The translations under genes and the position numbers were made by a program. Shown in pieces: positions 1 through 64,000 of a stretch of 64,000 nt of DNA. Under the pieces are notes generated by a model. That model had not been told where the DNA came from. It did not search any database and saw only the letters and a list, made by a program, of their open reading frames with translations. The DNA lies in NCBI GenBank assembly GCA_026184775.1, contig JANCYW010000010.1:1-64000 (forward strand), in the 5' to 3' direction. The DNA comes from Cyanidium caldarium (Eukaryota; Rhodophyta; Bangiophyceae; Cyanidiales; Cyanidiaceae). Each line of letters opens with the position of its first letter. Position 1 is the first letter of the stretch.

Positions 1-142
1 TCCCCCCCATTCCCCCCCATTCCCCCCCATTCCCCCCCATTCCCCCCCATTCCCCCCCCATTCCCCCCCATTCCCCCCCATTCCCCCCCATTCCCCCCCA
101 TTCCCCCCCATTCCCCCCCATTCCCCCCCATTCCCCCCCCCC
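1..142. repeat. Telomeric repeat tract (C-rich strand)
   Basis: About fourteen head-to-tail copies of a 10-bp unit, T-C7-A-T on this strand, that is AAT plus seven G on the other strand. One copy near position 51 has eight C, and the last copy runs into a longer C run. The C-rich strand reads 5' to 3' inward, as expected at the left end of a chromosome. C. merolae telomeres are AAT plus six G, so this is the same repeat type with one more G. Confidence 0.95.
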
Positions 143-326
143 AACTCACACCCGGTCGCCCGATCCCCCCTAATTCACACCCGGTCGCCCGATCCCCCCC
201 AACGCACACCCGGTCGCCCGATCCCACCCAACTCACACCCGGTCGCCCGATCCCCCCTAATTCACACCCGGTCGCCCGATCCCACCCAACTCACACCCGG
301 TCGCCCGATCCCCCCTAATTCACACG
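143..326. repeat. Subtelomeric 29-bp tandem repeat
   Basis: Six full copies and a short seventh of a 29-bp unit begin at 143, 172, 201, 230, 259, 288 and 317. Each unit has a variable AACTC/AATTC/AACGC start, then the core CACACCCGGTCGCCCGAT and a C-rich tail. The starts mostly alternate between AACTC and AATTC, which suggests growth by a 58-bp double unit. It directly abuts the telomere. Confidence 0.9.
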
Positions 327-2153
327 CGACACCACTCCCATTCCCCCAAACGCTCTCCCGTGCGCACGATCGCGCGCGCTCACATCGATCCCCAATAAAA
401 AACAAATAACGAAAACACATTCCCGACATGCGCCGCCCCACTCCCCATGCCCGTTCCCCACCGCTCCAACAAGCCACACACGCTCCACTCCCGGGCAGGG
501 CACGGCGCCGATCGGCGATACACATCCACAAAAAACGCAATTGCGGCTTGCCATGCCACATCCATTCCATTCAGGTCACGCCACTCCCACACACTCCCAC
601 ACACTCCCGTCCACAACACCCGCTCCCACACATACACCTTCCACACGCTTCATCATCGTCACCGTTCTCGGGACTCGTTACATACACCCACCAACAGCAA
701 CAACACTACCCACATAGACACCGTAACCGCCGCCGCGCTGCCCACCACCACCATCGCTCTCTCCCACTACCACCGACGCTTTCCCACCAGGTGGCGCCCA
801 CACCGCATCCACCACTCCGCGCCATCGCCGCGATCGCCGCCTCTTGTCTACTGTTCTCGATCGACACAATCAACGCGCACCCTCACCTGCGCGCCGCTGC
901 CGATCGGCGCGCGCGCACCCACAAGGCGCCGCCGCTCGCATAACCGTTACCGATCTGTGCGCATCCACACAAATGGCGACCCCATTCCACACGATTCCAT
1001 ACACCCGGCACTCCCCTCGTCTACAACCAGCCGCAACAACACCGACTCCTCTCGCACCCGCCAACACACCGAAACGCTTTTCCCACCTCCCGCCACCGTC
1101 CCACCGTCCCACCGTCCGGCGCACACACACACACGCCAACGAACCACCCCAGTAACACCCACTCAGGCAACACACGCTCATCCCACTCACACACGCATCC
1201 ACTCACTCCCAAACACATACACTCACAGCCGCCCTCCAACATCACTCCACCAACACTCCGTCATCCACCAACACCAACACCTCCATACACACCGCACACC
1301 ATCCCACCCACCACCAACCACCAACAATCATTCACCTCCATCTCCACATCCATCAACACCCCATCCCACACACACCCATACTCACCCATACTCACCCATC
1401 TCACTTCACCTGCCCCGCTCGTTCCCCTGTAGCCAACCACCACCATCACAACACTCACACACATGCACTCAAACACACGCCTCCCGACGCTGCGTAACGC
1501 TGCGCAACGCCCATCCCACACGCTCACCCCATCAATCGTTCATTCCTTCATTCCTTCCATCGATCCAGAGCTCTCAGCGTTCTTTTACACTCCCAGACGC
1601 ACGCGCAGCCACCGCTCCCCGCTTCCGCTTCCAACCACCCCAACACCCACCAACCAACTCTCCCGCACGCCCATGACCCCTCTCCCACCACCACCGATCA
1701 TCAACCCATCAGGCGCTCACCCGCCAACACTCCCCCAGCTCCCAGCTCCCAACCGACCCGCTGGCCGTTCCCGCCCCAAACCGACCCCAACACCCAACAC
1801 ACACTCATGAACACTCCAAACACTCCCAACACACTCCACACCCAACAACCAACGCTCCCGCACGCCCATGACCCCTCTCCCACCACCACCACCGCCCATC
1901 GTCGTCGGTCAGCCCAAGCCCTCATACGCCAGCGCCGCGCCAACGCCCACCGCCCACCGCGTGCCCACTGCACGCCCTTACGCCAGCACGTAACACACTC
2001 GAAACACAACACCACCTCCCCCACTCACCCAAACACTCCATACGTATACTCACGCGCACACACACACACACGCTCTCTCACTCGACACCACTGCCCCCCA
2101 CGCACTGCCCAATGGCGCCGCACGACACTCTTACCATTCCCCGCCCGCGCACG
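327..2153. other. C-rich subtelomeric stretch, no gene seen
   Basis: This stretch is strongly C- and A-rich and poor in G on the plus strand, with many CACA and CCCAC runs. Long open frames exist on both strands, the largest at 447-1676 on the plus strand, but they translate to low-complexity Pro/His/Thr/Ser or Cys/Gly/Val runs with no domain. A block of about 45 bp beginning near 1651 recurs near 1846 (195 bp apart), so the region has grown by local duplication. I see no gene. Confidence 0.7.
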
Positions 2154-2288
2154 ATCGATCGGCAATCGGCAATCGGCAATCGCCTTCAATCAGTAATCCG
2201 TAATCGGCGATTGTCTTCGATCGGCAATCAGTAATCGGCAATCGGCAATCGCCTTCAATCAGTGATCGGCAATCGGCGATTGTCTTCG

Positions 2289-2327
<39 letters not shown>

Positions 2328-2525
2328 CCTTCAATCACTAATCCGTAATCGGCGATTGTCTTCGATCGGCAATCAGTGATCGGCAATCGGCAATCGCCTT
2401 CAATCACTATTCCGTAATCGGCGATTGTCTTCGATCGGCAATCGGCAATCGGCAATCGCCTTCAATCAGTAATCCGTAATCGGCGATTGTCTTCGATCGG
2501 CAATCGGCAATCGCCTTCAATCGGC
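2154..2525. repeat. Subtelomeric satellite built on a 7-bp ATCGGCA core
   Basis: The core heptamer ATCGGCA (read in phase as CGGCAAT) repeats in short runs, separated by two recurring spacers: GCCTTCAATCA and GGCGATTGTCTTCG. The spacers return about every 60-77 bp, giving five to six higher-order units. It lies about 2 kb from the telomere. Confidence 0.85.
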
Positions 2526-4985
2526 GTTGCCCTCTCTCAACCATCAACCATCCCACAGCGCGAAAACCCGAAATCCGCCATCCCGCATCCCTAACACCAT
2601 CCGGCCACGTAACCGTCTGCCCCAACACACACACACACACACCCAATGCGCAATACCACAATGAACCATTCGTCGCCCAATACTGCACCTCATACGCCGC
2701 ATGCCTCTCTCTCACCCAACACTCCCATCACCACCTCGCACATACACCAGCTCCATTCTTCACCCACCATCACCAACATCTCAGTGACCAGCACTGCCAG
2801 TGACGCCGGCATCGCATCCACCGTGACACAATGCGCCGGCCAAGCGTACAGGCACCCCGACAATACTCTGGCGCGCCGGCGGCACGCCATCTCCTCGTCG
2901 ACAGCGTCAGGTGTGTTTGTCGACAACGCGCCTGCCGTTGAATGACCAGAACCGCCACCAGCTGTGGACATTCGCGGAGGTGAGACAGTGCATGCGCCAC
3001 CGGCAACGCCTGCACTGGCCGATGCACGGACCTGCTTCGGGGCCAACTGCGCGGCGACAACAGATGTCTCCGACCGCCACCCGGTGCGCCCGGTGTCCCT
3101 GAGAGGGCGCACCCGAAGATCGACGACCATAGTGATGACGACGACACCGATGGTGATGATGACCACAACCACCACCTCGCACACACGAACACACACACAT
3201 CACGCACCACTCCCGACTCCCTTCCTCTCACCACAGTCGTCGGGTGGATGTGGGCGCTGCCCCCCAGTCTGGGAGCAGCCACCTCTCCGTGACACGGCGC
3301 GGTGTGCCTATGTGCTTATGTGCGTGCCCGGTGGGTGCTCCCCACCGCTCATCAGAGATCGCTCTGGGTGCCGATAGGCGAGAGCGTGTGTGCGCGCCCA
3401 TGCACACATACACACACCCTCAGCCGTTGGCCTCGGTCTCCACGACCATGTGCAATACCCTGGCACCGTGCTGGCGCTGATGTGGGCATTGACTGGGCTC
3501 GCCGTGCAATGCGCCTCGTTGGTGGTTGTCAATGCCATTCGATTGCGGGAGTCGTTCTCGATCAGTGCGGGAGACGGGCGGCTGTGAGGGGCATGGTCGC
3601 GGTCACCTGGGCGTCGTAGGCTCCAGTGGGGACGGCGACGGTGCAGCGTCAAGCGCGCGGTCACCGTGACCGGTGGACACTCGATGCAGTGCGCCCGGGG
3701 TGCCCACCATCCGCTCACCGACACGAACCGCCATTCTGGCAGGCGACATGGCTGGTGTCCGGCGATGAGCGCACCTCCTCCACCACCACCACCCCAACAC
3801 CGGCATCATCGCCGGGCCCATTGCAGAGGGGATGTGGGCGCCACTGCCCGGAGTCACCAGTGCACCGGGCACCAGGAGACAGGTCTTCCACCGGGCCTGC
3901 TGGGGTGTGCTGGGAGGGTGGTGTGTGTGTGCGGAGGCGCCGCTGCTGGTCCAGTCGATGTGGCCACCACTGCCTGTTCGCGGCACCACACACCGCGCCG
4001 ACGGCCACACCCTCACACGCATACCGCTGGACAGTGCCGCGACCACCATCGATCGGTGCACCCGATGTGGCGATGGGTGCCGGGTCAGTGTCCGATCGGG
4101 TGGTCGGATGCTCCACCGCGAGGTGAGTGCCGCGCTCCACCGGATGCCGGTGGCGTTGACCACTCGGCATGGCCGGACACTCTGGGTCTGCTGGGATCCG
4201 CATCGACGCTCCCAGTGACCGTCGGTACCCACCCGATGCCGCACACGTTTACATTGAATATCGCATGGAGCCGAACACTCGATGGTCATCCTCATCATCA
4301 CCGGGTGCCACCAGCGCCCGAACAGACGGTCTCGGCGACAGCGCCCTGTGCGCGTGTGTCGAGCACGCTGCTGGGCGACCGGCTGCGCCACTCGGTCTGC
4401 AGGGCACTCTGGCCTCGTCGGCACCGACAGCGCACACCACCGGCTCAAGTCGGTCATTGAACGCGCCAGTATCAAGAAGCGCGTCGTCCATGATGACTGC
4501 TGTGGGCGATGTCCGCTGCTCGATCGCACGGGCACACCGCTGCCACCCAAGGTGTGGGGCAACGCCACCACCTGCCCCCTTCCACACCCACTCCCCATCG
4601 CCCTCCACCGACGACTGGTGACACTCCCGACACCCACCCACTACTGTCACCGTTCCCCAACAGATGCCGAACAGGTGCCGCAGACCACGCCACCTCCCTC
4701 CTCCATGCCGCACGCACGCCCTTCCCCGTCCACTCCGCAACACCGTGCGCGCCGATGCCCGATCAAATCTGGCGCCAAGATGCGCGCGCCATTTTTCCCT
4801 TCCAGAGGACGGCTCGGTGGCTCGGTGGCGATCGCGGGCAATTCAAAACACATGGACGACGCGGAACGGCCCCGCACGTGCTTTGGAGTTGTGCGCGGGC
4901 GTTTGCGTGACCACTACTCCAAGAATCATTCCAAGTAGAGTCATCTTTCTCGTTCCGGGTGTGCTGGTGAGTGCTAGAGTTGCGT
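2526..4985. other. GC-rich subtelomeric stretch, no gene seen
   Basis: Overlapping frames of 100-340 codons are open on both strands because the sequence is GC-rich and stop-poor. None shows a domain, a periodic hydrophobic pattern or a composition like the real proteins further right. CA/GT microsatellites sit near 2630, 3190, 3400 and 3930. I see no supported gene. The end of the stretch is the 5' flank of the kelch gene. Confidence 0.6.
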
Positions 4986-7550
4986 ATGGCTTCGTCGAGA
5001 CTGCACGCCGTGCTGTTGGGGGTGCTGGTGGCGGCGTGTGTGGTGGGCGGGGTGGTGTGTCAGGTGTTGGGACGCGGGCCGGCGTTGGAGTGGGGTGGGG
5101 CGGGGCGCAGGCAGGTGGAGCGGGCAGCGACGGGGGTGTCAGCGGGTGTGCCGACGATCGAGTGGACGTGGGTGAGTGGCAACGACACGATCAACGTTGG
5201 AGGTGTGTATGGCACGAAGAACATGTCTGCTGCCAGTAACATGCCGGGCGCGCGTTACGGAACGACTTCATGGACGGGCCTTGACGGTTTTTTGTGGCTG
5301 TTCGGAGGAAGCGGTTATCTCACTGGTAGCAGATTCGGCATTCTCAACGACTTGTGGGCGTACTCGCTGCAGCTGGGGCAATGGAAGTGGGTGGGCGGGA
5401 GCGACACGAGCACTGACGTTGCCGGCGAATACGGTACGCTCTACGTGCCAAGTCCGTCGAATGCGCCAGGCGGCCGCCACTACGCTGCGAGCTGGGTTAC
5501 CTCGAACGGGTCGTTGGTGCTCTTTGGTGGTTCTGGGTACGACGCATCCGGTGCTTTTGGCTTCCGCAACGATTGGTGGCTTTTCGACACGCAGACGAAC
5601 GAGTGGGTATGGATCGCTGGCAACACGACCATCAATGCGGCTGGAGTGTACGGTACCAAAGGCGTGCCCAGCAGGAACAACTACCCTGGAGCACGCAACT
5701 CGGTATCGACGTGGACGCTGAGTGGTGACCGGTTGCTGCTGTTTGGAGGTGTGGGCTTTTTGGGCAACACATTCAATGACTTGTGGCAGTTGAACCTCAC
5801 GTCATTCGAGTTTGTGTGGCTCTCTGGGTCCAACGCAACGAACGACCCGGGATTCTACGGCACGCTGGGCGTCGGCAACGCGTCGACGCTGCCGCCGAGT
5901 CGCTTCGGCGCAGTGTCGTGGACGCGCCTCACTGACCAGTTGTACCTCTTTGGTGGGGAACATTCCATCGATTTCTTGAACGATTTGTGGGTGTATGATT
6001 ACACGTCCACCATATGGACGTGGATCGCGGGCAATGACACCGTCAACGCTCGGGGTGTCTACACCGACAAAGGCATGCAGAGCGCTAGCGCATATCCAGG
6101 AGCTCGTTATTATGCGGTGCCGTTCGACGGGCCAACCGGTGAGCTGCAGCTGTTCGGCGGTTCCAACTCTGGCGGGAACCTTAGGAACGACTTTTGGTCG
6201 TATGACGTGGCCACCGGGCTGTGGGCATGGCTGAGTGGGAGCAATGCGACCAACCAGCCAGGCATCTACAACCAGAAGGGCGTATTCAATGCGACCACCG
6301 TGCCAGGCGCTCGCTATGTAGCTGTGTCGTGGACCACTGCCAGTGGCGACCCGTACTTGTTTGGTGGCGAAGGATACGACGTGAATGACGCATTCGGTCT
6401 TTTGAACGACCTCTTTCTCCTGGCCGAGGTCACCGCCACGCCTACACCGACGCCGACCGCAACCGCGACTGCAACCGCGACGGCCACCGCAACCACAACA
6501 GCCACACCGACACCGACCGCAACCGCGACTGCCACCGCCACCACCACCGTATCTCCCACCCCCACACCGCTCTGCACCAACACCACCTGCGGCAGCCCCA
6601 ACCAATACACCAACGCCCAACAGTGCGAACAGGTCGGCTGCTGCTTCAACGCCAACACCCAACAATGCACCCTGCGCAGCGTCTCCCAACAATGCGCGCT
6701 GGTGTCGGTGCACTCCCGCATCGCCTGCGGCTGGGCATACATCTACCCCGACGAGTGCCGCGCCATCCCCGGATGCTGCTGGCAACCGACGCCCAACGAC
6801 GTCATCGCCCCGTGGTGCTTCTACGACGCCGAACAGGCTCCGCAAGCGTCGGCCGCCGCTCTCGAAGTGCAGGCCCCGGTGCCCCTGTGTTCCTCTTCGG
6901 ACACCTCTTCCACCCGCCAGCCGTGCGGCCAGCCGGGCATCAACCGCTTCACCTGCCTCTCCCAGGGATGCTGCTACGACGCCGCCACCCACAGCGCCTG
7001 GGTGCAAAACGGCCAACACCACACCGAATACCTCTCCAAACCGTACTGTTACCAGGCAGAGCACACCTGTGCGGTGCCGCAGTTTGAGCGACAGCCCTGT
7101 CACCCGCACCACCACCAACAACAATCTTCTTCGACCACAACTACACCCACGGTGCAGCAGTGTCTGCAGGCGGGCTGTTGTGTGGGCTACGGCGGCGAGT
7201 GCTATCAGAAGGTGCCGCAGTTTGTGTGTCAGTCGGCGGGGTCAACGACGGCCACCGACAGCACCAGTTCGGGAACGAGCAACTCTACCACGTATGTGCC
7301 GTGCGGTCCCGAGTGCTGTAACACCGCCACCCAGGACTGCGCCTACACAGCGGGAGCCAGCGGCAACACGGCGTTCTCACCATCCACCACCACCATCTAT
7401 GGCACCGCGACCTCGTTCTGCGTGTGCCGGGACCCCTCCAAGCAGTGCGGCACCTACACCATACCTTCGGACAACTTTGTGAACAAGGTGCGCTGTTGCA
7501 CCGACGACGAGGTGTGTGTCAACGATACAGAGTGTGTGGCCATACGTTAG
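4986..7550 (+). CDS. Secreted kelch-repeat protein with cysteine-rich trefoil-like tail
   Basis: The 854-residue product begins with a signal peptide (hydrophobic residues about 7-25). Residues about 55-478 hold six or seven kelch blades, each with a GARY-type turn, a LFGG strand and a NDLW strand, as in a beta-propeller of the galactose-oxidase type. A Thr/Pro/Ala linker at about 482-528 resembles a mucin-like glycosylated stalk. The tail (529-854) has at least four Cys-rich modules with the paired-Cys GCC signature of P-type trefoil domains. The frame is open to a GTG at 4971, but the ATG at 4986 fits the signal peptide. It is the first gene from the telomere. The blade wording (VYGT, GARYG, SWT, LWLFGG) is typical of bacterial kelch proteins, so transfer is likely; its ligand is unknown. 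Confidence 0.8.
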   Translation: MASSRLHAVLLGVLVAACVVGGVVCQVLGRGPALEWGGAGRRQVERAATGVSAGVPTIEWTWVSGNDTINVGGVYGTKNMSAASNMPGARYGTTSWTGLDGFLWLFGGSGYLTGSRFGILNDLWAYSLQLGQWKWVGGSDTSTDVAGEYGTLYVPSPSNAPGGRHYAASWVTSNGSLVLFGGSGYDASGAFGFRNDWWLFDTQTNEWVWIAGNTTINAAGVYGTKGVPSRNNYPGARNSVSTWTLSGDRLLLFGGVGFLGNTFNDLWQLNLTSFEFVWLSGSNATNDPGFYGTLGVGNASTLPPSRFGAVSWTRLTDQLYLFGGEHSIDFLNDLWVYDYTSTIWTWIAGNDTVNARGVYTDKGMQSASAYPGARYYAVPFDGPTGELQLFGGSNSGGNLRNDFWSYDVATGLWAWLSGSNATNQPGIYNQKGVFNATTVPGARYVAVSWTTASGDPYLFGGEGYDVNDAFGLLNDLFLLAEVTATPTPTPTATATATATATATTTATPTPTATATATATTTVSPTPTPLCTNTTCGSPNQYTNAQQCEQVGCCFNANTQQCTLRSVSQQCALVSVHSRIACGWAYIYPDECRAIPGCCWQPTPNDVIAPWCFYDAEQAPQASAAALEVQAPVPLCSSSDTSSTRQPCGQPGINRFTCLSQGCCYDAATHSAWVQNGQHHTEYLSKPYCYQAEHTCAVPQFERQPCHPHHHQQQSSSTTTTPTVQQCLQAGCCVGYGGECYQKVPQFVCQSAGSTTATDSTSSGTSNSTTYVPCGPECCNTATQDCAYTAGASGNTAFSPSTTTIYGTATSFCVCRDPSKQCGTYTIPSDNFVNKVRCCTDDEVCVNDTECVAIR

Positions 7551-8019
7551 ATGAGGAGGAGGAAGGCAGATTGGGGAGCGCGCACGGACCGACGGCGCTG
7601 GGGCAACGGGAACGAGAGCCGGAAAGTGGATTGCATGCACGGAACGGCAACGACCAGAATACACCCAGGAAAGACACACATGAATGAGGACAGCATCGAA
7701 TGCGTACAGAGAGAGCACCAGCGCTATCAACACCGAATCATAAACTTGAGTGTTGTTGGAAAGCACGTAAAAGACAGAATTCACCCACTCGGCCACCGAC
7801 GACGCTCGGTGAAGGGGATGACGCCGAGTCACACGTGTTGTTGCTCTTCTCGACATACGACGACACCGACAGGTCCATCGCTGTGTGTAATTGACATAGG
7901 CCTCCCAACGATGGGCAGTCGGTTGCATACGGCGTTCTCGTCGTGGTGCATCGTGCGGCGACAACGGGTATTCCGACACCGCAACCGAGGCCATGCACAG
8001 TGCGTCTGGTCGGTTTGTT
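7551..8019. other. Gap after the kelch gene, no gene seen
   Basis: The sequence has short frames only and no recognised product. It may contain further worn parts of the transposon relic that follows, since a 273-codon minus-strand frame spans both, but no conserved motif can be read here. Confidence 0.4.
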
Positions 8020-8450
8020 GGTTACAGTGCAGCCGGCAGTGATCGGTCTCATCTGAACAAACGCTGTGCGAAAGACGAGAAGGCGTGCGCAGTCTAGCAT
8101 CTGCTGCAGTGTCAGCATATGAAGTGTAAGCGGATACACAACCACGACAGCAATACCGTATTCACCCTGCTGCAAATCGCGTTGGCCTTCCGAACCCGGC
8201 CTATCCGTGTTGTCCTCGTCGAGGGTTCTACAAAGAAGCAGAATTCCGCGTCTGCTCCGGCGCAACCGCAGGACCGAGCCTAACACCATGACGTCGCCAT
8301 CATCGGGTGCTGCAGAGCCCGAACGGCCGGCCATACTGCGAGAAAGTACCCTTCGCGGTCCAGCCCACTTAGATTCCGACCTGTCGACCAGTCTGTTCGG
8401 GCAGCTCACTGAAGTGTGTGGGCTGCCGGAGGACGCAGCTGCGTCGTGAG
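8020..8450 (+). mobile_element. Decayed Fanzor/TnpB 3' end (relic A)
   Basis: Read on the plus strand from 8101, the sequence still spells the second half of a TnpB zinc ribbon and the third RuvC motif: LLQCQHMKCKRIHNHDSNT, then LLQIAL and a closing Arg-Pro at about 8197-8202. The family pattern is C-x4-C, then WNRDxNA, a helix, then RP. Downstream (8210-8450) the non-coding part matches two other loci near 47 kb, including the block with core GTGTGGGCTG near 8415-8430. Nothing upstream of 8020 is clearly related, so only the 3' end is left. The gene is inactive. Confidence 0.7.
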
Positions 8451-8577
8451 CTGACTGCATACGCTGCGCATCTGCGGTGACCTCGGGGTGCGTCCCTGGG
8501 GGGCACCGGAGCTTTGGATTGCATCCAACACGTTCGTGTTTACTTGCCAGCTGTGGCAAGGAGCACCGATCCTCTTT

Positions 8578-10068
8578 TCAGTGCCGCTCAACTCCATTCA
8601 ATCCTTCAAACACCTCCGGGTGATCCTGACGCTCCCGCAGCACCAGGTCGCCAACCGCCTTCATTGGGTGCTCCGGCGGCAGCGGACGAAACAAAAACCG
8701 CGGCAACCGCGCTAGCTTGCAGCGGTTCCGCTGCCGCACCAGACTGACCAGGGTGGCGCTCATCGCCCGCTGCGAGAAGAAATGGCGGTCCTCAGCGGTA
8801 AAGTGCACATACGGGTGACGGCGCCGGGGGAAGAAATCATCGTCGCCACCATCGTAGCTGCCGTCGTCGGAGTGTCCGGTCTCCAGCTCCCGCTCCTCGC
8901 GGTAAATGTCACTCAGGGTGACGGAGTAGTCGGTGTCGCTGTGGAGGAACTTCATCAGCTGCATCGTGTCTACGATGTGCTCGGCCACGCCCTCGTTCCG
9001 CTGAATGTAGGCGCGACGCAGCTCCGAGTCCGCCCGTAGCTGCAAGCCGCGCTGGCGCAGCAGCCGCCTCAGCTCCTGTTCGCGTTCCTCGACGCGCCGC
9101 GCTGCCTCCCGTGCGGCGCGAATTTTTCCCTCTACTGCGCGCTGAATCTGCCTCTTCGGCACCGGATCCAGCCCGTGCAAATACCGCTCCATAATCTCCT
9201 CGCGATCATGAACGCTGAGTCTCCGCACGAGCGGGGCGATGACAGCACAGCGCCTGGCGATGCGGCGCTCCTCTCGCTCGGCCGCCTGCCACACCTCGTG
9301 CGCCTGCGCGCCGTGCGTAAAATACGATCGTGCAACCGTGGCCGCATCCTTGCACTTGGCCGCCCGGAACGATGCTTCTGCCAGCGCGTACAGCTCGATC
9401 CTCTCGGTGACCGCCCGGATCGACCTGCCATTGCGCACAAAGCCGGCGGCGCCGGTCGCCTCCATCGCCCCCTCCAGCTCCTTGTCCGTCAGGCGCCTCA
9501 GCCGACCCGACCCGTTCTTGTGTCGCTCGCGCGCCGCCTTGAACAGCCCGTCGATCCGCTTGCGCCGCACCTCGTGACGCTGCTGTTTCTCGTGGCTCGG
9601 ACGGAACTGCTCCGCCAGGCCCTCCGGCCCGCCGTGCTTCCGTAACGATATCGAGTACAGATGCTCCACGCTATAGTTCTTGTACGACACCCGATACGTC
9701 GAGTAGTACCCCCACTTGAACGGGGCAGCGTCCATGTCCTCATGCGTCAAGTGGTACTCCCCCGATATCGTCGAGAACGACGCGTAGCCCTCCCTGCCCA
9801 CGTCCGCCACCGGCCAGTGGGCACCATCTACGCGGTGCCGGCGCCACTCTCTGTAGCCCGCCTTGAGCGCCTGCCACGCGCGCTGCCATGTCTGCTCGTC
9901 CAGGCAGCTCTTCAGGCCCATCAGCACGGTCGGCTCCACCAGGCCCCGCTCCAACAACAATCCCAGCAACAGCCGTCCGCGCTGACACTCCGGACTCGGA
10001 GGCTGAGGCGCGCCCCGCTTACGCCCAGCAGTGCGCCGACTGGTGCCGGAACGCCTGGTGGAGGCCAT
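8578..10068 (-). CDS. Unrecognised basic protein, 496 aa
   Basis: I do not recognise this protein. It starts at the ATG at 10068; the frame is open upstream but only to a TTG. The N-terminus (1-25) is rich in Arg, Ser and Thr and could be a targeting peptide or a nuclear signal. Residues about 35-75 are helical and hydrophobic; a Tyr-rich block near 115-150 (GYYSTYRVSYKNY) looks folded. The middle and later parts are highly charged and probably coiled (RRVEEREQELRRLLRQRG). Near the end an acidic patch (GHSDDGSYDGGDDDFF) precedes a basic segment containing HPYVHFTAEDRHFFSQRAM. Sequence complexity and codon use match neighbouring real genes. It lies 184 bp downstream of the SET-domain gene on the same strand. 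The function is unknown. Confidence 0.7.
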   Translation of the reverse strand: MASTRRSGTSRRTAGRKRGAPQPPSPECQRGRLLLGLLLERGLVEPTVLMGLKSCLDEQTWQRAWQALKAGYREWRRHRVDGAHWPVADVGREGYASFSTISGEYHLTHEDMDAAPFKWGYYSTYRVSYKNYSVEHLYSISLRKHGGPEGLAEQFRPSHEKQQRHEVRRKRIDGLFKAARERHKNGSGRLRRLTDKELEGAMEATGAAGFVRNGRSIRAVTERIELYALAEASFRAAKCKDAATVARSYFTHGAQAHEVWQAAEREERRIARRCAVIAPLVRRLSVHDREEIMERYLHGLDPVPKRQIQRAVEGKIRAAREAARRVEEREQELRRLLRQRGLQLRADSELRRAYIQRNEGVAEHIVDTMQLMKFLHSDTDYSVTLSDIYREERELETGHSDDGSYDGGDDDFFPRRRHPYVHFTAEDRHFFSQRAMSATLVSLVRQRNRCKLARLPRFLFRPLPPEHPMKAVGDLVLRERQDHPEVFEGLNGVERH

Positions 10069-10252
10069 GGCGGGACGAGTCCCCAGGAGGGTGTGTCGGG
10101 TGAGCGCAGCGGAGTGGAACGCACCCGCTCCGCCCGAGCGCCGAGACGGCTGCCGCTCGAGCACGAGTGCCCGCAAGGGTCAGGCACAGAAGACCGCAGG
10201 CGACTGTCGTCGCGGACAAGGGAGAAAGCATACGCGCCACGTTCATAGCCTT

Positions 10253-13200
10253 CTACGTCATGTATCCGGTGCAGCTCGCGGCACCGCAGTGGCACGGCTC
10301 TCTCGCAGTGTCATCGTCATCACCGCTGGACAAATTGTAATGATAGGTGAGCTCCTCACCTTTCTTCACCGCGCGCGCCGTCAGAATCACAATCACCTGC
10401 CTCCCCGCCTCCTCCCCACCACCAATCCGATAGATCCTACTATAACAGTTCGGCTCGCAACTGTGATTGATGAACCTCGCGCCGTTGCCCTTCTCGGTCG
10501 CGTCCACGATGGTCTCCTCGTCGATGCGGAACATGTAACAGCCGATGCCGTGTCGGTTGTAGTACCGCTCGCGCACGTCCGACACCGGCGCCGCAATACA
10601 CTCGCCGGCGTACTCGATCACAAACGTCTCCGGTTCCAGGTCGCGCAGCGCAAACAACCCGAAGCCGGCGATGCGCGAGCGCAGCGGGATGCACGTGGCT
10701 CGCACGTCCGCCTGCATCTGCCGATACTGCTGCTTTTCGGCCGCCGTCGCCGTGGCGATCACGTACGTGGCTTTGACGGCCGGCGGGACACCCGTCGCCT
10801 CCGCCACGGGGATCTGCGGTGCCAGCGGCGCCTCGCCGCCGCCACTGCTGGGCACGTCACGGCGCTCAAACACCTCCACCGAACGGTGCACCGGCGCCAG
10901 AAAAGTCCACTTTTCCAACGCCGACCTCCGTCCCCGATACGGCTCCGTGCGCGCCGCTCCCGACGGATTCAGCGGCGGAGCGCCTATGCGGGTCGCCCGC
11001 GGCAACTGCGCCAGCAGCGCGCGCACCTCGGGCACGGCCAGTCCAAACGCCGCGTCGCCACCCAGACGCGCGTCCGGCGGCAAGCCCGTTACGCGTCGGG
11101 TCAGCGCCCGCCACACCGCCGCCGCGCTGTGCCCGTACAGCGTCAGCTGCGGGTCATCCCCACAGCGCAGCCGGAACAGCGGCCGACAGTCGCGATCCTC
11201 GGTGACGCTCAGAAAGTACAGCGTGCGCGCCCCCGGCCGCACCACACTCCAATACCGCCGCGCCACCAACAGACCTCGCGGCACGATAACGCCTCCCGAA
11301 CGCCATGCGGGCGCATCCGGATACACCACCTCCCCGACGTCCAACACGGTGAGCGCGCCGACGCGCACACCCGCCGCGCCCGCCAACTCCCCGTCGGAAA
11401 TGGGGCGACGAGCACACCACACGCCCTCCACCTCCGGCCAGTGCAGCGCCGACAGCTGCACGATGAGCGTGCCCGGCGCGAGGTCCCGATGCGCTGCGCA
11501 AAACGCCTGCAGCAAGCGTCCGTGGCGATACGCACATCGATTCCGTATGGCGCAGGGCACATGAAACATCGCGTCACACAGCCAGTAGGCACAACGGAAA
11601 GCGGCGCCGTCACCACCGCACACCGTGCAAGTTGCGCACCGCGTCGCTGCCACTCCCACCAACTCGCCACGCTCCGTATCCACCTCCACACCCTCAGCAC
11701 ACGCCGCACACACCGCATGCACCCACTCCGTCAGACCGTCGGCGCCGCTGACGCCCAACAACCGCCAAGCACGGGTGCTGCAATCCCCTCGCTGGCCACA
11801 GCGCACGCAGTGCCGAGTATCGGCAACGCGCACAACCTCCCGCAGATACCGAAACTCGACATCGGGCGCCCGCTCGTCCACTTCGACCTTCATCGCACGG
11901 GTCATGACACCATCACCGTTCATCATCACCAACGACTCCGCCTCTCCGGTGTCCTCTTTGCTCGCCGCTGCCGGCCTGGTGCACGTATCACAGAGCAACG
12001 CATCCCCCAGTCGCTCCGCTGCGCCCGCCAACTCGCCACCACACAGCACACACTCTGTGGGCGGCGCGCGAAACGCCCACCGCGGCAACGCTATCTCGGT
12101 GGATACCGTCTGACGCCTGTCTTCCTCCGCACCGCCACACGCAGCACACCGCCAGCGGTCCGCCGGTTCGGATTCTCCACGCAAACTGCACCGTCGGTGA
12201 TACGCCTCACCACAATAAGCACAGCACCGAACGCCCTCCCCCACGCACATCGTATCGCCACACGCGGCACAGCACTCGATGTCCGGGGAGAACGGCGGTC
12301 GGTTGGGAAACCGGGCGGTGACCGGATCCGCCGCCTCACTCGCGCCATAATAGATACCGTGCGCCGGCCGCTTCCGCTCCGTCTTCCCATTCTGGCGTCC
12401 CGTCGTCGTCGTCGTCGTCGTCGCCGTCTTGACCCGCGCCAGCCACCACGGCGGCTCCACATCGCCGAATCCCCAGTCGAGAGTCGCCAACGCCTCCGCC
12501 GCATCTGTCCCCGCGGCTCGCGGCCGCTTGGGCACGCGCTGCTCTTCGCATCGACGTTGCTGGCGTCGTCTCCGCTCCTCCTTCTTCCCACAATCTGGAC
12601 ACACGTATCGGGCATCCGGCTGCTCCACCAATCGCTGCCGCTCCTCTGGCGTCAACCGCCAACATTCGGCGTCGGCCCAGCGGCTGCACACGTCGCAGCA
12701 CACCATCAGGCGCGACACTGGCGCGTCGACCAAAAACGCCCGCTGACACACACAGCAGGCATCGCCGCGCCGCTGCGCCTCTACACAGCGCTCGCAGTAT
12801 TGACCCTCGCGTTCCACCTCGCGCTGCTCGCACGACACACAGCGGGGCTGGGGCGTGCAGCAGCGCCCCAGGAACGGGCCGCGACGCAGCGTCTGCTGCT
12901 GCGACTCGGGCAGGCAGCGCACGTGATAGCCGCGGTCGCAGCCGTCACAATACACCATGCTCGGCGCCGTCGGCTCCCGTACGCCCTCCCCACACACCTC
13001 ACAGCGCTTGCAGCGGACGCAGCACCAGTGGTAGCGCGACGTGGCCTCCCATAGCGACTCGTCGCGGCGCAGACCGGCACACATCCAGTGCAGCCGCGCC
13101 CCACACGCACTACAGCGCACGCAGCGCGCCGCTCGCAGCGTCATGCCCTTGCGTCGGCAGTCGCGACATCGCTCCAGCTCCTCCGCCAGCGGCACTTGGC

Positions 13201-13666
13201 GATACAGCAGCTGCGTCGCCGAGAGCACGCCCGCCACCACACGCTGCTCCCGGTGCACCGCACAGTACACCTGAGCAGCGCCGCGCACAACACCCGCTCC
13301 CGACAACACCGCACACCGAAAATGAAAGTACGTCCAACACTGCCGCGGACGGCCGTGCGCACACGTAATGGTCCCGCCCGGCCGCCTGCACACACTGCAC
13401 CGGATGGAGCGCCCGCGCCGCACCGCCTCCGCCAAGTGCGTAAACTCCAGTCGCTCCACCTCCTCGCACTCGGCACTGTATCGCGCGCACTGCTCATGCA
13501 CCCAGAAAGACCGCTTCGCCGGCGGCTTGGGCGCAAACGGACCCAGCAGTCGCCCCTCACCACACGGCTGGTCGCCCGCCCGCCCACACAACCCGCACGC
13601 CGGCTCTTCCCCACCCGGAATTCCCGTGCCACTTTCCGCCATCCCGTTCGTAGTGGTGGCCACCAT
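10253..13666 (-). CDS. Trithorax-type histone H3 lysine methyltransferase (PHD, FYR, SET)
   Basis: This 1137-residue nuclear protein has the architecture of plant ATX and animal MLL enzymes, which methylate H3K4. An extended PHD finger lies at about 24-140, followed by a run of Cys/His PHD fingers to about 370 and another near 460-520. A second extended PHD is followed by FYRN/FYRC-like segments (core GGVIVPRGLLVARRYWSVV). The C-terminus is a SET domain with the GFGLFAL, RFINHSCEPNC and GEELTYHYN motifs; the post-SET is CHCGAASC. All the usual SAM- and zinc-binding residues are visible. The ATG at 13666 sits in a CCACC context. It is divergent from the HtrA gene (187 bp apart). A long plus-strand frame opposite it is a shadow. 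Substrate position is inferred from the family. Confidence 0.92.
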   Translation of the reverse strand: MVATTTNGMAESGTGIPGGEEPACGLCGRAGDQPCGEGRLLGPFAPKPPAKRSFWVHEQCARYSAECEEVERLEFTHLAEAVRRGRSIRCSVCRRPGGTITCAHGRPRQCWTYFHFRCAVLSGAGVVRGAAQVYCAVHREQRVVAGVLSATQLLYRQVPLAEELERCRDCRRKGMTLRAARCVRCSACGARLHWMCAGLRRDESLWEATSRYHWCCVRCKRCEVCGEGVREPTAPSMVYCDGCDRGYHVRCLPESQQQTLRRGPFLGRCCTPQPRCVSCEQREVEREGQYCERCVEAQRRGDACCVCQRAFLVDAPVSRLMVCCDVCSRWADAECWRLTPEERQRLVEQPDARYVCPDCGKKEERRRRQQRRCEEQRVPKRPRAAGTDAAEALATLDWGFGDVEPPWWLARVKTATTTTTTTGRQNGKTERKRPAHGIYYGASEAADPVTARFPNRPPFSPDIECCAACGDTMCVGEGVRCCAYCGEAYHRRCSLRGESEPADRWRCAACGGAEEDRRQTVSTEIALPRWAFRAPPTECVLCGGELAGAAERLGDALLCDTCTRPAAASKEDTGEAESLVMMNGDGVMTRAMKVEVDERAPDVEFRYLREVVRVADTRHCVRCGQRGDCSTRAWRLLGVSGADGLTEWVHAVCAACAEGVEVDTERGELVGVAATRCATCTVCGGDGAAFRCAYWLCDAMFHVPCAIRNRCAYRHGRLLQAFCAAHRDLAPGTLIVQLSALHWPEVEGVWCARRPISDGELAGAAGVRVGALTVLDVGEVVYPDAPAWRSGGVIVPRGLLVARRYWSVVRPGARTLYFLSVTEDRDCRPLFRLRCGDDPQLTLYGHSAAAVWRALTRRVTGLPPDARLGGDAAFGLAVPEVRALLAQLPRATRIGAPPLNPSGAARTEPYRGRRSALEKWTFLAPVHRSVEVFERRDVPSSGGGEAPLAPQIPVAEATGVPPAVKATYVIATATAAEKQQYRQMQADVRATCIPLRSRIAGFGLFALRDLEPETFVIEYAGECIAAPVSDVRERYYNRHGIGCYMFRIDEETIVDATEKGNGARFINHSCEPNCYSRIYRIGGGEEAGRQVIVILTARAVKKGEELTYHYNLSSGDDDDTAREPCHCGAASCTGYMT

Positions 13667-13853
13667 GGCTGCCTCCTAAACTCTTTACCTTCTCTTTCGC
13701 GTCAACATGGCGCTGCCGGTCTCTCTCTCTCTCTGTCGCCCATAAACTGTCCTGCGCGCAGCGGCCCCGCAAACCGAAGCGCCGCGCCAAAACCAAATCG
13801 AACGGGGAGGCGCTGGTCGGGCGAAGCGGAGACGTCGCCTGCACCTGTGCACG

Positions 13854-15167
13854 ATGCAATCACTGCGGCGAGCGCTCTGGACAGCGAGAGGGGTTTGGAG
13901 TCGTCGTGGACTGCAACAGAGTGCTCCGCATCCCTTCAGACGCGTACCTGGTGCGTACCGTCGCTCATGGGCTCGAGCAGCCGCCCTGACGGCGGCGGCG
14001 GCGGCGGTGAGTGGCGTGGCTGCGCTCTCGTACTGGGTCGATCACGCCAACACACCCCTTTTCGAGCGGTATACGTGGCGGGCGCGCATGGAGGAAGCCG
14101 CGCTGTCGCCCGATGTCGCTCCGGAAATCCATAAAGGGGCGCGCCGCGCGGATGCACCGCTCACCCGCTACACTGTGGCGGATGCTGTGGCCCGCGTGGC
14201 CCCGGCGGTGGTGAACATCACCGTGACGCTGACGACGGGTGATCGTTGGGCGTTCGGGCCATTCTTTCCGCAACCGTCCGTCGCGCAGTCTACCGGCTCG
14301 GGGTTCATCTTTGACGACCGCGAGGGATTGGTGCTGACCAACGCGCACGTGGTGTCGGAGATGCGCAACACGTCGCAGGCCGCCGAGATGCGTGTCACCC
14401 TGCAGGACGGGCGCAGTTTTACGGGCGTGGTGGAGAGTGTGGATGCGCTCACCGACTTGGCGGTGGTGCGCATCCGGGACGCGGGCGACAGCTTGCCGGC
14501 GGCGCCGCTGGGCACCTCGGCCACTCTGCGCGCCGGCGAGTGGGTCATTGCGGTGGGCAGCCCGCTCATGCTGGCCAACACGGTCACGTTCGGCATTGTG
14601 AGTGCGGCACATCGGGAGAGCTTCGAGCTCGGTCTGCCGATGGCGGCGCCCAAGGTGGCGTTCATTCAGACCGACGCCGCCATCAACATCGGCAACAGCG
14701 GCGGTCCGCTGGTCAACCTGGACGGCGAGGTGATCGGCATCAACTCGCTCAAGGCGCTCAGCTCGGATGGCATCTCCTTCGCGCTGCCCATCGATGTGGC
14801 CAAAGAGGTGGTGGCGCAGCTGCGACAACACGGCCGGGTGGTGCGGCCGTTCCTCGGGTTGAAACTGATCACCCTCACGCCGGCTTTGGCCGAGGAGCTG
14901 CGGCGACGCTCGGGCGGCGCCTTCCCGCCCGACGTCCACCAGGGCGTGTGCGTGCCGCAGGTGTTGCCCGGCGGGCCGGCGGACCGGGGCGGTCTACGCG
15001 CCGGCGATGTCATCGTCGAATTCGACGGCCGGCCGGTGCGCACCACGCGCGACCTGCTCGACCTGCTCGGCGACAACATCCAGCGCCCGGTGCCGGTGGT
15101 GGTGTTGCGCGGCCAGGCGCCCACACGCCTCACGCTGCAAGTGACACCCGAACAGGCCAAGGTGTAA
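13854..15167 (+). CDS. HtrA/DegP-type serine protease, probably mitochondrial
   Basis: The 437-residue protein has an Arg-rich N-terminus without acidic residues (1-40), then a hydrophobic segment (about 42-60), as in mitochondrial HtrA2/Omi, which is anchored in the inner membrane facing the intermembrane space. The trypsin-like domain carries the triad His165 (TNAHVV), Asp201 (DLAVV) and Ser282 (GNSGGP). One PDZ domain follows (about 330-430) with the GLRAGDVIVEFDG motif. It degrades or refolds damaged proteins. The end is 16 bp from the end of the convergent V-ATPase gene, so the two transcripts probably overlap. A plastid or other location is possible, but the presequence looks mitochondrial. 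Confidence 0.9.
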   Translation: MQSLRRALWTARGVWSRRGLQQSAPHPFRRVPGAYRRSWARAAALTAAAAAVSGVAALSYWVDHANTPLFERYTWRARMEEAALSPDVAPEIHKGARRADAPLTRYTVADAVARVAPAVVNITVTLTTGDRWAFGPFFPQPSVAQSTGSGFIFDDREGLVLTNAHVVSEMRNTSQAAEMRVTLQDGRSFTGVVESVDALTDLAVVRIRDAGDSLPAAPLGTSATLRAGEWVIAVGSPLMLANTVTFGIVSAAHRESFELGLPMAAPKVAFIQTDAAINIGNSGGPLVNLDGEVIGINSLKALSSDGISFALPIDVAKEVVAQLRQHGRVVRPFLGLKLITLTPALAEELRRRSGGAFPPDVHQGVCVPQVLPGGPADRGGLRAGDVIVEFDGRPVRTTRDLLDLLGDNIQRPVPVVVLRGQAPTRLTLQVTPEQAKV

Positions 15168-15183
15168 AGCGGCAGAGTGCATT

Positions 15184-16041
15184 TCAAAGGGGCAGCAGTT
15201 CGGGATCGTGGCCGGCGGCTTGCTCCAGCAATCCTAGGCGCTCGCTGCCGCCGCTGCAGCCATCCCCGAAAGCGGCCGCGTCGAAAGCGGCAAACGCCTG
15301 CACCGCCCGGCGGGCACGCTCCGCCGCCGCCTGCGCATCCCGCTTCTCCAGCTCGCGTTTCTTGCGATTCTGCACCAGCTTGAGCCGGAAAAACTCCTCG
15401 CGCTCCTGCTCATCGAGCTCGCTCACAATGTACGCCAGCGTCTCCTCGAAGCGCGGGATGACCACATTCTCTAGTGCGTTCACCCGCCGGTTGGTGATCT
15501 TGATGGCCTCGTCCAGGACGATGAAGCTCGTCTGCAGCGACGCCAAACGCACGTACGCATCCAGCGCTGCGCGGAACGCCTCGCGACTGGCGGCCACCTG
15601 CTGTCCGCCCTTGCCCAACCCGGCATAGGTGGTGTGCAGCGCGCGGCCGTGCCCCTCACCGCCCGTATCGCCCTCCGCCAGCGAGGGCGTCTCAGCGCGC
15701 TGTCGACACTCGAAGCACGGGATCTGCACGCCGGCCACGTTCTCCGCGGTGGTGCTCACGCGCAACGTGGCCCGGTGCACGCTCTCCTGTATCACGTGTT
15801 TCAGATCTTCCCCGGCGGCGTACTTGGCGGCAGTGAGCGCGAACAGCGCCTCGCGCAGCTTGACGGCGCACGCCTCTTTCAGCTCCAGGATCTGTCGCAG
15901 CAGGCCGCGGAACCGCACCAACAGCGCGTCGGCCTTCTTCTTCAGCATCGCGTGTCCTCTGCGAGCGCCGCCCAACCGCGCCTTGATCTGCGTCAGCGCC
16001 ATGCGCGACGGCACCACCGGCACGCCACCTCGCTGACTCAT
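15184..16041 (-). CDS. VMA8: V-type proton ATPase subunit D
   Basis: The product of 285 residues is the central rotor-shaft subunit of the V1 sector, which couples ATP hydrolysis to proton pumping into the vacuole and endomembranes. The start is the ATG giving [16 protein letters not shown]; family members begin with a very similar VxPTRMxL segment. Two long antiparallel helices are visible at about 12-75 ([19 protein letters not shown]) and 155-230, the second containing the conserved [14 protein letters not shown] Gly-rich insert of about 15 residues near 115 is unusual, and the C-terminal tail is Ala-rich. An upstream frame extension lacks an ATG that aligns with the family. Convergent with HtrA. 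Confidence 0.95.
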
Positions 16042-16303
16042 CGCCAGGTGCGTGCGCGTGGGAGAGACGAGAGCGAGCGCGGCAACGCGATCCTCTCGCC
16101 GCGCGAGCAGCAACGACAAAGTGCTGACACGGCCCGGTCGCTCTGCGCGCGCACAACCCTCAGCGACATGTCCAGGCGCGCACACACAGACACAGACACA
16201 GACAGATAGCGACCATCGCGTTCACTCATTTATGTCCACGGCGTTATTTGGTCAAGCGCCCGACGCTTTGCAAACCCACTCCACACCCCGTCCTCCCACC
16301 CGA

Positions 16304-16741
16304 TCAGGCCACGTCCTCCTCCTGCAAAATGAAACCGGTGCCACCGCATTGGGTGCACTTGAGCTTGCCGAGCCCGAAACACACCTCGCACTCCACGCCG
16401 CCCTGCTTGCCGCGGCCGCCGCAGCGGTCACAACGCACCTTGCCGCGCGCCAGACACACCGGGCACCGCAGCGAGCGCCGCGGATGCGGGCGGCGGACGT
16501 TGGGCGGCGGCGCATCCGGTATCATGTTTCGCAACGGCACGTCGTCGTCCATTTCCGGGTGCGCGCTCATGCTCTGCGTCCGCCGGGCGAACACCCGCTC
16601 CGGGCGTCCCGAGCGCTGCCGTCGGTGCGCGAGCGGCTCGGTCCGGCGGTGCCCTCGCAGTGCCGTCGGATGCGCCACAAACGCGCCCATCAAACTGCCG
16701 CCCAATATGGTGGTCGACATGGTCCCCGGACGCGTGCTCAT
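16304..16741 (-). CDS. Small DnaJ-type zinc-finger protein
   Basis: The 145-residue product ends in a cysteine-rich region with four CxxC motifs, three followed by a Gly-rich turn (CPVCLARGKVRCDRCGGRG, CEVCFGLGKLKCTQCGGTG). This is the zinc-binding fold of DnaJ cysteine-rich domains, and also of stand-alone plastid chaperones such as BSD2. The N-terminal 90 residues are basic and could be a transit peptide. The start is the ATG at 16741; the open frame continues upstream through a CA-repeat and is not used. A role in folding or redox in an organelle is inferred from the fold only. Confidence 0.7.
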   Translation of the reverse strand: MSTRPGTMSTTILGGSLMGAFVAHPTALRGHRRTEPLAHRRQRSGRPERVFARRTQSMSAHPEMDDDVPLRNMIPDAPPPNVRRPHPRRSLRCPVCLARGKVRCDRCGGRGKQGGVECEVCFGLGKLKCTQCGGTGFILQEEDVA

Positions 16742-16987
16742 CCCGCCGGGAAACACTGGCCAACGCCGTAAAGCACACACACACACACCCTGTACCGTGG
16801 TCGGCACGACGCTGGTGCGCGCGCCAGCCCGGTGCCGCGTCCGATCCACACCCACACACGCACGCCGATCGCGCGCACCGAGAGATCGACACACACACAC
16901 ACACACCGACCGTCGACAGGAGCCTCACTTGCACGCATCCGACCACGCGTTTACGGCCTCTCGGTCGGGGGGGGCGGGTCGATCTCG

Positions 16988-19369
16988 CTACGGCGACCGG
17001 TCTGACAGCGCCGACAGCAGATAATCGATGCGTGGCAGGGAGGCCGATGGTGATCCGGCCATCTCCACATCGAAGCCGTCCGACTGATCGGCTTGGTGCG
17101 CGCGCCGTCGCTGCTGCCACATGCGCACCGAACCGGCCTCGTCGGCGGTCACCAGCGTGAGTGCATCGTCCACCTCGCGGCACCAGATGGTGTTCAGGCC
17201 GTCGTGGTGTACGTGCTGTTGCAGCACTGGGGTGATCTCTGGTGGCAGCAGACCGCGCTTGCCCTTGCGGGCCGGCGGCAGCGTGTCCATCGCCAGATCC
17301 CACACGCATAGTTTTGCGTCCTGGCCCACGCTGAACAGGCGGTACGTGCCTGCGGTGGTCGATTTGGGCAACTGCACCGCCGGCACCTCGTCGGTCGGAG
17401 GCGGTGATGGCGGCTGTTCCCACTCCAACGCCGTCACAAAGCTGGAGTGGCCGACGCCGTGCAGCATGCAGGTGGCTGTCGCCGCCTCTTTGTTGCTCAT
17501 CACCCGCCATATCATCACCAAATCGTCCTCGCCGCCGGTGGCCAGGTAGTGCGCATCGGGCGACCATGCCGCGCACAGTACCGCCCCGTAATGCGACGAC
17601 AAGCTGGCCACGCATCGAGCCGGACCACTGGCGGCGCCCGGCCACGCCAAAATCCGCAGCGAGCCGTCGCGACACGTGCACGCCAACCGGTCGCCGGCCA
17701 ACGCCAAACTGGTGATCGCCATACCGCTCGACAACGCCACCACACACCGAAAGTTGGCACTGGCAGCAGCGGTGGTGGTGGCATCCAGACCCAGCTCGTG
17801 ACAAAACACCATTCCGTTGCCGTGCCCGGCCAGCAGGTGTCCGCCGTGCGGCGTCACCGTCAGACAGGTCACCATCAGATGCTTGGCGCCGTCGGCCTTG
17901 CTGGTCAACTCCGGCGGCGCCGACACGCACCGATACCCGTCGTCCGCACTGCCCAGCGGATTGCGGTGCACCAGGATGTCGCCGTTGGCGAATCCCACCA
18001 CCAACACCAGCACGTCCCTGTCTGGCAACAGGAACAGCCGGTGGCACGTGGGCAACACACGAAAGCGCATCTTCTGCAACACCGCGCTGGTCTCGTCGCC
18101 ACGCACCACATACAACTGATCGCGGTAGTTGAGCGACACGAGCGGCACGTTCAGGTCGCCTGCTGAGGTCGTCTCGATGGTATCGGCACGGCGGTCGCCG
18201 TCGCTCGCGGCCACCTCCGCGTCCGCCATAGCCTCGCTGGTGTTGTCCAGCAGGGTGCGGCCGCGGTTGATCCTCGAGGCTGTCGGTGGCGATCCGGCCG
18301 CACCGCGCTGGGCACTCCGCTGGCCGCGCAGACCGTACGCGCCCAGGGCGTCGGTGTGGCCGCTCGACATCCCTGTGGCCGCCCGGCTCGATCCCAGCGC
18401 CAGCAACTCCGGAGCGATTTTCGGCCGTCCCGCCGCGGCCGCATCCGCTGCCCCGTCTGCACGGCTGCTGGCGACAGTGCTACTCTCTGTCTTGACGGAT
18501 GCCGCGCGTCGGCGTCCGAACAGGCCTCTGCGCTCTCGCGGCGGCGCTGAGGTGACCGCCGGCGGCGGCGGCGTGGTCGACGCCTGTCGCAACTCATCCA
18601 CGCCCCGCGCGCTTTTGGGAGCCGTCGCCAAGTCCACCCCACCCGACAGACTGCGCCCTCGCCAATCACGCGTACTCTCCGCCTGCGCCGATCGCTCCAG
18701 CTCAGCGTTCATCAGCAGCATCTCCAACAGACACCGCCGCACCAGCACGACGCACGCCTGGGTGCCGCGCGTACCCCAGCCGTAGCTGACGTGCCGCGCA
18801 TTGGCCAGCCCGTCGCCGCCATACCGGGAGCCGTGCGGTTGTGACCCCTCCGCGGTAGCGCCGGAGCTGCCCGCATGGGCGTTACCACCGCCGCCGCCGC
18901 CGCCGCCACCACCACCCAGTCCCACGATTCCTGCACCCGAGCTGGCAAACGACGTCAGTCGACTCAGCACGCTGGTGCCCCGTCGCGACGGCCCGGCCGG
19001 CGCCTGCCCTGCCGCCGGCAACTCCGACGGAGAGCGCAGCTCGGTGGTATACAGGTACTCCGCTTGCCAGTGATGCACCAGCTGGTACCGACCGTCGCCG
19101 GGCACTTCAAAATTCGCTCGCAGCGCCTTGCGCGGACTGCGCAACCCCGGACTGCCCGGCGACGCCGGCGCATAACTCGCCAAGCTGGTCAGACCGACCG
19201 GCGGGCCCTCGGCGCTGGTGGCGCTGTTCGGCCCCTTCACCAGGCCGCTGCCGTCGCCACCGCCGCCCGACCGCCCGCCGTGTCCGCCGCCGAACAGATT
19301 GCCCCAGGCGGAGCCGAACGCCCCCACACCCGCCGTGGGCGACGATCTCGAACGCTGGTGCGCACTCAT
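16988..19369 (-). CDS. WD40 protein of the WDR20/CreC family
   Basis: The 793-residue protein has a low-complexity first half (Gly runs, Ser/Ala-rich) and a WD40 propeller from about residue 440. The signature segments of WDR20 and fungal CreC are present: ATGGEDDLVMIWRV, then GHSSFVTALEW, then RLFSVGQDAKLCVWDL, and a final blade near the end. WDR20 and CreC bind and activate deubiquitinases (USP12/USP46, CreB), so a similar role is likely here. The start is MSAHQRS at 19369; earlier codons are open but lack an ATG. A Gly run of about 11 near residue 165 is encoded by a GCC/CCG repeat. Confidence 0.8.
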   Translation of the reverse strand: MSAHQRSRSSPTAGVGAFGSAWGNLFGGGHGGRSGGGGDGSGLVKGPNSATSAEGPPVGLTSLASYAPASPGSPGLRSPRKALRANFEVPGDGRYQLVHHWQAEYLYTTELRSPSELPAAGQAPAGPSRRGTSVLSRLTSFASSGAGIVGLGGGGGGGGGGGNAHAGSSGATAEGSQPHGSRYGGDGLANARHVSYGWGTRGTQACVVLVRRCLLEMLLMNAELERSAQAESTRDWRGRSLSGGVDLATAPKSARGVDELRQASTTPPPPAVTSAPPRERRGLFGRRRAASVKTESSTVASSRADGAADAAAAGRPKIAPELLALGSSRAATGMSSGHTDALGAYGLRGQRSAQRGAAGSPPTASRINRGRTLLDNTSEAMADAEVAASDGDRRADTIETTSAGDLNVPLVSLNYRDQLYVVRGDETSAVLQKMRFRVLPTCHRLFLLPDRDVLVLVVGFANGDILVHRNPLGSADDGYRCVSAPPELTSKADGAKHLMVTCLTVTPHGGHLLAGHGNGMVFCHELGLDATTTAAASANFRCVVALSSGMAITSLALAGDRLACTCRDGSLRILAWPGAASGPARCVASLSSHYGAVLCAAWSPDAHYLATGGEDDLVMIWRVMSNKEAATATCMLHGVGHSSFVTALEWEQPPSPPPTDEVPAVQLPKSTTAGTYRLFSVGQDAKLCVWDLAMDTLPPARKGKRGLLPPEITPVLQQHVHHDGLNTIWCREVDDALTLVTADEAGSVRMWQQRRRAHQADQSDGFDVEMAGSPSASLPRIDYLLSALSDRSP

Positions 19370-19900
19370 GGACGTCTCAGCACGACGGCGGAAACATGTT
19401 GTGGGGCGTCGGGCGCAAGCGGCCGCGGACAAGCGTGGGGAGAGGCGACGACGTAGAACGCACCACAACGACCACGCTGTAGCACGCGTAGAGCCGGACC
19501 GCCGTCTGGGAAGGTGGATGCACTGAATGAATGCGTATGATACGGAGGAGATGCAAAGGCAAGAGGCTGTGACGGGGAGGCGGAGAGTGTGACGGTGGGC
19601 ATACCGAGTGGGTCACGTGCCCCAGCACCGCGACGGGACCGCCTTTCGCAGAGACCAGAAGGAGTCGGCTCCATCACGGCGATAGCTGCATGCGCACTCC
19701 TCTTTATGCAGTGCATTCCGCACCTGCCCGCGGTGATGAGACTCGGTGCTGCTGCTCTGCACCCCCCTGTACCAATAAATAGCGACAATCCGACCCAATT
19801 TGTGCCACGCATCGCCGCGCATCGCCGCAGCGCGCCGCCGGGACCGATCTTGATGCCGTTCCGCTTCAAGTACTCTCGCGTTGGCCGATCGCTCCTGCCT

Positions 19901-20725
19901 ATGTCGGATCGCGGCGGCTTCTCTGGCGGTGCGCGCGGACGATCGGACCGCGGTGGGCGTGATGGCCGTGGACGGGGCCGCGGTCGTGGACGCGGACGGG
20001 GACGCGGTGGTGCTCGTGGACGCGGCGGCGCCGAGGGCGAGGGCGAGTGGGTGCCCACCACCAAACTGGGACGCCTGGTGAAAGACGGCAAGATCACCTC
20101 GCTGGAACACATCTACCTGTTCTCTCTCCCGATCAAAGAGGCTGGTATTATAGATCACTTTCTGGGGCCGAAACTGCAGGACGAGGTGCTGAAGATCATG
20201 CCCATCCAGAAGCAGACGCGCGCCGGGCAGCGCACCCGCTTCAAGGCCATCGTGGTGGTAGGCGACTGCAACGGCCACATCGGACTGGGCGTGAAGAGCG
20301 CCAAGGAGGTGGCCACGGCGATTCGCGGCGCCATGATCGCCGCCAAGCTGGCGGTGGTGCCGGTGCGGCGCGGCTTCTGGGGCAGCCGCCTCGGCCTGCC
20401 CCACACCGTGCCCTGCAAGGTGAGCGGCAAGGCCGGCTCGGTCACCCTGCGGCTGGTGCCCGCGCCGCGCGGCGCCGGCATCGTGGCCGCGCGCGTACCC
20501 AAGAAGATCCTCCAGTTTGCCGGCCTGCACGACGTGTACACGCAGTGCACCGGCCACTCAAAAACCCTCAGCAATTTCGCCAAGGCCACCTTTGACGCCC
20601 TCAAAAACTCGTACGCCTTTCTCACACCCGATCTGTGGAGGGAGACCAAGTTCACCGCGCCGCCCTCCGAGGAGTTCGCGCTGTACCTCTCCAAATTGGA
20701 AAAGAACCCCACCGCCAACCCGTAA
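19901..20725 (+). CDS. RPS2: 40S ribosomal protein uS5 (S2)
   Basis: The 274-residue protein is cytosolic uS5. After an RG-rich tail (residues about 8-45, GRGRGRGR), the conserved core begins with [16 protein letters not shown], then the S5 double-stranded RNA-binding fold ([20 protein letters not shown]) and the C-terminal S5 domain. The length matches eukaryotic S2. RG repeats are known arginine-methylation sites in this family. The ATG at 19901 gives the typical MSDRGG-like start; the open frame upstream is not used. An A-rich 3' flank (AATAAAAAT at 20746) could serve in 3'-end formation. Confidence 0.97.
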
Positions 20726-20893
20726 ACGAGGACTCGGTATGCTGTGAATAAAAATGGGAAACAGGAGCGGGTGTCGTTGATTTCCGCCTGTTCGTAGCCG
20801 CCCAGGGGGGCATCGAGTCCGCGCACGCCTCCGAATGGCGGCGCGCGTGGGCGCCGCCCTCTTTTCCGTGCGCGAATTCGCCGGTCGCCATCG

Positions 20894-23800
20894 ATGCATT
20901 TCGAGCGCTCGTGTGGCCGCATTTCGCAGTCGTGGCTGCGGCGGCGTGTGCGCACACGAGGCTGCGGAGAACCAACGGCCAACGCGCGTGTTGTTACGGT
21001 CAGGGACGGGCGCTGGGTGGGCGTGTCGGGAGAGGGTGCCGCGGATTTCGCCGGGCACCTCCCAAGAGGCAGTTGTGCGTTGCCGCAACGGGTTTGCTGC
21101 GGACGGCCGCTGGGGTGCATGCTGGACGAGGCCACAGCTGCAGCAGCAGGCGCAACGGCCAACGACGGCGGGGAAGCGGCGGCACGGTCGGTGGCGCCGG
21201 GCGTGTCCACGGGCGCTGTTCGACGCAGCCGTTACTCCACCCGGAAAGTGCGGTTGCGACGGCGGGGCTGGCTGGAACGCTTTGGCACGTCTCTGGCGCG
21301 GGCGTACCTGGTGGGGCTGAGTGCGCTGGACGCGTCGCCGGGTGACGTGGACTGGAGCGGGCAGGGGCGCTCTGGACAGCGGCTGGGCGCGCCCAGCAGT
21401 TTGTTGTTTGGACGGGCACGCGGCGCGGTCGATGAGGGCGACAGGGCAACGGCGGCGGCGATGAGCGCTGGTGGCGCCAGCGAATGCGGCGGCAACGGCA
21501 GCGGGCAGCGCCGTGCGCACCATCGCGCCGAGGCGCTGCACTCCAGCTCGCGACGTGGCGACGGCTATTCGGCGTTCGGCGCAGGTGCTGACGGTTTCGG
21601 CAGCTCGTCCGACGATGACGCGGTCGACATGGCGCATCTCGCGGACGATGGAGCGCAGTACGATATGGCCATGGCGGCCAACGTGCTGGACCGCGCGCCC
21701 ACCTCGTTCGATGAGGTTGATGAGCGCCGACCGAGCGAGAAACAGCGCAGTCTGGTGCATGAGCTGGAAGCGCTGGCTCGTCACGGCGCTGCGGCGGTGG
21801 CTGCTGCAGCGCATTCGCTGGTGGAGATGCTGCCGGTGGAGCACGCACCTCATGGTGGCGCGCCTGTCGATGGCCCCAAGCCGGTGCCGCCTCCCGCCAC
21901 CGAGACGCCGACATCGTCGGGTGGCGCGGCCGCGCCCGAGCTGGCGCTACTGGTGCAACAGCAAGGTCTGCGACGGTGCCACTTTTTCAGCATTCACCGT
22001 GGCGACGGCCGCACGGTGATCGAGATATGCGAAGGCCACGCCACCCGCCTATGTGCCGGCGACTATGCTGACGTTATGGTGGTACGGGCGGTGGCGGATG
22101 GCGCGGCCACGGGGATCGTGAAGAGCAGCAGCTTCGCGCCCGGTTCCGCGCTCGTCCAGAGCGACATCACCTCTTCGTGGACGGCGAACTCGACCGCATC
22201 GCCCGACCGGCGCGAGTGGACTGGCGGATCGCAGGCGAGCGTCATGCCGCCGTCGTCGACGCCGCTGCGCGCGCCCGTACCGACCGCATCGCTGCTGGAT
22301 GCGCTGGCGGCCGCCGGCATCGATGTGGCGCAACTGGCCGCCGAGGCCAAACCACAGCGCGCCTACCGCCGGCACTACTCGGCATGGATCACCAACTCGC
22401 TGCGCAGACCGCGCCCACCGGGCATCGAGTGCAAGCGCCTGCTGGTGATGGACGACAGCGGTGCCTTGCCGTGCAAGCGTCTGCTCCAAAATGCGTTTGC
22501 GTTTCTGACGCTGCTCGCCACCGGCCGCAACCCGCTCAAGTCGGTGCTGCTGCCCGTCACCGCCGAGTATGGCGCCGATCTGGTGGACGTGCTGTCGTGC
22601 GCGGTGGATACGGCGCTGCGCTGGTGCAGTGCAGGCATGCCGCTGCAGGTGGTGCGCATTGTGGTGCCGCCGGGCTACTGCACGCCGCCGGTGTTACAGC
22701 TGTTGGCGTCGTTCCAGGATTGCGTGGTGGAGCCGGGGCGTTACGAACCGAACCACGGCACGCAGCTGGGACTGAATGATGCGGGCGCAACGGCCGCCGA
22801 GACCGACGAGACCATGGCCGAGGCCGCCCAACGCGAGCACGGACGACGACAGATCCTGGCCAAAGACTTTATGCTGTTGTACGACAGGGCAGACAAGAAG
22901 ATCGCGTGGGAACTCATCCACATCCTCCGCTCCAAGTACAGCTTCAAAGTGTTCGACATGCACAATCGGGCGCTGGCCGAGGCCGCCACCGAGCTGGCCG
23001 AGCGATGCGACGAAGCGGGGGAGAGCGGGGACGCCTCGTCGCTGGCGCCGTCCGCATACGCGAACTCGGTGCGGGATGCGGGAGGAAACACGGGAGTGGA
23101 AGTGTGGGATCGTGTGCGCACGGCAGACGCCAAGGCGTCAGCAATGCCTGCCGTGGAGCCGGAAGCGGCAGAATCGGTGGGTGGAGCGGAGCAGAGATCC
23201 GTGTCGCCCGCGAGTGCGGATGTGCGCACACCAGAGCCGGGTGGGGAGGCGACGTCGGCGGCTGGCCGGGGTATTTCACCCGGAAGGGATTCCTCTGACA
23301 GCGCGGCGTCCGTCAGGGAGACATCGACCGCAGTATCCACTGCCAACGGGCGGTCGAGTTCACCGGCCGATGCCGCAACAGCGATGCAGCCGTCGTCCGC
23401 ACCGCCTCCGGCCAACGGCGTCAGCGCGTTTACCGACTCGACGCCCGCCTCCAACGCCACCAGACGATCCCGGGACTCGTTGCCGGCCGATGTGACCGAA
23501 CCGCCGGTGGCCGTTAGCGCCCCGGCAGCGGCGGCGGCGGCGGCAACGACCCCGTCGCCGCAACAACGCCTGACGCCGTTACCGCTGGGACGCGTCGGCG
23601 CTGACGCCATCGCCAGCAGCAATGCCGAAAACGAGGCCGCCGAAGCGTATCTGGCTGACGAGTGGTACACCGCACTGTTGCATGCGCGCCGCGTGGTGGC
23701 CATCATCTCGGACAACTTTTTCCGCTCGTCGCAGTGTCGCACGCTCTTCTCACTGGCGGCGTGCCGCAATTTGGAGCTGAGCGGCGAGGGGCTGTTCATC

Positions 23801-25288
23801 ATCTACTGGCAGAGCGCCGATTTGCCGGCGCAGGCGCAACGCCTGCTGGACACCAACGCCATCGACTGTCGCGAGATGAACCGCGCGCTGGCCAGCGATG
23901 CGCTGCTGGAGTTTGCCGCGCTGCACCGACGGCAACAGCGCGCCGAGAAGATCGCTCGCGAACGCAGTGGCGCAAGCGCGTCCGGCCGACGAGCCGGGGA
24001 GGTGCTACCGCCCGGCGTCGGCTCGTTGCAGGCGCCGCCTGCCGGATTGGCGAAACGGCTGCAGCGGCGGCGGCGGCGCGCCGGCAGTTACGGCGAAGCG
24101 GCATCGCTGTCGCTGTTGCCTGTCCGTTCGACCACCGGGCAGCGCAGCGCCGACGACACCGACGTCGGCTCCCGTCCGGCCACCACCGAGACCGAGTTTT
24201 TCGACGACGCCCCGATTCTGTTCGACCCGGCGTGGCGCGCCCAGTGGGACATCCCCCACGACGAGCTGCAACTGGGCACCAAACTGGGCGCGGGCGCTTT
24301 CGGCGAAGTGTACATGGCCGAGTGGCGCGGCCAGGTGGTGGCGGTGAAACAGCTGACGCGCGGCGACGAGGGGTTCACGCTGGACGTGGTGGAAGATTTC
24401 CAAAAGGAGATGATGCTGCTGAGCGGGCTGCGCCACCCGAACATCGTGCCGTTCTACGGTGCGGTGACGCGCCCGCCGCACCTGTGCATCGTGCTCGGGT
24501 TCGTCGGCGGCGGCTCGCTGTATCGGCTGATTCACTCGCGCAACCTCGACGACGAACAGCCGTTCACCGCGGCGGAGGTGGCCCATTTGGCACTGGGCAT
24601 CGCCCGCGGCATGCACTATCTGCACTCCCAGACGCCGCCGGTGGTGCATCGCGACCTGAAATCGCCCAACGTGCTCATCAACGCGGACACGCACGACCCG
24701 GTGGTGACCGACTTTGGACTGAGTCGGTCGCGCGTCAGCACCATGTTGATGACGGGCGCGGCGGGCACCCCGGAGTGGATGGCGCCGGAGATCATGCGGC
24801 AAGAGGCCATCAACGAGAAGAGCGATGTGTGGTCGTACGGCGTGATTGTGTGGGAGTTGATCACCTGTCAGAAGCCGTGGGCCGACGAGCATCCCATCCA
24901 GGTGATCTACCGGGTGGCGCAGCGGCGCGAGGCGCTCCGCGTGCCGCCGGGCACGGACGCGCACTTGCGCGTGCTGGTGGAGGCGTGTCTGCAACACAAT
25001 AGCAAGCGGCGGCCGTCGTTTGGGGATATTGTGGAGTTTTGGGAGGCGTTGCAGGCCAAACGGTCGTCGGACGGTATCGCGGCGAACGGGAGCGGTCGGA
25101 GTCAGGGCGGTCGGGCGCGAAGTCAGAGCGCCGGCGGGCCGGTCGACGGCAAGTCGGTGGTGGCCGATGATGGCGCGGTGCCGGTGACCGACCCGTTGTT
25201 ACTAGCGCGCATTGTGGAGCGGCGACAGCGACAACAACAGGGCGCCACCGCATCGTCGGCGACCGCGGCGCACGAGGAGGAGATCTGA
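20894..25288 (+). CDS. Large protein with a split TIR-like domain and a Raf-like kinase domain
   Basis: The frame encodes up to 1464 residues. Residues about 655-690 (KDFMLLYDRADKKIAWELI) match the first strand and helix of a TIR fold. After about 225 residues of low-complexity insert, residues 915-1010 continue it (RRVVAIISDNFFRSSQCRTL, then LFIIYWQ). Residues 1119-1390 are a TKL/Raf-like kinase: Gly loop GAGAFGEVYMAEW, AVKQL lysine, HRDLKSPNV, DFGLS, and GTPEWMAPE, all intact. It should be an active Ser/Thr kinase upstream in a MAP-kinase cascade. The true start is uncertain; later ATGs at 21119 and 21461 are possible because the first 200 residues are Ala/Gly/Arg-rich. The TIR part lacks the usual catalytic Glu of NADase TIRs, so a scaffold role is more likely. 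Confidence 0.8.
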   Translation: MHFERSCGRISQSWLRRRVRTRGCGEPTANARVVTVRDGRWVGVSGEGAADFAGHLPRGSCALPQRVCCGRPLGCMLDEATAAAAGATANDGGEAAARSVAPGVSTGAVRRSRYSTRKVRLRRRGWLERFGTSLARAYLVGLSALDASPGDVDWSGQGRSGQRLGAPSSLLFGRARGAVDEGDRATAAAMSAGGASECGGNGSGQRRAHHRAEALHSSSRRGDGYSAFGAGADGFGSSSDDDAVDMAHLADDGAQYDMAMAANVLDRAPTSFDEVDERRPSEKQRSLVHELEALARHGAAAVAAAAHSLVEMLPVEHAPHGGAPVDGPKPVPPPATETPTSSGGAAAPELALLVQQQGLRRCHFFSIHRGDGRTVIEICEGHATRLCAGDYADVMVVRAVADGAATGIVKSSSFAPGSALVQSDITSSWTANSTASPDRREWTGGSQASVMPPSSTPLRAPVPTASLLDALAAAGIDVAQLAAEAKPQRAYRRHYSAWITNSLRRPRPPGIECKRLLVMDDSGALPCKRLLQNAFAFLTLLATGRNPLKSVLLPVTAEYGADLVDVLSCAVDTALRWCSAGMPLQVVRIVVPPGYCTPPVLQLLASFQDCVVEPGRYEPNHGTQLGLNDAGATAAETDETMAEAAQREHGRRQILAKDFMLLYDRADKKIAWELIHILRSKYSFKVFDMHNRALAEAATELAERCDEAGESGDASSLAPSAYANSVRDAGGNTGVEVWDRVRTADAKASAMPAVEPEAAESVGGAEQRSVSPASADVRTPEPGGEATSAAGRGISPGRDSSDSAASVRETSTAVSTANGRSSSPADAATAMQPSSAPPPANGVSAFTDSTPASNATRRSRDSLPADVTEPPVAVSAPAAAAAAATTPSPQQRLTPLPLGRVGADAIASSNAENEAAEAYLADEWYTALLHARRVVAIISDNFFRSSQCRTLFSLAACRNLELSGEGLFIIYWQSADLPAQAQRLLDTNAIDCREMNRALASDALLEFAALHRRQQRAEKIARERSGASASGRRAGEVLPPGVGSLQAPPAGLAKRLQRRRRRAGSYGEAASLSLLPVRSTTGQRSADDTDVGSRPATTETEFFDDAPILFDPAWRAQWDIPHDELQLGTKLGAGAFGEVYMAEWRGQVVAVKQLTRGDEGFTLDVVEDFQKEMMLLSGLRHPNIVPFYGAVTRPPHLCIVLGFVGGGSLYRLIHSRNLDDEQPFTAAEVAHLALGIARGMHYLHSQTPPVVHRDLKSPNVLINADTHDPVVTDFGLSRSRVSTMLMTGAAGTPEWMAPEIMRQEAINEKSDVWSYGVIVWELITCQKPWADEHPIQVIYRVAQRREALRVPPGTDAHLRVLVEACLQHNSKRRPSFGDIVEFWEALQAKRSSDGIAANGSGRSQGGRARSQSAGGPVDGKSVVADDGAVPVTDPLLLARIVERRQRQQQGATASSATAAHEEEI

Positions 25289-25364
25289 GCGGAGGACGCG
25301 CCTCTCTCCCCATTCATTGCCGTGCTAAAGCTCGAATGACCTCCGGCGCCCTCACCGCTCTCCT

Positions 25365-26264
25365 TTACATCACACTCCCGCACTCCCGTTCCACCGCTTC
25401 GCGCATCTCCTCGTAGCGTCGCAGCCACGGGTGGAGCGGTGCGAGCGCGCGCAACCGCTCCACCTGCGACTGCACCCACTCGGCCGGCTGCAACTGTTGC
25501 ATGGCCAGGGCGATGCGGTTCACCAGTGCATCGGCGTCGTGGGCGTCGCGCGTCTGCGCCTGTTGCAGCGCCCGCTCGGCAGCCGCCTCCTGACCGCATT
25601 TGAGGTGGCACACGGCGGTGGCGTTGAGCAGGGCACCGGTGGCGCCGTGTCGCTCGGTCAGTTCCTGCAGCGTGTACAGGGCGTCTTCCACGTGCTCGCG
25701 TTCATCGCTGCAAATACCCATCTCCGCGCGCACCAACTGACACAGCGCGCTGTCTTCGTCCACCGCTTGCAGGCCGTCGAGTTCGCGGCGCGCCAGCTCG
25801 GGCCGGCGCATCTGCAGAAGCAGGTGGGCGCGCAGCGCGCCCGCTTCCGGGTGACTCAGCGAAGCGATGGCGGCGTACGCCTCCGGGAGTTGGGATAGGC
25901 GGGCGTGTACGCACGCCGTGGCCATGCGCGCTACCCGCTCAGAGTCGGGATCGCAAGAGGCGGCGGCGGATGCGGTGAGCGCCTGCAGCGCGTCCAACAC
26001 CTGCGGCGCCTCGTCGGCATCACCACCGCGCGACAGGTACTCGCCCAGGAACTTCAACGCGCGCAGCGAGATGGGCGCGTCAGGCGGCAGGGCGGTGAGG
26101 CGATCCGCCGTCCCGCGCCCTAGCTCACACAGCGCCATCAGCACATCGCGCTCCTGCCGCGCCCCTTCGGTGGACGGCTCCAGCGTGGCGCCCTCCTCCC
26201 ACGCCGCCGCGTAGTTGCCCAGGTGGAGGAAGTTGCGCAGTTCGTACAGATCATCGTCGGCCAT
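25365..26264 (-). CDS. COPE: Coatomer subunit epsilon
   Basis: The 299-residue protein opens with the family hallmark LYELRNFLHLGNYAAAWEE and is made of paired helices of the TPR type throughout, with HPWLRRYEEMREAVE at the C-terminus. Length (about 300) matches COPE. It is part of the COPI coat that returns proteins from Golgi to ER, where epsilon stabilises the alpha subunit. The ATG at 26264 is the only sensible start. Its end lies 76 bp from the end of the kinase gene, convergent. Confidence 0.92.
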   Translation of the reverse strand: MADDDLYELRNFLHLGNYAAAWEEGATLEPSTEGARQERDVLMALCELGRGTADRLTALPPDAPISLRALKFLGEYLSRGGDADEAPQVLDALQALTASAAASCDPDSERVARMATACVHARLSQLPEAYAAIASLSHPEAGALRAHLLLQMRRPELARRELDGLQAVDEDSALCQLVRAEMGICSDEREHVEDALYTLQELTERHGATGALLNATAVCHLKCGQEAAAERALQQAQTRDAHDADALVNRIALAMQQLQPAEWVQSQVERLRALAPLHPWLRRYEEMREAVERECGSVM

Positions 26265-26759
26265 GGTTCGGAGGACCGCTGACAGCGGTCAGCGGGGAGC
26301 GACGGCGATCCCGCCGCTGCAGACGTCGAGCGGCCGCACCGACCGCCGGCAGTTCAAGCGGCACACTGCCTCACTCCCGTGCCCAGCCGCGTCCCTTATG
26401 AGGTGGGAGTGTCCGGGAGCTGACACAAAAAAGAGGCAATAACGCGGAAGAGGAGACCGAGGAACGTCGAGCGCTGCTCCGCACAGACCCGTGCACGCGT
26501 CGCACGTCCTGCTGCGCTCGCGGATGGATCACTTTCTGCCTCTCTCCTCCGCATTCCCTTAACCATTCCCTTAACCATTCCCTTAACCATTCCCTCCCCC
26601 GCAACCGTTTCGATTTCCTCCGCTACGCTTTCCCGCCTCGGCGTTTTCAAACCTGCAGCCGTGCTTTCGCTTCCGGTGCACGTGTATTATCACGACCCGC
26701 TCTCGTTCGGACTCTCCTCCTCCACCTCTCTCTGTCTCTTTCTCATCTTCTCCTACGTC
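26265..26759. promoter_or_regulatory. Divergent promoter region, COPE and LIM genes
   Basis: About 495 bp separate two divergent starts. It includes four tandem copies of a 12-bp unit CATTCCCTTAAC at 26552-26599 (the last one ends in CCCC), then a long pyrimidine-rich stretch up to the LIM start. No gene is seen. The pyrimidine tract could be the LIM promoter or its 5' UTR; no specific factor site is recognised. Confidence 0.5.
26552..26599. repeat. 12-bp tandem repeat, four copies
   Basis: The unit CATTCCCTTAAC repeats exactly at 26552, 26564 and 26576, and a fourth copy at 26588 ends in CCCC. It lies between the COPE and LIM starts. Confidence 0.9.
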
Positions 26760-27221
26760 ATGACGATGTACGGTGGCTCGGACGAGACCTGCAGCATATG
26801 CGGCAAGTTGGTGTACGCCGCGGAGCGCGTGTCCACCGACGGCCGCATCTACCACAACAACTGCTTCCGTTGTCGCACCTGTAACAAGAAACTGGCACTG
26901 GGCACCTACGCCCAAATTGACGGTGTGCTGTTCTGCAAGCCGCATTTCGACGCGCAGTTCAACGCGGCCGGACGGTATGAGGTGTTCACGGCGGCACCGG
27001 CGCAGCCCGCTTACGGCAACCTGGAGAACGTGGCCCGCCTGGGCAACGTGTCCCAGAGTGGCGTGCGAAAGACTCTCGACGGTATGAATGCCGGAACGAT
27101 GGAGCCGCTGCGGGCTTACATCGAGTACCTCATCGATCGGATCGGCGAGCAACAGCAACACATGGACGAATTGAGAATGGCCATGGAGCAGTTGCGGGAC
27201 GGCCTGTCGGCCGCACCCTGA
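26760..27221 (+). CDS. Single-LIM-domain protein
   Basis: The product of 153 residues has one LIM zinc-binding domain at about 12-65: CSICGKLVYAAERV, then HNNCFRCRTCNKKL and FCKPHF, with all eight zinc ligands. The rest is a conserved linker and a coiled-coil-like C-terminus (about 120-148, rich in Gln, Glu, Met) that may mediate dimerisation. Similar one-LIM proteins of the CRP type bind actin or act as adaptors; which applies here is not clear. The start could be the ATG at 26760 or the one at 26766; the open frame upstream starts only with GTG. Confidence 0.85.
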   Translation: MTMYGGSDETCSICGKLVYAAERVSTDGRIYHNNCFRCRTCNKKLALGTYAQIDGVLFCKPHFDAQFNAAGRYEVFTAAPAQPAYGNLENVARLGNVSQSGVRKTLDGMNAGTMEPLRAYIEYLIDRIGEQQQHMDELRMAMEQLRDGLSAAP

Positions 27222-27288
27222 ATAAATCAGCACTCGCTGGTTATTTTATGCCCCGCGCACGTGCGCCAAAGCCATCCCGCTCCATCGC

Positions 27289-28389
27289 CTACCGACGGGA
27301 GGTCTGCGGTTGCCGAATGAATAGCGCCGCGTACAACATGATCGCGAACGGCAACAGAAAATAGTAAAAGCCGGCGATGCAACCCAGCAGCCACCGAAAC
27401 GCAAACACCACCCGCTCGCGCAGACCCATCGGTCGCTTGCTGTCCAGCACCTCCTCGATGGGTCCGAGGTGGATCTTCGGCTCGCCGGCCTCCGGCTTGG
27501 TGCCGGTCACCGTCAGCCCCATGATCAGACCGTGCTGGCGAATGCCCTTGTAGGCGCGCGGCCCGATGTAGGACACTTGCACATCGCGGAAACCGGCCCG
27601 TGCGAACCACTGTCGGTATTCTGCCTCGGTCGGGAACAGCATCCACAGATCGCACCAGAAGCGACTGAACGGGTTGGTGGCGCGCACCGGCCCGATAATG
27701 GTGGCCATGCCGCCGCGCTTCAGCACGCGATACGCCTCGGCCACACCGCGCTGCGGCTCCGGCCAGTACTCGATGGAGCCAGCCGACACATAGCGGTCAA
27801 AGGTGTCGGTCGGGAACGGCAGCGCCTCGGCATCGCCCTGCACCAGTTTCACTCCCTGTAGGGTCGGTTTGCGCCGTGCCACCTGCATCTGGTGCGGCGA
27901 CTGATCCAGCAGTGTCACGCACGCCGGGGCCACATACTTCACGACGCCCTCGGTGCAGAACCCGGTGCCGCCGCCCACGTCGACCACCGAAAACGCCTCT
28001 GGCGACTGCCCGGTGCCCGCCTCCAGCCCCGCCTGCCGCAAAGACGCGTCCCGCATTTCCACCGTCCAGTGGAACGGGTTGACCACGGTGTCGTAGACGA
28101 TCGAGAGGAACCGATAGAACCAGTACGCCTCGCGTTTGTGTTGGATGAGCCCACGCCGCCGGCGCTCCTCCACCGGAGTAACGTTCGGCGCCGACGACCC
28201 GGCCGCCGACGACCCGGCCGCCGACGCCCTCACAGGGAGGGCACGCGAGCGTGTCGGACGGCTGCTGCAGCGCTGCTGCAACCGCATAGCCTCCCGCCGC
28301 GCCTGCGGGAGGACGAAACGCGTACGGCATCTTGCACTTGGCTTCTCAGTAACCGCGTCTGACCACACTGGAGCCGTGATAAACCCCAT
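27289..28389 (-). CDS. VTE3: MPBQ/MSBQ methyltransferase of the plastid inner envelope
   Basis: This 366-residue enzyme methylates 2-methyl-6-phytyl- and 2-methyl-6-solanesyl-benzoquinol, steps in tocopherol and plastoquinone synthesis. The class I SAM fold is clear: VVDVGGGTGFCTEGV (motif I), LVQGDAEALPFP (motif II), EAYRVLKRGG (motif III). The conserved lead segment KREAYWFYRFLSIVYDTVVN and the C-terminal membrane anchor (about 335-355, LLGCIAGFYYFLLPFAIML) are as in plant VTE3. Two starts are possible: 28389 (MGFITAPV) or 28287 (MRLQQRC). I prefer 28389 because its Phe near the N-terminus matches red-algal plastid transit peptides. The 3' end is 67 bp from the LIM gene. Confidence 0.92.
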   Translation of the reverse strand: MGFITAPVWSDAVTEKPSARCRTRFVLPQARREAMRLQQRCSSRPTRSRALPVRASAAGSSAAGSSAPNVTPVEERRRRGLIQHKREAYWFYRFLSIVYDTVVNPFHWTVEMRDASLRQAGLEAGTGQSPEAFSVVDVGGGTGFCTEGVVKYVAPACVTLLDQSPHQMQVARRKPTLQGVKLVQGDAEALPFPTDTFDRYVSAGSIEYWPEPQRGVAEAYRVLKRGGMATIIGPVRATNPFSRFWCDLWMLFPTEAEYRQWFARAGFRDVQVSYIGPRAYKGIRQHGLIMGLTVTGTKPEAGEPKIHLGPIEEVLDSKRPMGLRERVVFAFRWLLGCIAGFYYFLLPFAIMLYAALFIRQPQTSRR

Positions 28390-28957
28390 GACACCTACAA
28401 GCGGTCGTCGTTCACGTTCTCGCTGCACCCCGGCGCAAACGTGAACCCGCCGAAAGCGCGATTCGACGCCCGCGCACCGATCGCGATGGCCACGCCGCGC
28501 GCGACATCTATCGCGCACGCACGCACGCATGCGCGGCGCCCAGCGCTGCGGCGACCGGGAAGGGCGCTCCTGTCGGGCGGGGCGTCTCGGGGACGACCGA
28601 CCGGTGGCGTGTGCGCGAGTCGGCCGGCAGCAGGCAGTGTGGAGGAGGCAGAGGGGTGTGGGCGTCGCGAGGTGTTGGCGGGCAGTAGCGGTGGGGGTGT
28701 CGGTGCGTGGATCGGGCACAGCGTGCGGGTGATGAAGTAACGGCTGGCTGGGCGGCACCGCTCGGAGGCTGAGTCGCGCAGCGTGACGAGTTGCTCGAGG
28801 CGTGGCGTTGATTGCGGGGCAGTGGATCCGTACGCGTTCTGGACCGAGGCTACGCTCCGGACGTTGCGACACGTTGGCACCGCCTTTGGCGAGCGCGCTC
28901 CGACGACGACGACGACGACGACGACGCACCTGCTGATCAACGCCAACTCTCCTCGTC
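28390..28957. other. Divergent intergenic region, VTE3 and MAPK
   Basis: About 570 bp between two starts. It has a GAC/CGA triplet repeat at about 28896-28925 close to the MAPK start, and GC-rich sequence otherwise. I see no gene or RNA. It must carry both promoters. Confidence 0.5.
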
Positions 28958-30526
28958 ATGTCACAAGCGCATCAGAACAAGCACCACGTGGAGGAGCTGC
29001 GGCGGAGCTTCTTCGACGTGCCGCTGGTGGAGAACCGCTACACGCTGCTCTCCGTGATCGGCGAGGGCGCGTACGGTGTGGTGTGCTCGGCGATGGACAA
29101 CCGCACCGGCGAGAAAGTGGCGGTGAAGCGCATTCGGCGCGTGTTCGATGAAGTGCCCGAGGCGATCCGCATCTTGCGCGAACTCCGCTTCCTCCGCCTC
29201 CTGCGTTCGCACGAGAACATCATCACCGTGCGCGACGTGATGGCGCCGTCGCACCGCGACGAGTTCAACGACGTGTTCGTGGTGTTCGAACTGATGCCCG
29301 CCGACCTCAACCGCGTGCTGCGCGCCAAGATCGCCCTCTCGCAAGATCACATCCGGTGGCTGCTGTACCAGCTGCTGCGCGCATTGCATTTCATGCACAG
29401 CTGCAACGTGCTGCACCGAGACATCAAACCGAACAACATCATGATCAACGAGATGTGCGACCTGCGGGTGATCGACTTTGGGTTGGCGCGCGCCGCCTAC
29501 TCGCAGCAGCACGAGGATATGGTGTACTGGACCGATTATGTGGCCACGCGGTGGTATCGCGCGCCCGAGCTCATCATGAGCTACTTCACGCGCTACTCCA
29601 CGGCGATCGACGTGTGGTCGGTGGGGTGCATCTTCGCAGAGCTGCTCAATCAGGGCCGGCCGCTGTTCCCTGGCATGAACGGCTTTCACCAGCTGGAGCT
29701 GATGGTGCGGCTGCTGGGTTCGCCCGGCGAGGAAGCCATCAGCAAGGTGCGCAACACCAAGGCGAAGCAGCATCTGCGCTCGCTGCCACAGTGCGCGCCG
29801 CGCCCGCTGCAAGAGGTGTTCCCGGACGCGCCGCCCGAGGGGCACGACCTGCTGCAGCACCTGCTGCAGTTCGATCCGGATCGGCGGTACACCGCCCTGC
29901 AGGCGCTGCAGCATCCTTACTTTAGGGATCTGTTCTCGGTGGAGTCGGTGGTCACCGGCGCGCCGCTGCCGGCCGAGGAGTTTCGGTTCGAACGCGAGCA
30001 GCTGTCGCAGGCACAGCTGCGAGAGCTGTTCCTGGAGGAGATCTCGCACTACCATCCCGACTTGCTGGAGGTGTTTCGCAGCACCGCCGCGCTGGGGTAC
30101 GAGGTGCCCAGCGAAGCGGAGAAGTTTCGTGACGCACTGGCCAACGAGGAAAGCGACGGACTGCGGCGGCCGCGGGCGTACGCCAGCATGCCCAAAGAGC
30201 GCCTAGCCACCATGTGGAGCCAGGTAGAGCGGTGGGCGCGCGGAAGAGAGCGCGGGAATGGCAAGGCGCCGGCGGGAATACGGCACGTGAGCACGGTGCC
30301 GGAAGCGTCGGATGAGGTGATTATGGAGGAGCCGACGGAGGCGGGTGCCGACGTCATCGCAGATGCGGCGGCGACCGCCACGACCTCCGATTTGCCGGTG
30401 ACCGCGATGGACGAATCGCTGATGGAGGAGGTGGTGGTGGTGGCGGCGGCGGCTTCGACGGCGTCGCGGACGGGCGACACCGGGGGGCGTGTGTGCGCCT
30501 CCCACGTGACCGGCAACGCGCGATAG
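28958..30526 (+). CDS. MAP kinase with TDY activation loop
   Basis: The 522-residue Ser/Thr kinase has an intact catalytic core at 28-340: Gly loop GEGAYGVV (35-42), Lys57, HRD at 153-155, DFG at 173-175 and the MAPK insert. The activation motif is Thr-Asp-Tyr (192-194) followed by VATRWYRAPEL. TDY is the hallmark of plant and algal group D MAPKs; classical ERK uses TEY. The C-terminal 180 residues are an extension, helical then Glu/Ala-rich, also typical of the TDY group. With the Raf-like kinase gene 3.7 kb upstream, two layers of a MAPK cascade lie in this window, though no link is shown. Confidence 0.93.
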   Translation: MSQAHQNKHHVEELRRSFFDVPLVENRYTLLSVIGEGAYGVVCSAMDNRTGEKVAVKRIRRVFDEVPEAIRILRELRFLRLLRSHENIITVRDVMAPSHRDEFNDVFVVFELMPADLNRVLRAKIALSQDHIRWLLYQLLRALHFMHSCNVLHRDIKPNNIMINEMCDLRVIDFGLARAAYSQQHEDMVYWTDYVATRWYRAPELIMSYFTRYSTAIDVWSVGCIFAELLNQGRPLFPGMNGFHQLELMVRLLGSPGEEAISKVRNTKAKQHLRSLPQCAPRPLQEVFPDAPPEGHDLLQHLLQFDPDRRYTALQALQHPYFRDLFSVESVVTGAPLPAEEFRFEREQLSQAQLRELFLEEISHYHPDLLEVFRSTAALGYEVPSEAEKFRDALANEESDGLRRPRAYASMPKERLATMWSQVERWARGRERGNGKAPAGIRHVSTVPEASDEVIMEEPTEAGADVIADAAATATTSDLPVTAMDESLMEEVVVVAAAASTASRTGDTGGRVCASHVTGNAR

Positions 30527-30597
30527 AGCGTGAACCCGTGGCCGTCGTTCTGACGGGATAAAGCGCTGTGCGAATGTTGGACGTGGCGAGGCGGCGT

Positions 30598-32820
30598 TTA
30601 CTCCGCGGCGATCGACTCGGGTTCGCGCGGCACCCCCTCTGCCTCGCTATCGGACGAGGATTCGTGCGCCGGCATCGCCGCGCCCTCCTCCTCGTCGCTC
30701 AAATCGCTCGGGTCAAAGTAGCGCGTCTCTGGTTGGGGCAACTTGCGCTCTTGTACATCGATATCGAGCACCACGTGGCGATTCAACCCCAGGTAACAAT
30801 CGGGCAGCGCGTGCACCACCAGCTTGTACGCCCCCGGTTGCGGCGGCGCGTAAAACTGGAATTTGTGCTCCAGCACCTCTTCGCACACATCGTCCGCCGC
30901 GCGCTCCACTTCCTCTCCCTCCATCTCGTCGTCGCCGTCGTCGCCGTCGTCATCGTCGTCGCTCTCCTTGCTGCTCTCCGGCGGGTCTACGCTACCGACG
31001 CTGTCCCGGACCATTCGCGCGCGCTTTCGCACCACCGCTTGCGACAACGGCAGGCGCTTCACGTGCACCACCGCATTCAGCTTGGCGTCGCCCAGCACCA
31101 ACCACCAAGCCTCGCGCTTCTCGTACGGCAGGCGGCGGCAGCACGGCCGGCACTCTCCCGACCCTGACGCCGGGTCCACAGACTCCTCGCGCTCGATACC
31201 AATGCGCACCTCCAGCGTGACCGTATCCAACGCATGAATGCCGGTGTCGCGGTACTCGTGCTGGTCGTCGGAGCGGTCGTTGTCGATCACGTACGGCTGC
31301 ACCACCTCCAAACGCACCGCGCGCGGATATCGCCGCATAAACTGGTCGATGTCGGCCAGCTGCGCATCGCTCATCATCCGCAACAGGTACCGCATGCGCG
31401 ACGCGGACGCTTCCTCCCGCGCTTCCCCTCGCACCGCTCGCCGATCCACCTCCCACACGTGCTGCCGGAAATCGGCCAGAGTGCGAACACCGCCCGCACA
31501 CCACCGCTTGTTGGCCGCACACACTTTCACCTCACTGGCACCGAATCCCGGCAGCTGCAGCAGTTCGCTGTCGGTGGGCAGCATCGCCTGACACAGGCTC
31601 TGACTCAGCTGCACCGCCCGAATGACCCGATCCACGTAGCCGCCGCGCGAAAACACCCCCTGATGCTTGGCGGCCACCTCGACACGCGGCACCGCCCCGG
31701 CCACATCCACCATGGCCGGTATGAGCAGATCCACATGCCGCAGCAACACCTCCAAATGACGTTGTAGCCGCTCGGCGCCCGCCAGACTAGTAAAATCCAG
31801 CCGCGCCAGGTACGCGTTCAAAATCACATTGTTCATGGTGAAGTGCGGCAGGCCACGGTTGAACAGTTTCTGCTGTTGGTAATCGAAGCGGCCCAGCGGC
31901 TGCAACACCTGCAACAGCCGCGACACCGCCTCGCCGTCGCCCAGCTCGGGCGCAAACGGTGTGCGCTTCTCAAACTCCAGCGCCGCGCCGTACAGCTCGG
32001 GATAATTGCGGAATTTGACCACCGACGGCGACGCCAACAGCTCCGCGAACAACTGGTACGTGTTGCGGCTCACGTGGTCGGTGACCAGCTGCAAGCGCCG
32101 GCGCCACCAGATGCCCACCAGCGCCGGGAACACCGCGATCATCAACACACCGTACACCAGCAGTACCACGTTGCCGCGCTCCACCACCCAAAGCGGCAGC
32201 GCGATGCCGTACTTGGTGCCCTGGAAGCCGTCTGGGTTGCCGTAGCGCTGGTAGTTCTCGGCGGCCACCGGATCGGTCAGCACGCGGTACGCCTGATTCA
32301 GCCGCACAAAGTCCTGCGGCCGGTAATTCGGATTGTCCAGATTCTTATCCGGGTGCAGTTCCAGCGAGCGTCTCCGATACGCCCGACTGATCTCCTCCTT
32401 GCCGGCGTACGCGGACACCCCCAGCACCTCGTACGGGTCGAAGTGGGCCGCGCGCTCGCGCTCTAGACTGGAGGAACGCGCCGCCGCCACCAGCAGCACC
32501 GCCAGCGCCAGCCATGCCAACGCCAGCATCCAGTTGCTCGGACGACGGAACGCCCGCCGCCACGCGCTCGCTTTGACGTGCTCCCGGGCGTGTCGCGCGC
32601 TGCAGCCGCTGCAGTGACAGCGTCCGCGCGCCGCCGCCGCCTCCTGCACCCGATTCCGTCGCCACCGCCACCACCGCTGCAACGACGCCGGCACGCAGTA
32701 CATCAGAAGCAGACAGGCCATAAAAATGAGCGACGACGACGAGTCGTACTGCATGTCCGACCGCGATCGGTACTTGCCGCGTGACGACGCGTCGTACCCC
32801 TCCTCCTGCCCGAACGGCAT
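30598..32820 (-). CDS. SEC63: SEC63, ER translocon J-protein
   Basis: The 740-residue membrane protein has three membrane segments (about 30-45, 98-114, 216-238) and a lumenal J-domain at 126-195 with the HPD motif at 156-158, between the second and third segments as in yeast and human SEC63. Residues 250-560 are the helical Sec63 (Brl) domain with HhH-like helices (LLQLPGFGASEVK). An acidic stretch near 625-650 and an acidic C-terminus match the SEC62-binding region. It recruits BiP to the SEC61 channel for post-translational import. The ATG at 32820 is well placed. Confidence 0.93.
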   Translation of the reverse strand: MPFGQEEGYDASSRGKYRSRSDMQYDSSSSLIFMACLLLMYCVPASLQRWWRWRRNRVQEAAAARGRCHCSGCSARHAREHVKASAWRRAFRRPSNWMLALAWLALAVLLVAAARSSSLERERAAHFDPYEVLGVSAYAGKEEISRAYRRRSLELHPDKNLDNPNYRPQDFVRLNQAYRVLTDPVAAENYQRYGNPDGFQGTKYGIALPLWVVERGNVVLLVYGVLMIAVFPALVGIWWRRRLQLVTDHVSRNTYQLFAELLASPSVVKFRNYPELYGAALEFEKRTPFAPELGDGEAVSRLLQVLQPLGRFDYQQQKLFNRGLPHFTMNNVILNAYLARLDFTSLAGAERLQRHLEVLLRHVDLLIPAMVDVAGAVPRVEVAAKHQGVFSRGGYVDRVIRAVQLSQSLCQAMLPTDSELLQLPGFGASEVKVCAANKRWCAGGVRTLADFRQHVWEVDRRAVRGEAREEASASRMRYLLRMMSDAQLADIDQFMRRYPRAVRLEVVQPYVIDNDRSDDQHEYRDTGIHALDTVTLEVRIGIEREESVDPASGSGECRPCCRRLPYEKREAWWLVLGDAKLNAVVHVKRLPLSQAVVRKRARMVRDSVGSVDPPESSKESDDDDDGDDGDDEMEGEEVERAADDVCEEVLEHKFQFYAPPQPGAYKLVVHALPDCYLGLNRHVVLDIDVQERKLPQPETRYFDPSDLSDEEEGAAMPAHESSSDSEAEGVPREPESIAAE

Positions 32821-33220
32821 ATCGGGCGATCAGGAAAGGAGATGACTATTGATGAGGTGGTACGCGATAGGTAATGGGGGATGGCGCTGGCCACGATACT
32901 TTTCGGTGCCGACAAAAAAGTGCGCTCCACACGCGACCACTCGCCGCGGGCGTGACCCGAGCAGCGCGTCGCACCCGAAACGGTCGCGCCGAATGCGATT
33001 CTTCTGCGGACGAATGCGGAGACGAAGTTCGTCGACGAGAGGGCCGCCGCAGGAGAGACGCGGAGCGTACCGCGGGCTCGCGAGTATCCGCTTGTACGCG
33101 ACCACAACGTCAGCGCTGCATATAAAGTGTGACACCTCAGAGTGAGCAAGCCCTCACTCATCGCAGAGAGATGTCCAACTTGCAAAAAGCATCCGCTCCC
33201 GGAGCGCTCTACCGCTGTCC
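32821..33220. other. Gap between SEC63 and the tRNA gene, no gene seen
   Basis: About 400 bp with short frames only. A TATA-like TATAAAG lies at about 33120-33126. A D-arm-like string at about 33203-33219 on the minus strand has no matching acceptor or T-arm and is not called. It contains the SEC63 promoter. Confidence 0.4.
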
Positions 33221-33226
33221 AAAAAA
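33221..33226 (-). terminator. RNA polymerase III T-run after the permuted tRNA
   Basis: Six T on the minus strand lie 13 nt after the end of the tRNA 5' half, which is transcribed last in this permuted gene. This is the normal polymerase III stop signal and supports the orientation and order. Confidence 0.75.
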
Positions 33227-33239
33227 GAAGCGCGAGCCA

Positions 33240-33335
33240 CCTGAACGTCACGCCTTGGACCGCTCGGCCACACCTGCGTTTTGAAAGCGTGCAGGCGCTG
33301 GGATTTGAACCCAGGAGTGCATACGCACATGACGA
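33240..33335 (-). tRNA. Circularly permuted tRNA-Leu (anticodon CAG)
   Basis: On the minus strand the 3' half comes first (33335 down to 33290), then a 12-nt linker, then the 5' half (33277 down to 33240). The 5' half has acceptor GCAGGTG, a D-arm starting GCCGAGCGGTCC, anticodon stem TGACG and loop TTCAGG. The 3' half completes the stem with CGTCA, then a class II variable arm (GTGC-GTAT-GCAC), T-arm CTGGGTTCAAATCCCAG, acceptor CGCCTGC and discriminator A. Both stems pair fully (one G-U in the acceptor). The gene is broken in the anticodon loop. The trailer TGGCTCGCG and the leader CCGCGGAGCG can pair with one bulged base, as needed for bulge-helix-bulge splicing to a circle. It reads CUG codons. 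Class II with three-base-pair D-stem fits Leu. Confidence 0.93.
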
Positions 33336-33494
33336 CGCTCCGCGGCTCGCTGCGCCCAGTGCGAGCGAAACGAGAACAGCCTATAAAACGCGCCGCGCGG
33401 GATCGCCGTTCCAGCGCTCTGGGGCGCGGGAACCGATTCTTGCGGGACTTGGTTCCCACCCGCATTCGCGCTCCCTTCCCAGTCTCCCTAGCGT

Positions 33495-34592
33495 TTATGA
33501 TGGTTTGGCGTGCATTCGCGCGGTACCTTTGTACTGCTTGGCCTGTTCCTGTTTCATGAACTCGACGCTGCGCGACGGCGGAAACAGCGCCACCCGCTTC
33601 AGGTCCTCGGCCTCCTCGGGACTGATCGACGACGACGAGGAGGAGGAGGAGGAGGAGGACGACTTGTGACCACCACCACTGGCCACCTCTTGCATGCGCA
33701 GGATCACATCCACCAGGTCGCCCACTTCGACTTCGGCCTCCTTGGGCAGCTCGGGCATGTTGTCACGCAGTTTGCTCCACGCCTCGTCCAGATCGCGCTT
33801 ATCCAAAAACAGCGGGATGATGTGTTCCTTGCCCTTGCGCAGCGTCAGTCCCTTGCCCACAAAACACGGCACGCCATCCACGGGCGGCTGCTTGTTTTTG
33901 CGGGCAATGGCGCGCGCATAGTCCGTCTGCCGCTGGCTCGGGTAGAAGCGGAACACCATCCGCAGCTCGTCGCCGCGCGGTCCGCGCAACCCGCTCGGCT
34001 GCGGCTTGCTCTTCACCATCTCGAACGCTCGATCCAACCCCATGATAAACACCCGTGCATCCGCCGCGTCGGCGCCGGAGCTCTTCTTCAAGTCGTGCAG
34101 CATGCGCACCGCATCGTCGGGGTCGAAGAAGATCAAGCCCACCTGGAAGCCCTTGTCCATGGTGGCCAGATACGGTTGGCCGGACTCGTTGGTGACCGCG
34201 AATACCGGCACTTGCGCCAGTTTCTCGGTGACGGTCTTTTTGGTGTAGCGCGCATGCAACGCCAGCGCCGGTGAGGGCATCAGCGCCGCGGTTGCCGCCG
34301 CCGCCGCCGCCGCTGCGCCCGTTTCCAACCGCACCCCCGGCAACGATCGCATCGGCGCCAGTGCCATCATCCCTATCGTGGCCGCGGTGCTCAGTGCACG
34401 CCCCAGCTGACGCCCTAGGCCGTGGGTCGGTTGCGGGTCGGCCATGCGCCACGCCAGCATCGCCCGCCGGCTCCCCGTCCGCGTCCACTGTTGCCTAGGA
34501 CCAAGCGAGCGACCTTTTTGCGGAGCGTGCACCCCACCAGAGGCGCGCTGCACGGCGATCTGCCGTGTTGGGAATTGCGTGACGAACGCCAT
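33495..34592 (-). CDS. TIC22: Tic22-like plastid import protein
   Basis: The 365-residue precursor resembles Tic22, a chaperone between the two plastid envelope membranes during protein import. The Tic22 core runs from about 115: KLAQVPVFAVTNESGQPYLA, then QVGLIFFDPDDAVRML, then a second repeat with RFYPSQRQTDYARAI, and VPCFVGKGLTL. The N-terminus looks bipartite: MAFVTQFP plus a basic transit region (1-50), then a hydrophobic Ala/Met-rich stretch (about 70-112) ending in ALALHA, a signal-peptidase-like site. A run of about a dozen Ser lies near 315-327. The ATG at 34592 is the first in frame. 3' end is 159 bp from the tRNA. Confidence 0.85.
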   Translation of the reverse strand: MAFVTQFPTRQIAVQRASGGVHAPQKGRSLGPRQQWTRTGSRRAMLAWRMADPQPTHGLGRQLGRALSTAATIGMMALAPMRSLPGVRLETGAAAAAAAATAALMPSPALALHARYTKKTVTEKLAQVPVFAVTNESGQPYLATMDKGFQVGLIFFDPDDAVRMLHDLKKSSGADAADARVFIMGLDRAFEMVKSKPQPSGLRGPRGDELRMVFRFYPSQRQTDYARAIARKNKQPPVDGVPCFVGKGLTLRKGKEHIIPLFLDKRDLDEAWSKLRDNMPELPKEAEVEVGDLVDVILRMQEVASGGGHKSSSSSSSSSSSSISPEEAEDLKRVALFPPSRSVEFMKQEQAKQYKGTARMHAKPS

Positions 34593-34974
34593 ACTTATGG
34601 GGGGTCGGTGAAAAGCGCCAAGGCCACAATGCCCAGCGCCGAACTTGCGGGTTGCGCGTCAGCGGGCACCGCGAGTATGAACAGACGCCGTGCCGTGATG
34701 AGGTAGCGAGCGAGGTCCTGATGTGAGGGGAAAAGGGGCGGGGGGGGGGCGTGGCGATAAGCAAGCGAGGGATGCGTTCTCTCGGAGGCATCGGGACTCG
34801 GGAACGGATGGCAGGGACGCTGATCTGTCACGGAGAGGGTAGCCCCGTCTCTCACACCGACTGCCTAGAGGGCGCTCTGGCCGCCCCCTGTCACTTCCTC
34901 GCTCTTCATCCTCTATCCATGACGGGGCATCACTCCACCTTCTCGCGTCTCTCCTCTCTCCGGTGCTCTCTAGA
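34593..34974. other. Gap upstream of the Tic22 gene, no gene seen
   Basis: About 380 bp with a G run of ten near 34740 and pyrimidine-rich stretches. No gene is seen. It holds the Tic22 promoter on the minus strand. Confidence 0.4.
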
Positions 34975-34976
34975 GT

Positions 34977-35136
34977 CGGCTCGGCGGACAAGTGACGATT
35001 CCGCCGAGCTGCTACGGCAGCCGGTATAACAAAGCGACGGGTGCGGCTCACCAGCCAGGTCCAAGCTACACCGCGGACCTGCCCGTAGAGGCGGACGCCT
35101 TGGTGCGGCTCGCTGTGGGCGCACTCGGCTACAAAT
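34977..35136 (+). ncRNA. Candidate structured RNA, H/ACA-like
   Basis: The sequence holds several strong hairpins and no good frame. A 10-bp perfect stem pairs 34979-34988 with 35000-35009. A small stem closed by a UACG tetraloop lies at 35008-35021. A 7-bp perfect stem pairs 35056-35062 with 35075-35081, enclosed by ACGGG/CCCGT (35037-35041 with 35082-35086). GTGCG at 35103 pairs with CGCAC at 35120. Between the first and second groups is ATAACA (35026-35031), which fits the H box ANANNA, and ACA lies at 35131-35133. AGCGA and TCGGCT could form a base stem just before that ACA. The order hairpin, H box, hairpin, ACA is that of an H/ACA guide RNA. The strand is chosen from these boxes. Some stems compete, so this is a hypothesis. 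Confidence 0.35.
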
Positions 35137-35480
35137 ACGTGAGGGAGGGGTGGAAGATGCTGCGCGTGAGGGCGTCGGGGAAAGCCTCTAAACGTCCCTC
35201 TCTCACCTCTTCACGCTGCTGTATGCACACACACACACACACCGACACACAACCTGCATACCTGTATCCTCTGCTCTTCTTCATGGCCATGCATGTGCTC
35301 GTCCTTGAGCGCACACGCTCGTACCGATCGTTGATGTGGACGCTGGCGGTTGCGCCGCAGCGCGTCGACCATCCGCCGAAGTCAGGTTCTACGCCGCAAC
35401 AGGCGACTGACAACGTTTACTCTAGTGCCCCATCACGCAAACATTTCGGCACACACCCATCACCTCCCCTGACGCTTTCC
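35137..35480. other. Gap before the RETICULATA-type gene, no gene seen
   Basis: About 340 bp with a CA repeat near 35225-35245. The plus-strand frame of the next gene is open through here but lacks coding character. I see only 5' flank. Confidence 0.45.
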
Positions 35481-36770
35481 ATGGCTTTTCTCACGGTGCC
35501 GGGGACGGCCCGCTGCCTGCAACCCCGCGGCCGCCGTGTCGACATCCTCGCTCCGTCTCAAGCGTTAGGGTACAGTCCGCGATTCATGCGGAGATGGCGC
35601 GTGAGCCGGAAAGATCACCGCAGTCGCCTGCCGCGGCAACGAATGCATGCCCGTGGATGTGCCGGCGAGGGCTGGCTGGGGGCGCAGCAACCGTGCGCGG
35701 GAGTGAATTCAGAGGGAATGGATGCGGACGCGGACGAGACGTTGGAACCCGTTCGGGAGAACGGCGGCGACAGCACTGGAGGTGGCGGTGGCGGATCCGG
35801 CGGCGGGGGTAACCATCGATCGCGCCGTCCCGATCCCCACGACGACGGCGACGACTCCTCTGACCATGACGATCTGAACGAGTTTATGCGGTCGCGGGCG
35901 TTCTCTTGGGACAAGATCCCGGCGGACGTGAGCAACGCCTTTCGCGCCGGCCTGATCACCGCGGCCGTGGTGAAAAATTACGTGTACGGCGCCTGCAATC
36001 CGTTGTCGCGCTTTCTGATGGAGCACACCTGGCGCGGCATGCGGGAACGCTTCCTGGCCGACAACTTGTTCCTCACCAAGATCCTCATCGAGGAGGGACT
36101 GGGTATCTGCGGCAAGCTCAGCGCCGAGTACGAGGTGCGCCGAGGGCGCTTTTTCGACGAGATCGACTTTGTGTTTGCCAACCTGCTCATGGCGCTGCTG
36201 GCCGATTTCGCGCTGGTGTACTTCCCCGCGCCGTCGGTGAACATGGCGGTGTTGCGGGGTGCCAAGCGCAGCGCCGGCGCCGCGGCATCGAGCAGTTCCT
36301 GGCGCCAAGCGCTGTCCAAATGGACGCGCAACATGCCCTCCAACGTCTTCCAGGTGGATCGCGCCTACACCATGCAGCAGCGGGCGGCGTGCTACTTTTA
36401 CAAAGTGGCGCAGCTGTTCACCGTCGGCGCCGCCTGCGCAGCCATCGGTGTCGCGCTCACCAACACCATTATCACCGCGCGCCAGTGGCTGGATCCGGGT
36501 TTCGCACCGCGAAACCCGAAGAGCGACATCGTGTTCACCTCACTGATGTACGGCGTCTTCCTGGGCATCAGCTCCGGCACGCGCTACCAGCTGGTGAACG
36601 GCATTGAGATTCACCTGTTTCCGCGGCTGCTAGGCAAGGCGCCGCGACTGGCCACCGGAATCGCCACGTACCTGCTGCGCTGGGGCAACACCTTCTGGGG
36701 CAGCCAACAGTGGGCGATGTGGGCCATGTTCACCGGCGCGCAGAAATCGGGCAACGCCAAGGCCGAATAG
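35481..36770 (+). CDS. RETICULATA-related plastid membrane protein (DUF3411)
   Basis: The 429-residue product matches the RETICULATA family of plastid envelope proteins, which affect leaf mesophyll and are proposed to act in metabolite or amino-acid transport. Conserved blocks are LADNLFLTKILIEEGLGICG, the EYEVRRGRFFDEIDFVFAN motif, ADFALVYFPAP, and LLRWGNTFWGSQQW at the end. Three to four membrane segments lie at about 235-255, 320-345, 365-385 and 400-420. The start MAFLTVPG at 35481 gives a basic transit peptide and shares its first residues with Tic22; the frame is open upstream to 34992 but without a good N-terminus. An acidic Gly-rich linker (about 80-130) follows. Confidence 0.85.
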   Translation: MAFLTVPGTARCLQPRGRRVDILAPSQALGYSPRFMRRWRVSRKDHRSRLPRQRMHARGCAGEGWLGAQQPCAGVNSEGMDADADETLEPVRENGGDSTGGGGGGSGGGGNHRSRRPDPHDDGDDSSDHDDLNEFMRSRAFSWDKIPADVSNAFRAGLITAAVVKNYVYGACNPLSRFLMEHTWRGMRERFLADNLFLTKILIEEGLGICGKLSAEYEVRRGRFFDEIDFVFANLLMALLADFALVYFPAPSVNMAVLRGAKRSAGAAASSSSWRQALSKWTRNMPSNVFQVDRAYTMQQRAACYFYKVAQLFTVGAACAAIGVALTNTIITARQWLDPGFAPRNPKSDIVFTSLMYGVFLGISSGTRYQLVNGIEIHLFPRLLGKAPRLATGIATYLLRWGNTFWGSQQWAMWAMFTGAQKSGNAKAE

Positions 36771-36795
36771 GAATAGAGACGGGGAGAGGATGAAA

Positions 36796-37245
36796 TTATG
36801 TGGGCGGTTGGAGCAACTGCGCGCGGCGTTGGCGCATCGCCACCAACACTTTTTCGGCAGTGTGCGCATCCAGTAAACCGTGCACCATCAGCCACTCGTC
36901 GGCCAGGCGCGACGACTTGCCGCGTTTGCGCAGCTTCTCCTCCCGCATCGAGACGTAAAATATTCGCAGCGGATCGTTCTCCGGAGGCGGATCTTTCCGC
37001 TGTCCCGGCAACGAGTACTTGGAGGTGGCGGCGGCGTCCTTGGTGGAGGCTGACGGGCGTGTGCGTTTCTGAGACCGTGACGGTCGAGGGCGCGTCGAAT
37101 GGCTCTTGGTGACCGTGGAGGGCTTCTTTTTGGGGGTTCGCCTGCCATGGCTAGCCTTGGTGAAACTTTCCTGCTTTGACGCCAACTGATCCAACGGCAA
37201 ATCGTCGTCGTCGTCGTCGGAGGAGGAGGAGGAGGAGGAGGTCAT
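36796..37245 (-). CDS. Unrecognised small basic protein, 149 aa
   Basis: I do not recognise this protein. It starts with a Ser run and an Asp run (residues 2-15), then a Lys/Arg/Ser/Pro-rich middle (TPKKKPSTVTK and similar) that looks like a nuclear localisation or chromatin tail. The last 55 residues are more ordered: PLRIFYVSMREEKLRKRGK, then ADEWLMVHGLLDAHTAEKV. That block has the look of a short conserved helical module. It is 182 bp from the divergent next gene and convergent with the RETICULATA gene (25 bp). The start is the ATG at 37245; the frame upstream has only GTG. Confidence 0.65.
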   Translation of the reverse strand: MTSSSSSSSDDDDDDLPLDQLASKQESFTKASHGRRTPKKKPSTVTKSHSTRPRPSRSQKRTRPSASTKDAAATSKYSLPGQRKDPPPENDPLRIFYVSMREEKLRKRGKSSRLADEWLMVHGLLDAHTAEKVLVAMRQRRAQLLQPPT

Positions 37246-37427
37246 GGAGGAGAGCGTTGAACTGTGGGTGACGCGCGCGAAACCGACACCGTTACGTCTG
37301 CGTGAAACCGCACCCGCCGATTGGCGCGAAACGTGCCGTCCGGGCTCGTGGCTGACGTAGGCGATCACGTTTTCCCACACTCCGATCTCAGACACCTCAT
37401 CAGCAACTCACCTCATCCTACGTCATC

Positions 37428-38033
37428 ATGGGGCGGGCGCGGGCGCGATCTAGCAGCGGAGGGGACACTGAGGAGCTGAGCGGCGAGGCCGACTCGGATT
37501 TCGAACAGGGCACGCCGGGCGGCGAGGCGGGAGGCGAGGCGGGAGAGGCGGATGCTGCGACCGGGACGCTGGTGGAGACGTCGGGGCAGCGGGCACAGCC
37601 GGCGAGGCAGGCGCGCTCGTCGGGGAGGCAGGCGCGCTCGTCGGGGAGGCAGGCGGCGAAGAAGGCGCGTTATGTCGATGAGGATGAGGAGGTTGATGAA
37701 GTGGACGAGGTGGACGAGGCCGACGAGTTGTATGGAGACGAAGACACGGACGAAGGCGAGGAAGAGGAAGAACAGGAGGAAGCGCCCAAGCGAGGTGGGC
37801 GCGAGAGCAAGGCGGGCGGTGCAAGTCGGGCGACCGCGAAGCGGGCGGTCAGTGGCAAAAAGGGCACTGCTGCTGGTAGCAAATCGCGAGCTGCGTCGGC
37901 GGCAGCCACCAAGTCCACCATCAGCGGCGAGGCCGCTCGACGCAACGTGGTGATCAGCGCCGGCGCGCCCATTCGCGCCAGTGGCGGGTTCCGTGTGGGT
38001 CTGTCGCGCTCCGCCCTCCGGAGTGGAAAGTGA
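37428..38033 (+). CDS. Unrecognised acidic/basic protein with a C-terminal GLSR motif
   Basis: The 201-residue protein is of low complexity: a Glu/Gly N-terminus, repeated RQARSSG units (about 62-80), a strongly acidic middle (about 85-120) and a Lys/Ala/Ser-rich part. The very end, GGFRVGLSRSALRSGK, resembles the RAD51-binding tail of RAD51AP1, which carries a conserved VGLSR-type motif. The charged body would also fit a DNA-binding RAD51 accessory protein, but this rests on one short motif. It is probably nuclear. The ATG at 37428 gives MGRARARSS. Confidence 0.55.
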   Translation: MGRARARSSSGGDTEELSGEADSDFEQGTPGGEAGGEAGEADAATGTLVETSGQRAQPARQARSSGRQARSSGRQAAKKARYVDEDEEVDEVDEVDEADELYGDEDTDEGEEEEEQEEAPKRGGRESKAGGASRATAKRAVSGKKGTAAGSKSRAASAAATKSTISGEAARRNVVISAGAPIRASGGFRVGLSRSALRSGK

Positions 38034-38184
38034 TGCGATTTCGTGAACAAGGACCTCTAAAGCTGCCTCTGGTGTCGTGCGTCGACTTGCGCGCGATTCT
38101 TTCTATTCAAAATGCAACCCCGTTGTTTATGCCTCTACATGTGTGTGTATCTACATCGTTCCGCTCCCACCGCCAATTCGAGCT

Positions 38185-38937
38185 TCACTCCGCCTCAATG
38201 GGTATCTCCTTCGGTTGCGCCTCGGGTCTTTGAACCTTCGGCACCACCAACTTCAACACGCCGTCTTTGAACTGCGCCTTGATGCCGTTTTGATCCACCA
38301 CCTCCTCCGGGAGACGCACGCTGCGGCTAAACTGCCCATACGAGCGCTCCGAGCGGTGCGTCGTCGGGTTGGATTCCTCGTGCTCCCACTTCTTCTCACC
38401 TTGAATATTCAGCACGTTGTCCTTCAGGGTCACCTTGACGTTCTCCTTGGGCACTCCAGCCAGCTCGACGCTGACCATATACGCGTCGGGCGTCTCGTTG
38501 ATGTCTAACGCCGGAATGTACGTCGACTGGCGCTGCGCCAGCGCGTCAAAGTCCGACCAGAAACGGTCCAGCTCGGTGAATGGCGAGGTGAAAAACGGGT
38601 CGCGGCGGAAGATGCCGAACGGCCAGTCCGCACGGCGTTGCAGCGCCCGTTGACCGCGCTCGCCGTTCGAGCCGCGCTGGTTCTGGTGCTGCTGCTGCTG
38701 CTGCTGCTGCGCTGCTACCACCTGCCGCGCCGTGGTGAACGGGCGACGTGGTGTTGCACGGCTCACCGCCGGCGCCGACCCACCCAGCCACAGCGATTGC
38801 CGCGCCGCCAGATGCGGAGACGAGGGGCCGAGGCGCAGAGGCGCTACCGATAGGAAAGCCGGGTTCGAAGTCGCGTGCCGCATGTGTTTCAACGCACTCA
38901 ACGATGCACTACAAAACCTTTTTGCCAGTATATGCAT
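38185..38937 (-). CDS. Small heat-shock protein (Hsp20), probably mitochondrial
   Basis: The 250-residue chaperone has an alpha-crystallin domain at about 140-235 (ALDINETPDAYMVSVELAG, then DNVLNIQGEKKWEHE and DGVLKLVVPK). The first 75 residues are basic, with Arg, Ser and Ala and no acidic residues, and end near RRPFTTARQ: a typical mitochondrial presequence. A Gln run (about 78-88) follows. Start 38937 or 38883 are both possible. It binds unfolding proteins and prevents aggregation. It is divergent from a second Hsp20 gene, and the shared promoter holds a heat-shock element. Confidence 0.9.
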   Translation of the reverse strand: MHILAKRFCSASLSALKHMRHATSNPAFLSVAPLRLGPSSPHLAARQSLWLGGSAPAVSRATPRRPFTTARQVVAAQQQQQQQHQNQRGSNGERGQRALQRRADWPFGIFRRDPFFTSPFTELDRFWSDFDALAQRQSTYIPALDINETPDAYMVSVELAGVPKENVKVTLKDNVLNIQGEKKWEHEESNPTTHRSERSYGQFSRSVRLPEEVVDQNGIKAQFKDGVLKLVVPKVQRPEAQPKEIPIEAE

Positions 38938-39347
38938 GCAAAGCGCACACACAAGTCAAACTGACTAGTGATGTGTCGGGGTGAAGAAGGACAATGGGAC
39001 GACGTATTGGCATGCCGGCAGTGCCTGTCACCGTGCCATGCTTCATGCCCGCGAGTCTGGGTGCCGAGATTGCATCCTCCACCCGGAGTCTCGATTCACC
39101 GCGATCGTTCGGGAATCGTCACGGGAGTTCCGGGAGATTCGCGAACCCGGACGAGGACGTTCGAAACCGGCGTCCTGCGGGACTCGCGATGAGATGCATG
39201 GCTTTCGGCTGGGGCACGTCGGGCGACACATATCGTGAGGTGCTTGGCGTTGTCCATAGTGTCGAGTGAGTAGAGCCCGAGAAGGGAGCAAGTCTTCTTT
39301 TTGTGACCGGATACCTTGCAGCGCACGTTTCACAAAGCTATTCCCGA
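38938..39347. promoter_or_regulatory. Shared promoter of the two Hsp20 genes
   Basis: This 410-bp divergent region contains a heat-shock element array at 39108-39145. It should drive both small heat-shock genes. No gene is seen inside it. Confidence 0.75.
39108..39145. promoter_or_regulatory. Heat-shock element (HSF binding array)
   Basis: TTCnnGAA lies at 39108-39115. TTC-cg-GGA-ga-TTC-gc-GAA lies at 39128-39145, four alternating units of which one is GGA for GAA. All units are in the same 5-bp phase, as required for trimeric HSF. Partial units continue (GTTCGAAAC near 39160). Confidence 0.85.
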
Positions 39348-39899
39348 ATGACCTCCTACTACTTCACTTGGGATCCGTTCGACATCTTCGAGGACTTCTT
39401 CTATGACTGGCCGCGCCAGGCGCGCCGCCGCGGTCAGATGAGCTTGCAACAGCGGGAGGGCAGCAACAGCGATTCCGGCCGCGCCGGCAAGCAGAACGGC
39501 GCCTCGAGCGCCCTGGCTGTGCCCTCGGCGGCGGCCGTGCCGGCCATGATCGCGCCGCGTATGGACTTTAAGGAGCTGCCGGACCGCTATGTGATCACCG
39601 CCGAGGTGGCCGGCGTGCCCCGCGAACAAATCAAACTGGAGATGCACGGCGATCTGCTCACCATCCGTGGTGAGAAGAAGGAGGAGCACACCCAGGAGGA
39701 GAAGGACAAGGATGGCCGTGTCGTGTACCATCGCACCGAGCGCGCTTTCGGCTCGTTTGAGCGCTCGGTCAAACTGCCCAAGAACATCGACAAGCAGAGC
39801 GTGCACGCTGCCTGTAAGGATGGCGTGCTGACGGTTACGGTGAACAAGGCGAAGAGGGACGAGGACGAGCGCATGACCATTGATGTCGCCGAGGCATAA
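39348..39899 (+). CDS. Small heat-shock protein (Hsp20), cytosolic type
   Basis: The 183-residue protein has no presequence and begins MTSYYFTWDPFDIFEDFF, a hydrophobic N-terminal arm typical of cytosolic sHSPs. The alpha-crystallin domain spans about 70-165 (RMDFKELPDRYVITAEVAG, DLLTIRGEKKEEH, and DGVLTVTVNKAK). The body ends with ERMTIDVAEA. It is an ATP-independent holdase. The ATG at 39348 is preferred; the frame is open 15 codons further upstream. C. merolae also has a pair of neighbouring sHSP genes induced by heat, and this pair is probably their counterpart. Confidence 0.92.
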   Translation: MTSYYFTWDPFDIFEDFFYDWPRQARRRGQMSLQQREGSNSDSGRAGKQNGASSALAVPSAAAVPAMIAPRMDFKELPDRYVITAEVAGVPREQIKLEMHGDLLTIRGEKKEEHTQEEKDKDGRVVYHRTERAFGSFERSVKLPKNIDKQSVHAACKDGVLTVTVNKAKRDEDERMTIDVAEA

Positions 39900-40415
39900 T
39901 CGCTGGCGGTTTCTATCATCATAATCCGAAGGACAACGTCGAGGGAAACGTACCTCGGGGGGGCACGCACCTCCCCCACGCCTCCGTGTAAATGGGTCGA
40001 ATTCATCATCCACAACGCTACCCTTTCGGCTACGCGATAGAGCGGGGCGCACCGCTGCTCCCCCGAGTAGACGCGTCCCGGCTATCGGTTCTGTTGGTCG
40101 CATGCTAAGACAGGCACCCACCCCTGACCCTCTCGACGGGCACGCCGTCGAATGCACGGCGCCGGGGAGGGACGACAATGTCGCCGCGAGGAGGAGCGTC
40201 GCGCTATCTCCAAACTCTTTCCACTATGTTTTCTCCACGAAAAGTTCTAAGATTGGAAGCCGCACGTGCGCGCCCGTTAGGATACGTCAGCATGTCTGAC
40301 CCGCCAGGACGTATGGGCGCTGGCGAGGTGCACCGCGCTCCCAGTCGTCGTCGCACCTCGTGAAGCGTTGTGCAGGCTTGGCGTTGTCGCCCCTGCACCG
40401 GGCACACTTCATCCG
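39900..40415. other. Gap between Hsp20 and the Fanzor block, no gene seen
   Basis: About 515 bp with short frames only. Its right part is the likely left end of the Fanzor element, but no inverted terminal repeat or target-site duplication is obvious to the eye. Confidence 0.4.
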
Positions 40416-40634
40416 ATGCCGCCCAAGACCAGACGCCATCGGGTGCCTCTCAGCCAACTGTGGGAGCGAATGCGTCAGCATCCCTGCGGAGAATGGCTGT
40501 ACACGCACCTCTCTGAGGCGCAGCGCAAGAAGTGGCCGTTCAAATGGCTGCTGGAATGCTGCAAGCACCTCGGGTTGCTGACCGAGTTGGGGATATCCGA
40601 GACGACGCCGAAGAAGTGCACCACCATCCTCTAG
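40416..40634 (+). CDS. Short frame directly upstream of, and in phase with, the Fanzor gene
   Basis: The 72-residue frame (MPPKTRRHRVPLSQLWERM...) ends in TAG and is followed at once by the ATG of the Fanzor frame in the same phase. Its basic, helical sequence (WLYTHLSEAQRKKWPFKWLL) looks like real protein and could be the native N-terminus of the nuclease. The TAG would then be a single inactivating or read-through stop. It could also be a separate leader peptide or a short gene of the element. Confidence 0.5.
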   Translation: MPPKTRRHRVPLSQLWERMRQHPCGEWLYTHLSEAQRKKWPFKWLLECCKHLGLLTELGISETTPKKCTTIL

Positions 40635-43421
40635 ATGCTGCGCGCCTTCCTGCCGCCTCGCTTCAGCATACCTCCTCTTCTGCGGCACATCAACGACTTG
40701 GTTGTGTGCTGGAGCTTTTTCTCACACCGCGGCTCGATCATCGTCAACTTGTTGTTCATGGTCAAACTAGGTGGCATGAGACAGGCGCCGAGCGATGCAT
40801 TTACGCTGGAGGACGCTGAGCGTGACGTTGGCGCGGTGGTCGACTTCTTGCGGTTCGACAGTCCGATCAAATCGCTGGCCACGCAAGCGTTCATGCCCGA
40901 GTTGTGGCTCACGTCCAACAGAATGCAGCTGTGCGAGTGGTATCGGCAGTTACGGGACGATCCGAGGTTGGAGGGCGCCATACCGAAGCTGCCGGAGAGA
41001 TGGAACGATGCTTCCGAGCTGCACTTGCGGCTGGAATGGGAGGAGGTGATGATAAGAGGAGGATGGCATCAGGCGGTGAACTTCCTGCACTCCCAGTACG
41101 TTGGCTGCATCAAGGAGATGGCGACGAGACGCCTGCTGGAAATCCTGTTGGACTGGATCGACCGCCACCCCGGCTTCACTGACGCACAGCGCAAGCTTTT
41201 CAAAGACGGCATATTTGGCGACATTCGCGACGGCCGTGTGCGGGAGGGGCTCACGGCGCGGCAGTGCCAGATGTTGCTCGCCGTGCTTCGTATTTTGCGC
41301 GGTGGCGGAGAGGATGCCGATGACGGTCGGGCGCTGAAGCGGCAGTACCGCTTTCGCATTCCGTTCTCGCGCCAGGCATACCTGCTGTACCTATTCCTGA
41401 CTTCGCAGCCGCTGCTGGAGACGGAAGAGGAACGGCAGCAGCGCGAGCAGCAGGAGGCTCGGCGGCAGCCCGGTCCCGGGGGACCGCGAGGGTCAGCGCG
41501 CGACGTGCAGAACAGGCACGGACGGCATCCGCACGGGCCAATTACGCAACGTCGGCGCCAACATGCACGCTTCGATGCTGTGATATGGCGCGCCATGCTG
41601 AGCGCTGCCCGTCACGCCAGTGAATTTTTGGACGAGGCCCGCGAGGAGCCGTCCATGATTTTGGTGCCAGAGGGCCGCTCACCCACGCTCAGCGACCACA
41701 TGGGTTACGATACGAAGATGTGGAATGGGCGGCGCTGGTGGTCTCACAGAGGGCGCAACCGGCATTTGCAGCGCCGCATTCACGACGACAACGAAAGCGA
41801 GGAGACGAGAGCGGCGCTGCGGAGGCTGTTGGCGAGACGCAAGCGCTACGGGCCAGTGCTCACTCCGACGAAGGAATCGCTCCTGTTCCAGTCGATCCAG
41901 TCGAACTTCCTGGACGTGCGCGTGTTACGGTCTGAGTTGGTGGACATTACACGGAACAAGCGCGAGCCGCCACACACAGAGGAACAGCTGAAAGCTGCGC
42001 TCGAATTCCTCAACAGACGTCGTGACGAGGAGACACGTGATGAACGCGAGTCCCGGCAAGCGGACCGCATCGCCGCGAGCATGACCGCCCCACCATCACC
42101 GATCCGTTCTGTCGACGGCATTCGCTCTGCCTCTGTCGACTGGGGGCGCGCCAAGCCGCTCACCGGCTGCTGGGTAGAGATGAACAATGGCGTGCTGACG
42201 TCCGACCGCTTCACCTTCACGCGCAACGAGTACGACGACGACAACCACTGCGAAGTGTTCCAGAAATGGCACGAGGAGCGCATGTCGCAGAGCACGACGC
42301 TGGCGAAGGCAGAGCTTGCCGTCTCGCAGAACGCCGGTCTCCGCCATATCGACGTCGTCAAACTCTGCGGGAACATGCTCACCATGAATACGCCGCAGGT
42401 CGCCAAAGCGCGCGACGAGGAGTACATGTACAACGAGGAGCGTCTACGCTGGGAAGAGGACCTCTTCCGGGCGAGGCATTTGACGCAAGACCGCGCCTGC
42501 AATGCATTCTTCCGCTTTATCACCCACGGCAAAGAGAAGCGGGACCCTGCTCTCCCCATGATGGGCAACGCGTCGTTTGCCGCGACTGGCCGGGGCGAGC
42601 GGGTGGTGGGCACCGCCCGCCTGCCGCGCACCCTGATGCGGGCCCACAAGCAGTGGGTGGCGCAGGGCTGGGACATCGACTTGCTGGTGATCGACGAGTA
42701 CCTGACCTCGCAACGCTGCTGGAAGTGCCGCCACTTTACGGAGGACACGGCGGTGCAGCGGCTGAAGGAAGGGAACGGGAGCGTGGAGGTTGACAAAGGC
42801 AACAGCTCCCGCGTGCACATATGCTTGCACTGCCACGAACACCAGTTGAACGCCACCACCTGGGGCGCCATCCGCGACCGGGATATCGACGCTTGTATGA
42901 ATATGGCACTGATGCGGCTGTATGCGTGCGAGAGGGGCAACGAGAGCCTGCGCCCGCCCGAGTTTCCGCGTGAACATGTGGCCGAAGAGCGCCGCCGCGC
43001 AAAAGAAGAGGCTGGCGCTGCGGCCCGTGCGAATGTGAATGTGCGGGCTGCGGCAGCCAGCCGCGCTACCGACCAACAGCGACAGCAACAGGCTGGCGCA
43101 GGCAATGCTGGCAGGCAGGCAGCAGCGCCGTTGGGTGACAGTGACCCATTATCGCATGCGTCATCGGCAGCACTCTCCGCGTTCCAATTGGACACAAACT
43201 CATGCAAGAGACGGTGGAGCGGCGGACGCTGCGAGGAATTGGCACAGAACGACCGCTACAGGGGCAGAGGAGAGAATGGAAACGGATTAGCGGCACGTAA
43301 AGGAAGTGTGTACGACGGACTTGTCAGTGCGAAAAGAGTAGTAAAAAGGAGAGGTCCCAGACTTGCCACCATCAAGCAGTACGAGTTGAGAACGCTTTCA
43401 GCACTGGTGCGGCATACCTGA
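40635..43421 (+). CDS. Fanzor (eukaryotic TnpB-type RNA-guided endonuclease), 928 aa
   Basis: The protein carries a split RuvC nuclease like TnpB and Cas12. Motif I is SVDWGRAKPLTGCW with Asp502. The zinc ribbon has CWKC (695-698) and CLHC (730-733). Motif III is RDRDIDACMNM with Asp750, in the form RDxxAxxN, and is followed by an Arg-Pro as in TnpB. The second acidic residue is probably Glu688 in VIDEYLTSQRC, the shifted position reported for Fanzors. An N-terminal helical part (20-45) fits the family; residues 255-460 are long and partly low-complexity. The basic C-terminus (760-928) may hold a nuclear signal. Fanzors cut DNA guided by an RNA encoded next to their 3' end. Length is above most Fanzors. 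All key residues are present, so it may be active if the upstream TAG is harmless. Confidence 0.9.
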   Translation: MLRAFLPPRFSIPPLLRHINDLVVCWSFFSHRGSIIVNLLFMVKLGGMRQAPSDAFTLEDAERDVGAVVDFLRFDSPIKSLATQAFMPELWLTSNRMQLCEWYRQLRDDPRLEGAIPKLPERWNDASELHLRLEWEEVMIRGGWHQAVNFLHSQYVGCIKEMATRRLLEILLDWIDRHPGFTDAQRKLFKDGIFGDIRDGRVREGLTARQCQMLLAVLRILRGGGEDADDGRALKRQYRFRIPFSRQAYLLYLFLTSQPLLETEEERQQREQQEARRQPGPGGPRGSARDVQNRHGRHPHGPITQRRRQHARFDAVIWRAMLSAARHASEFLDEAREEPSMILVPEGRSPTLSDHMGYDTKMWNGRRWWSHRGRNRHLQRRIHDDNESEETRAALRRLLARRKRYGPVLTPTKESLLFQSIQSNFLDVRVLRSELVDITRNKREPPHTEEQLKAALEFLNRRRDEETRDERESRQADRIAASMTAPPSPIRSVDGIRSASVDWGRAKPLTGCWVEMNNGVLTSDRFTFTRNEYDDDNHCEVFQKWHEERMSQSTTLAKAELAVSQNAGLRHIDVVKLCGNMLTMNTPQVAKARDEEYMYNEERLRWEEDLFRARHLTQDRACNAFFRFITHGKEKRDPALPMMGNASFAATGRGERVVGTARLPRTLMRAHKQWVAQGWDIDLLVIDEYLTSQRCWKCRHFTEDTAVQRLKEGNGSVEVDKGNSSRVHICLHCHEHQLNATTWGAIRDRDIDACMNMALMRLYACERGNESLRPPEFPREHVAEERRRAKEEAGAAARANVNVRAAAASRATDQQRQQQAGAGNAGRQAAAPLGDSDPLSHASSAALSAFQLDTNSCKRRWSGGRCEELAQNDRYRGRGENGNGLAARKGSVYDGLVSAKRVVKRRGPRLATIKQYELRTLSALVRHT

Positions 43422-43960
43422 CGATCTCCGTCGCTCGTCCGCGATCACACACCATGCGCACTGCAGTGACATGCCGGGAGAATCTCCCGCACGCCTGGCC
43501 GACGCTCCACACTGCGTTTGAGCACAGACGCTCTTACCATCGAGTTCGGGACATGTATGGTAAACGTTACGATGCCACAACGAACTGTTGCAGCATCTCC
43601 TGAGAGGCAAACCGCGAACACCATGCACACTTCCACCGACCTAACGATGCCGCCACTGGCACTTATCCGATCCACAACCGCGCTGCGATTCGCCCCTGAC
43701 GACTGTCGTTCGTCCGCAGAAGCTTCACCGTCTCGGGCTGCAAAACTGCCCCCCACAACGACCCGCAGATCAAGCAATTTCCACCGGAGGCTGCAACAGG
43801 TAGCCTCGCATTCTCCTGTCCCGAGACAGGCACAACGCGGCACGCGTCAAACGGCGCGATCCGCGCTGCTCAGATGCACACGCAGCGATAAAGCTCTGAC
43901 CGCTTGTCAGCCGGGACTCATCCAGATTTTCGGAGAGCCTGGTTTCTCGGTAGTCTCACC
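43422..43960. other. 3' flank of the Fanzor gene
   Basis: This 540-bp stretch has no gene. In the family the guide RNA (omega-RNA) is encoded at or just past the 3' end of the nuclease frame, so this is where it would lie. I could not see sequence shared with the relics, so a boundary for the RNA or the element end is not given. Confidence 0.35.
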
Positions 43961-43964
43961 GAGC

Positions 43965-44465
43965 TCGGTGACAATCGGAGCACTCTATCGACGAGTCCGG
44001 GTTCGCGTTGTGACCGATCCGTCGCGCTCTGCTGCACCCGATGATGACAATGTGGTCAGCCCGGTCACGCGCCGCCGCTTCCGCGCAGCGCCCCCTCCGT
44101 TTTGCCGCCCCCGATTCTCCCGCCGATTTCGGCGATCGGCGCTCTCGGGCTGAGCGGCTCGATCATGCAGATGAAGTATTCAGAGACCGGGGATGACACA
44201 GAGAGGCCGGCCGTGGAAGGCCATACAAAACGTTCAACGCGACCCGCGGCTGGTTGAATACGGCATTGCCATGGCGGTTGTGTACCCCATTGCCTGCCGG
44301 ATTCTGACACTGTACCAGACGCCACACTGTGCGCTCCTGCTTCTCCTTCCCCTTCCGCGTATCGTTGCGCTGCATAAATGTCTTCGTCTCCTCGCTACAA
44401 CAGCATACCGAACCCATCTGGCTGGTGTACGCCTCGTTGATGAGGCGCACGTCTAGCCGCGGCGC
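43965..44465 (-). mobile_element. Decayed Fanzor 3' end (relic B)
   Basis: On the minus strand from about 44450 the frame reads INEAYTSQMGSVCCCSEE and then LVQCQN, VHNRHGNAVFNQ and a closing Leu-Pro-Arg-Pro. These align with the DEY-TS, zinc-ribbon, WNRDxNA and RP landmarks of TnpB/Fanzor. Only the C-terminal third is present. The downstream part (toward 43965) has a worn copy of the ATCATCGGGTGC motif seen in relics A and D. It abuts relic C in inverted orientation. Confidence 0.7.
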
Positions 44466-44499
44466 TCAAGCAAGTCGCACCACTTTTCGCCCTTCACCG

Positions 44500-44800
44500 G
44501 CGGGCTGTTGCAAATCGCATTGACCTTTTTGCACAGCCTTCCACGCCCGGCCTACCTATGTCGTCCTCGCGGCGGTGATTCGAAGCAGCATTCTGCATCC
44601 TCCAGCCATTCATGGCGCAAGCGCCAATCGACCCAATCGGCGCGCGAATACGGCGTCTTGGATGTTCTTCGCCCTCCCCTGTGCGCTCGGTGCTGCACGC
44701 ATCGAGAGGGTCGGTGGGGGTGGGCAAACCTTGGACCATCGTGTAACCAACACACCCATTTGCTGGGACAGGAATGCATTGGGGGAGCAGCGTTGCGAAC
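44500..44800 (+). mobile_element. Decayed Fanzor extreme 3' end (relic C)
   Basis: The plus strand shows only the last helix and Arg-Pro (LLQIALTFLHSLPRPAYLCR, from about 44502), then a non-coding part that resembles the matching parts of relics A and D (GTCGTCCTCG, then a GAAGCAGCATTCTGC-like block). With relic B it forms a head-to-head inverted pair about 50 bp apart. Confidence 0.55.
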
Positions 44801-44933
44801 CGATCCTCCTGGGAAACTTGGAGTTTCGAAATGGATACGAGAAGTTTGATCCTTCCACACGGAGGCGCCTCGGGGGTTCGTACTCCCCGGCAATGCCCTC
44901 TCGATTTGATGAGCGCATGATCGTCGGGTAACC
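44801..44933. other. Gap before the FTHFS gene, no gene seen
   Basis: No motif is recognised here. It may contain the worn right end of relic C. Confidence 0.3.
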
Positions 44934-46778
44934 TCAAGACATGCCCACAATCCTTCCGCTCATCGGGTCCAAGTCGATATCGTAAAAAGCCGGACGCGTG
45001 GGCAACCCCGGAATCGTCTGAATGCTCCCCACCAACGGGTAGACAAATTCGGCGCCAGCGCTCAGACGCACGTCGCGGATGGGCAGCACGAAATCAGTGG
45101 GCGCACCGAAGCGCGCCGGATCGTGGCTGAACGAATACTGCGTCTTGGCCACGCATATAGGCAGGCGGCCGTAACCGCGCGACTCGTACCACTCCAGTTT
45201 GCGTTCCGCCTCGGGGGCGAACGTCACCTCCTTGGCGCGGTAAATCTCCCGCGCAATCACCTGCACCTTGTCGCGCAAATTCATCGCCAACGGGTACAGC
45301 ATGCGAAACGCCGGCGGGTGCGGCTCGTTGCAGGCGCGCATCACCGCCTCGGCCAGCGCCACCGCGCCCGCGCCGCCCTCACCGAAATGCGCGGCCACCA
45401 CTGCGTCGTAAGCGCCGTGCGCTCGCGCCACCGCGCACACCGTCTGCAACGCCTCGTCGGTGTCGTCCCGGAAGCGGTTCAGCGCCACGATGCAGGGCAC
45501 GCCGAACTTGCGCACATTCTCAATGTGTCGCGCCATGTTGCTCTCAGCGCCAGCGCGCACGCCGCCCTCCGGTCCGCCGTGCATCTCTAGCGCCCGCAGC
45601 GTCACCACCAGTACCGCCGCCGCCGGTCGACACCCGGACGCGCGACACTTGATGTGCACAAACTTCTCGAAACCGATATCCGCCCCGAAACCAGCCTCGG
45701 TGAGCACGTAACCGTCGCCGCCGACCAGCTTGAGCGCCATGCGGTCCGCCAACACACTGGAGTTGCCGTGCGCGATGTTGGCGAACGGGCCGGCGTGCAC
45801 AAACACCGGAGTGCCCTCCAGAGTCTGCATCAGGTTGGGCATGATCGCATCACGCATCAACACCGTCAGCGCGCCGCTCACGCCCAGATCATCGGCAGTG
45901 ATCGGCTCGCCGGTGCCGCGCTGCGCGGCCACCACTATACGACCCAGGCGCTCACGCATATCCGATAAACTGGTGGTCAGCGCCAGAATGGCCATGATCT
46001 CGCTGGCCACCGTAATGTCAAAGCCGGTGTCGCGCTGGTGGCCGCGCTCGGTCTCCGCCATGCCCACGCGGATGCCACGCAGAAAGCGGTCGTTGACATC
46101 CAGCACCCGCCGCACCGCGATGGTGTCCGGATCGATATCCAAACGCGCAAAGCGACGGCGCTCTTCGGGCGACAGCGCCACCGCCTCGGTCTTGTCGATG
46201 CCCAGCTTGGCCAGGCGCCGCCGCATCACCAGCGAGAACGGTTTCTCGGTCAGCCGTCGGTACAACGCCTCGTCCGACTGGGTGGCCTCGTGAAACATGC
46301 GCGCATCCAGCGCCGCCGCCAACAAATTGTTGGCCGCGGTGATGGCATGCAGATCGCCAGTCAGATGCAGGTTGAATTCCTCCATGGGGATCACCTGCGC
46401 ATACCCACCGCCGGCGGCACCGCCCTTGATACCGAACGTCGGTCCCTGGCTCGGCTGCCGCACGCAGGTAAACACCCGCTGGCCGGCATGCGCGCCCAGC
46501 GCCTGCGACAGCCCGACGGTGGTGGTGGACTTGCCCTCGCCAAAACGCGTCGGCGTGATGCCGGTGACCACCACCAGGTGACCGTCTGGCGCATCCGCCA
46601 GTCGCTCCAGCAGCTGCAACCGCACCTTGGCCTTGTGCGGGCCGTACAGCTCTAATTCAGAGCTGGCAATGCCCGCCGCCGCTGCCACCTCATCGATGGG
46701 CAGCGGCGCCACCGACTGGGCGATGTCGATGTCGGCCGGCGTCGGACGCTCAATCTTTTTCAATTTGCGGAACGTCAT
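44934..46778 (-). CDS. FTHFS: Formate-tetrahydrofolate ligase
   Basis: The 614-residue enzyme makes 10-formyl-THF from formate, THF and ATP, feeding purine and one-carbon metabolism. The ATP-binding loop is at about 73-86 ([14 protein letters not shown]). Other family blocks follow: [20 protein letters not shown], then [19 protein letters not shown], and [16 protein letters not shown]. The C-terminal part contains [19 protein letters not shown]. It is a monofunctional enzyme as in plants and bacteria, not the trifunctional C1-THF synthase. The start at 46778 aligns best. The ATG at 46823 would add 15 basic residues that could target mitochondria. Confidence 0.96.
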
Positions 46779-47059
46779 GTGGACTAGGCGGCGGAACGTG
46801 TCCGGAGAGCGACCGCGGTGCATGCACGCGGCCGTGCAGCCTGAAACGAGCGAGCGCAGGAACAACGAGGAGAAGAGGCGCTCGAGCCTCCGATGCGTGT
46901 CGAGGGACCGGTAGAGGGAAGGAAGGGAGACGAGCTCTGCAACTCACAGTATGCAGTGACTCTAACTTGATTACACGCAACTTTGCACTACATAAAAGAG
47001 CAGCGGCGGCGGTTCAAGACGGGAGATCAGAGCCAGCTGCGATCGCGTCGCCGTCGCCG
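46779..47059. other. Gap upstream of the FTHFS gene, no gene seen
   Basis: The FTHFS promoter on the minus strand. A TACATAAAAG box near 46990 could be a TATA element but faces the other way. No gene is seen. Confidence 0.35.
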
Positions 47060-47590
47060 ACTCAGCTGCGACCTCCGTCAGCCCACACTCTCCTCCGAGC
47101 TGTCGTCCGAAAGACCCGGTCGTCGATTATCAGTCTAACTAGGCTTGACCGCGAAGAGACCTCGTTCGCGGTGCGACCGGTCTTTCGGGCGCTGCAGCAC
47201 CCGATGATGACAACGTTGAGGTGCCAGACTCTATCGTGCGCTGGCGCCCACGCGCTGCGCGTTGCGATGTGGCAGATGCAGCATTCTTTTCGGTGGAGCC
47301 CCCACGAGGACGACGACGACGACGACACGAACAGGCCGGTTGTGGAAGGCCGTGCAAAACGGCCAACGCGACCCACAGCGGTTGAGTAGAGCATTCCTGT
47401 TGCGGTTGTGTATCCACTCGCACTGTGTATCCTGACACTACACCCAACGCCATACTGTGCGCTCCTTCCTCTCCCTCCTCTTGCGCGTATCGGTGCGCTG
47501 CATGAACGTCTTCGTCTCGGCACAACGGCGCACCGAACACCGCTTGCTGGTGTACACCCCATCAAAGCGGCGTGTGTCCTAACCGCATTC
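47060..47590 (-). mobile_element. Decayed Fanzor 3' end (relic D)
   Basis: On the minus strand the frame reads VYTSKRCSVRRCAETKTF, then RTVWRW, CQDTQCEWIHNRNRNA and finally an Arg-Pro. This gives the whole TnpB zinc ribbon (CSVRRC and CQDTQC) and a recognisable WNRDxNA motif. Conserved non-coding sequence follows (GTTGTCATCATCGGGTGCTG, then GCGGTCAAGCCTAGTTAGAC), ending in the GTGTGGGCTGACGGAGG block at about 47071-47090. The coding part upstream of the zinc ribbon is missing. Confidence 0.72.
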
Positions 47591-47639
47591 CTCAAACAAC
47601 TCCCACCTACGCTTGCCCTTGGTCGGCGGGCTGCCCTTT

Positions 47640-47860
47640 CGGTGGTGGCTGCGCGTGTCCCGGTCTCCGAACAGCACCAGCACCTCGCCCGGCTTGCCGT
47701 GCAGTGCCCGGAGACGATTCCGCATCCAGTCGTGCCGCAAGAGGAGAACCATCGCGGTCAAGCCTAGTTGGACTGCTATTTGGAAAGCAGGTCCTTCGGG
47801 CAGCGTGACGAAGAGTGTGGGCTGACGGAGGACGGAACTGGGTCGCTGGCGGCTGGCACG
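47640..47860 (+). mobile_element. Inverted 3'-terminal copy of the Fanzor relic (relic E)
   Basis: The segment 47748-47850 on the plus strand matches the outer about 100 bp of relic D read on the minus strand (GCGGTCAAGCCTAGTTGGAC, then GTGTGGGCTGACGGAGGACG). D and E together therefore form an element of about 790 bp with long inverted ends, like a non-autonomous hairpin element. The inner part of E (47640-47740) is only weakly similar. Confidence 0.6.
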
Positions 47861-47936
47861 GCTACCTAGGTCAACGTGACGCAATTCAGGCCGATTTCGA
47901 TGAACCGAGCGGCGCTCGCGCGCACTTGAACGACTC

Positions 47937-50678
47937 ATGAATGCCTCCTCGCCTGCCGACGCAGACCACACTTGCCCGCTGACACCCGCCGGCGTAGCCC
48001 GACTGTTCCACGAGGCGCGCCAGTCTCGCGCGACAGACCCGCCCTCAGATAATTCTCTACCACTTCATCATGCGGCGGCGCAGGTCCTGCTGCTGCGGCA
48101 CGCGACCGACGCGCAGGAAACGGAGGCGTCCTGTCGGGCGCTGTGTCACTTCATCGAGGAGATATCGCGGGGACATGATCTGATGAGCAGCAGCGGCGAC
48201 GACCATCAATCTCACTCCCTGCAGTACCTGGTGAAGGCGACGTGGGCGGCCCTGGCGGTGGCACTCTCGCGTGAAGGATACCTCGGTGGCGATGCGGAGC
48301 TACAACTGGCGCGATTGGTGGTGACTCTCTGTGATGGCAGGCCACGAGACGCATTCAGGGGCGAGGCGGCGATGCCGCACGCACCGTTGCAAGCGGCGAC
48401 GCGTTCCGCGTTGCACGACGCCAGCGTCAGCATGGTGGCGGTGACCATTTCCCGGCTGGTGGACATGTTTCGCGGCAAGCGACAGCATCCGCCGCTGCGA
48501 CAGCAGGCGCTAGAGGCGTTGGGCGCGCTGGTCCCCTGCCTGGACGTGCCGACGCTGGCGCGCTTTCTACCAGGCATCGCGTCCGCGCTGGCGCACGTGC
48601 TCATCGGTGATGCCTCGATCGGAAAGCAAGTATCCATTGCGGCCAGCGACTGCTGGGGCGCAGTGCTGCAAGCGCGGTTCGCTCTGGCGATGTCCGTGAC
48701 GCCGGCAACGGACGACAGCGCCGATACCACCGCTCCATTTGCGGAGCGGGTGCGTCACGCCGGCGCGCCCAAAGTGTCCGCGGTATCGCCATTACTGCCT
48801 GCTGCCACTGAGGAGGCGGCGCGGCTGCTGACGTTGTTGCAACGAATATACGGTCCGGACGCCGGCCACTTTTCTTCGCTGCGACATGCGGCACCGGCGG
48901 CGCGGTGCGCGGCGGCCACCACATGTGCGACCGTCTTGAGGGCGCTGGCGCCGGTTTCGGGTTTGGAGGCGGCACCGTCAGTGTTGCTGCCGGCGTTGGC
49001 CGAGCTGGCGGCGGACCGGGATGCGGACGTGTCCGTGCACACCATCCGGATGTTTCGGTCGCTGGAGCAGAATGCAGCCAGACGAGAATTGGAGGCATGT
49101 TTAGAGAAGCTGCTAACCGGCGTTGACCGTGCCAGGGGCGTGCAACGGCTGGAGGGCATGCTGGAATTGCTGACGGCGGCGGCGGCGGCGGCGGACCGAC
49201 ACGAGTCCCTCTCTGCGATGCGTTCGTTTTTTCTGGAACGGCCCGAGGCAATGTCCCGCTTGCTCTACATGGTGTCGATGTCCGGTGATCGTGCTCCGGC
49301 AGCGGACACGGGCGCTGATGACTCGGTATTGCGGGAAGGCGTCATCATCGCCCGCTTGCTCGTGCGGACGCAGTGCCTGGACCTGGTGGCGGAGCAGGCT
49401 CTGCCGCAGTTGCTGGCGGCAAACGCGACTGCTCGAGCACACTGTCCCGCAATGTTGTGTTTCCTGAACGAACTGATGCGCGCCGCCGTGGACGCGTCTG
49501 GTGATCACACGCCATCGAGCTGCGCCGAGGCGATCGGCTTTTGCGCGGACACGCTGCAGGCGTACACGCAACTGGAGGGCGAGTGGTCGCACCGGCCGAC
49601 CCTGGCGCTTTGCGCTTTGGACGGCATGACGGTGGTGGCGGAGAGCGGTCGCATTGCGGTCGACGAATATCGCCGGCGCTTCCTGTACGCGCAGCTGGTG
49701 CCGGTGCTCGGCTGCGCCGCCAGGGAGGGTGCCGCCAGCGTGGCTGCCCATCGCGCTCTGGAGGCGATGGCGCACGCCGGCGGCTATCCCTCAGCGGCGG
49801 TTATGGTGCGCGCGCGCCTCAGTGGTATCGCTGCTCAAGCGGCGTCGCCAATGCTGCTATCGCAGGTGATGCGGATGGTGGGTGAGGGCGCGGCGCTGTT
49901 GCTGGAGGACAAAATCCAATACACGGTGCACGCGATGCTCTTCGAGGAGGATGTAGAGGCCGAACGCAGCTTCGCGCTGTTGCAGGCGGCGGGCACGGCG
50001 CTGGCGGCGGATTTCCAGCACGCCTCCAATGGCGGTGCCGACGGCAGACCGGACCATGGCGAGGATGCCGCGCGAATGCGCATCGTCGAGGACATCTTTC
50101 AGGCGGCGCGCAACGCCTGCCATCGTTCGAGTGTGACCGTGCGTTGCGAAGCGATCCGGCTGATGTGCCAGGTGATGGTCGGGTTGGCCGGGCAGGAGAA
50201 ACGCGTGCTGCCGTTTATCGCGCAGGCGCTGGACGCAATACCAGCGGCGCTGCATGGAGCGCCCGCGCGCGCCCTGACGCCTTGTGTAGAACTGATCACG
50301 GTGGCGTTTCGAACGGCTAGCTGGTTTGCCCAGAGCCGCACGGAGTTGTTATGGCGAGCGCTGCTGACGTATCTACCACTGCACGGGTCCACGCCAGCGA
50401 CAGTGCGGCAGCGGGCACCGCCACGAACGACGCGACCTGCAGCCAGCGCGGCTATCCGCTGGAACGCTGTGGCCGACGTGTGCCAACTGCTGAGTGCACT
50501 GCCACCGGCCGCATTGTCGAAGATTGCGCTCGAGGCGGAGCCGTTGATCGACGACGTGGTTCGGCAGCTCGACGCCATGAGAGAGACGACCCCGACCCAG
50601 TCGCGAGCAAGGGATCAAGCGCTAGCGCTCCTCAACAAGTTGCACGCGGCCTCTGAGGGCGCATGCAACCGCGAATAG
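47937..50678 (+). CDS. HEAT-repeat protein, probable TTI1 of the TTT complex
   Basis: The 913-residue protein is helical repeats throughout. The block LRQQALEALGALVPCLDVPT followed by RFLPGIASALAHVLIGD resembles TTI1, in which a conserved LPGIVSxL segment follows a HEAT helix. TTI1 with TELO2 and TTI2 matures PIKK kinases such as TOR and ATM by linking them to Hsp90. The C-terminal helices (SVTVRCEAIRLMCQVMVGL) also fit. The whole is weakly conserved, so another HEAT protein is possible. The ATG at 47937 is 80 bp after relic E. Confidence 0.6.
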   Translation: MNASSPADADHTCPLTPAGVARLFHEARQSRATDPPSDNSLPLHHAAAQVLLLRHATDAQETEASCRALCHFIEEISRGHDLMSSSGDDHQSHSLQYLVKATWAALAVALSREGYLGGDAELQLARLVVTLCDGRPRDAFRGEAAMPHAPLQAATRSALHDASVSMVAVTISRLVDMFRGKRQHPPLRQQALEALGALVPCLDVPTLARFLPGIASALAHVLIGDASIGKQVSIAASDCWGAVLQARFALAMSVTPATDDSADTTAPFAERVRHAGAPKVSAVSPLLPAATEEAARLLTLLQRIYGPDAGHFSSLRHAAPAARCAAATTCATVLRALAPVSGLEAAPSVLLPALAELAADRDADVSVHTIRMFRSLEQNAARRELEACLEKLLTGVDRARGVQRLEGMLELLTAAAAAADRHESLSAMRSFFLERPEAMSRLLYMVSMSGDRAPAADTGADDSVLREGVIIARLLVRTQCLDLVAEQALPQLLAANATARAHCPAMLCFLNELMRAAVDASGDHTPSSCAEAIGFCADTLQAYTQLEGEWSHRPTLALCALDGMTVVAESGRIAVDEYRRRFLYAQLVPVLGCAAREGAASVAAHRALEAMAHAGGYPSAAVMVRARLSGIAAQAASPMLLSQVMRMVGEGAALLLEDKIQYTVHAMLFEEDVEAERSFALLQAAGTALAADFQHASNGGADGRPDHGEDAARMRIVEDIFQAARNACHRSSVTVRCEAIRLMCQVMVGLAGQEKRVLPFIAQALDAIPAALHGAPARALTPCVELITVAFRTASWFAQSRTELLWRALLTYLPLHGSTPATVRQRAPPRTTRPAASAAIRWNAVADVCQLLSALPPAALSKIALEAEPLIDDVVRQLDAMRETTPTQSRARDQALALLNKLHAASEGACNRE

Positions 50679-50862
50679 AGCGATATACGGAGCGTTGTTC
50701 TCCGCCCGTGCGCCCGATCCGGCTGTGGAGGCGCGTCCACGTGGCCTCCCGGCGATTTCGGCCACGCGCACGCGCGCGGGCGCGTTGACGGCCTGCGAAG
50801 AGCGCATCTGTTCGCGACCCGTTCACTTGGCGCAACGATCCAAGTCCTCGCACTGGAGGGGA

Positions 50863-52269
50863 ATGTGCGCCTTCCTCCTCAGTCCGATCTATAGGTCGCG
50901 CTTCATTCAACTCGGTTCACGCGCCTGCACCTTTCGTTCCGGTGTTCGACAACGGTCGCGTCGCCTGAGGGTGATGGCCGCGGCGGGCGCGGCCGTGTCC
51001 GACGCGACGCTTCGGCGGCTGAACCAGTTGGCCAGGGAGTTACCGGAAGAAGTGATGTATCCGGAGCGTTGCCGGTCAAAGCGACTGATTCACTTCTCGT
51101 TCGAGGAGGTGGTGCGTTTGTTCGATCACGACCTGACGGACGAGCAGGTGACGGTGGTGTTGTACCGCGACCCGGCGCTGTGGTGTCCGTACTGCCAGCG
51201 GTTGCAATTTTTCCTGGAGGAGAAGCGTCTGCCATACCGAACAGTGCATATTCCGATGTGGTGTTACGAGACTGGCGAAAACCCCAAGCCACAATGGTAC
51301 ATGCAGATGGTGCCGTCCGGTCTGCTGCCGGCGGTGAAGCTGCTGGACACGGACCAGATCCTCATCGAGTCACTGGCCATCATGCAGTTTTTGCAGGCAG
51401 ACCCTCGGTTTGCACAGTACGGTAATCCGCGGGCGGTGGCCAACGAGGCCGAGGATGCGCGCGTAGCATCGTTGGTGCGCATGGAGCGGGAGCTGTTCAG
51501 CGACTGGCTGCGGTATCTCACCGGGCCGCCCGCTATGGCGAGCGTGCTGCGCCGCGCGTTTTTCGCTGCGATGGACAAGGTGGAGCGCGCCTTGGCGGCA
51601 TCGCCGACGGCGCCGTTTTTCTCGGCGCCGTTGAGTTCCGACGGGGAGGGCCCGGGTTTCGTGGACTGCCTGATCGCGCCCTTCCTCGAGCGCATCGAGT
51701 TCACGATGCCTTTCTGGAAGGGCATCGAGATCAGGAACAACCCCAAGTGGCCCTGTCTGGAGCGCTGGTATAAGGCCATTGAAGCAAGACCGGGGTACCT
51801 GAAGGGCAACGCCTACTCGACGGTATTCAACTTGCCACCGCAAGTGGGTCGCCACACCACCGCCGAGTCGGAACGGGCGGCCGCCGCACCTTTCCGCGAT
51901 CAGGTGCTGAACGAGGCGCGGCGGTTGAAGTTTGAACCCGTGGAGGGCGACGACGACAACGCCCGACGGATCCGTGAAGCGCGCCACGAGGCGGGCGCGG
52001 CGCTGATTCGCAACTTTGCCCGCGTCGTGCGCGACATGAAGCGCACTTGTGTGGACGATGACGATTCGCCCGGCGATGATATCAGCCGCGCCATGTACGC
52101 CATAGCCGAACTGCTTGTCCGCGGCAACGCCGCCACGGTGGAAAAGGTCACCAACCCGACCACACGGCGCGCGCTGGAGCACATTCGGGAGCGCGTGTGT
52201 GTACCGCGCGATCTGCGCACGATGCCCGCGCAGCAATTCCAGGCGGCGGTGAATCACTTGCTGCAGTAA
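50863..52269 (+). CDS. Plastid-type glutathione S-transferase-like protein
   Basis: The 468-residue protein has a thioredoxin-fold N-terminal GST domain at about 95-175 (VVLYRDPALWCPYCQRLQFF, with active-site-like CPYC) and a helical C-terminal GST domain to about 325 (GFVDCLIAPFLERIEF). A further 140 residues follow, helical and charged. The family includes plant plastid proteins of unknown substrate with the same WCPYCQR segment. The start MCAFLLSP at 50863 begins a basic transit peptide of about 45 residues; the frame upstream has no ATG. CPYC is that of a glutaredoxin or Lambda/Omega GST, so a deglutathionylation or dehydroascorbate role is possible. Confidence 0.75.
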   Translation: MCAFLLSPIYRSRFIQLGSRACTFRSGVRQRSRRLRVMAAAGAAVSDATLRRLNQLARELPEEVMYPERCRSKRLIHFSFEEVVRLFDHDLTDEQVTVVLYRDPALWCPYCQRLQFFLEEKRLPYRTVHIPMWCYETGENPKPQWYMQMVPSGLLPAVKLLDTDQILIESLAIMQFLQADPRFAQYGNPRAVANEAEDARVASLVRMERELFSDWLRYLTGPPAMASVLRRAFFAAMDKVERALAASPTAPFFSAPLSSDGEGPGFVDCLIAPFLERIEFTMPFWKGIEIRNNPKWPCLERWYKAIEARPGYLKGNAYSTVFNLPPQVGRHTTAESERAAAAPFRDQVLNEARRLKFEPVEGDDDNARRIREARHEAGAALIRNFARVVRDMKRTCVDDDDSPGDDISRAMYAIAELLVRGNAATVEKVTNPTTRRALEHIRERVCVPRDLRTMPAQQFQAAVNHLLQ

Positions 52270-52652
52270 CGCATGCAGCGCCGAGAAGCAGTACATCGGA
52301 GAGACGGCTGGCGTAAATCGACTACCTCACGGCCCGGATATTCTGATCGACGCAGGTAGCGCATACCTCGGTGGCTCGTGGCCCGCCAGCTGACTGCCGC
52401 GAGAAATTGCGCGCACCGCTCGGGGAACTGCGGAACGGACCGCGCGGATCGGTCCGCGCGACTTTGGACCGCACAGCGCCCGACGGGTTGTCGCTGACGC
52501 GTGTTCGACTCCACGGGGCGATCTGCGTGCACGCGCTTGAATCGCGGCTTCGCTGTGCACCACAAGTTGCCCAGGTTGATCTCCTTCGTACCTGCTCCTC
52601 TTATTCCCTCTCTCGGCGCGCACTTGTGTGCTACTCCCGCATCGTCGCGAGC
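52270..52652. other. Gap before the TPI gene; hairpin inside, no gene seen
   Basis: The region holds a perfect 8-bp stem at 52441-52448/52453-52460 (CGCGCGGA, loop TCGG, TCCGCGCG). No gene is seen; the frame of TPI is open through part of it but starts only with GTG. Confidence 0.5.
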
Positions 52653-53435
52653 ATGACCCGCAAGTACCTCGTGGGCGGCAATTGGAAGTGCAACGGCAGT
52701 TTGGCCTCCGTCAAGCAGCTCTGCTCGGCGCTTAACGCCGGCGACAAGTTGGACGATGCCAAGGTCGAAGTGGTGTGCGCGCCGCCGGCGCCGTACGTGT
52801 TGTACGCGCGCAACTTGTTGCGCCCGGACTTTATGCTGGCGTTGCAAAACTGCTGGGTAGGTGGCTGTGGCGCATACACCGGCGAGGTGGCCGCCGACAT
52901 GGTTGCCGACTGCTTGGCACCGACGCCGTGGGTCATTCTGGGGCATTCGGAGCGCCGTCACCTCCCCGAGCTGAGGGAGAGCGATGAGACGGTCGCGAAG
53001 AAGACCAAATACGCCGTGGAGAAGGGCCTGCAGGTCATCCTGTGCATCGGCGAGCTGCTGGAGGAGCGCGAAGCCAACCGCACTCAGGAAGTCAACGAGC
53101 GGCAGCTGGAGGCGGTGCGAGCGGTGCTTTCACCGGACGCCTGGGACCGCATCGTCATCGCGTACGAGCCGGTGTGGGCCATCGGCACGGGCAAGGTGGC
53201 CACCCCGGAGCAGGCGCAAGAGACGCACGCAGCGGTGCGCCAATGGCTGATCGCCAAGGTAGGCCGGCAGACCGCCGACAACATGCGCATTCTGTACGGC
53301 GGCTCGGTGAAAGGCAGCAACGCCGCCGAGTTGGCCTGCAAACCGGATGTGGACGGGTTCCTGGTGGGTGGCGCGAGCCTGAAAGGAGACGAGTTTCTGC
53401 AAATCATCGCAGCGTGCCAGAACGCCGCCTCGTAG
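52653..53435 (+). CDS. TPI: Triosephosphate isomerase
   Basis: The 260-residue glycolytic enzyme interconverts dihydroxyacetone phosphate and glyceraldehyde 3-phosphate. The catalytic residues are in place: Lys12 (GGNWKCNG), His98 (ILGHSERR) and Glu172 (AYEPVWAIGTGK). The phosphate loop YGGSVKGSN and the terminal GFLVGGASL are present. Length is that of a cytosolic enzyme (about 250). No transit peptide precedes the ATG at 52653. The 3' flank has a TATAAAAC motif at 53437 and a GC dinucleotide tract. Confidence 0.97.
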   Translation: MTRKYLVGGNWKCNGSLASVKQLCSALNAGDKLDDAKVEVVCAPPAPYVLYARNLLRPDFMLALQNCWVGGCGAYTGEVAADMVADCLAPTPWVILGHSERRHLPELRESDETVAKKTKYAVEKGLQVILCIGELLEEREANRTQEVNERQLEAVRAVLSPDAWDRIVIAYEPVWAIGTGKVATPEQAQETHAAVRQWLIAKVGRQTADNMRILYGGSVKGSNAAELACKPDVDGFLVGGASLKGDEFLQIIAACQNAAS

Positions 53436-53515
53436 TCTATAAAACGAGCAGTTGGAACGAAAGTCACGCTCTCCGTGCGCGCGCGCGCGCACGCACGCAC
53501 GCACGAGAGCAGACC

Positions 53516-53961
53516 TCACGGAGCCCCCGGTGGGGCGTCCGAGTCGGCGGCCTCCTGCAGCGCGCCCGACTGCTCTCGCCGCGCTATCAGCCGCTCGGCC
53601 TCCTTGCGCTTGGCCACGTCGTAAAACGTCTCCCCGCCGATGGGCACTTTGATCATAAAAAACTCCATCGCAGCGCCTATGGCGAAACACTGGCCACAGC
53701 GACGTCTCCTCGCCCGGTTAGTCTCGATGCCCGCCGGTGCCTGCGCCTCACCTCCAACACCATGCCGACCAACTTGCAGCTGGAATGAGTCGCACTAAAT
53801 CGGCCGCCAGCGAGCGCGATGAACTCGACCCGCTCATCCTCCAGCGCGTCGGAGAGTGTCCTCCCCGACAGTGAATACGCTCCGTCAGCCACTTGGAGCA
53901 ACACTTGCAGAACCGGGGGCGCGAACAGCGGTCGCGCGCGAACATCGCCCACCGCCGACAT
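53516..53961 (-). CDS. Small membrane protein, two exons with one intron
   Basis: The spliced product is 127 residues. Exon 1 is 53961 down to 53752, exon 2 is 53689 down to 53516. The 62-bp intron (53751-53690) begins GTGAGG and ends CCAG. It has the branch-site ACTAAC with branch A at about 53718, 28 nt from the acceptor. Joining is in phase 0, giving LVGMVLE then CFAIGAAMEFFMIKVP: one continuous membrane helix. Exon 1 alone reads sensibly (PPVLQVLLQVADGAYSLSG), and exon 2 reads MEFFMIKVPIGGETFYDVAK with a charged tail. The helix interrupted at the splice point is strong support for the model. The function is unknown; a small organelle membrane protein is possible. Head-to-head with ALG9. 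Confidence 0.55.
53690..53751 (-). other. Spliceosomal intron with ACTAAC branch site
   Basis: The 62-bp intron has donor GTGAGG after GAG, branch ACTAAC at 53722-53717 and acceptor CCAG at 53693-53690. Introns are very rare in C. merolae and use a near-invariant ACTAAC branch site. Confidence 0.55.
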
Positions 53962-54129
53962 GCCGTGCGGAGGTGGTTGGCGTGAGAGTACAGCGGCCGT
54001 GCAGTGCCCGAAATAGGGAGTGTCACTGGACAAGGAGCACGGGAGGAGCAACTGATGGGCATGTCGCCCTCTCCAGCAGGGTGTTTCTCTGGCAAGACGA
54101 TCGGGTAACGTTGCTGCGCTTTCGGACCG

Positions 54130-55920
54130 ATGGGGCGCCCCGCGCAACCACCTCAGCTGCATCGCCGCAGAGCGCCTGAGGGGGAGCAGGCGGTGGCGAC
54201 GGCATCCGCTAGCAAGAGTTGGCACGATGACAGTGTTGCAGGGAAACGCGGCGGTACAGCTGGGAGTGGGCGAGGCGCGAAGCACGCTCTCCGCTGCGTG
54301 GTCGTCTTTCTGGTGCTGAGCGTCGTGCGTCTGGCGAGCGCGCGCTGGGCCATGGTAACGGATTGCGACGAGACTTTCAACTACTGGGAGCCACTGCATT
54401 TCCTGTTATTCGGATCGGGCTTTCAGACGTGGGAGTATTCGCCGGTATATGCGTTGCGCAGTTACGCGTATCTGTTTCCGTTGCGCTGGCTGGGGCAGGT
54501 GCTGTGGCCGCGCTGGCTGCACCATCCTGCGGGGCGCGCCCGCCTATTCTTTATGCTGCGCGGAGCACTCGGGCTGGCATGCGCCGCCGCCGAGACCACG
54601 CTGTTCGCTGCCGAATGCTCTGAAAGTAGTGGCGACCAGGAGGCCGCTTATCTGTACGTGGCATTCTCGGCCATGTCGCCGGGCATGTTCCATGCAGGCA
54701 GCTCGCTGTTGCCGTCGGCGTGTGCCATGGTGTGTGTTACCGTCGCCTATGCCGCCTGGATGCGACGGCACCCTCGGCTGGCCGTGTGGGGCATTGCGGT
54801 GGCGGCGCTGTTCGGCTGGCCCTTCGCGGCGCTCCTGGGCGTATCCATCGCGATGCGGTACTGCTGGACGCGCGGGATGGTCGATTTTGTGCGCACCTCG
54901 GCACTCTCCGCCGTGGCCATACTGGCGCCGATGGTGGCGGTGGATTCGCGGCTGTATGGGCGGTTGGTCGTCGCCCCGCTGAACCTGCTCCGCTACAACG
55001 TGTTCTCCCCGCCGGGACGCGGCCCCGACATCTTCGGCACCGAGCCGTGGTATTTCTACCTACTGAATACGACGCTCAACTTCCCGCTCATCTTTCAGCT
55101 CGCCGTCGCGTACGTTTTGGCGGCGGCGCTCGAAGCGTACGGGCCACGCCGGTCAGCAGCCAGCGCGCCCGTCGATGAGCGAGTCTGCACGGCGCGACGG
55201 CGCGCCTGCCTCCTGTTGCCGGTGGTGTTGTGGTTTGGCACCCTCTCCCGTCAGCCACACAAGGAGGAACGCTTTCTCCACCCGACGTATCCGTTGATCT
55301 GTCTGGGGGCGGCATACCTCGTGACCACCGCAACCGCTCGGCTGGCGCGCGGACGCGTGCTCCGCATCGCCGCCTATGGCGCTGTAGTGGCCGTCTGTGC
55401 CACCGCTTGCACATCCCGCATCGCCTCTCAAGTGCAGTACTATTCGGCGCCGCTGGAGCTCTTTCACTGGTTGGCGCGCCAGAACGCCACCGCCGTTGAC
55501 GGTGCCGTATGCATTGGCAAGGAGTGGTACCGATATCCGTCCTCGTTTTTCTTGCCGGCAGAATCGCGGCTACTGTTTGTCCGTACCGACTTTGACGGCT
55601 TGATGCCCAAACCATTCACCGACACCCGCAGCGTCCCCAGTGGCATGAACGATGCCAATCGGCAAGTCGTCGACGAGCGCTACGCCGCCGACATCTCTTC
55701 CGACTGCGCGTACTTTGTGGATTTCGTCCCGGCCGGCGGGCTCGAGGGCGACGAGCCAACCACAGATCTCCTGAAGCGTTGGCGCGTGGCCCGCGAGTTG
55801 CCATTTCTGGATCAGCGGCAGACTCCACGCCTGCATCGCGCGTTTTACGTGCCCGGGCCGCTCGGGCGTCGGCACCGCAGTTACGGCCGCTACGTGGTTC
55901 TGCAGCGGCCAGAGCCCTGA
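54130..55920 (+). CDS. ALG9: ALG9-type alpha-1,2-mannosyltransferase
   Basis: This 596-residue multi-span ER membrane enzyme of family GT22 adds the seventh and ninth mannoses to the lipid-linked oligosaccharide precursor of N-glycans, on the lumen side, using dolichol-phosphate mannose. The signature near residue 78, DCDETFNYWEPLHFLLF, followed by GFQTWEYSPVYALRSYAYL, matches ALG9 rather than ALG12 or PIG-B. The conserved HKEERFLHPTYPLICLG lies near 375. About nine to ten hydrophobic spans are visible. The first 50 residues are basic and soluble. The 3' end is 14 bp from the convergent glycosyltransferase gene. Confidence 0.93.
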   Translation: MGRPAQPPQLHRRRAPEGEQAVATASASKSWHDDSVAGKRGGTAGSGRGAKHALRCVVVFLVLSVVRLASARWAMVTDCDETFNYWEPLHFLLFGSGFQTWEYSPVYALRSYAYLFPLRWLGQVLWPRWLHHPAGRARLFFMLRGALGLACAAAETTLFAAECSESSGDQEAAYLYVAFSAMSPGMFHAGSSLLPSACAMVCVTVAYAAWMRRHPRLAVWGIAVAALFGWPFAALLGVSIAMRYCWTRGMVDFVRTSALSAVAILAPMVAVDSRLYGRLVVAPLNLLRYNVFSPPGRGPDIFGTEPWYFYLLNTTLNFPLIFQLAVAYVLAAALEAYGPRRSAASAPVDERVCTARRRACLLLPVVLWFGTLSRQPHKEERFLHPTYPLICLGAAYLVTTATARLARGRVLRIAAYGAVVAVCATACTSRIASQVQYYSAPLELFHWLARQNATAVDGAVCIGKEWYRYPSSFFLPAESRLLFVRTDFDGLMPKPFTDTRSVPSGMNDANRQVVDERYAADISSDCAYFVDFVPAGGLEGDEPTTDLLKRWRVARELPFLDQRQTPRLHRAFYVPGPLGRRHRSYGRYVVLQRPEP

Positions 55921-55934
55921 GTCCACGGCCGTCG

Positions 55935-57707
55935 CTATCGATGCCGTCCCTGCCGAATAAAGCGACGAAAAGACGATGGCAGCGGAAACGGCTCCGCGGA
56001 CCACTTTCGCAAAAAGGCCACAACCGCCTCATCAGGGAAGCGCATTGCATACGCCGCCGGATCCCACACGTCGCGCTGCACGCCCCACTGGCTGTGCACC
56101 AGATACGCGTGCTCGTTGTCAGCCTCCAGCAACACCTCCCACGGTCGATACGCCTGCTTGCAATAGTTCACCACCGGCGTGTGGTCGCCGACGAATCGGC
56201 GGCGCCATGTGCCGCGCCAGTGCGTTGGCTCAGCGAGCGCCTCCTCCACCGCCAACTGATGCAGGGAGTGGTCGAAACCGCCGCGACCGCCCGAACAGCC
56301 AGGCGCAAAACGCACGTGTCCTGCTGGCGGAAAACGCCGCTGCACCCGCTCCAGGAAGCGTCGAAAGTTGCGCGAGCGCAGCGCGTAGATGGCGTTGCCG
56401 TTCAAGTGCAAGTCGTTGAACGCGTACTGACCGTGACAACGGGATGAAGAGCCCTGCATCCACGCGTCACTCGACCGAGCGTGTTTCAGCACGGCGTCCA
56501 GCCAGCCGGGCCGCAGCGGGGTCACATCCGGCTCCATGACGAAAGCGTGCGCGTACCGCTCCATAAAGAGCGGATCGCAAAACATGGCATAAAACTGAAA
56601 GCAGGTGCCGTCGGGGTGTCGGTCTTCGTGAGATGGCACGTTGGCGGCGACGAGCTGCACGTGGCGGAAGCAGGCGGGAATTCCACGGCGCGACAGGCGT
56701 GCCAACAATTCCGCGCCGGACGCATCATCCCCGTTGAAGTAATAAATAAGGTCGACCGGACGGCTTGTGGTGGCATTCGTGCACGGACATGCCCAGGGGC
56801 GACCCCACAGCTCCAGCGAGCTCTCCACGGCGCTCAACTGTGCAAGCGTAAACGGTCGCACTACCGCCAGCGGTGCGCCCGCCCACATCGAGGCGGCATT
56901 GCCCATGGTCTCGTCGAAGTAGTCGATCAGGAGGCGCACGTTAGCATGGCAGGCCGCGCTGGCGTTGTGTGACGCCCCCACAGCGAGCGTCAGGTTGCGC
57001 AACTGGTGCCAACAGCTGCCAGCGTGCACCCGGATCTCCCCGCGGGCGCGCAGTTTCCCGCTCAGTTGCGGCGTTATCCAGGCCGGCGGCTGGTACCGGA
57101 TCTGCATGGAAGTGGTGGTCCAAACCATCAGTTGTGCAGTGCTCTCGTTGTTGACGCGCCACACCCGCACAGCACGTGGCTGTGGCGGTCGCCCGTCGCG
57201 CGGCAGGTACCATTCGCCAGTGGAGCCATCGCGCTCCAACAAGCGTGGTCCATAGGCATACGTCGGCCGGCCGCGGCGCCGCGTCGAGGTGCCGTACAGG
57301 GCGGCTCGGCCCTGCGATGGCGTATTCAACACGCTGTTGAAATGGCGTGCGCTGTCGTAGAGCCGCAAATGCGACGCTGTCGTTGGAGCGACAGCCTCTC
57401 GGTCTCGCGCGGACAAAGTCGCTTCTGGACATTGCCGCGCACCGCCCAGCAGCAGCCCCTGCTCCCACACGTGTAGCAGCCGCAGTGCCTCGGCGCGCAG
57501 CCGACGGCTCTCTGTCCACTGTCGCGCTGGCGCCCAGGAGAAGCGCACGACGAGCAGCGTGAGGCCTACTACCAACACGCCCGTCCAATAGCACCACGGC
57601 CGAGCGGTAGAGCGAGGAGCAGCTGTGCCATCAGCTTGCCGGCGACCTTTTATCCATGTCGGTGGCAGCAGCGCCGCCTTGTCGCGCGCCGAATGATAAA
57701 ACGCCAT
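55935..57707 (-). CDS. Type II membrane glycosyltransferase, family not identified
   Basis: The 590-residue protein has a short cytosolic tail, one membrane anchor (about 39-58, TGVLVVGLTLLVVRFSW) and a long lumenal part with seven or more N-glycosylation sequons: a Golgi-type transferase. The catalytic core lies at about 330-560: LIYYFNGDDAS, then HAFVMEPDVTPLRPGWLDAV (a DxD-like acid motif), and a region GNAIYALRSRNFRRFL. It resembles algal and protist transferases with the EPDV-P-R-W pattern, whose sugar is not known. It lies between ALG9 and the NAD ligase, and near a GT69 gene. Confidence 0.75.
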   Translation of the reverse strand: MAFYHSARDKAALLPPTWIKGRRQADGTAAPRSTARPWCYWTGVLVVGLTLLVVRFSWAPARQWTESRRLRAEALRLLHVWEQGLLLGGARQCPEATLSARDREAVAPTTASHLRLYDSARHFNSVLNTPSQGRAALYGTSTRRRGRPTYAYGPRLLERDGSTGEWYLPRDGRPPQPRAVRVWRVNNESTAQLMVWTTTSMQIRYQPPAWITPQLSGKLRARGEIRVHAGSCWHQLRNLTLAVGASHNASAACHANVRLLIDYFDETMGNAASMWAGAPLAVVRPFTLAQLSAVESSLELWGRPWACPCTNATTSRPVDLIYYFNGDDASGAELLARLSRRGIPACFRHVQLVAANVPSHEDRHPDGTCFQFYAMFCDPLFMERYAHAFVMEPDVTPLRPGWLDAVLKHARSSDAWMQGSSSRCHGQYAFNDLHLNGNAIYALRSRNFRRFLERVQRRFPPAGHVRFAPGCSGGRGGFDHSLHQLAVEEALAEPTHWRGTWRRRFVGDHTPVVNYCKQAYRPWEVLLEADNEHAYLVHSQWGVQRDVWDPAAYAMRFPDEAVVAFLRKWSAEPFPLPSSFRRFIRQGRHR

Positions 57708-58019
57708 CCACCTGCCCTCATCACGCCTCCGCCGACCACCACGTAGGTGGTGGAGGCCGCGTCAGACTCCCGCGCGTCGTCAGAACGTCGGGTTCGCGGG
57801 TTCGGGTTCGGTGGAAAACGGATGGCGGAGAGTGACAAGCGCACGAGGCTGCCGCAATGGATGCGGTGACCGCCGTGGGGCGCCGGGCGCAGGGCCTCTC
57901 TCTCTTGCTTTATCGCGAATGTGGCGCTCTGGCCTCTGAATACCGAGTTGCCGGCGGCAACAGGCGACACACGGACCGACGATGCGCATCCCAACGAGGA
58001 CATCGCCCCCCTCCCCGCC
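57708..58019. other. Gap between the glycosyltransferase and ligase genes, no gene seen
   Basis: The 312 bp hold the promoter of the transferase (minus strand) and the 3' flank of the ligase gene. No gene or RNA is seen. Confidence 0.45.
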
Positions 58020-60326
58020 CTACGACAGACCGAGAAGCGCCAGGAATTCCTCCTCGCTGACGGTGCGAACGCCCAGCTCGGCAGCTTTGGTCTTCTTGGC
58101 TCCGGCGGCGTCGCCGACCACCACGAACGACAGCTTCTTGGTGATGGCGCTGCGTACGACGGCGCCGCATGTGCGCGCGGCATGTTCCGCCTCACCGCGG
58201 CTCATGCTGCTCAACGTGCCCGTGAAGGCGATCCGTTGGCCACTGAGGGGATGCTGCCGGGTCGAGTCTTTCGGTTCGGTGCGGTATCTCGGCTGCACTC
58301 CTTTGGCCATCAGGGCGCGTATCTCCTGGCGCACCTCGTCGCGTCCCAAAAACGCGGCGATGAGTGCCGCGCTCTTCTCGCCCAGCTCGGGGTATCGGCG
58401 CGGATTTTGCCTGAGCGATTCGGACAAGTCCAACAAGCCCGACATGCTGCCGGCGATGCGCGCCAGCGTCGCCGCGTGCGTCTGGCCCACGCCAGGGATG
58501 CCGAGCGCCCGAATCACCCGATCGAGCGGTTGCCGGCGCGACGCCTCGATGCTGTGCAGGAGGTTCTCGGCTCGCCGCGCGGCGAAGCCATCAACCTTGC
58601 CCACAATGTCTCCGGTGCGCAAGTCGTACACGTCACTCGGGCAGCGCGCCAGCCCGGCATCCAAAAGCTGCGCACAGGTGCGCACCCCGAGGCCGTTGAT
58701 ATCCATGGCATTTTTGCTCGCGAAATGCACCAATCTGCCGAGCACTTGCGGCGGGCACGTCGCAAAGTTGGGACAGTACACGGCGATGCCATCCTCGTCG
58801 CGGCGGGCAGTGCGTGCCCCACACGCGGGGCATGCCACGGGCGGCTCCAACACCGCGTCTCGGGCATTGCCGCTGGCACTGCTGACCACCTTGGTGATTT
58901 TGGGTATCACATCGCCGGAACGTTCGAGCGCAACCACATCGCCGGGACAGACCCGTAACCGCTGCACCTCGCCAAAGTTGTGCAGCGTAGCGTGCGCTAT
59001 CGTGACGCCGCCGATCTGCACAGGTGCCAAGTCGGCCACCGGCGTCAGCACGCCGCTTCGAGAAACTTGTATGCGAATAGCGCTCACCGTGGTGACAGCA
59101 TTCGCCGCCGGCAGCTTGTACGCGAATGCCCCCCGCGGTGCCTTGGCGGTAGCCCCGAGTGCCTCGCGCGCCACAATTGCGTCCAACTTCAGCACGACAC
59201 CGTCGGCCTGGTAGGGTAGCTGGGCGCGCTGACTCACAAATTCGTTGACAGCGCGCCGCAACTCCGCCACGGAGGAGCAGCGACGTGCAAACACCGGCAC
59301 CGCAAAGCCCAGATCGCCCAACACCGACAACAACTCAAACTGGCTCTTCGCCAACACAAACGGCCAGGCGTCGTACGCCACAAAGGCCAGCTGCCGCTCG
59401 CCGACCGCCTTTGCGTTCAGCAGCTTGAGCGCGCCTGCCGCTGCATTGCGTGGGTTCGAGAGCAATGGCAGTCCGGCGGTCGAACGCTCCCGGTTCAAGC
59501 GAGAGAACACCTCCAGCGGCATGAAGACCTCGCCGCGCACCTCCAACAGCTGTGGAATGTCAGCGCGGCGCGAAAGCTGGCGCGGGATGCCGGTGATGTT
59601 GCCCTCGAGCACATTGGCGGTGACGACATCGCCGATCGAACCGTCGCCGCGGGTCACCGCTCGAGCGACCTGCCGGTCTTCGTACACGAGTGACAACGCC
59701 ACGCCGTCGATCTTCGGCTCCACACAGAATGGTGCAACAGAACCCGAATACTCCTCGCCGTCGTGTTCGGCAGTCGCTAAACGGGATATGCGCACCGCCT
59801 GCGACTCCACTTCACTCCACTGGTAGGTGTTGTTCAGGCTCAGCAGCGGTCGCAGGTGTGGAGCCTGCGGGAAGCGCGCGCCCGGTTGAGCGCCGCCAAC
59901 CCGCAGCGAAGGTGACTCGGATGACAATTGCCACTCCGGGTGCAGTCGTTCTGCCTCCACAATAAAAGCCACCAACCAGTCGTACTCCTCGTCGGCAATT
60001 TCCGGAGCCGGGTGGTCTTTGTAATAGAGGACGTCGTGCCGCCGCGCCTCCTCACATAACCGCAGATACTCGGCGTACGACAATGACTCGGGCTCCGGAA
60101 GCCGGCGTGCCGCGCTGGACACGGAAACTCGCTGCAGTGAGCTTGAGCAAAGCAGCGGCTGCGATCGCGCCGGGCGCAAGCATCGGCACGGCGACCGAGG
60201 CACTTGGGCGCGCCTCAACACACGACTCCAACGCGCCAACGCTGAGCGACCCAGAAAACCGGCCACAAAGTTCAATGTCGGCTGCGAATGAATGATGTCG
60301 GCGCCGCGCCCACGTCTCGCTCCCAT
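58020..60326 (-). CDS. ligA: Bacterial-type NAD+-dependent DNA ligase with an N-terminal extension
   Basis: The 768-residue protein has the full LigA layout: Ia domain (residues 82-150), nucleotidyltransferase with the adenylation motif EPKIDG (catalytic Lys205) and RGDGSIGDVV, OB domain with RSGDVIPKI, the zinc finger (CPAC near 480, then CPNFATCPP), helix-hairpin-helix repeats (ALGIPGVGQTHA) and a BRCT domain at 693-768. Bacterial LigA is about 670 residues; the extra about 75 at the N-terminus (Arg-, Ser- and Leu-rich, no acidic cluster) look like an organelle targeting sequence. Eukaryotic nuclear ligases use ATP, so this is probably a transferred gene acting in plastid or mitochondrial DNA replication and repair. 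The gene is intact. Confidence 0.95.
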   Translation of the reverse strand: MGARRGRGADIIHSQPTLNFVAGFLGRSALARWSRVLRRAQVPRSPCRCLRPARSQPLLCSSSLQRVSVSSAARRLPEPESLSYAEYLRLCEEARRHDVLYYKDHPAPEIADEEYDWLVAFIVEAERLHPEWQLSSESPSLRVGGAQPGARFPQAPHLRPLLSLNNTYQWSEVESQAVRISRLATAEHDGEEYSGSVAPFCVEPKIDGVALSLVYEDRQVARAVTRGDGSIGDVVTANVLEGNITGIPRQLSRRADIPQLLEVRGEVFMPLEVFSRLNRERSTAGLPLLSNPRNAAAGALKLLNAKAVGERQLAFVAYDAWPFVLAKSQFELLSVLGDLGFAVPVFARRCSSVAELRRAVNEFVSQRAQLPYQADGVVLKLDAIVAREALGATAKAPRGAFAYKLPAANAVTTVSAIRIQVSRSGVLTPVADLAPVQIGGVTIAHATLHNFGEVQRLRVCPGDVVALERSGDVIPKITKVVSSASGNARDAVLEPPVACPACGARTARRDEDGIAVYCPNFATCPPQVLGRLVHFASKNAMDINGLGVRTCAQLLDAGLARCPSDVYDLRTGDIVGKVDGFAARRAENLLHSIEASRRQPLDRVIRALGIPGVGQTHAATLARIAGSMSGLLDLSESLRQNPRRYPELGEKSAALIAAFLGRDEVRQEIRALMAKGVQPRYRTEPKDSTRQHPLSGQRIAFTGTLSSMSRGEAEHAARTCGAVVRSAITKKLSFVVVGDAAGAKKTKAAELGVRTVSEEEFLALLGLS

Positions 60327-60503
60327 AGGGCTGCGCTCGGGCTGCCGCCAGCCGAGCGAGGCCGCGCAACGGTCCCGAGGCCCGAACGGCAGGTTGATAC
60401 CGCGTTTTCCTCGGACCGCGACACGTTTTTCGTTCGAGTGTTTTCAAGCGCTTGAAAGAGGCTCTTGAAAAGACTGCGGCACAGTGACAGTGGTGTGCGC
60501 TCT

Positions 60504-61505
60504 ATGGTCCGGTCGGTCATTCCATGGATCTTCTGCCTGCTTATTCTAGGCAGCCTCGCCTCGCCGTTGGCGCTGTGCGTCGTTGCTTCTCACGGCGCGG
60601 TGATGTTCGTGGCCACCTTGCGAAACAGCGAGGCCATCCTCCCAAACTTTATCGTGGAGTTGGAGCGCGCCGTCGACCACATTCACACACAGCACCGCAT
60701 GTCCACTGCCATCAGCGTGTACGAAAGCGGCTCGATCGATGGCACCAAGAACATGCTACAGGCGTGGCACGTCCGCCCCACAAGATTTGGGCGACGCGTC
60801 ATCGTGTGTGCAAACGACACCGCCCCAGAGGCAGCACTCAGCCGGTTAGACCGATTGGCCAGAGCCAGAAACCGGGCGCTGCGGCAGGCGCGCCAACTGT
60901 GGCCACGAGGGGGCGACGAGTACGCAGCTTATTACGTCTTCCTGAACGACGTGTTCTTCCAAGCGGCGGATTTGCTGCAACTCATCGATGCTATTGTGCA
61001 CGGCGACTACAATATGGTTTGCGCTATGGATTTCTATCGGGGCTTCTACGACAGATGGGTGACCCGAGGACCTGATGGAAGTATACCGTCACGGTGGCCG
61101 CCATTCTTCATGGATGCGCCGGCCGTCTTCGAGCGAGGCCGCCCGATCGTCGAGGTGGAGTCGTGCTGGAATGGTCTCGCGGTCGTGCGGGCGAGCGCCG
61201 TGCCGCAGGCATTCCGTGCTGAACCCGTCCAGGGATGCGTCGTGTCCGAGTGCCAGATCTTCGCCAACGAGGTGCGTCAGCGACGGAACGACTCTGCCGG
61301 CCAGATTGCCGTGCTTCTGGACACGCACATTGCCTATGACCCGCTGCATTATCAGCTGCAGCGAACGTTGATGCATCGATACAGGGACGTATTTCGGAGG
61401 CTGAATTCGTTATCTCGCCGGCTGGTGCACACTCTATTCGTGCTGAAGATGAGATCAACCGGAAGTGAACGGCCATGTCCCCTGCTGCCCATGCTCTGCT
61501 GTTGA
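60504..61505 (+). CDS. CAP59/CMT1-like mannosyltransferase (GT69)
   Basis: The 333-residue type II membrane protein has one anchor (about 5-30) and the GT69 motifs: AISVYESGSIDGTKNML, RNRALRQA, YYVFLNDVFFQAADLL, CAMDFYRGFYDRWV and VESCWNGLAVVRA. CAP59 and CMT1 of Cryptococcus act in alpha-1,3-mannan and capsule synthesis, so the protein probably makes cell-surface or secreted glycans in the Golgi. The first ATG in this frame is at 60504, giving MVRSVIPWIF. The family is common in fungi; presence in an alga suggests an old or transferred origin. The C-terminal 50 residues are not conserved. Confidence 0.88.
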   Translation: MVRSVIPWIFCLLILGSLASPLALCVVASHGAVMFVATLRNSEAILPNFIVELERAVDHIHTQHRMSTAISVYESGSIDGTKNMLQAWHVRPTRFGRRVIVCANDTAPEAALSRLDRLARARNRALRQARQLWPRGGDEYAAYYVFLNDVFFQAADLLQLIDAIVHGDYNMVCAMDFYRGFYDRWVTRGPDGSIPSRWPPFFMDAPAVFERGRPIVEVESCWNGLAVVRASAVPQAFRAEPVQGCVVSECQIFANEVRQRRNDSAGQIAVLLDTHIAYDPLHYQLQRTLMHRYRDVFRRLNSLSRRLVHTLFVLKMRSTGSERPCPLLPMLCC

Positions 61506-61839
61506 GGAGCGGCGGCCGGAGATTCCAACCTGCGGAGGAGGTACCGCGAATCTAGAGGCGCGTTGTTGAAGGGCACAGTGCCCTATCCGTGTTGAATGCG
61601 CTGGTGAAAATTGCAAGAAATTTTGCTTTTTGAGGAAACAAAAATTTCGCGCCAAGTTTTTCAATTTTGCGCAGCTTTGGATTTCGAACGAGGGTTTGGA
61701 TACTTTCTGCAGACCATTCACGCTGCTCTCATCGCCGCACACGGGTTGCCCCGCGTGCTCCAGCTTCGCCTTCTCACCAAAACCGAAATACCCGTCAGGG
61801 GCACACATGCCGGAGCGCCAAATGGAGCAAGGCGACACA
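61506..61839. other. Convergent intergenic region, A/T-rich hairpin inside
   Basis: About 330 bp between convergent ends of GT69 and HDAC. It contains an A/T-rich inverted repeat: 61617-61625 pairs with 61639-61648, with one bulged base. A GGGCACAGTGCCC palindrome lies at about 61571-61583. It stands out as low-GC against its surroundings. No gene is seen; it may define 3' ends for both genes. Confidence 0.5.
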
Positions 61840-63003
61840 TCACGAATAATATCCTCGTTCCCGCGGCACGACCCGAGGCACCTCTCCGGCACTGAACGTG
61901 CGCGCTGCGGCGGCGGCCGTTTGACCCGCGTAATGTTTGCTGAGGGCCGCCTTGGCGTCCAGGTACACGTGCGCGTGCGACGCGACAGTCTTGTCGATAG
62001 GGTCCGAGTAGCCACCGCCCATGCAGATCACGCAGCCGGCATCCGAAGAGTTCAGGACTGCGTCGAAGACCATACGATTTCGCGCGCGCAGTCCTTCCGC
62101 GCTGAGGTTCAGGCGCCCGAGCCGGTCATCTCGCAGTGCGTCTACGCCCGCCTGGAAGAAAACCAGCTGCGGTCGCACGCGGGAGAACAACGCCGGCAGC
62201 CAAAACTCGAGCTTTTCCAGATACTCGGCGTCCTCTGTTCCGTCCTCAAACTCTACGTCCAAATCGCTCTTCTGCTTCACGAAAGGATAGTTGCCGTGAC
62301 CGTGAAAAGAGCAGGTGAATACGCGGTCATCGTTTGCGAAGATCGCCGCGGTGCCGTTGCCTTGATGGACATCCAGGTCGATAATCAAAACACGGCGCAC
62401 GTGGCCGTAATCTCGAAGGGCAACTCTCGTGGCCACCGCGATATCGCAAAAGACGCAGTATCCCTCTCCGTGGTCCGGGAAGGCGTGATGCGTGCCACCA
62501 GCAAGTTGACCGGCAAAGCGACACCTCTTTCGCAGCACGTCGTGCGTCGCCGCCACCGTGCCGCCATTGGAAGCAGTCGCGCGCTGCACACCCGCCAGAC
62601 TCCACGGAAAGCCTATGCGACGGTTCTCCTTCTCCGACAGCTGCCCCTGAAGGAAGCGCCGAATGTACTCGCGGTCGTGCACGAGCGCCAAGTCCTCCAC
62701 GGTGGCGAACGGCGACACAGTGAACACGACGTCGCGCATGGCCGCTCGGGACTCCAAAGCCTGGCGCACCAGCAAGTATTTTTGCATCGGAAATCGATGA
62801 CCAGCTGGCAGCGAAACTTTGTACACGTCCGAGTAGTACACGCGCATGGCTGCCGCTTGCGGCAGTTCCCACGACGGTCGTTCCATTGCCGTGCTGCATC
62901 CGCGCACACCACCCACTTGACACATACCAGCAGCTTTGCGTGACCGCGTACGCCCCCATCGGACAAGTGGCACTCGAGTCCGCAGAAAGCGCCACGCAAA
63001 CAT
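61840..63003 (-). CDS. HDAC11-like (class IV) histone deacetylase
   Basis: The 387-residue protein has a class IV deacetylase fold: VYKVSLPAGHRFPMQKYLLV at the start of the domain (about 60-80), GGTHHAFPDHGEGYCVFCDI with the His pair, VLIIDLDVHQGNGTAAIF (zinc ligands Asp and His), FFQAGVDALRDDRLGRLNL and GGGYSDPI near the end. All zinc and charge-relay residues are visible. The N-terminus (1-40) is Arg-rich and acid-free (MFAWRFLRTRVPLVRWGR), suggesting organelle import rather than a nuclear site; plant HDA2 is related. Substrate is unknown. The ATG at 63003 is divergent from VPS36 by 122 bp. Confidence 0.9.
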   Translation of the reverse strand: MFAWRFLRTRVPLVRWGRTRSRKAAGMCQVGGVRGCSTAMERPSWELPQAAAMRVYYSDVYKVSLPAGHRFPMQKYLLVRQALESRAAMRDVVFTVSPFATVEDLALVHDREYIRRFLQGQLSEKENRRIGFPWSLAGVQRATASNGGTVAATHDVLRKRCRFAGQLAGGTHHAFPDHGEGYCVFCDIAVATRVALRDYGHVRRVLIIDLDVHQGNGTAAIFANDDRVFTCSFHGHGNYPFVKQKSDLDVEFEDGTEDAEYLEKLEFWLPALFSRVRPQLVFFQAGVDALRDDRLGRLNLSAEGLRARNRMVFDAVLNSSDAGCVICMGGGYSDPIDKTVASHAHVYLDAKAALSKHYAGQTAAAAARTFSAGEVPRVVPRERGYYS

Positions 63004-63125
63004 GGTGCGATCACGACAGTGCTCCACTGCACCCAAGAGCACCACCTCGCATTCACATCGCCACGACCAGATCGATCTGGCCAGGGTGCGCGTTGCGTAC
63101 CGACCTGCTCAGGTGCCTACCCGCG

Positions 63126-64000
63126 ATGCCCGCCGTGGAGCGGGTGCCGCTGACGGTGGCGAGACGGCCACAACTCGAGGATGGCGAGGTGTTGGTGCGA
63201 AGCATCCGGGCTTGTTCGGCGGTTTTGAGAGGCCACGCGACTCCTCTGGCGGAGGAGCGCTCCGACGTTTACGTCACACTGACCAACCGACGGCTGCTCG
63301 TGTCGAGCGAGGCGCTCTCCGATGCCGTTGGCGTGCGACTGGCTAACGTCGCGGACGTGCGGGCGGAAGGGGAGACGGGGCGCTCGCTCTTCCGGCTCGG
63401 CTTGCTGCTTCGAGTGATGGTGGAAGCGCAGCCGCCAGCGCGGCTGCAGATACGGTGGCGGAAGCGAAAGCCGGAAGCGGAGCTTTTTGCCCGGCAACTG
63501 CGTGAAACCACGACGCGGTGCCACCAACTGCTCCGGCAGGAGGCAGATAGTTTGGAGGACCGAGACAGCCGACGCCGGCAAGTTGCGCCCCTGGCTGGCG
63601 TGCAGGCGGTGCGGGCGGCGCAGACGCTCCAGCTGCGCACGCGTGACGAGGCGCTGGAGCGAGCGTTCGCGGACACGGACGCGCTTTTTTGTGAGGCCAG
63701 CGAGCTGGTGAAAATGAGCCAGCGCTTGAAGGAGATTGCGCTGGCACGGCGTCAGGCAGAGCTTGGTGCGGACACAGAGGCAGCGTTGCTCTTTCAGTTT
63801 CGAGACCTGATGCAGGAATTTGGCATTCTTTCACCCATCCAAACGGACTCGGTGCCGAGCGGGTGCACCGACGAGTTTCTCGAGCAGCTGTCGCGGGAGT
63901 GCTACGAGTTTCTCGAGCCCCGCTTGCGTGCGCACGGTGGCGCCCTGAGCCTGTTGGATGCTTTCGTCATGTACAACAGCTCGCGGGCGACGTCGGCCAT
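63126..64000 (+). CDS. VPS36: VPS36, ESCRT-II subunit (partial, runs off the window)
   Basis: The open frame from the ATG at 63126 has no stop before the window end; 291 residues are seen. Residues 1-130 fit a GLUE-type PH domain (VLVRSIRACSAVLRGH, VYVTLTNRRLLVSSE, then LQIRWRKRKPEAELFARQL). Residues about 190-290 are the winged-helix core, with ALFCEASELVKMSQRLKEIA and EFLEQLSRECYEFLEPRLRA, then GGALSLLDAFVMYNSSR. These match VPS36, which brings ubiquitinated cargo to ESCRT-II on endosomes. Confidence 0.85.
   Translation, partial: MPAVERVPLTVARRPQLEDGEVLVRSIRACSAVLRGHATPLAEERSDVYVTLTNRRLLVSSEALSDAVGVRLANVADVRAEGETGRSLFRLGLLLRVMVEAQPPARLQIRWRKRKPEAELFARQLRETTTRCHQLLRQEADSLEDRDSRRRQVAPLAGVQAVRAAQTLQLRTRDEALERAFADTDALFCEASELVKMSQRLKEIALARRQAELGADTEAALLFQFRDLMQEFGILSPIQTDSVPSGCTDEFLEQLSRECYEFLEPRLRAHGGALSLLDAFVMYNSSRATSA

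What the first reader, a model, noticed from the sequence alone, without database searches (positions are those of the whole stretch)
33240..33335. Circularly permuted tRNA-Leu(CAG) gene
The 3' half of the tRNA precedes the 5' half on the minus strand, with a 12-nt linker joining the acceptor ends. Acceptor and anticodon stems pair across the halves, a class II variable arm is present, and a run of six T follows the 5' half. The break lies in the anticodon loop, with a leader/trailer helix suited to bulge-helix-bulge splicing into a circle. Permuted tRNA genes are known from C. merolae and a few picoalgae; a normal tRNA finder would miss this one.
Basis: partly seen in the sequence, partly recalled or inferred. 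Interest (0 to 1): 0.93.

Follow-up and report, generated by a model that had tools for sequence, protein, structure and literature searches.

The report
Scrambled-order leucine tRNA gene
In what is most likely a hot-spring red alga, a leucine transfer-RNA gene is written with its two halves swapped, so its transcript probably has to be joined into a circle to become usable; this kind was already known from a sister alga, and several of the same swapped genes turn up in both.

Summary
On the minus strand (33338-33240) a complete tRNA-Leu(CAG) lies with its 3' half first, a 12-nt linker, then its 5' half, broken at 37/38. A covariance model trained on in-silico permuted tRNAs without Leu finds only this place in the window (38.1 bits, E 1.3e-9). 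Joined, the halves give a canonical 87-nt tRNA-Leu(CAG); in genomic order ARAGORN and Rfam miss it. A TATA-like element lies upstream and a T6 run downstream. The genome fits Cyanidium caldarium 063 E5 (8.79 Mb, 20 contigs). Cyanidioschyzon merolae already has a permuted Leu(CAG) of the same type (linker 9), so this is a new member of a known kind. Added result: 7 of the 10 isoacceptors permuted in C. merolae are permuted at the same junction here: Leu(TAA), Leu(CAG), Gly(CCC), iMet, Ala(TGC), Arg(CCT), Lys(TTT). Gln(CTG), Thr(CGT), Thr(AGT) were not found by a non-exhaustive search. Sen2- and Sen34-like endonuclease genes and RtcB are present. Circular RNA and mature tRNA are inferred, not shown.

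The parts
33382..33386 (-). TATA-like element (TTATA, within TTTTATAGG), 48 bases before the 3' half: likely Pol III promoter element
   Evidence: a TTATA/TATA element lies at -36 to -48 in 6 of the 7 permuted genes examined there
33342..33350 (-). Leader arm of the leader/trailer helix (GCGAGCCGC)
   Evidence: pairs with 33240-33232 in the minimum-energy fold
33290..33338 (-). 3' half of tRNA-Leu(CAG): position 38, anticodon stem 3' side, variable arm, T arm (box B GGTTCAAATCC), acceptor 3' side, discriminator A73
33278..33289 (-). 12-nt intervening linker joining the acceptor ends (CGCTTTCAAAAC); no CCA encoded, no T run of five or more
33240..33277 (-). 5' half of tRNA-Leu(CAG): acceptor 5' side, D arm (box A TGGCCGAGCGG), anticodon stem 5' side, anticodon CAG, to position 37
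33232..33240 (-). Trailer arm of the leader/trailer helix (GTGGCTCGC; its first base is position 37 of the tRNA)
33221..33226 (-). T6 run: likely Pol III terminator

Best explanation
This is the nuclear gene for tRNA-Leu(CAG) of (most likely) Cyanidium caldarium, a circularly permuted tRNA gene of type II (junction 37/38), probably orthologous to the permuted Leu(CAG) gene of Cyanidioschyzon merolae. Inferred mechanism: Pol III transcribes leader, 3' half, linker, 5' half and trailer from an upstream TATA-like element to the T6 run. The transcript folds into a tRNA-like body closed at the acceptor end by the linker, and leader and trailer pair beside the anticodon stem. The Sen2/Sen34-type endonuclease cuts at 37/38; a ligase, most likely RtcB, joins position 37 to 38 and gives a circle. 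RNase P and tRNase Z cut out the 12-nt linker, and CCA is added. Shown here: gene order, complete cloverleaf, promoter- and terminator-like elements, presence of endonuclease and RtcB genes. Inferred: transcription, cleavage, circle, mature tRNA, and RtcB as the ligase.
For: R1 trained without Leu finds only this locus in the window, 38.1 bits, against at most 28.6 on the 22 Rfam tRNA loci; 1 rule-based hit against 0 in 200 resampled windows. ARAGORN calls the joined halves tRNA-Leu(CAG) and finds nothing in genomic order. C. merolae has the same isoacceptor permuted at the same junction, linker 9 bp, no intron. Six further permuted genes of this genome match the C. merolae list in isoacceptor and junction, and three of them also carry an intron in the same arm (Leu(TAA), Gly, Arg). 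Endonuclease genes and RtcB are present. CTG makes 151 of 245 Leu codons in five neighbouring ORFs.
Against: No RNA data. No strict bulge-helix-bulge. The leader/trailer pairing test is modest: 173 of 5040 leader-trailer assignments are at least as stable as the true one, the Leu(CAG) leader pairs as well with the Leu(TAA) trailer (-18.0 against -17.8), and the Lys pair is weak at -2.4. The whole-locus fold is only 2.2 sd below shuffles. R1 is not a general detector: it gives the other type II gene here, Gly(CCC) with its T-loop intron, only 21.5 bits, below its best score on a co-linear tRNA. A co-linear Leu(CAG) elsewhere is not excluded, since several expected Leu isoacceptors were not found at all. 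The C. merolae sequence itself was not at hand to compare.
Confidence: 0.94

Rival explanations
1. A non-functional remnant: two outer-deleted tandem tRNA-Leu copies that happen to keep good halves, not transcribed or not processed.
For: The duplication-and-loss model of origin (PMC3978253, section 10 part 1) passes through such a state; no RNA evidence is at hand.
Against: All stems intact across the halves, box A, box B, discriminator A, TATA-like element and T6 run kept; same gene permuted in C. merolae; six other permuted genes kept alike in this genome.
Confidence: 0.03
2. A split tRNA: the two halves are separate transcripts joined in trans, not one permuted transcript.
For: Split tRNAs exist in some archaea (start of the abstract of PMC3218864, search listing).
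Against: The halves lie 12 nt apart on one strand with no TATA-like element or T run of five or more between, and the linker closes the acceptor stem as a hairpin.
Confidence: 0.02
3. A chance resemblance.
For: None found, apart from the modest fold z-score.
Confidence: 0.005

Closest known systems
Permuted tRNA-Leu(CAG) gene of Cyanidioschyzon merolae (Table 1 of the review PMC3978253; original papers not read)
   Same: Isoacceptor, order of halves, junction 37/38 (type II), no intron, short linker; upstream TATA-like sequence and downstream T stretch are reported for most C. merolae permuted genes.
   Different: Linker 12 instead of 9; another genus.
The set of 11 permuted tRNA genes of C. 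merolae (10 isoacceptors; types I-IV)
   Same: Seven of ten isoacceptors found permuted here, at the same junction type: Leu(TAA) I; Leu(CAG), Gly(CCC) II; iMet III; Ala(TGC), Arg(CCT), Lys(TTT) IV. Gly(CCC) keeps a T-loop intron at 55/56, Arg(CCT) a D-arm intron, Leu(TAA) an anticodon-loop intron.
   Different: Linkers here against C. merolae: Leu(TAA) 62/10, Leu(CAG) 12/9, Gly 8/7, iMet 117/74, Ala 75/8, Lys 71/38, Arg 24/23; introns longer (Gly 38/13, Leu(TAA) 35/21, Arg about 48/27). C. merolae has two Gly(CCC) genes, one was seen here. Gln(CTG), Thr(CGT), Thr(AGT) not found by the searches made.
Permuted tRNA genes of prasinophyte green algae, chlorarachniophyte nucleomorphs and Auxenochlorella
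   Same: Halves swapped; in the review's table nearly all are type II.
   Different: Other lineages; the review's table has no Leu(CAG) among the green-algal and nucleomorph genes. For Auxenochlorella the isoacceptors were not seen (only passages).

Membership tests
Circularly permuted tRNA genes (algal nuclear, type II) | 3' half lies upstream of the 5' half on one strand, separated by a short intervening sequence | tested here: met
   3' half 49 nt, linker 12, 5' half 38; range in the review 1-74 bp
Circularly permuted tRNA genes (algal nuclear, type II) | The two halves together form one complete canonical tRNA | tested here: met
   ARAGORN tRNA-Leu(cag) on the joined halves, nothing in genomic order
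Circularly permuted tRNA genes (algal nuclear, type II) | Junction at 37/38 in the anticodon loop | tested here: met
   place fixed by stem pairing and loop length, not by RNA ends
Circularly permuted tRNA genes (algal nuclear, type II) | Leader and trailer form a bulge-helix-bulge motif at the junction | tested here: inconclusive
   9-bp leader/trailer helix beside the anticodon stem, 1x2 internal loop rather than a strict motif; true pairings equalled or beaten by 173 of 5040 assignments
Circularly permuted tRNA genes (algal nuclear, type II) | Upstream TATA-like sequence, downstream T stretch, no such signals in the linker | tested here: met
   TTATA at -48, T6 13 bases after the 5' half, linker CGCTTTCAAAAC
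Circularly permuted tRNA genes (algal nuclear, type II) | 3' CCA not encoded | tested here: met
   discriminator A is followed by CGC
Circularly permuted tRNA genes (algal nuclear, type II) | Circular RNA intermediate and mature, aminoacylated tRNA | not testable with these tools
   Needs RNA
Circularly permuted tRNA genes (algal nuclear, type II) | Splicing endonuclease and ligase present in the genome | tested here: met
   two PF01974 places; L028 Sen34-like, L029 EndA/Sen2-like; RtcB (L062, 540 bits). Sen54, Sen15 and other ligases not tested
Split (trans-spliced) tRNA genes | Halves at separate loci with own promoters | tested here: not met
   12 nt apart on one strand, no TATA-like element or T run of five between

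The most novel reading that the evidence does not exclude
At least seven permuted tRNA genes, of all four junction types I-IV, were already permuted in the common ancestor of Cyanidium and Cyanidioschyzon and have been kept with the same junctions ever since, while linkers and introns changed length freely. Permutation would then be a long-lived inherited state in Cyanidiales, not a scatter of recent accidents.
Probability: 0.85. Interest if true: 0.55.

Novelty: new member of a known kind. Interest (0 to 1): 0.42.

Why it matters
The single gene shows a known oddity in a second cyanidiophycean genus, and that ARAGORN and Rfam alone would miss a tRNA for what is the commonest Leu codon in five neighbouring ORFs. 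The larger point is comparative. The 2014 review (PMC3978253) weighs ancient against recent origin for permuted tRNA genes and says that the permuted isoacceptors are not conserved among organisms. Finding 7 of 10 C. merolae isoacceptors permuted at the same junction in this genome gives a conserved set within one class, so age, linker drift and reversion can be studied by comparison. My literature searches (open-licence PMC papers only) showed no report of permuted tRNA genes in Cyanidium caldarium in their listings or in the passages I read; subscription papers and supplements were not searched.

Tried and rejected
ARAGORN and Rfam at gathering score miss the gene; Rfam with E up to 1 on 701 bases around it gives only a weak archaeal RNase P match at 33422-33475, taken as chance. 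A first alignment of 7 in-silico permuted tRNAs (A1; the Trp row already left out) was dropped because MAFFT shifted the anticodon stem in the rows with short variable loops; A2 used 10 rows, three with an N put into the variable loop and three (Asn, Arg, Trp) with introns left out by hand. The DNA search with the locus found only itself; it did not even find Leu(GAG), so it says little about other Leu genes. ARAGORN labels that I read otherwise by eye: L012 Ala(CGC) as Ser(CGA) with intron; L013 Ile as Tyr(GTA); L026 Ser as Ile(AAT); L060 Thr(CGT) as Pro(CGG), which resembles the eukaryotic tRNA-Pro sequence I recall. L015 (no ARAGORN call) I read as co-linear Val(AAC) with a D-arm intron. 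L018, L020, L021 and L054 are unresolved.

D-arm pattern searches (up to 3 mismatches): 4, 8, 3, 7, 14 and 0 places; the tool's backward-read controls gave 1, 10, 14, 13, 8 and 1, so the numbers alone mean nothing and each place was judged on its own. By my reading 15 of the 36 places are tRNA genes (some already known from the Rfam search): 4 of 4, 4 of 8, 0 of 3, 3 of 7, 4 of 14. Of the 14 places I read 3 by eye (L048, L054, L060); 13 of 14 (not L057) went through R1 and all 14 through ARAGORN. Rejected: a strict bulge-helix-bulge at the junction.

Full report
What is there. On the minus strand the window reads leader - 3' half (33338-33290) - 12-nt linker (33289-33278) - 5' half (33277-33240) - trailer - T6 (33226-33221). 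Acceptor GCAGGTG pairs with CGCCTGC across the linker; TGACG pairs with CGTCG across the two halves; the T arm is CTGGG-TTCAAAT-CCCAG; the variable arm has a GTGC/GCAC stem. Box A (TGGCCGAGCGG) and box B (GGTTCAAATCC) are intact but in swapped order. ARAGORN and Rfam (gathering score) find no tRNA in the window. Joined as 5' half + 3' half it is an ordinary 87-nt tRNA-Leu(CAG) to ARAGORN; in genomic order nothing is found.

More than chance. I built a covariance model R1 of a type II permuted tRNA from 10 tRNAs of this genome permuted in silico, with no Leu among them. Its only hit in the window up to E 10 is this locus: 38.1 bits, E 1.3e-9. On the 22 Rfam tRNA loci of the genome (four of them permuted in other ways) its best score was 28.6 bits, on a co-linear gene. 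R1 is no general detector, however: the other type II gene found later, Gly(CCC), whose T loop holds an intron, scores 21.5 bits. A rule-based scan, written after the locus was known but using general tRNA consensus, gives this one hit in the window and 0 in 200 first-order Markov resamplings. The free-energy test alone is weaker: z -2.18, 4 of 200 shuffles fold as well.

The organism. G000 has 8,787,356 bases in 20 contigs and the window is 64.5% GC. Cyanidium caldarium 063 E5 is given as 8.79 Mb, 20 contigs or scaffolds, 65.7% GC (PMC13353863 Table 1, passage; PMC9812998 Table 1, passage). Neighbouring ORFs match Tic22 and RETICULATA-like families. Among 20 relatives of the Tic22-like protein (8000 candidates scored), the best is 95% identical but unnamed, and the best named one is from Cyanidiococcus yangmingshanensis, 69% identical.

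Comparison with C. merolae. Table 1 of Soma's 2014 review (PMC3978253; passages; sections 5, 6, 8 and part 1 of 2 of section 10 read) lists 11 permuted genes in C. merolae, among them Leu(CAG), type II, linker 9, no intron. Soma 2007, Soma 2013 and Maruyama 2010 were not read (Soma 2013 not held).

Other permuted genes in this genome. The Rfam tRNA search of the own genome listed 15 places at E 0.001 and 22 at E 10, of 60 candidates scored. ARAGORN called a tRNA in 15 of the 22 loci. Of the 7 others, four are permuted: L014 Lys(TTT), L019 Ala(TGC) and L022 Arg(CCT) with the break at 59/60, and L017 iMet with the break at 50/51; L015 I read as co-linear Val(AAC); L018 and L020 are unresolved. 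D-arm patterns gave two more: L033 Leu(TAA), broken in the D loop at 20/21 and with an anticodon-loop intron, and L048 Gly(CCC), broken at 37/38 and with an intron at 55/56. For all 7 (these six and the window gene) the acceptor 3' side lies upstream of the 5' side, linkers are 8-117 nt, and a run of at least five T begins 5-27 nt after the 5' half; 6 of 7 have a TTATA/TATA element at -36 to -48, the seventh has CTTTATGA. All 7 are called as the expected tRNA by ARAGORN once halves (and introns) are joined, and 0 of 7 in genomic order. The cut within a loop, and the intron ends of the three intron-bearing genes, were chosen by me to restore canonical arms, so for those details ARAGORN's consent is partly by construction; the order of the acceptor halves is not. 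So 7 of 10 C. merolae isoacceptors are permuted here at the same junction type, and three also share an intron in the same arm. Gln(CTG), Thr(CGT) and Thr(AGT) were not recognised in either order. The search was not exhaustive, since the genome could not be scanned with a permuted model, and it would not reliably show permuted genes outside the C. merolae list; none was seen among the places I could read.

Is there another Leu(CAG)? Among the 22 Rfam loci the only Leu gene is co-linear Leu(GAG), L009, and the class II D-arm pattern with up to 3 mismatches (8 places) added only the permuted Leu(TAA). Leu(CAA), (AAG) and (TAG) were not seen either, so this cannot exclude a second Leu(CAG) gene. 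CTG is 151 of 245 Leu codons in five neighbouring ORFs, so such a tRNA should be needed.

How it would work. In algae with permuted tRNA genes, C. merolae among them, pre-tRNAs give a circular intermediate that is opened at the acceptor loop and receives CCA (PMC3978253 section 6). Parts needed are present here: two tRNA_int_endo genes, one nearest to Sen34 chains (L028), one matching an EndA-like chain and then Sen2 chains (L029), and one full-length RtcB. RtcB as the ligase is my inference; other ligases, Sen54 and Sen15 were not sought. The TFIIIC B-block family PF04182 gave no match, in line with the review's statement that TFC1 and TFC3 are not found in C. merolae; this search had no eukaryotic positive control. 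The leader/trailer pairing test supports cognate pairing only modestly: summed duplex energy -73.2 kcal/mol, mean over assignments -62.1, 173 of 5040 at least as good.

What is in print. Searches: 'permuted tRNA' + Cyanidium (3 papers); 'permuted tRNA genes' (33, 31 listed); tRNA + Cyanidium caldarium + Cyanidioschyzon + nuclear genome since 2015 (6); 'permuted tRNA' + red alga since 2014 (12, 11 listed); '063 E5' + Cyanidium (2); 'circularly permuted' + tRNA + Cyanidiophyceae (0). In PMC13353863 'permuted' occurs once, in a reference; in PMC9812998 'tRNA' and 'permuted' do not occur in the main text. Also seen as passages: PMC12636532, PMC4494063, PMC9602550. The rest were seen as listings only.

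Verdict. The more interesting result is that the permuted set is largely shared between the two genera.

Noticed in passing
L014, L017, L019, L022, L033, L048 (all near base 1500): Six further permuted tRNA genes of this genome: Lys(TTT), iMet, Ala(TGC), Arg(CCT), Leu(TAA), Gly(CCC), at the junctions listed for C. merolae.
   Followed up: yes
L017, linker between 3' and 5' halves: The iMet linker is 117 nt, longer than the longest (74) in the 2014 review's table; by eye its ends can pair (GGTGCGCGC with GCGCGCACC).
   Followed up: no
33219-33226 and the ends of other tRNA genes: The terminator T run is followed directly by GG in 5 of 7 permuted genes and 6 of 14 co-linear ones: perhaps part of the terminator.
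   Followed up: partly
window 40635-43421 (+): 928-aa ORF with a weak, below cut-off match to the Cas12f1-like TNB domain (19.9 against 26.3 bits): possibly a TnpB/Fanzor-like protein or chance.
   Followed up: no
L024: A co-linear tRNA gene that by eye looks like Ile(TAT) with several introns, as reported for C. merolae Ile(UAU) (abstract of PMC9602550).
   Followed up: no
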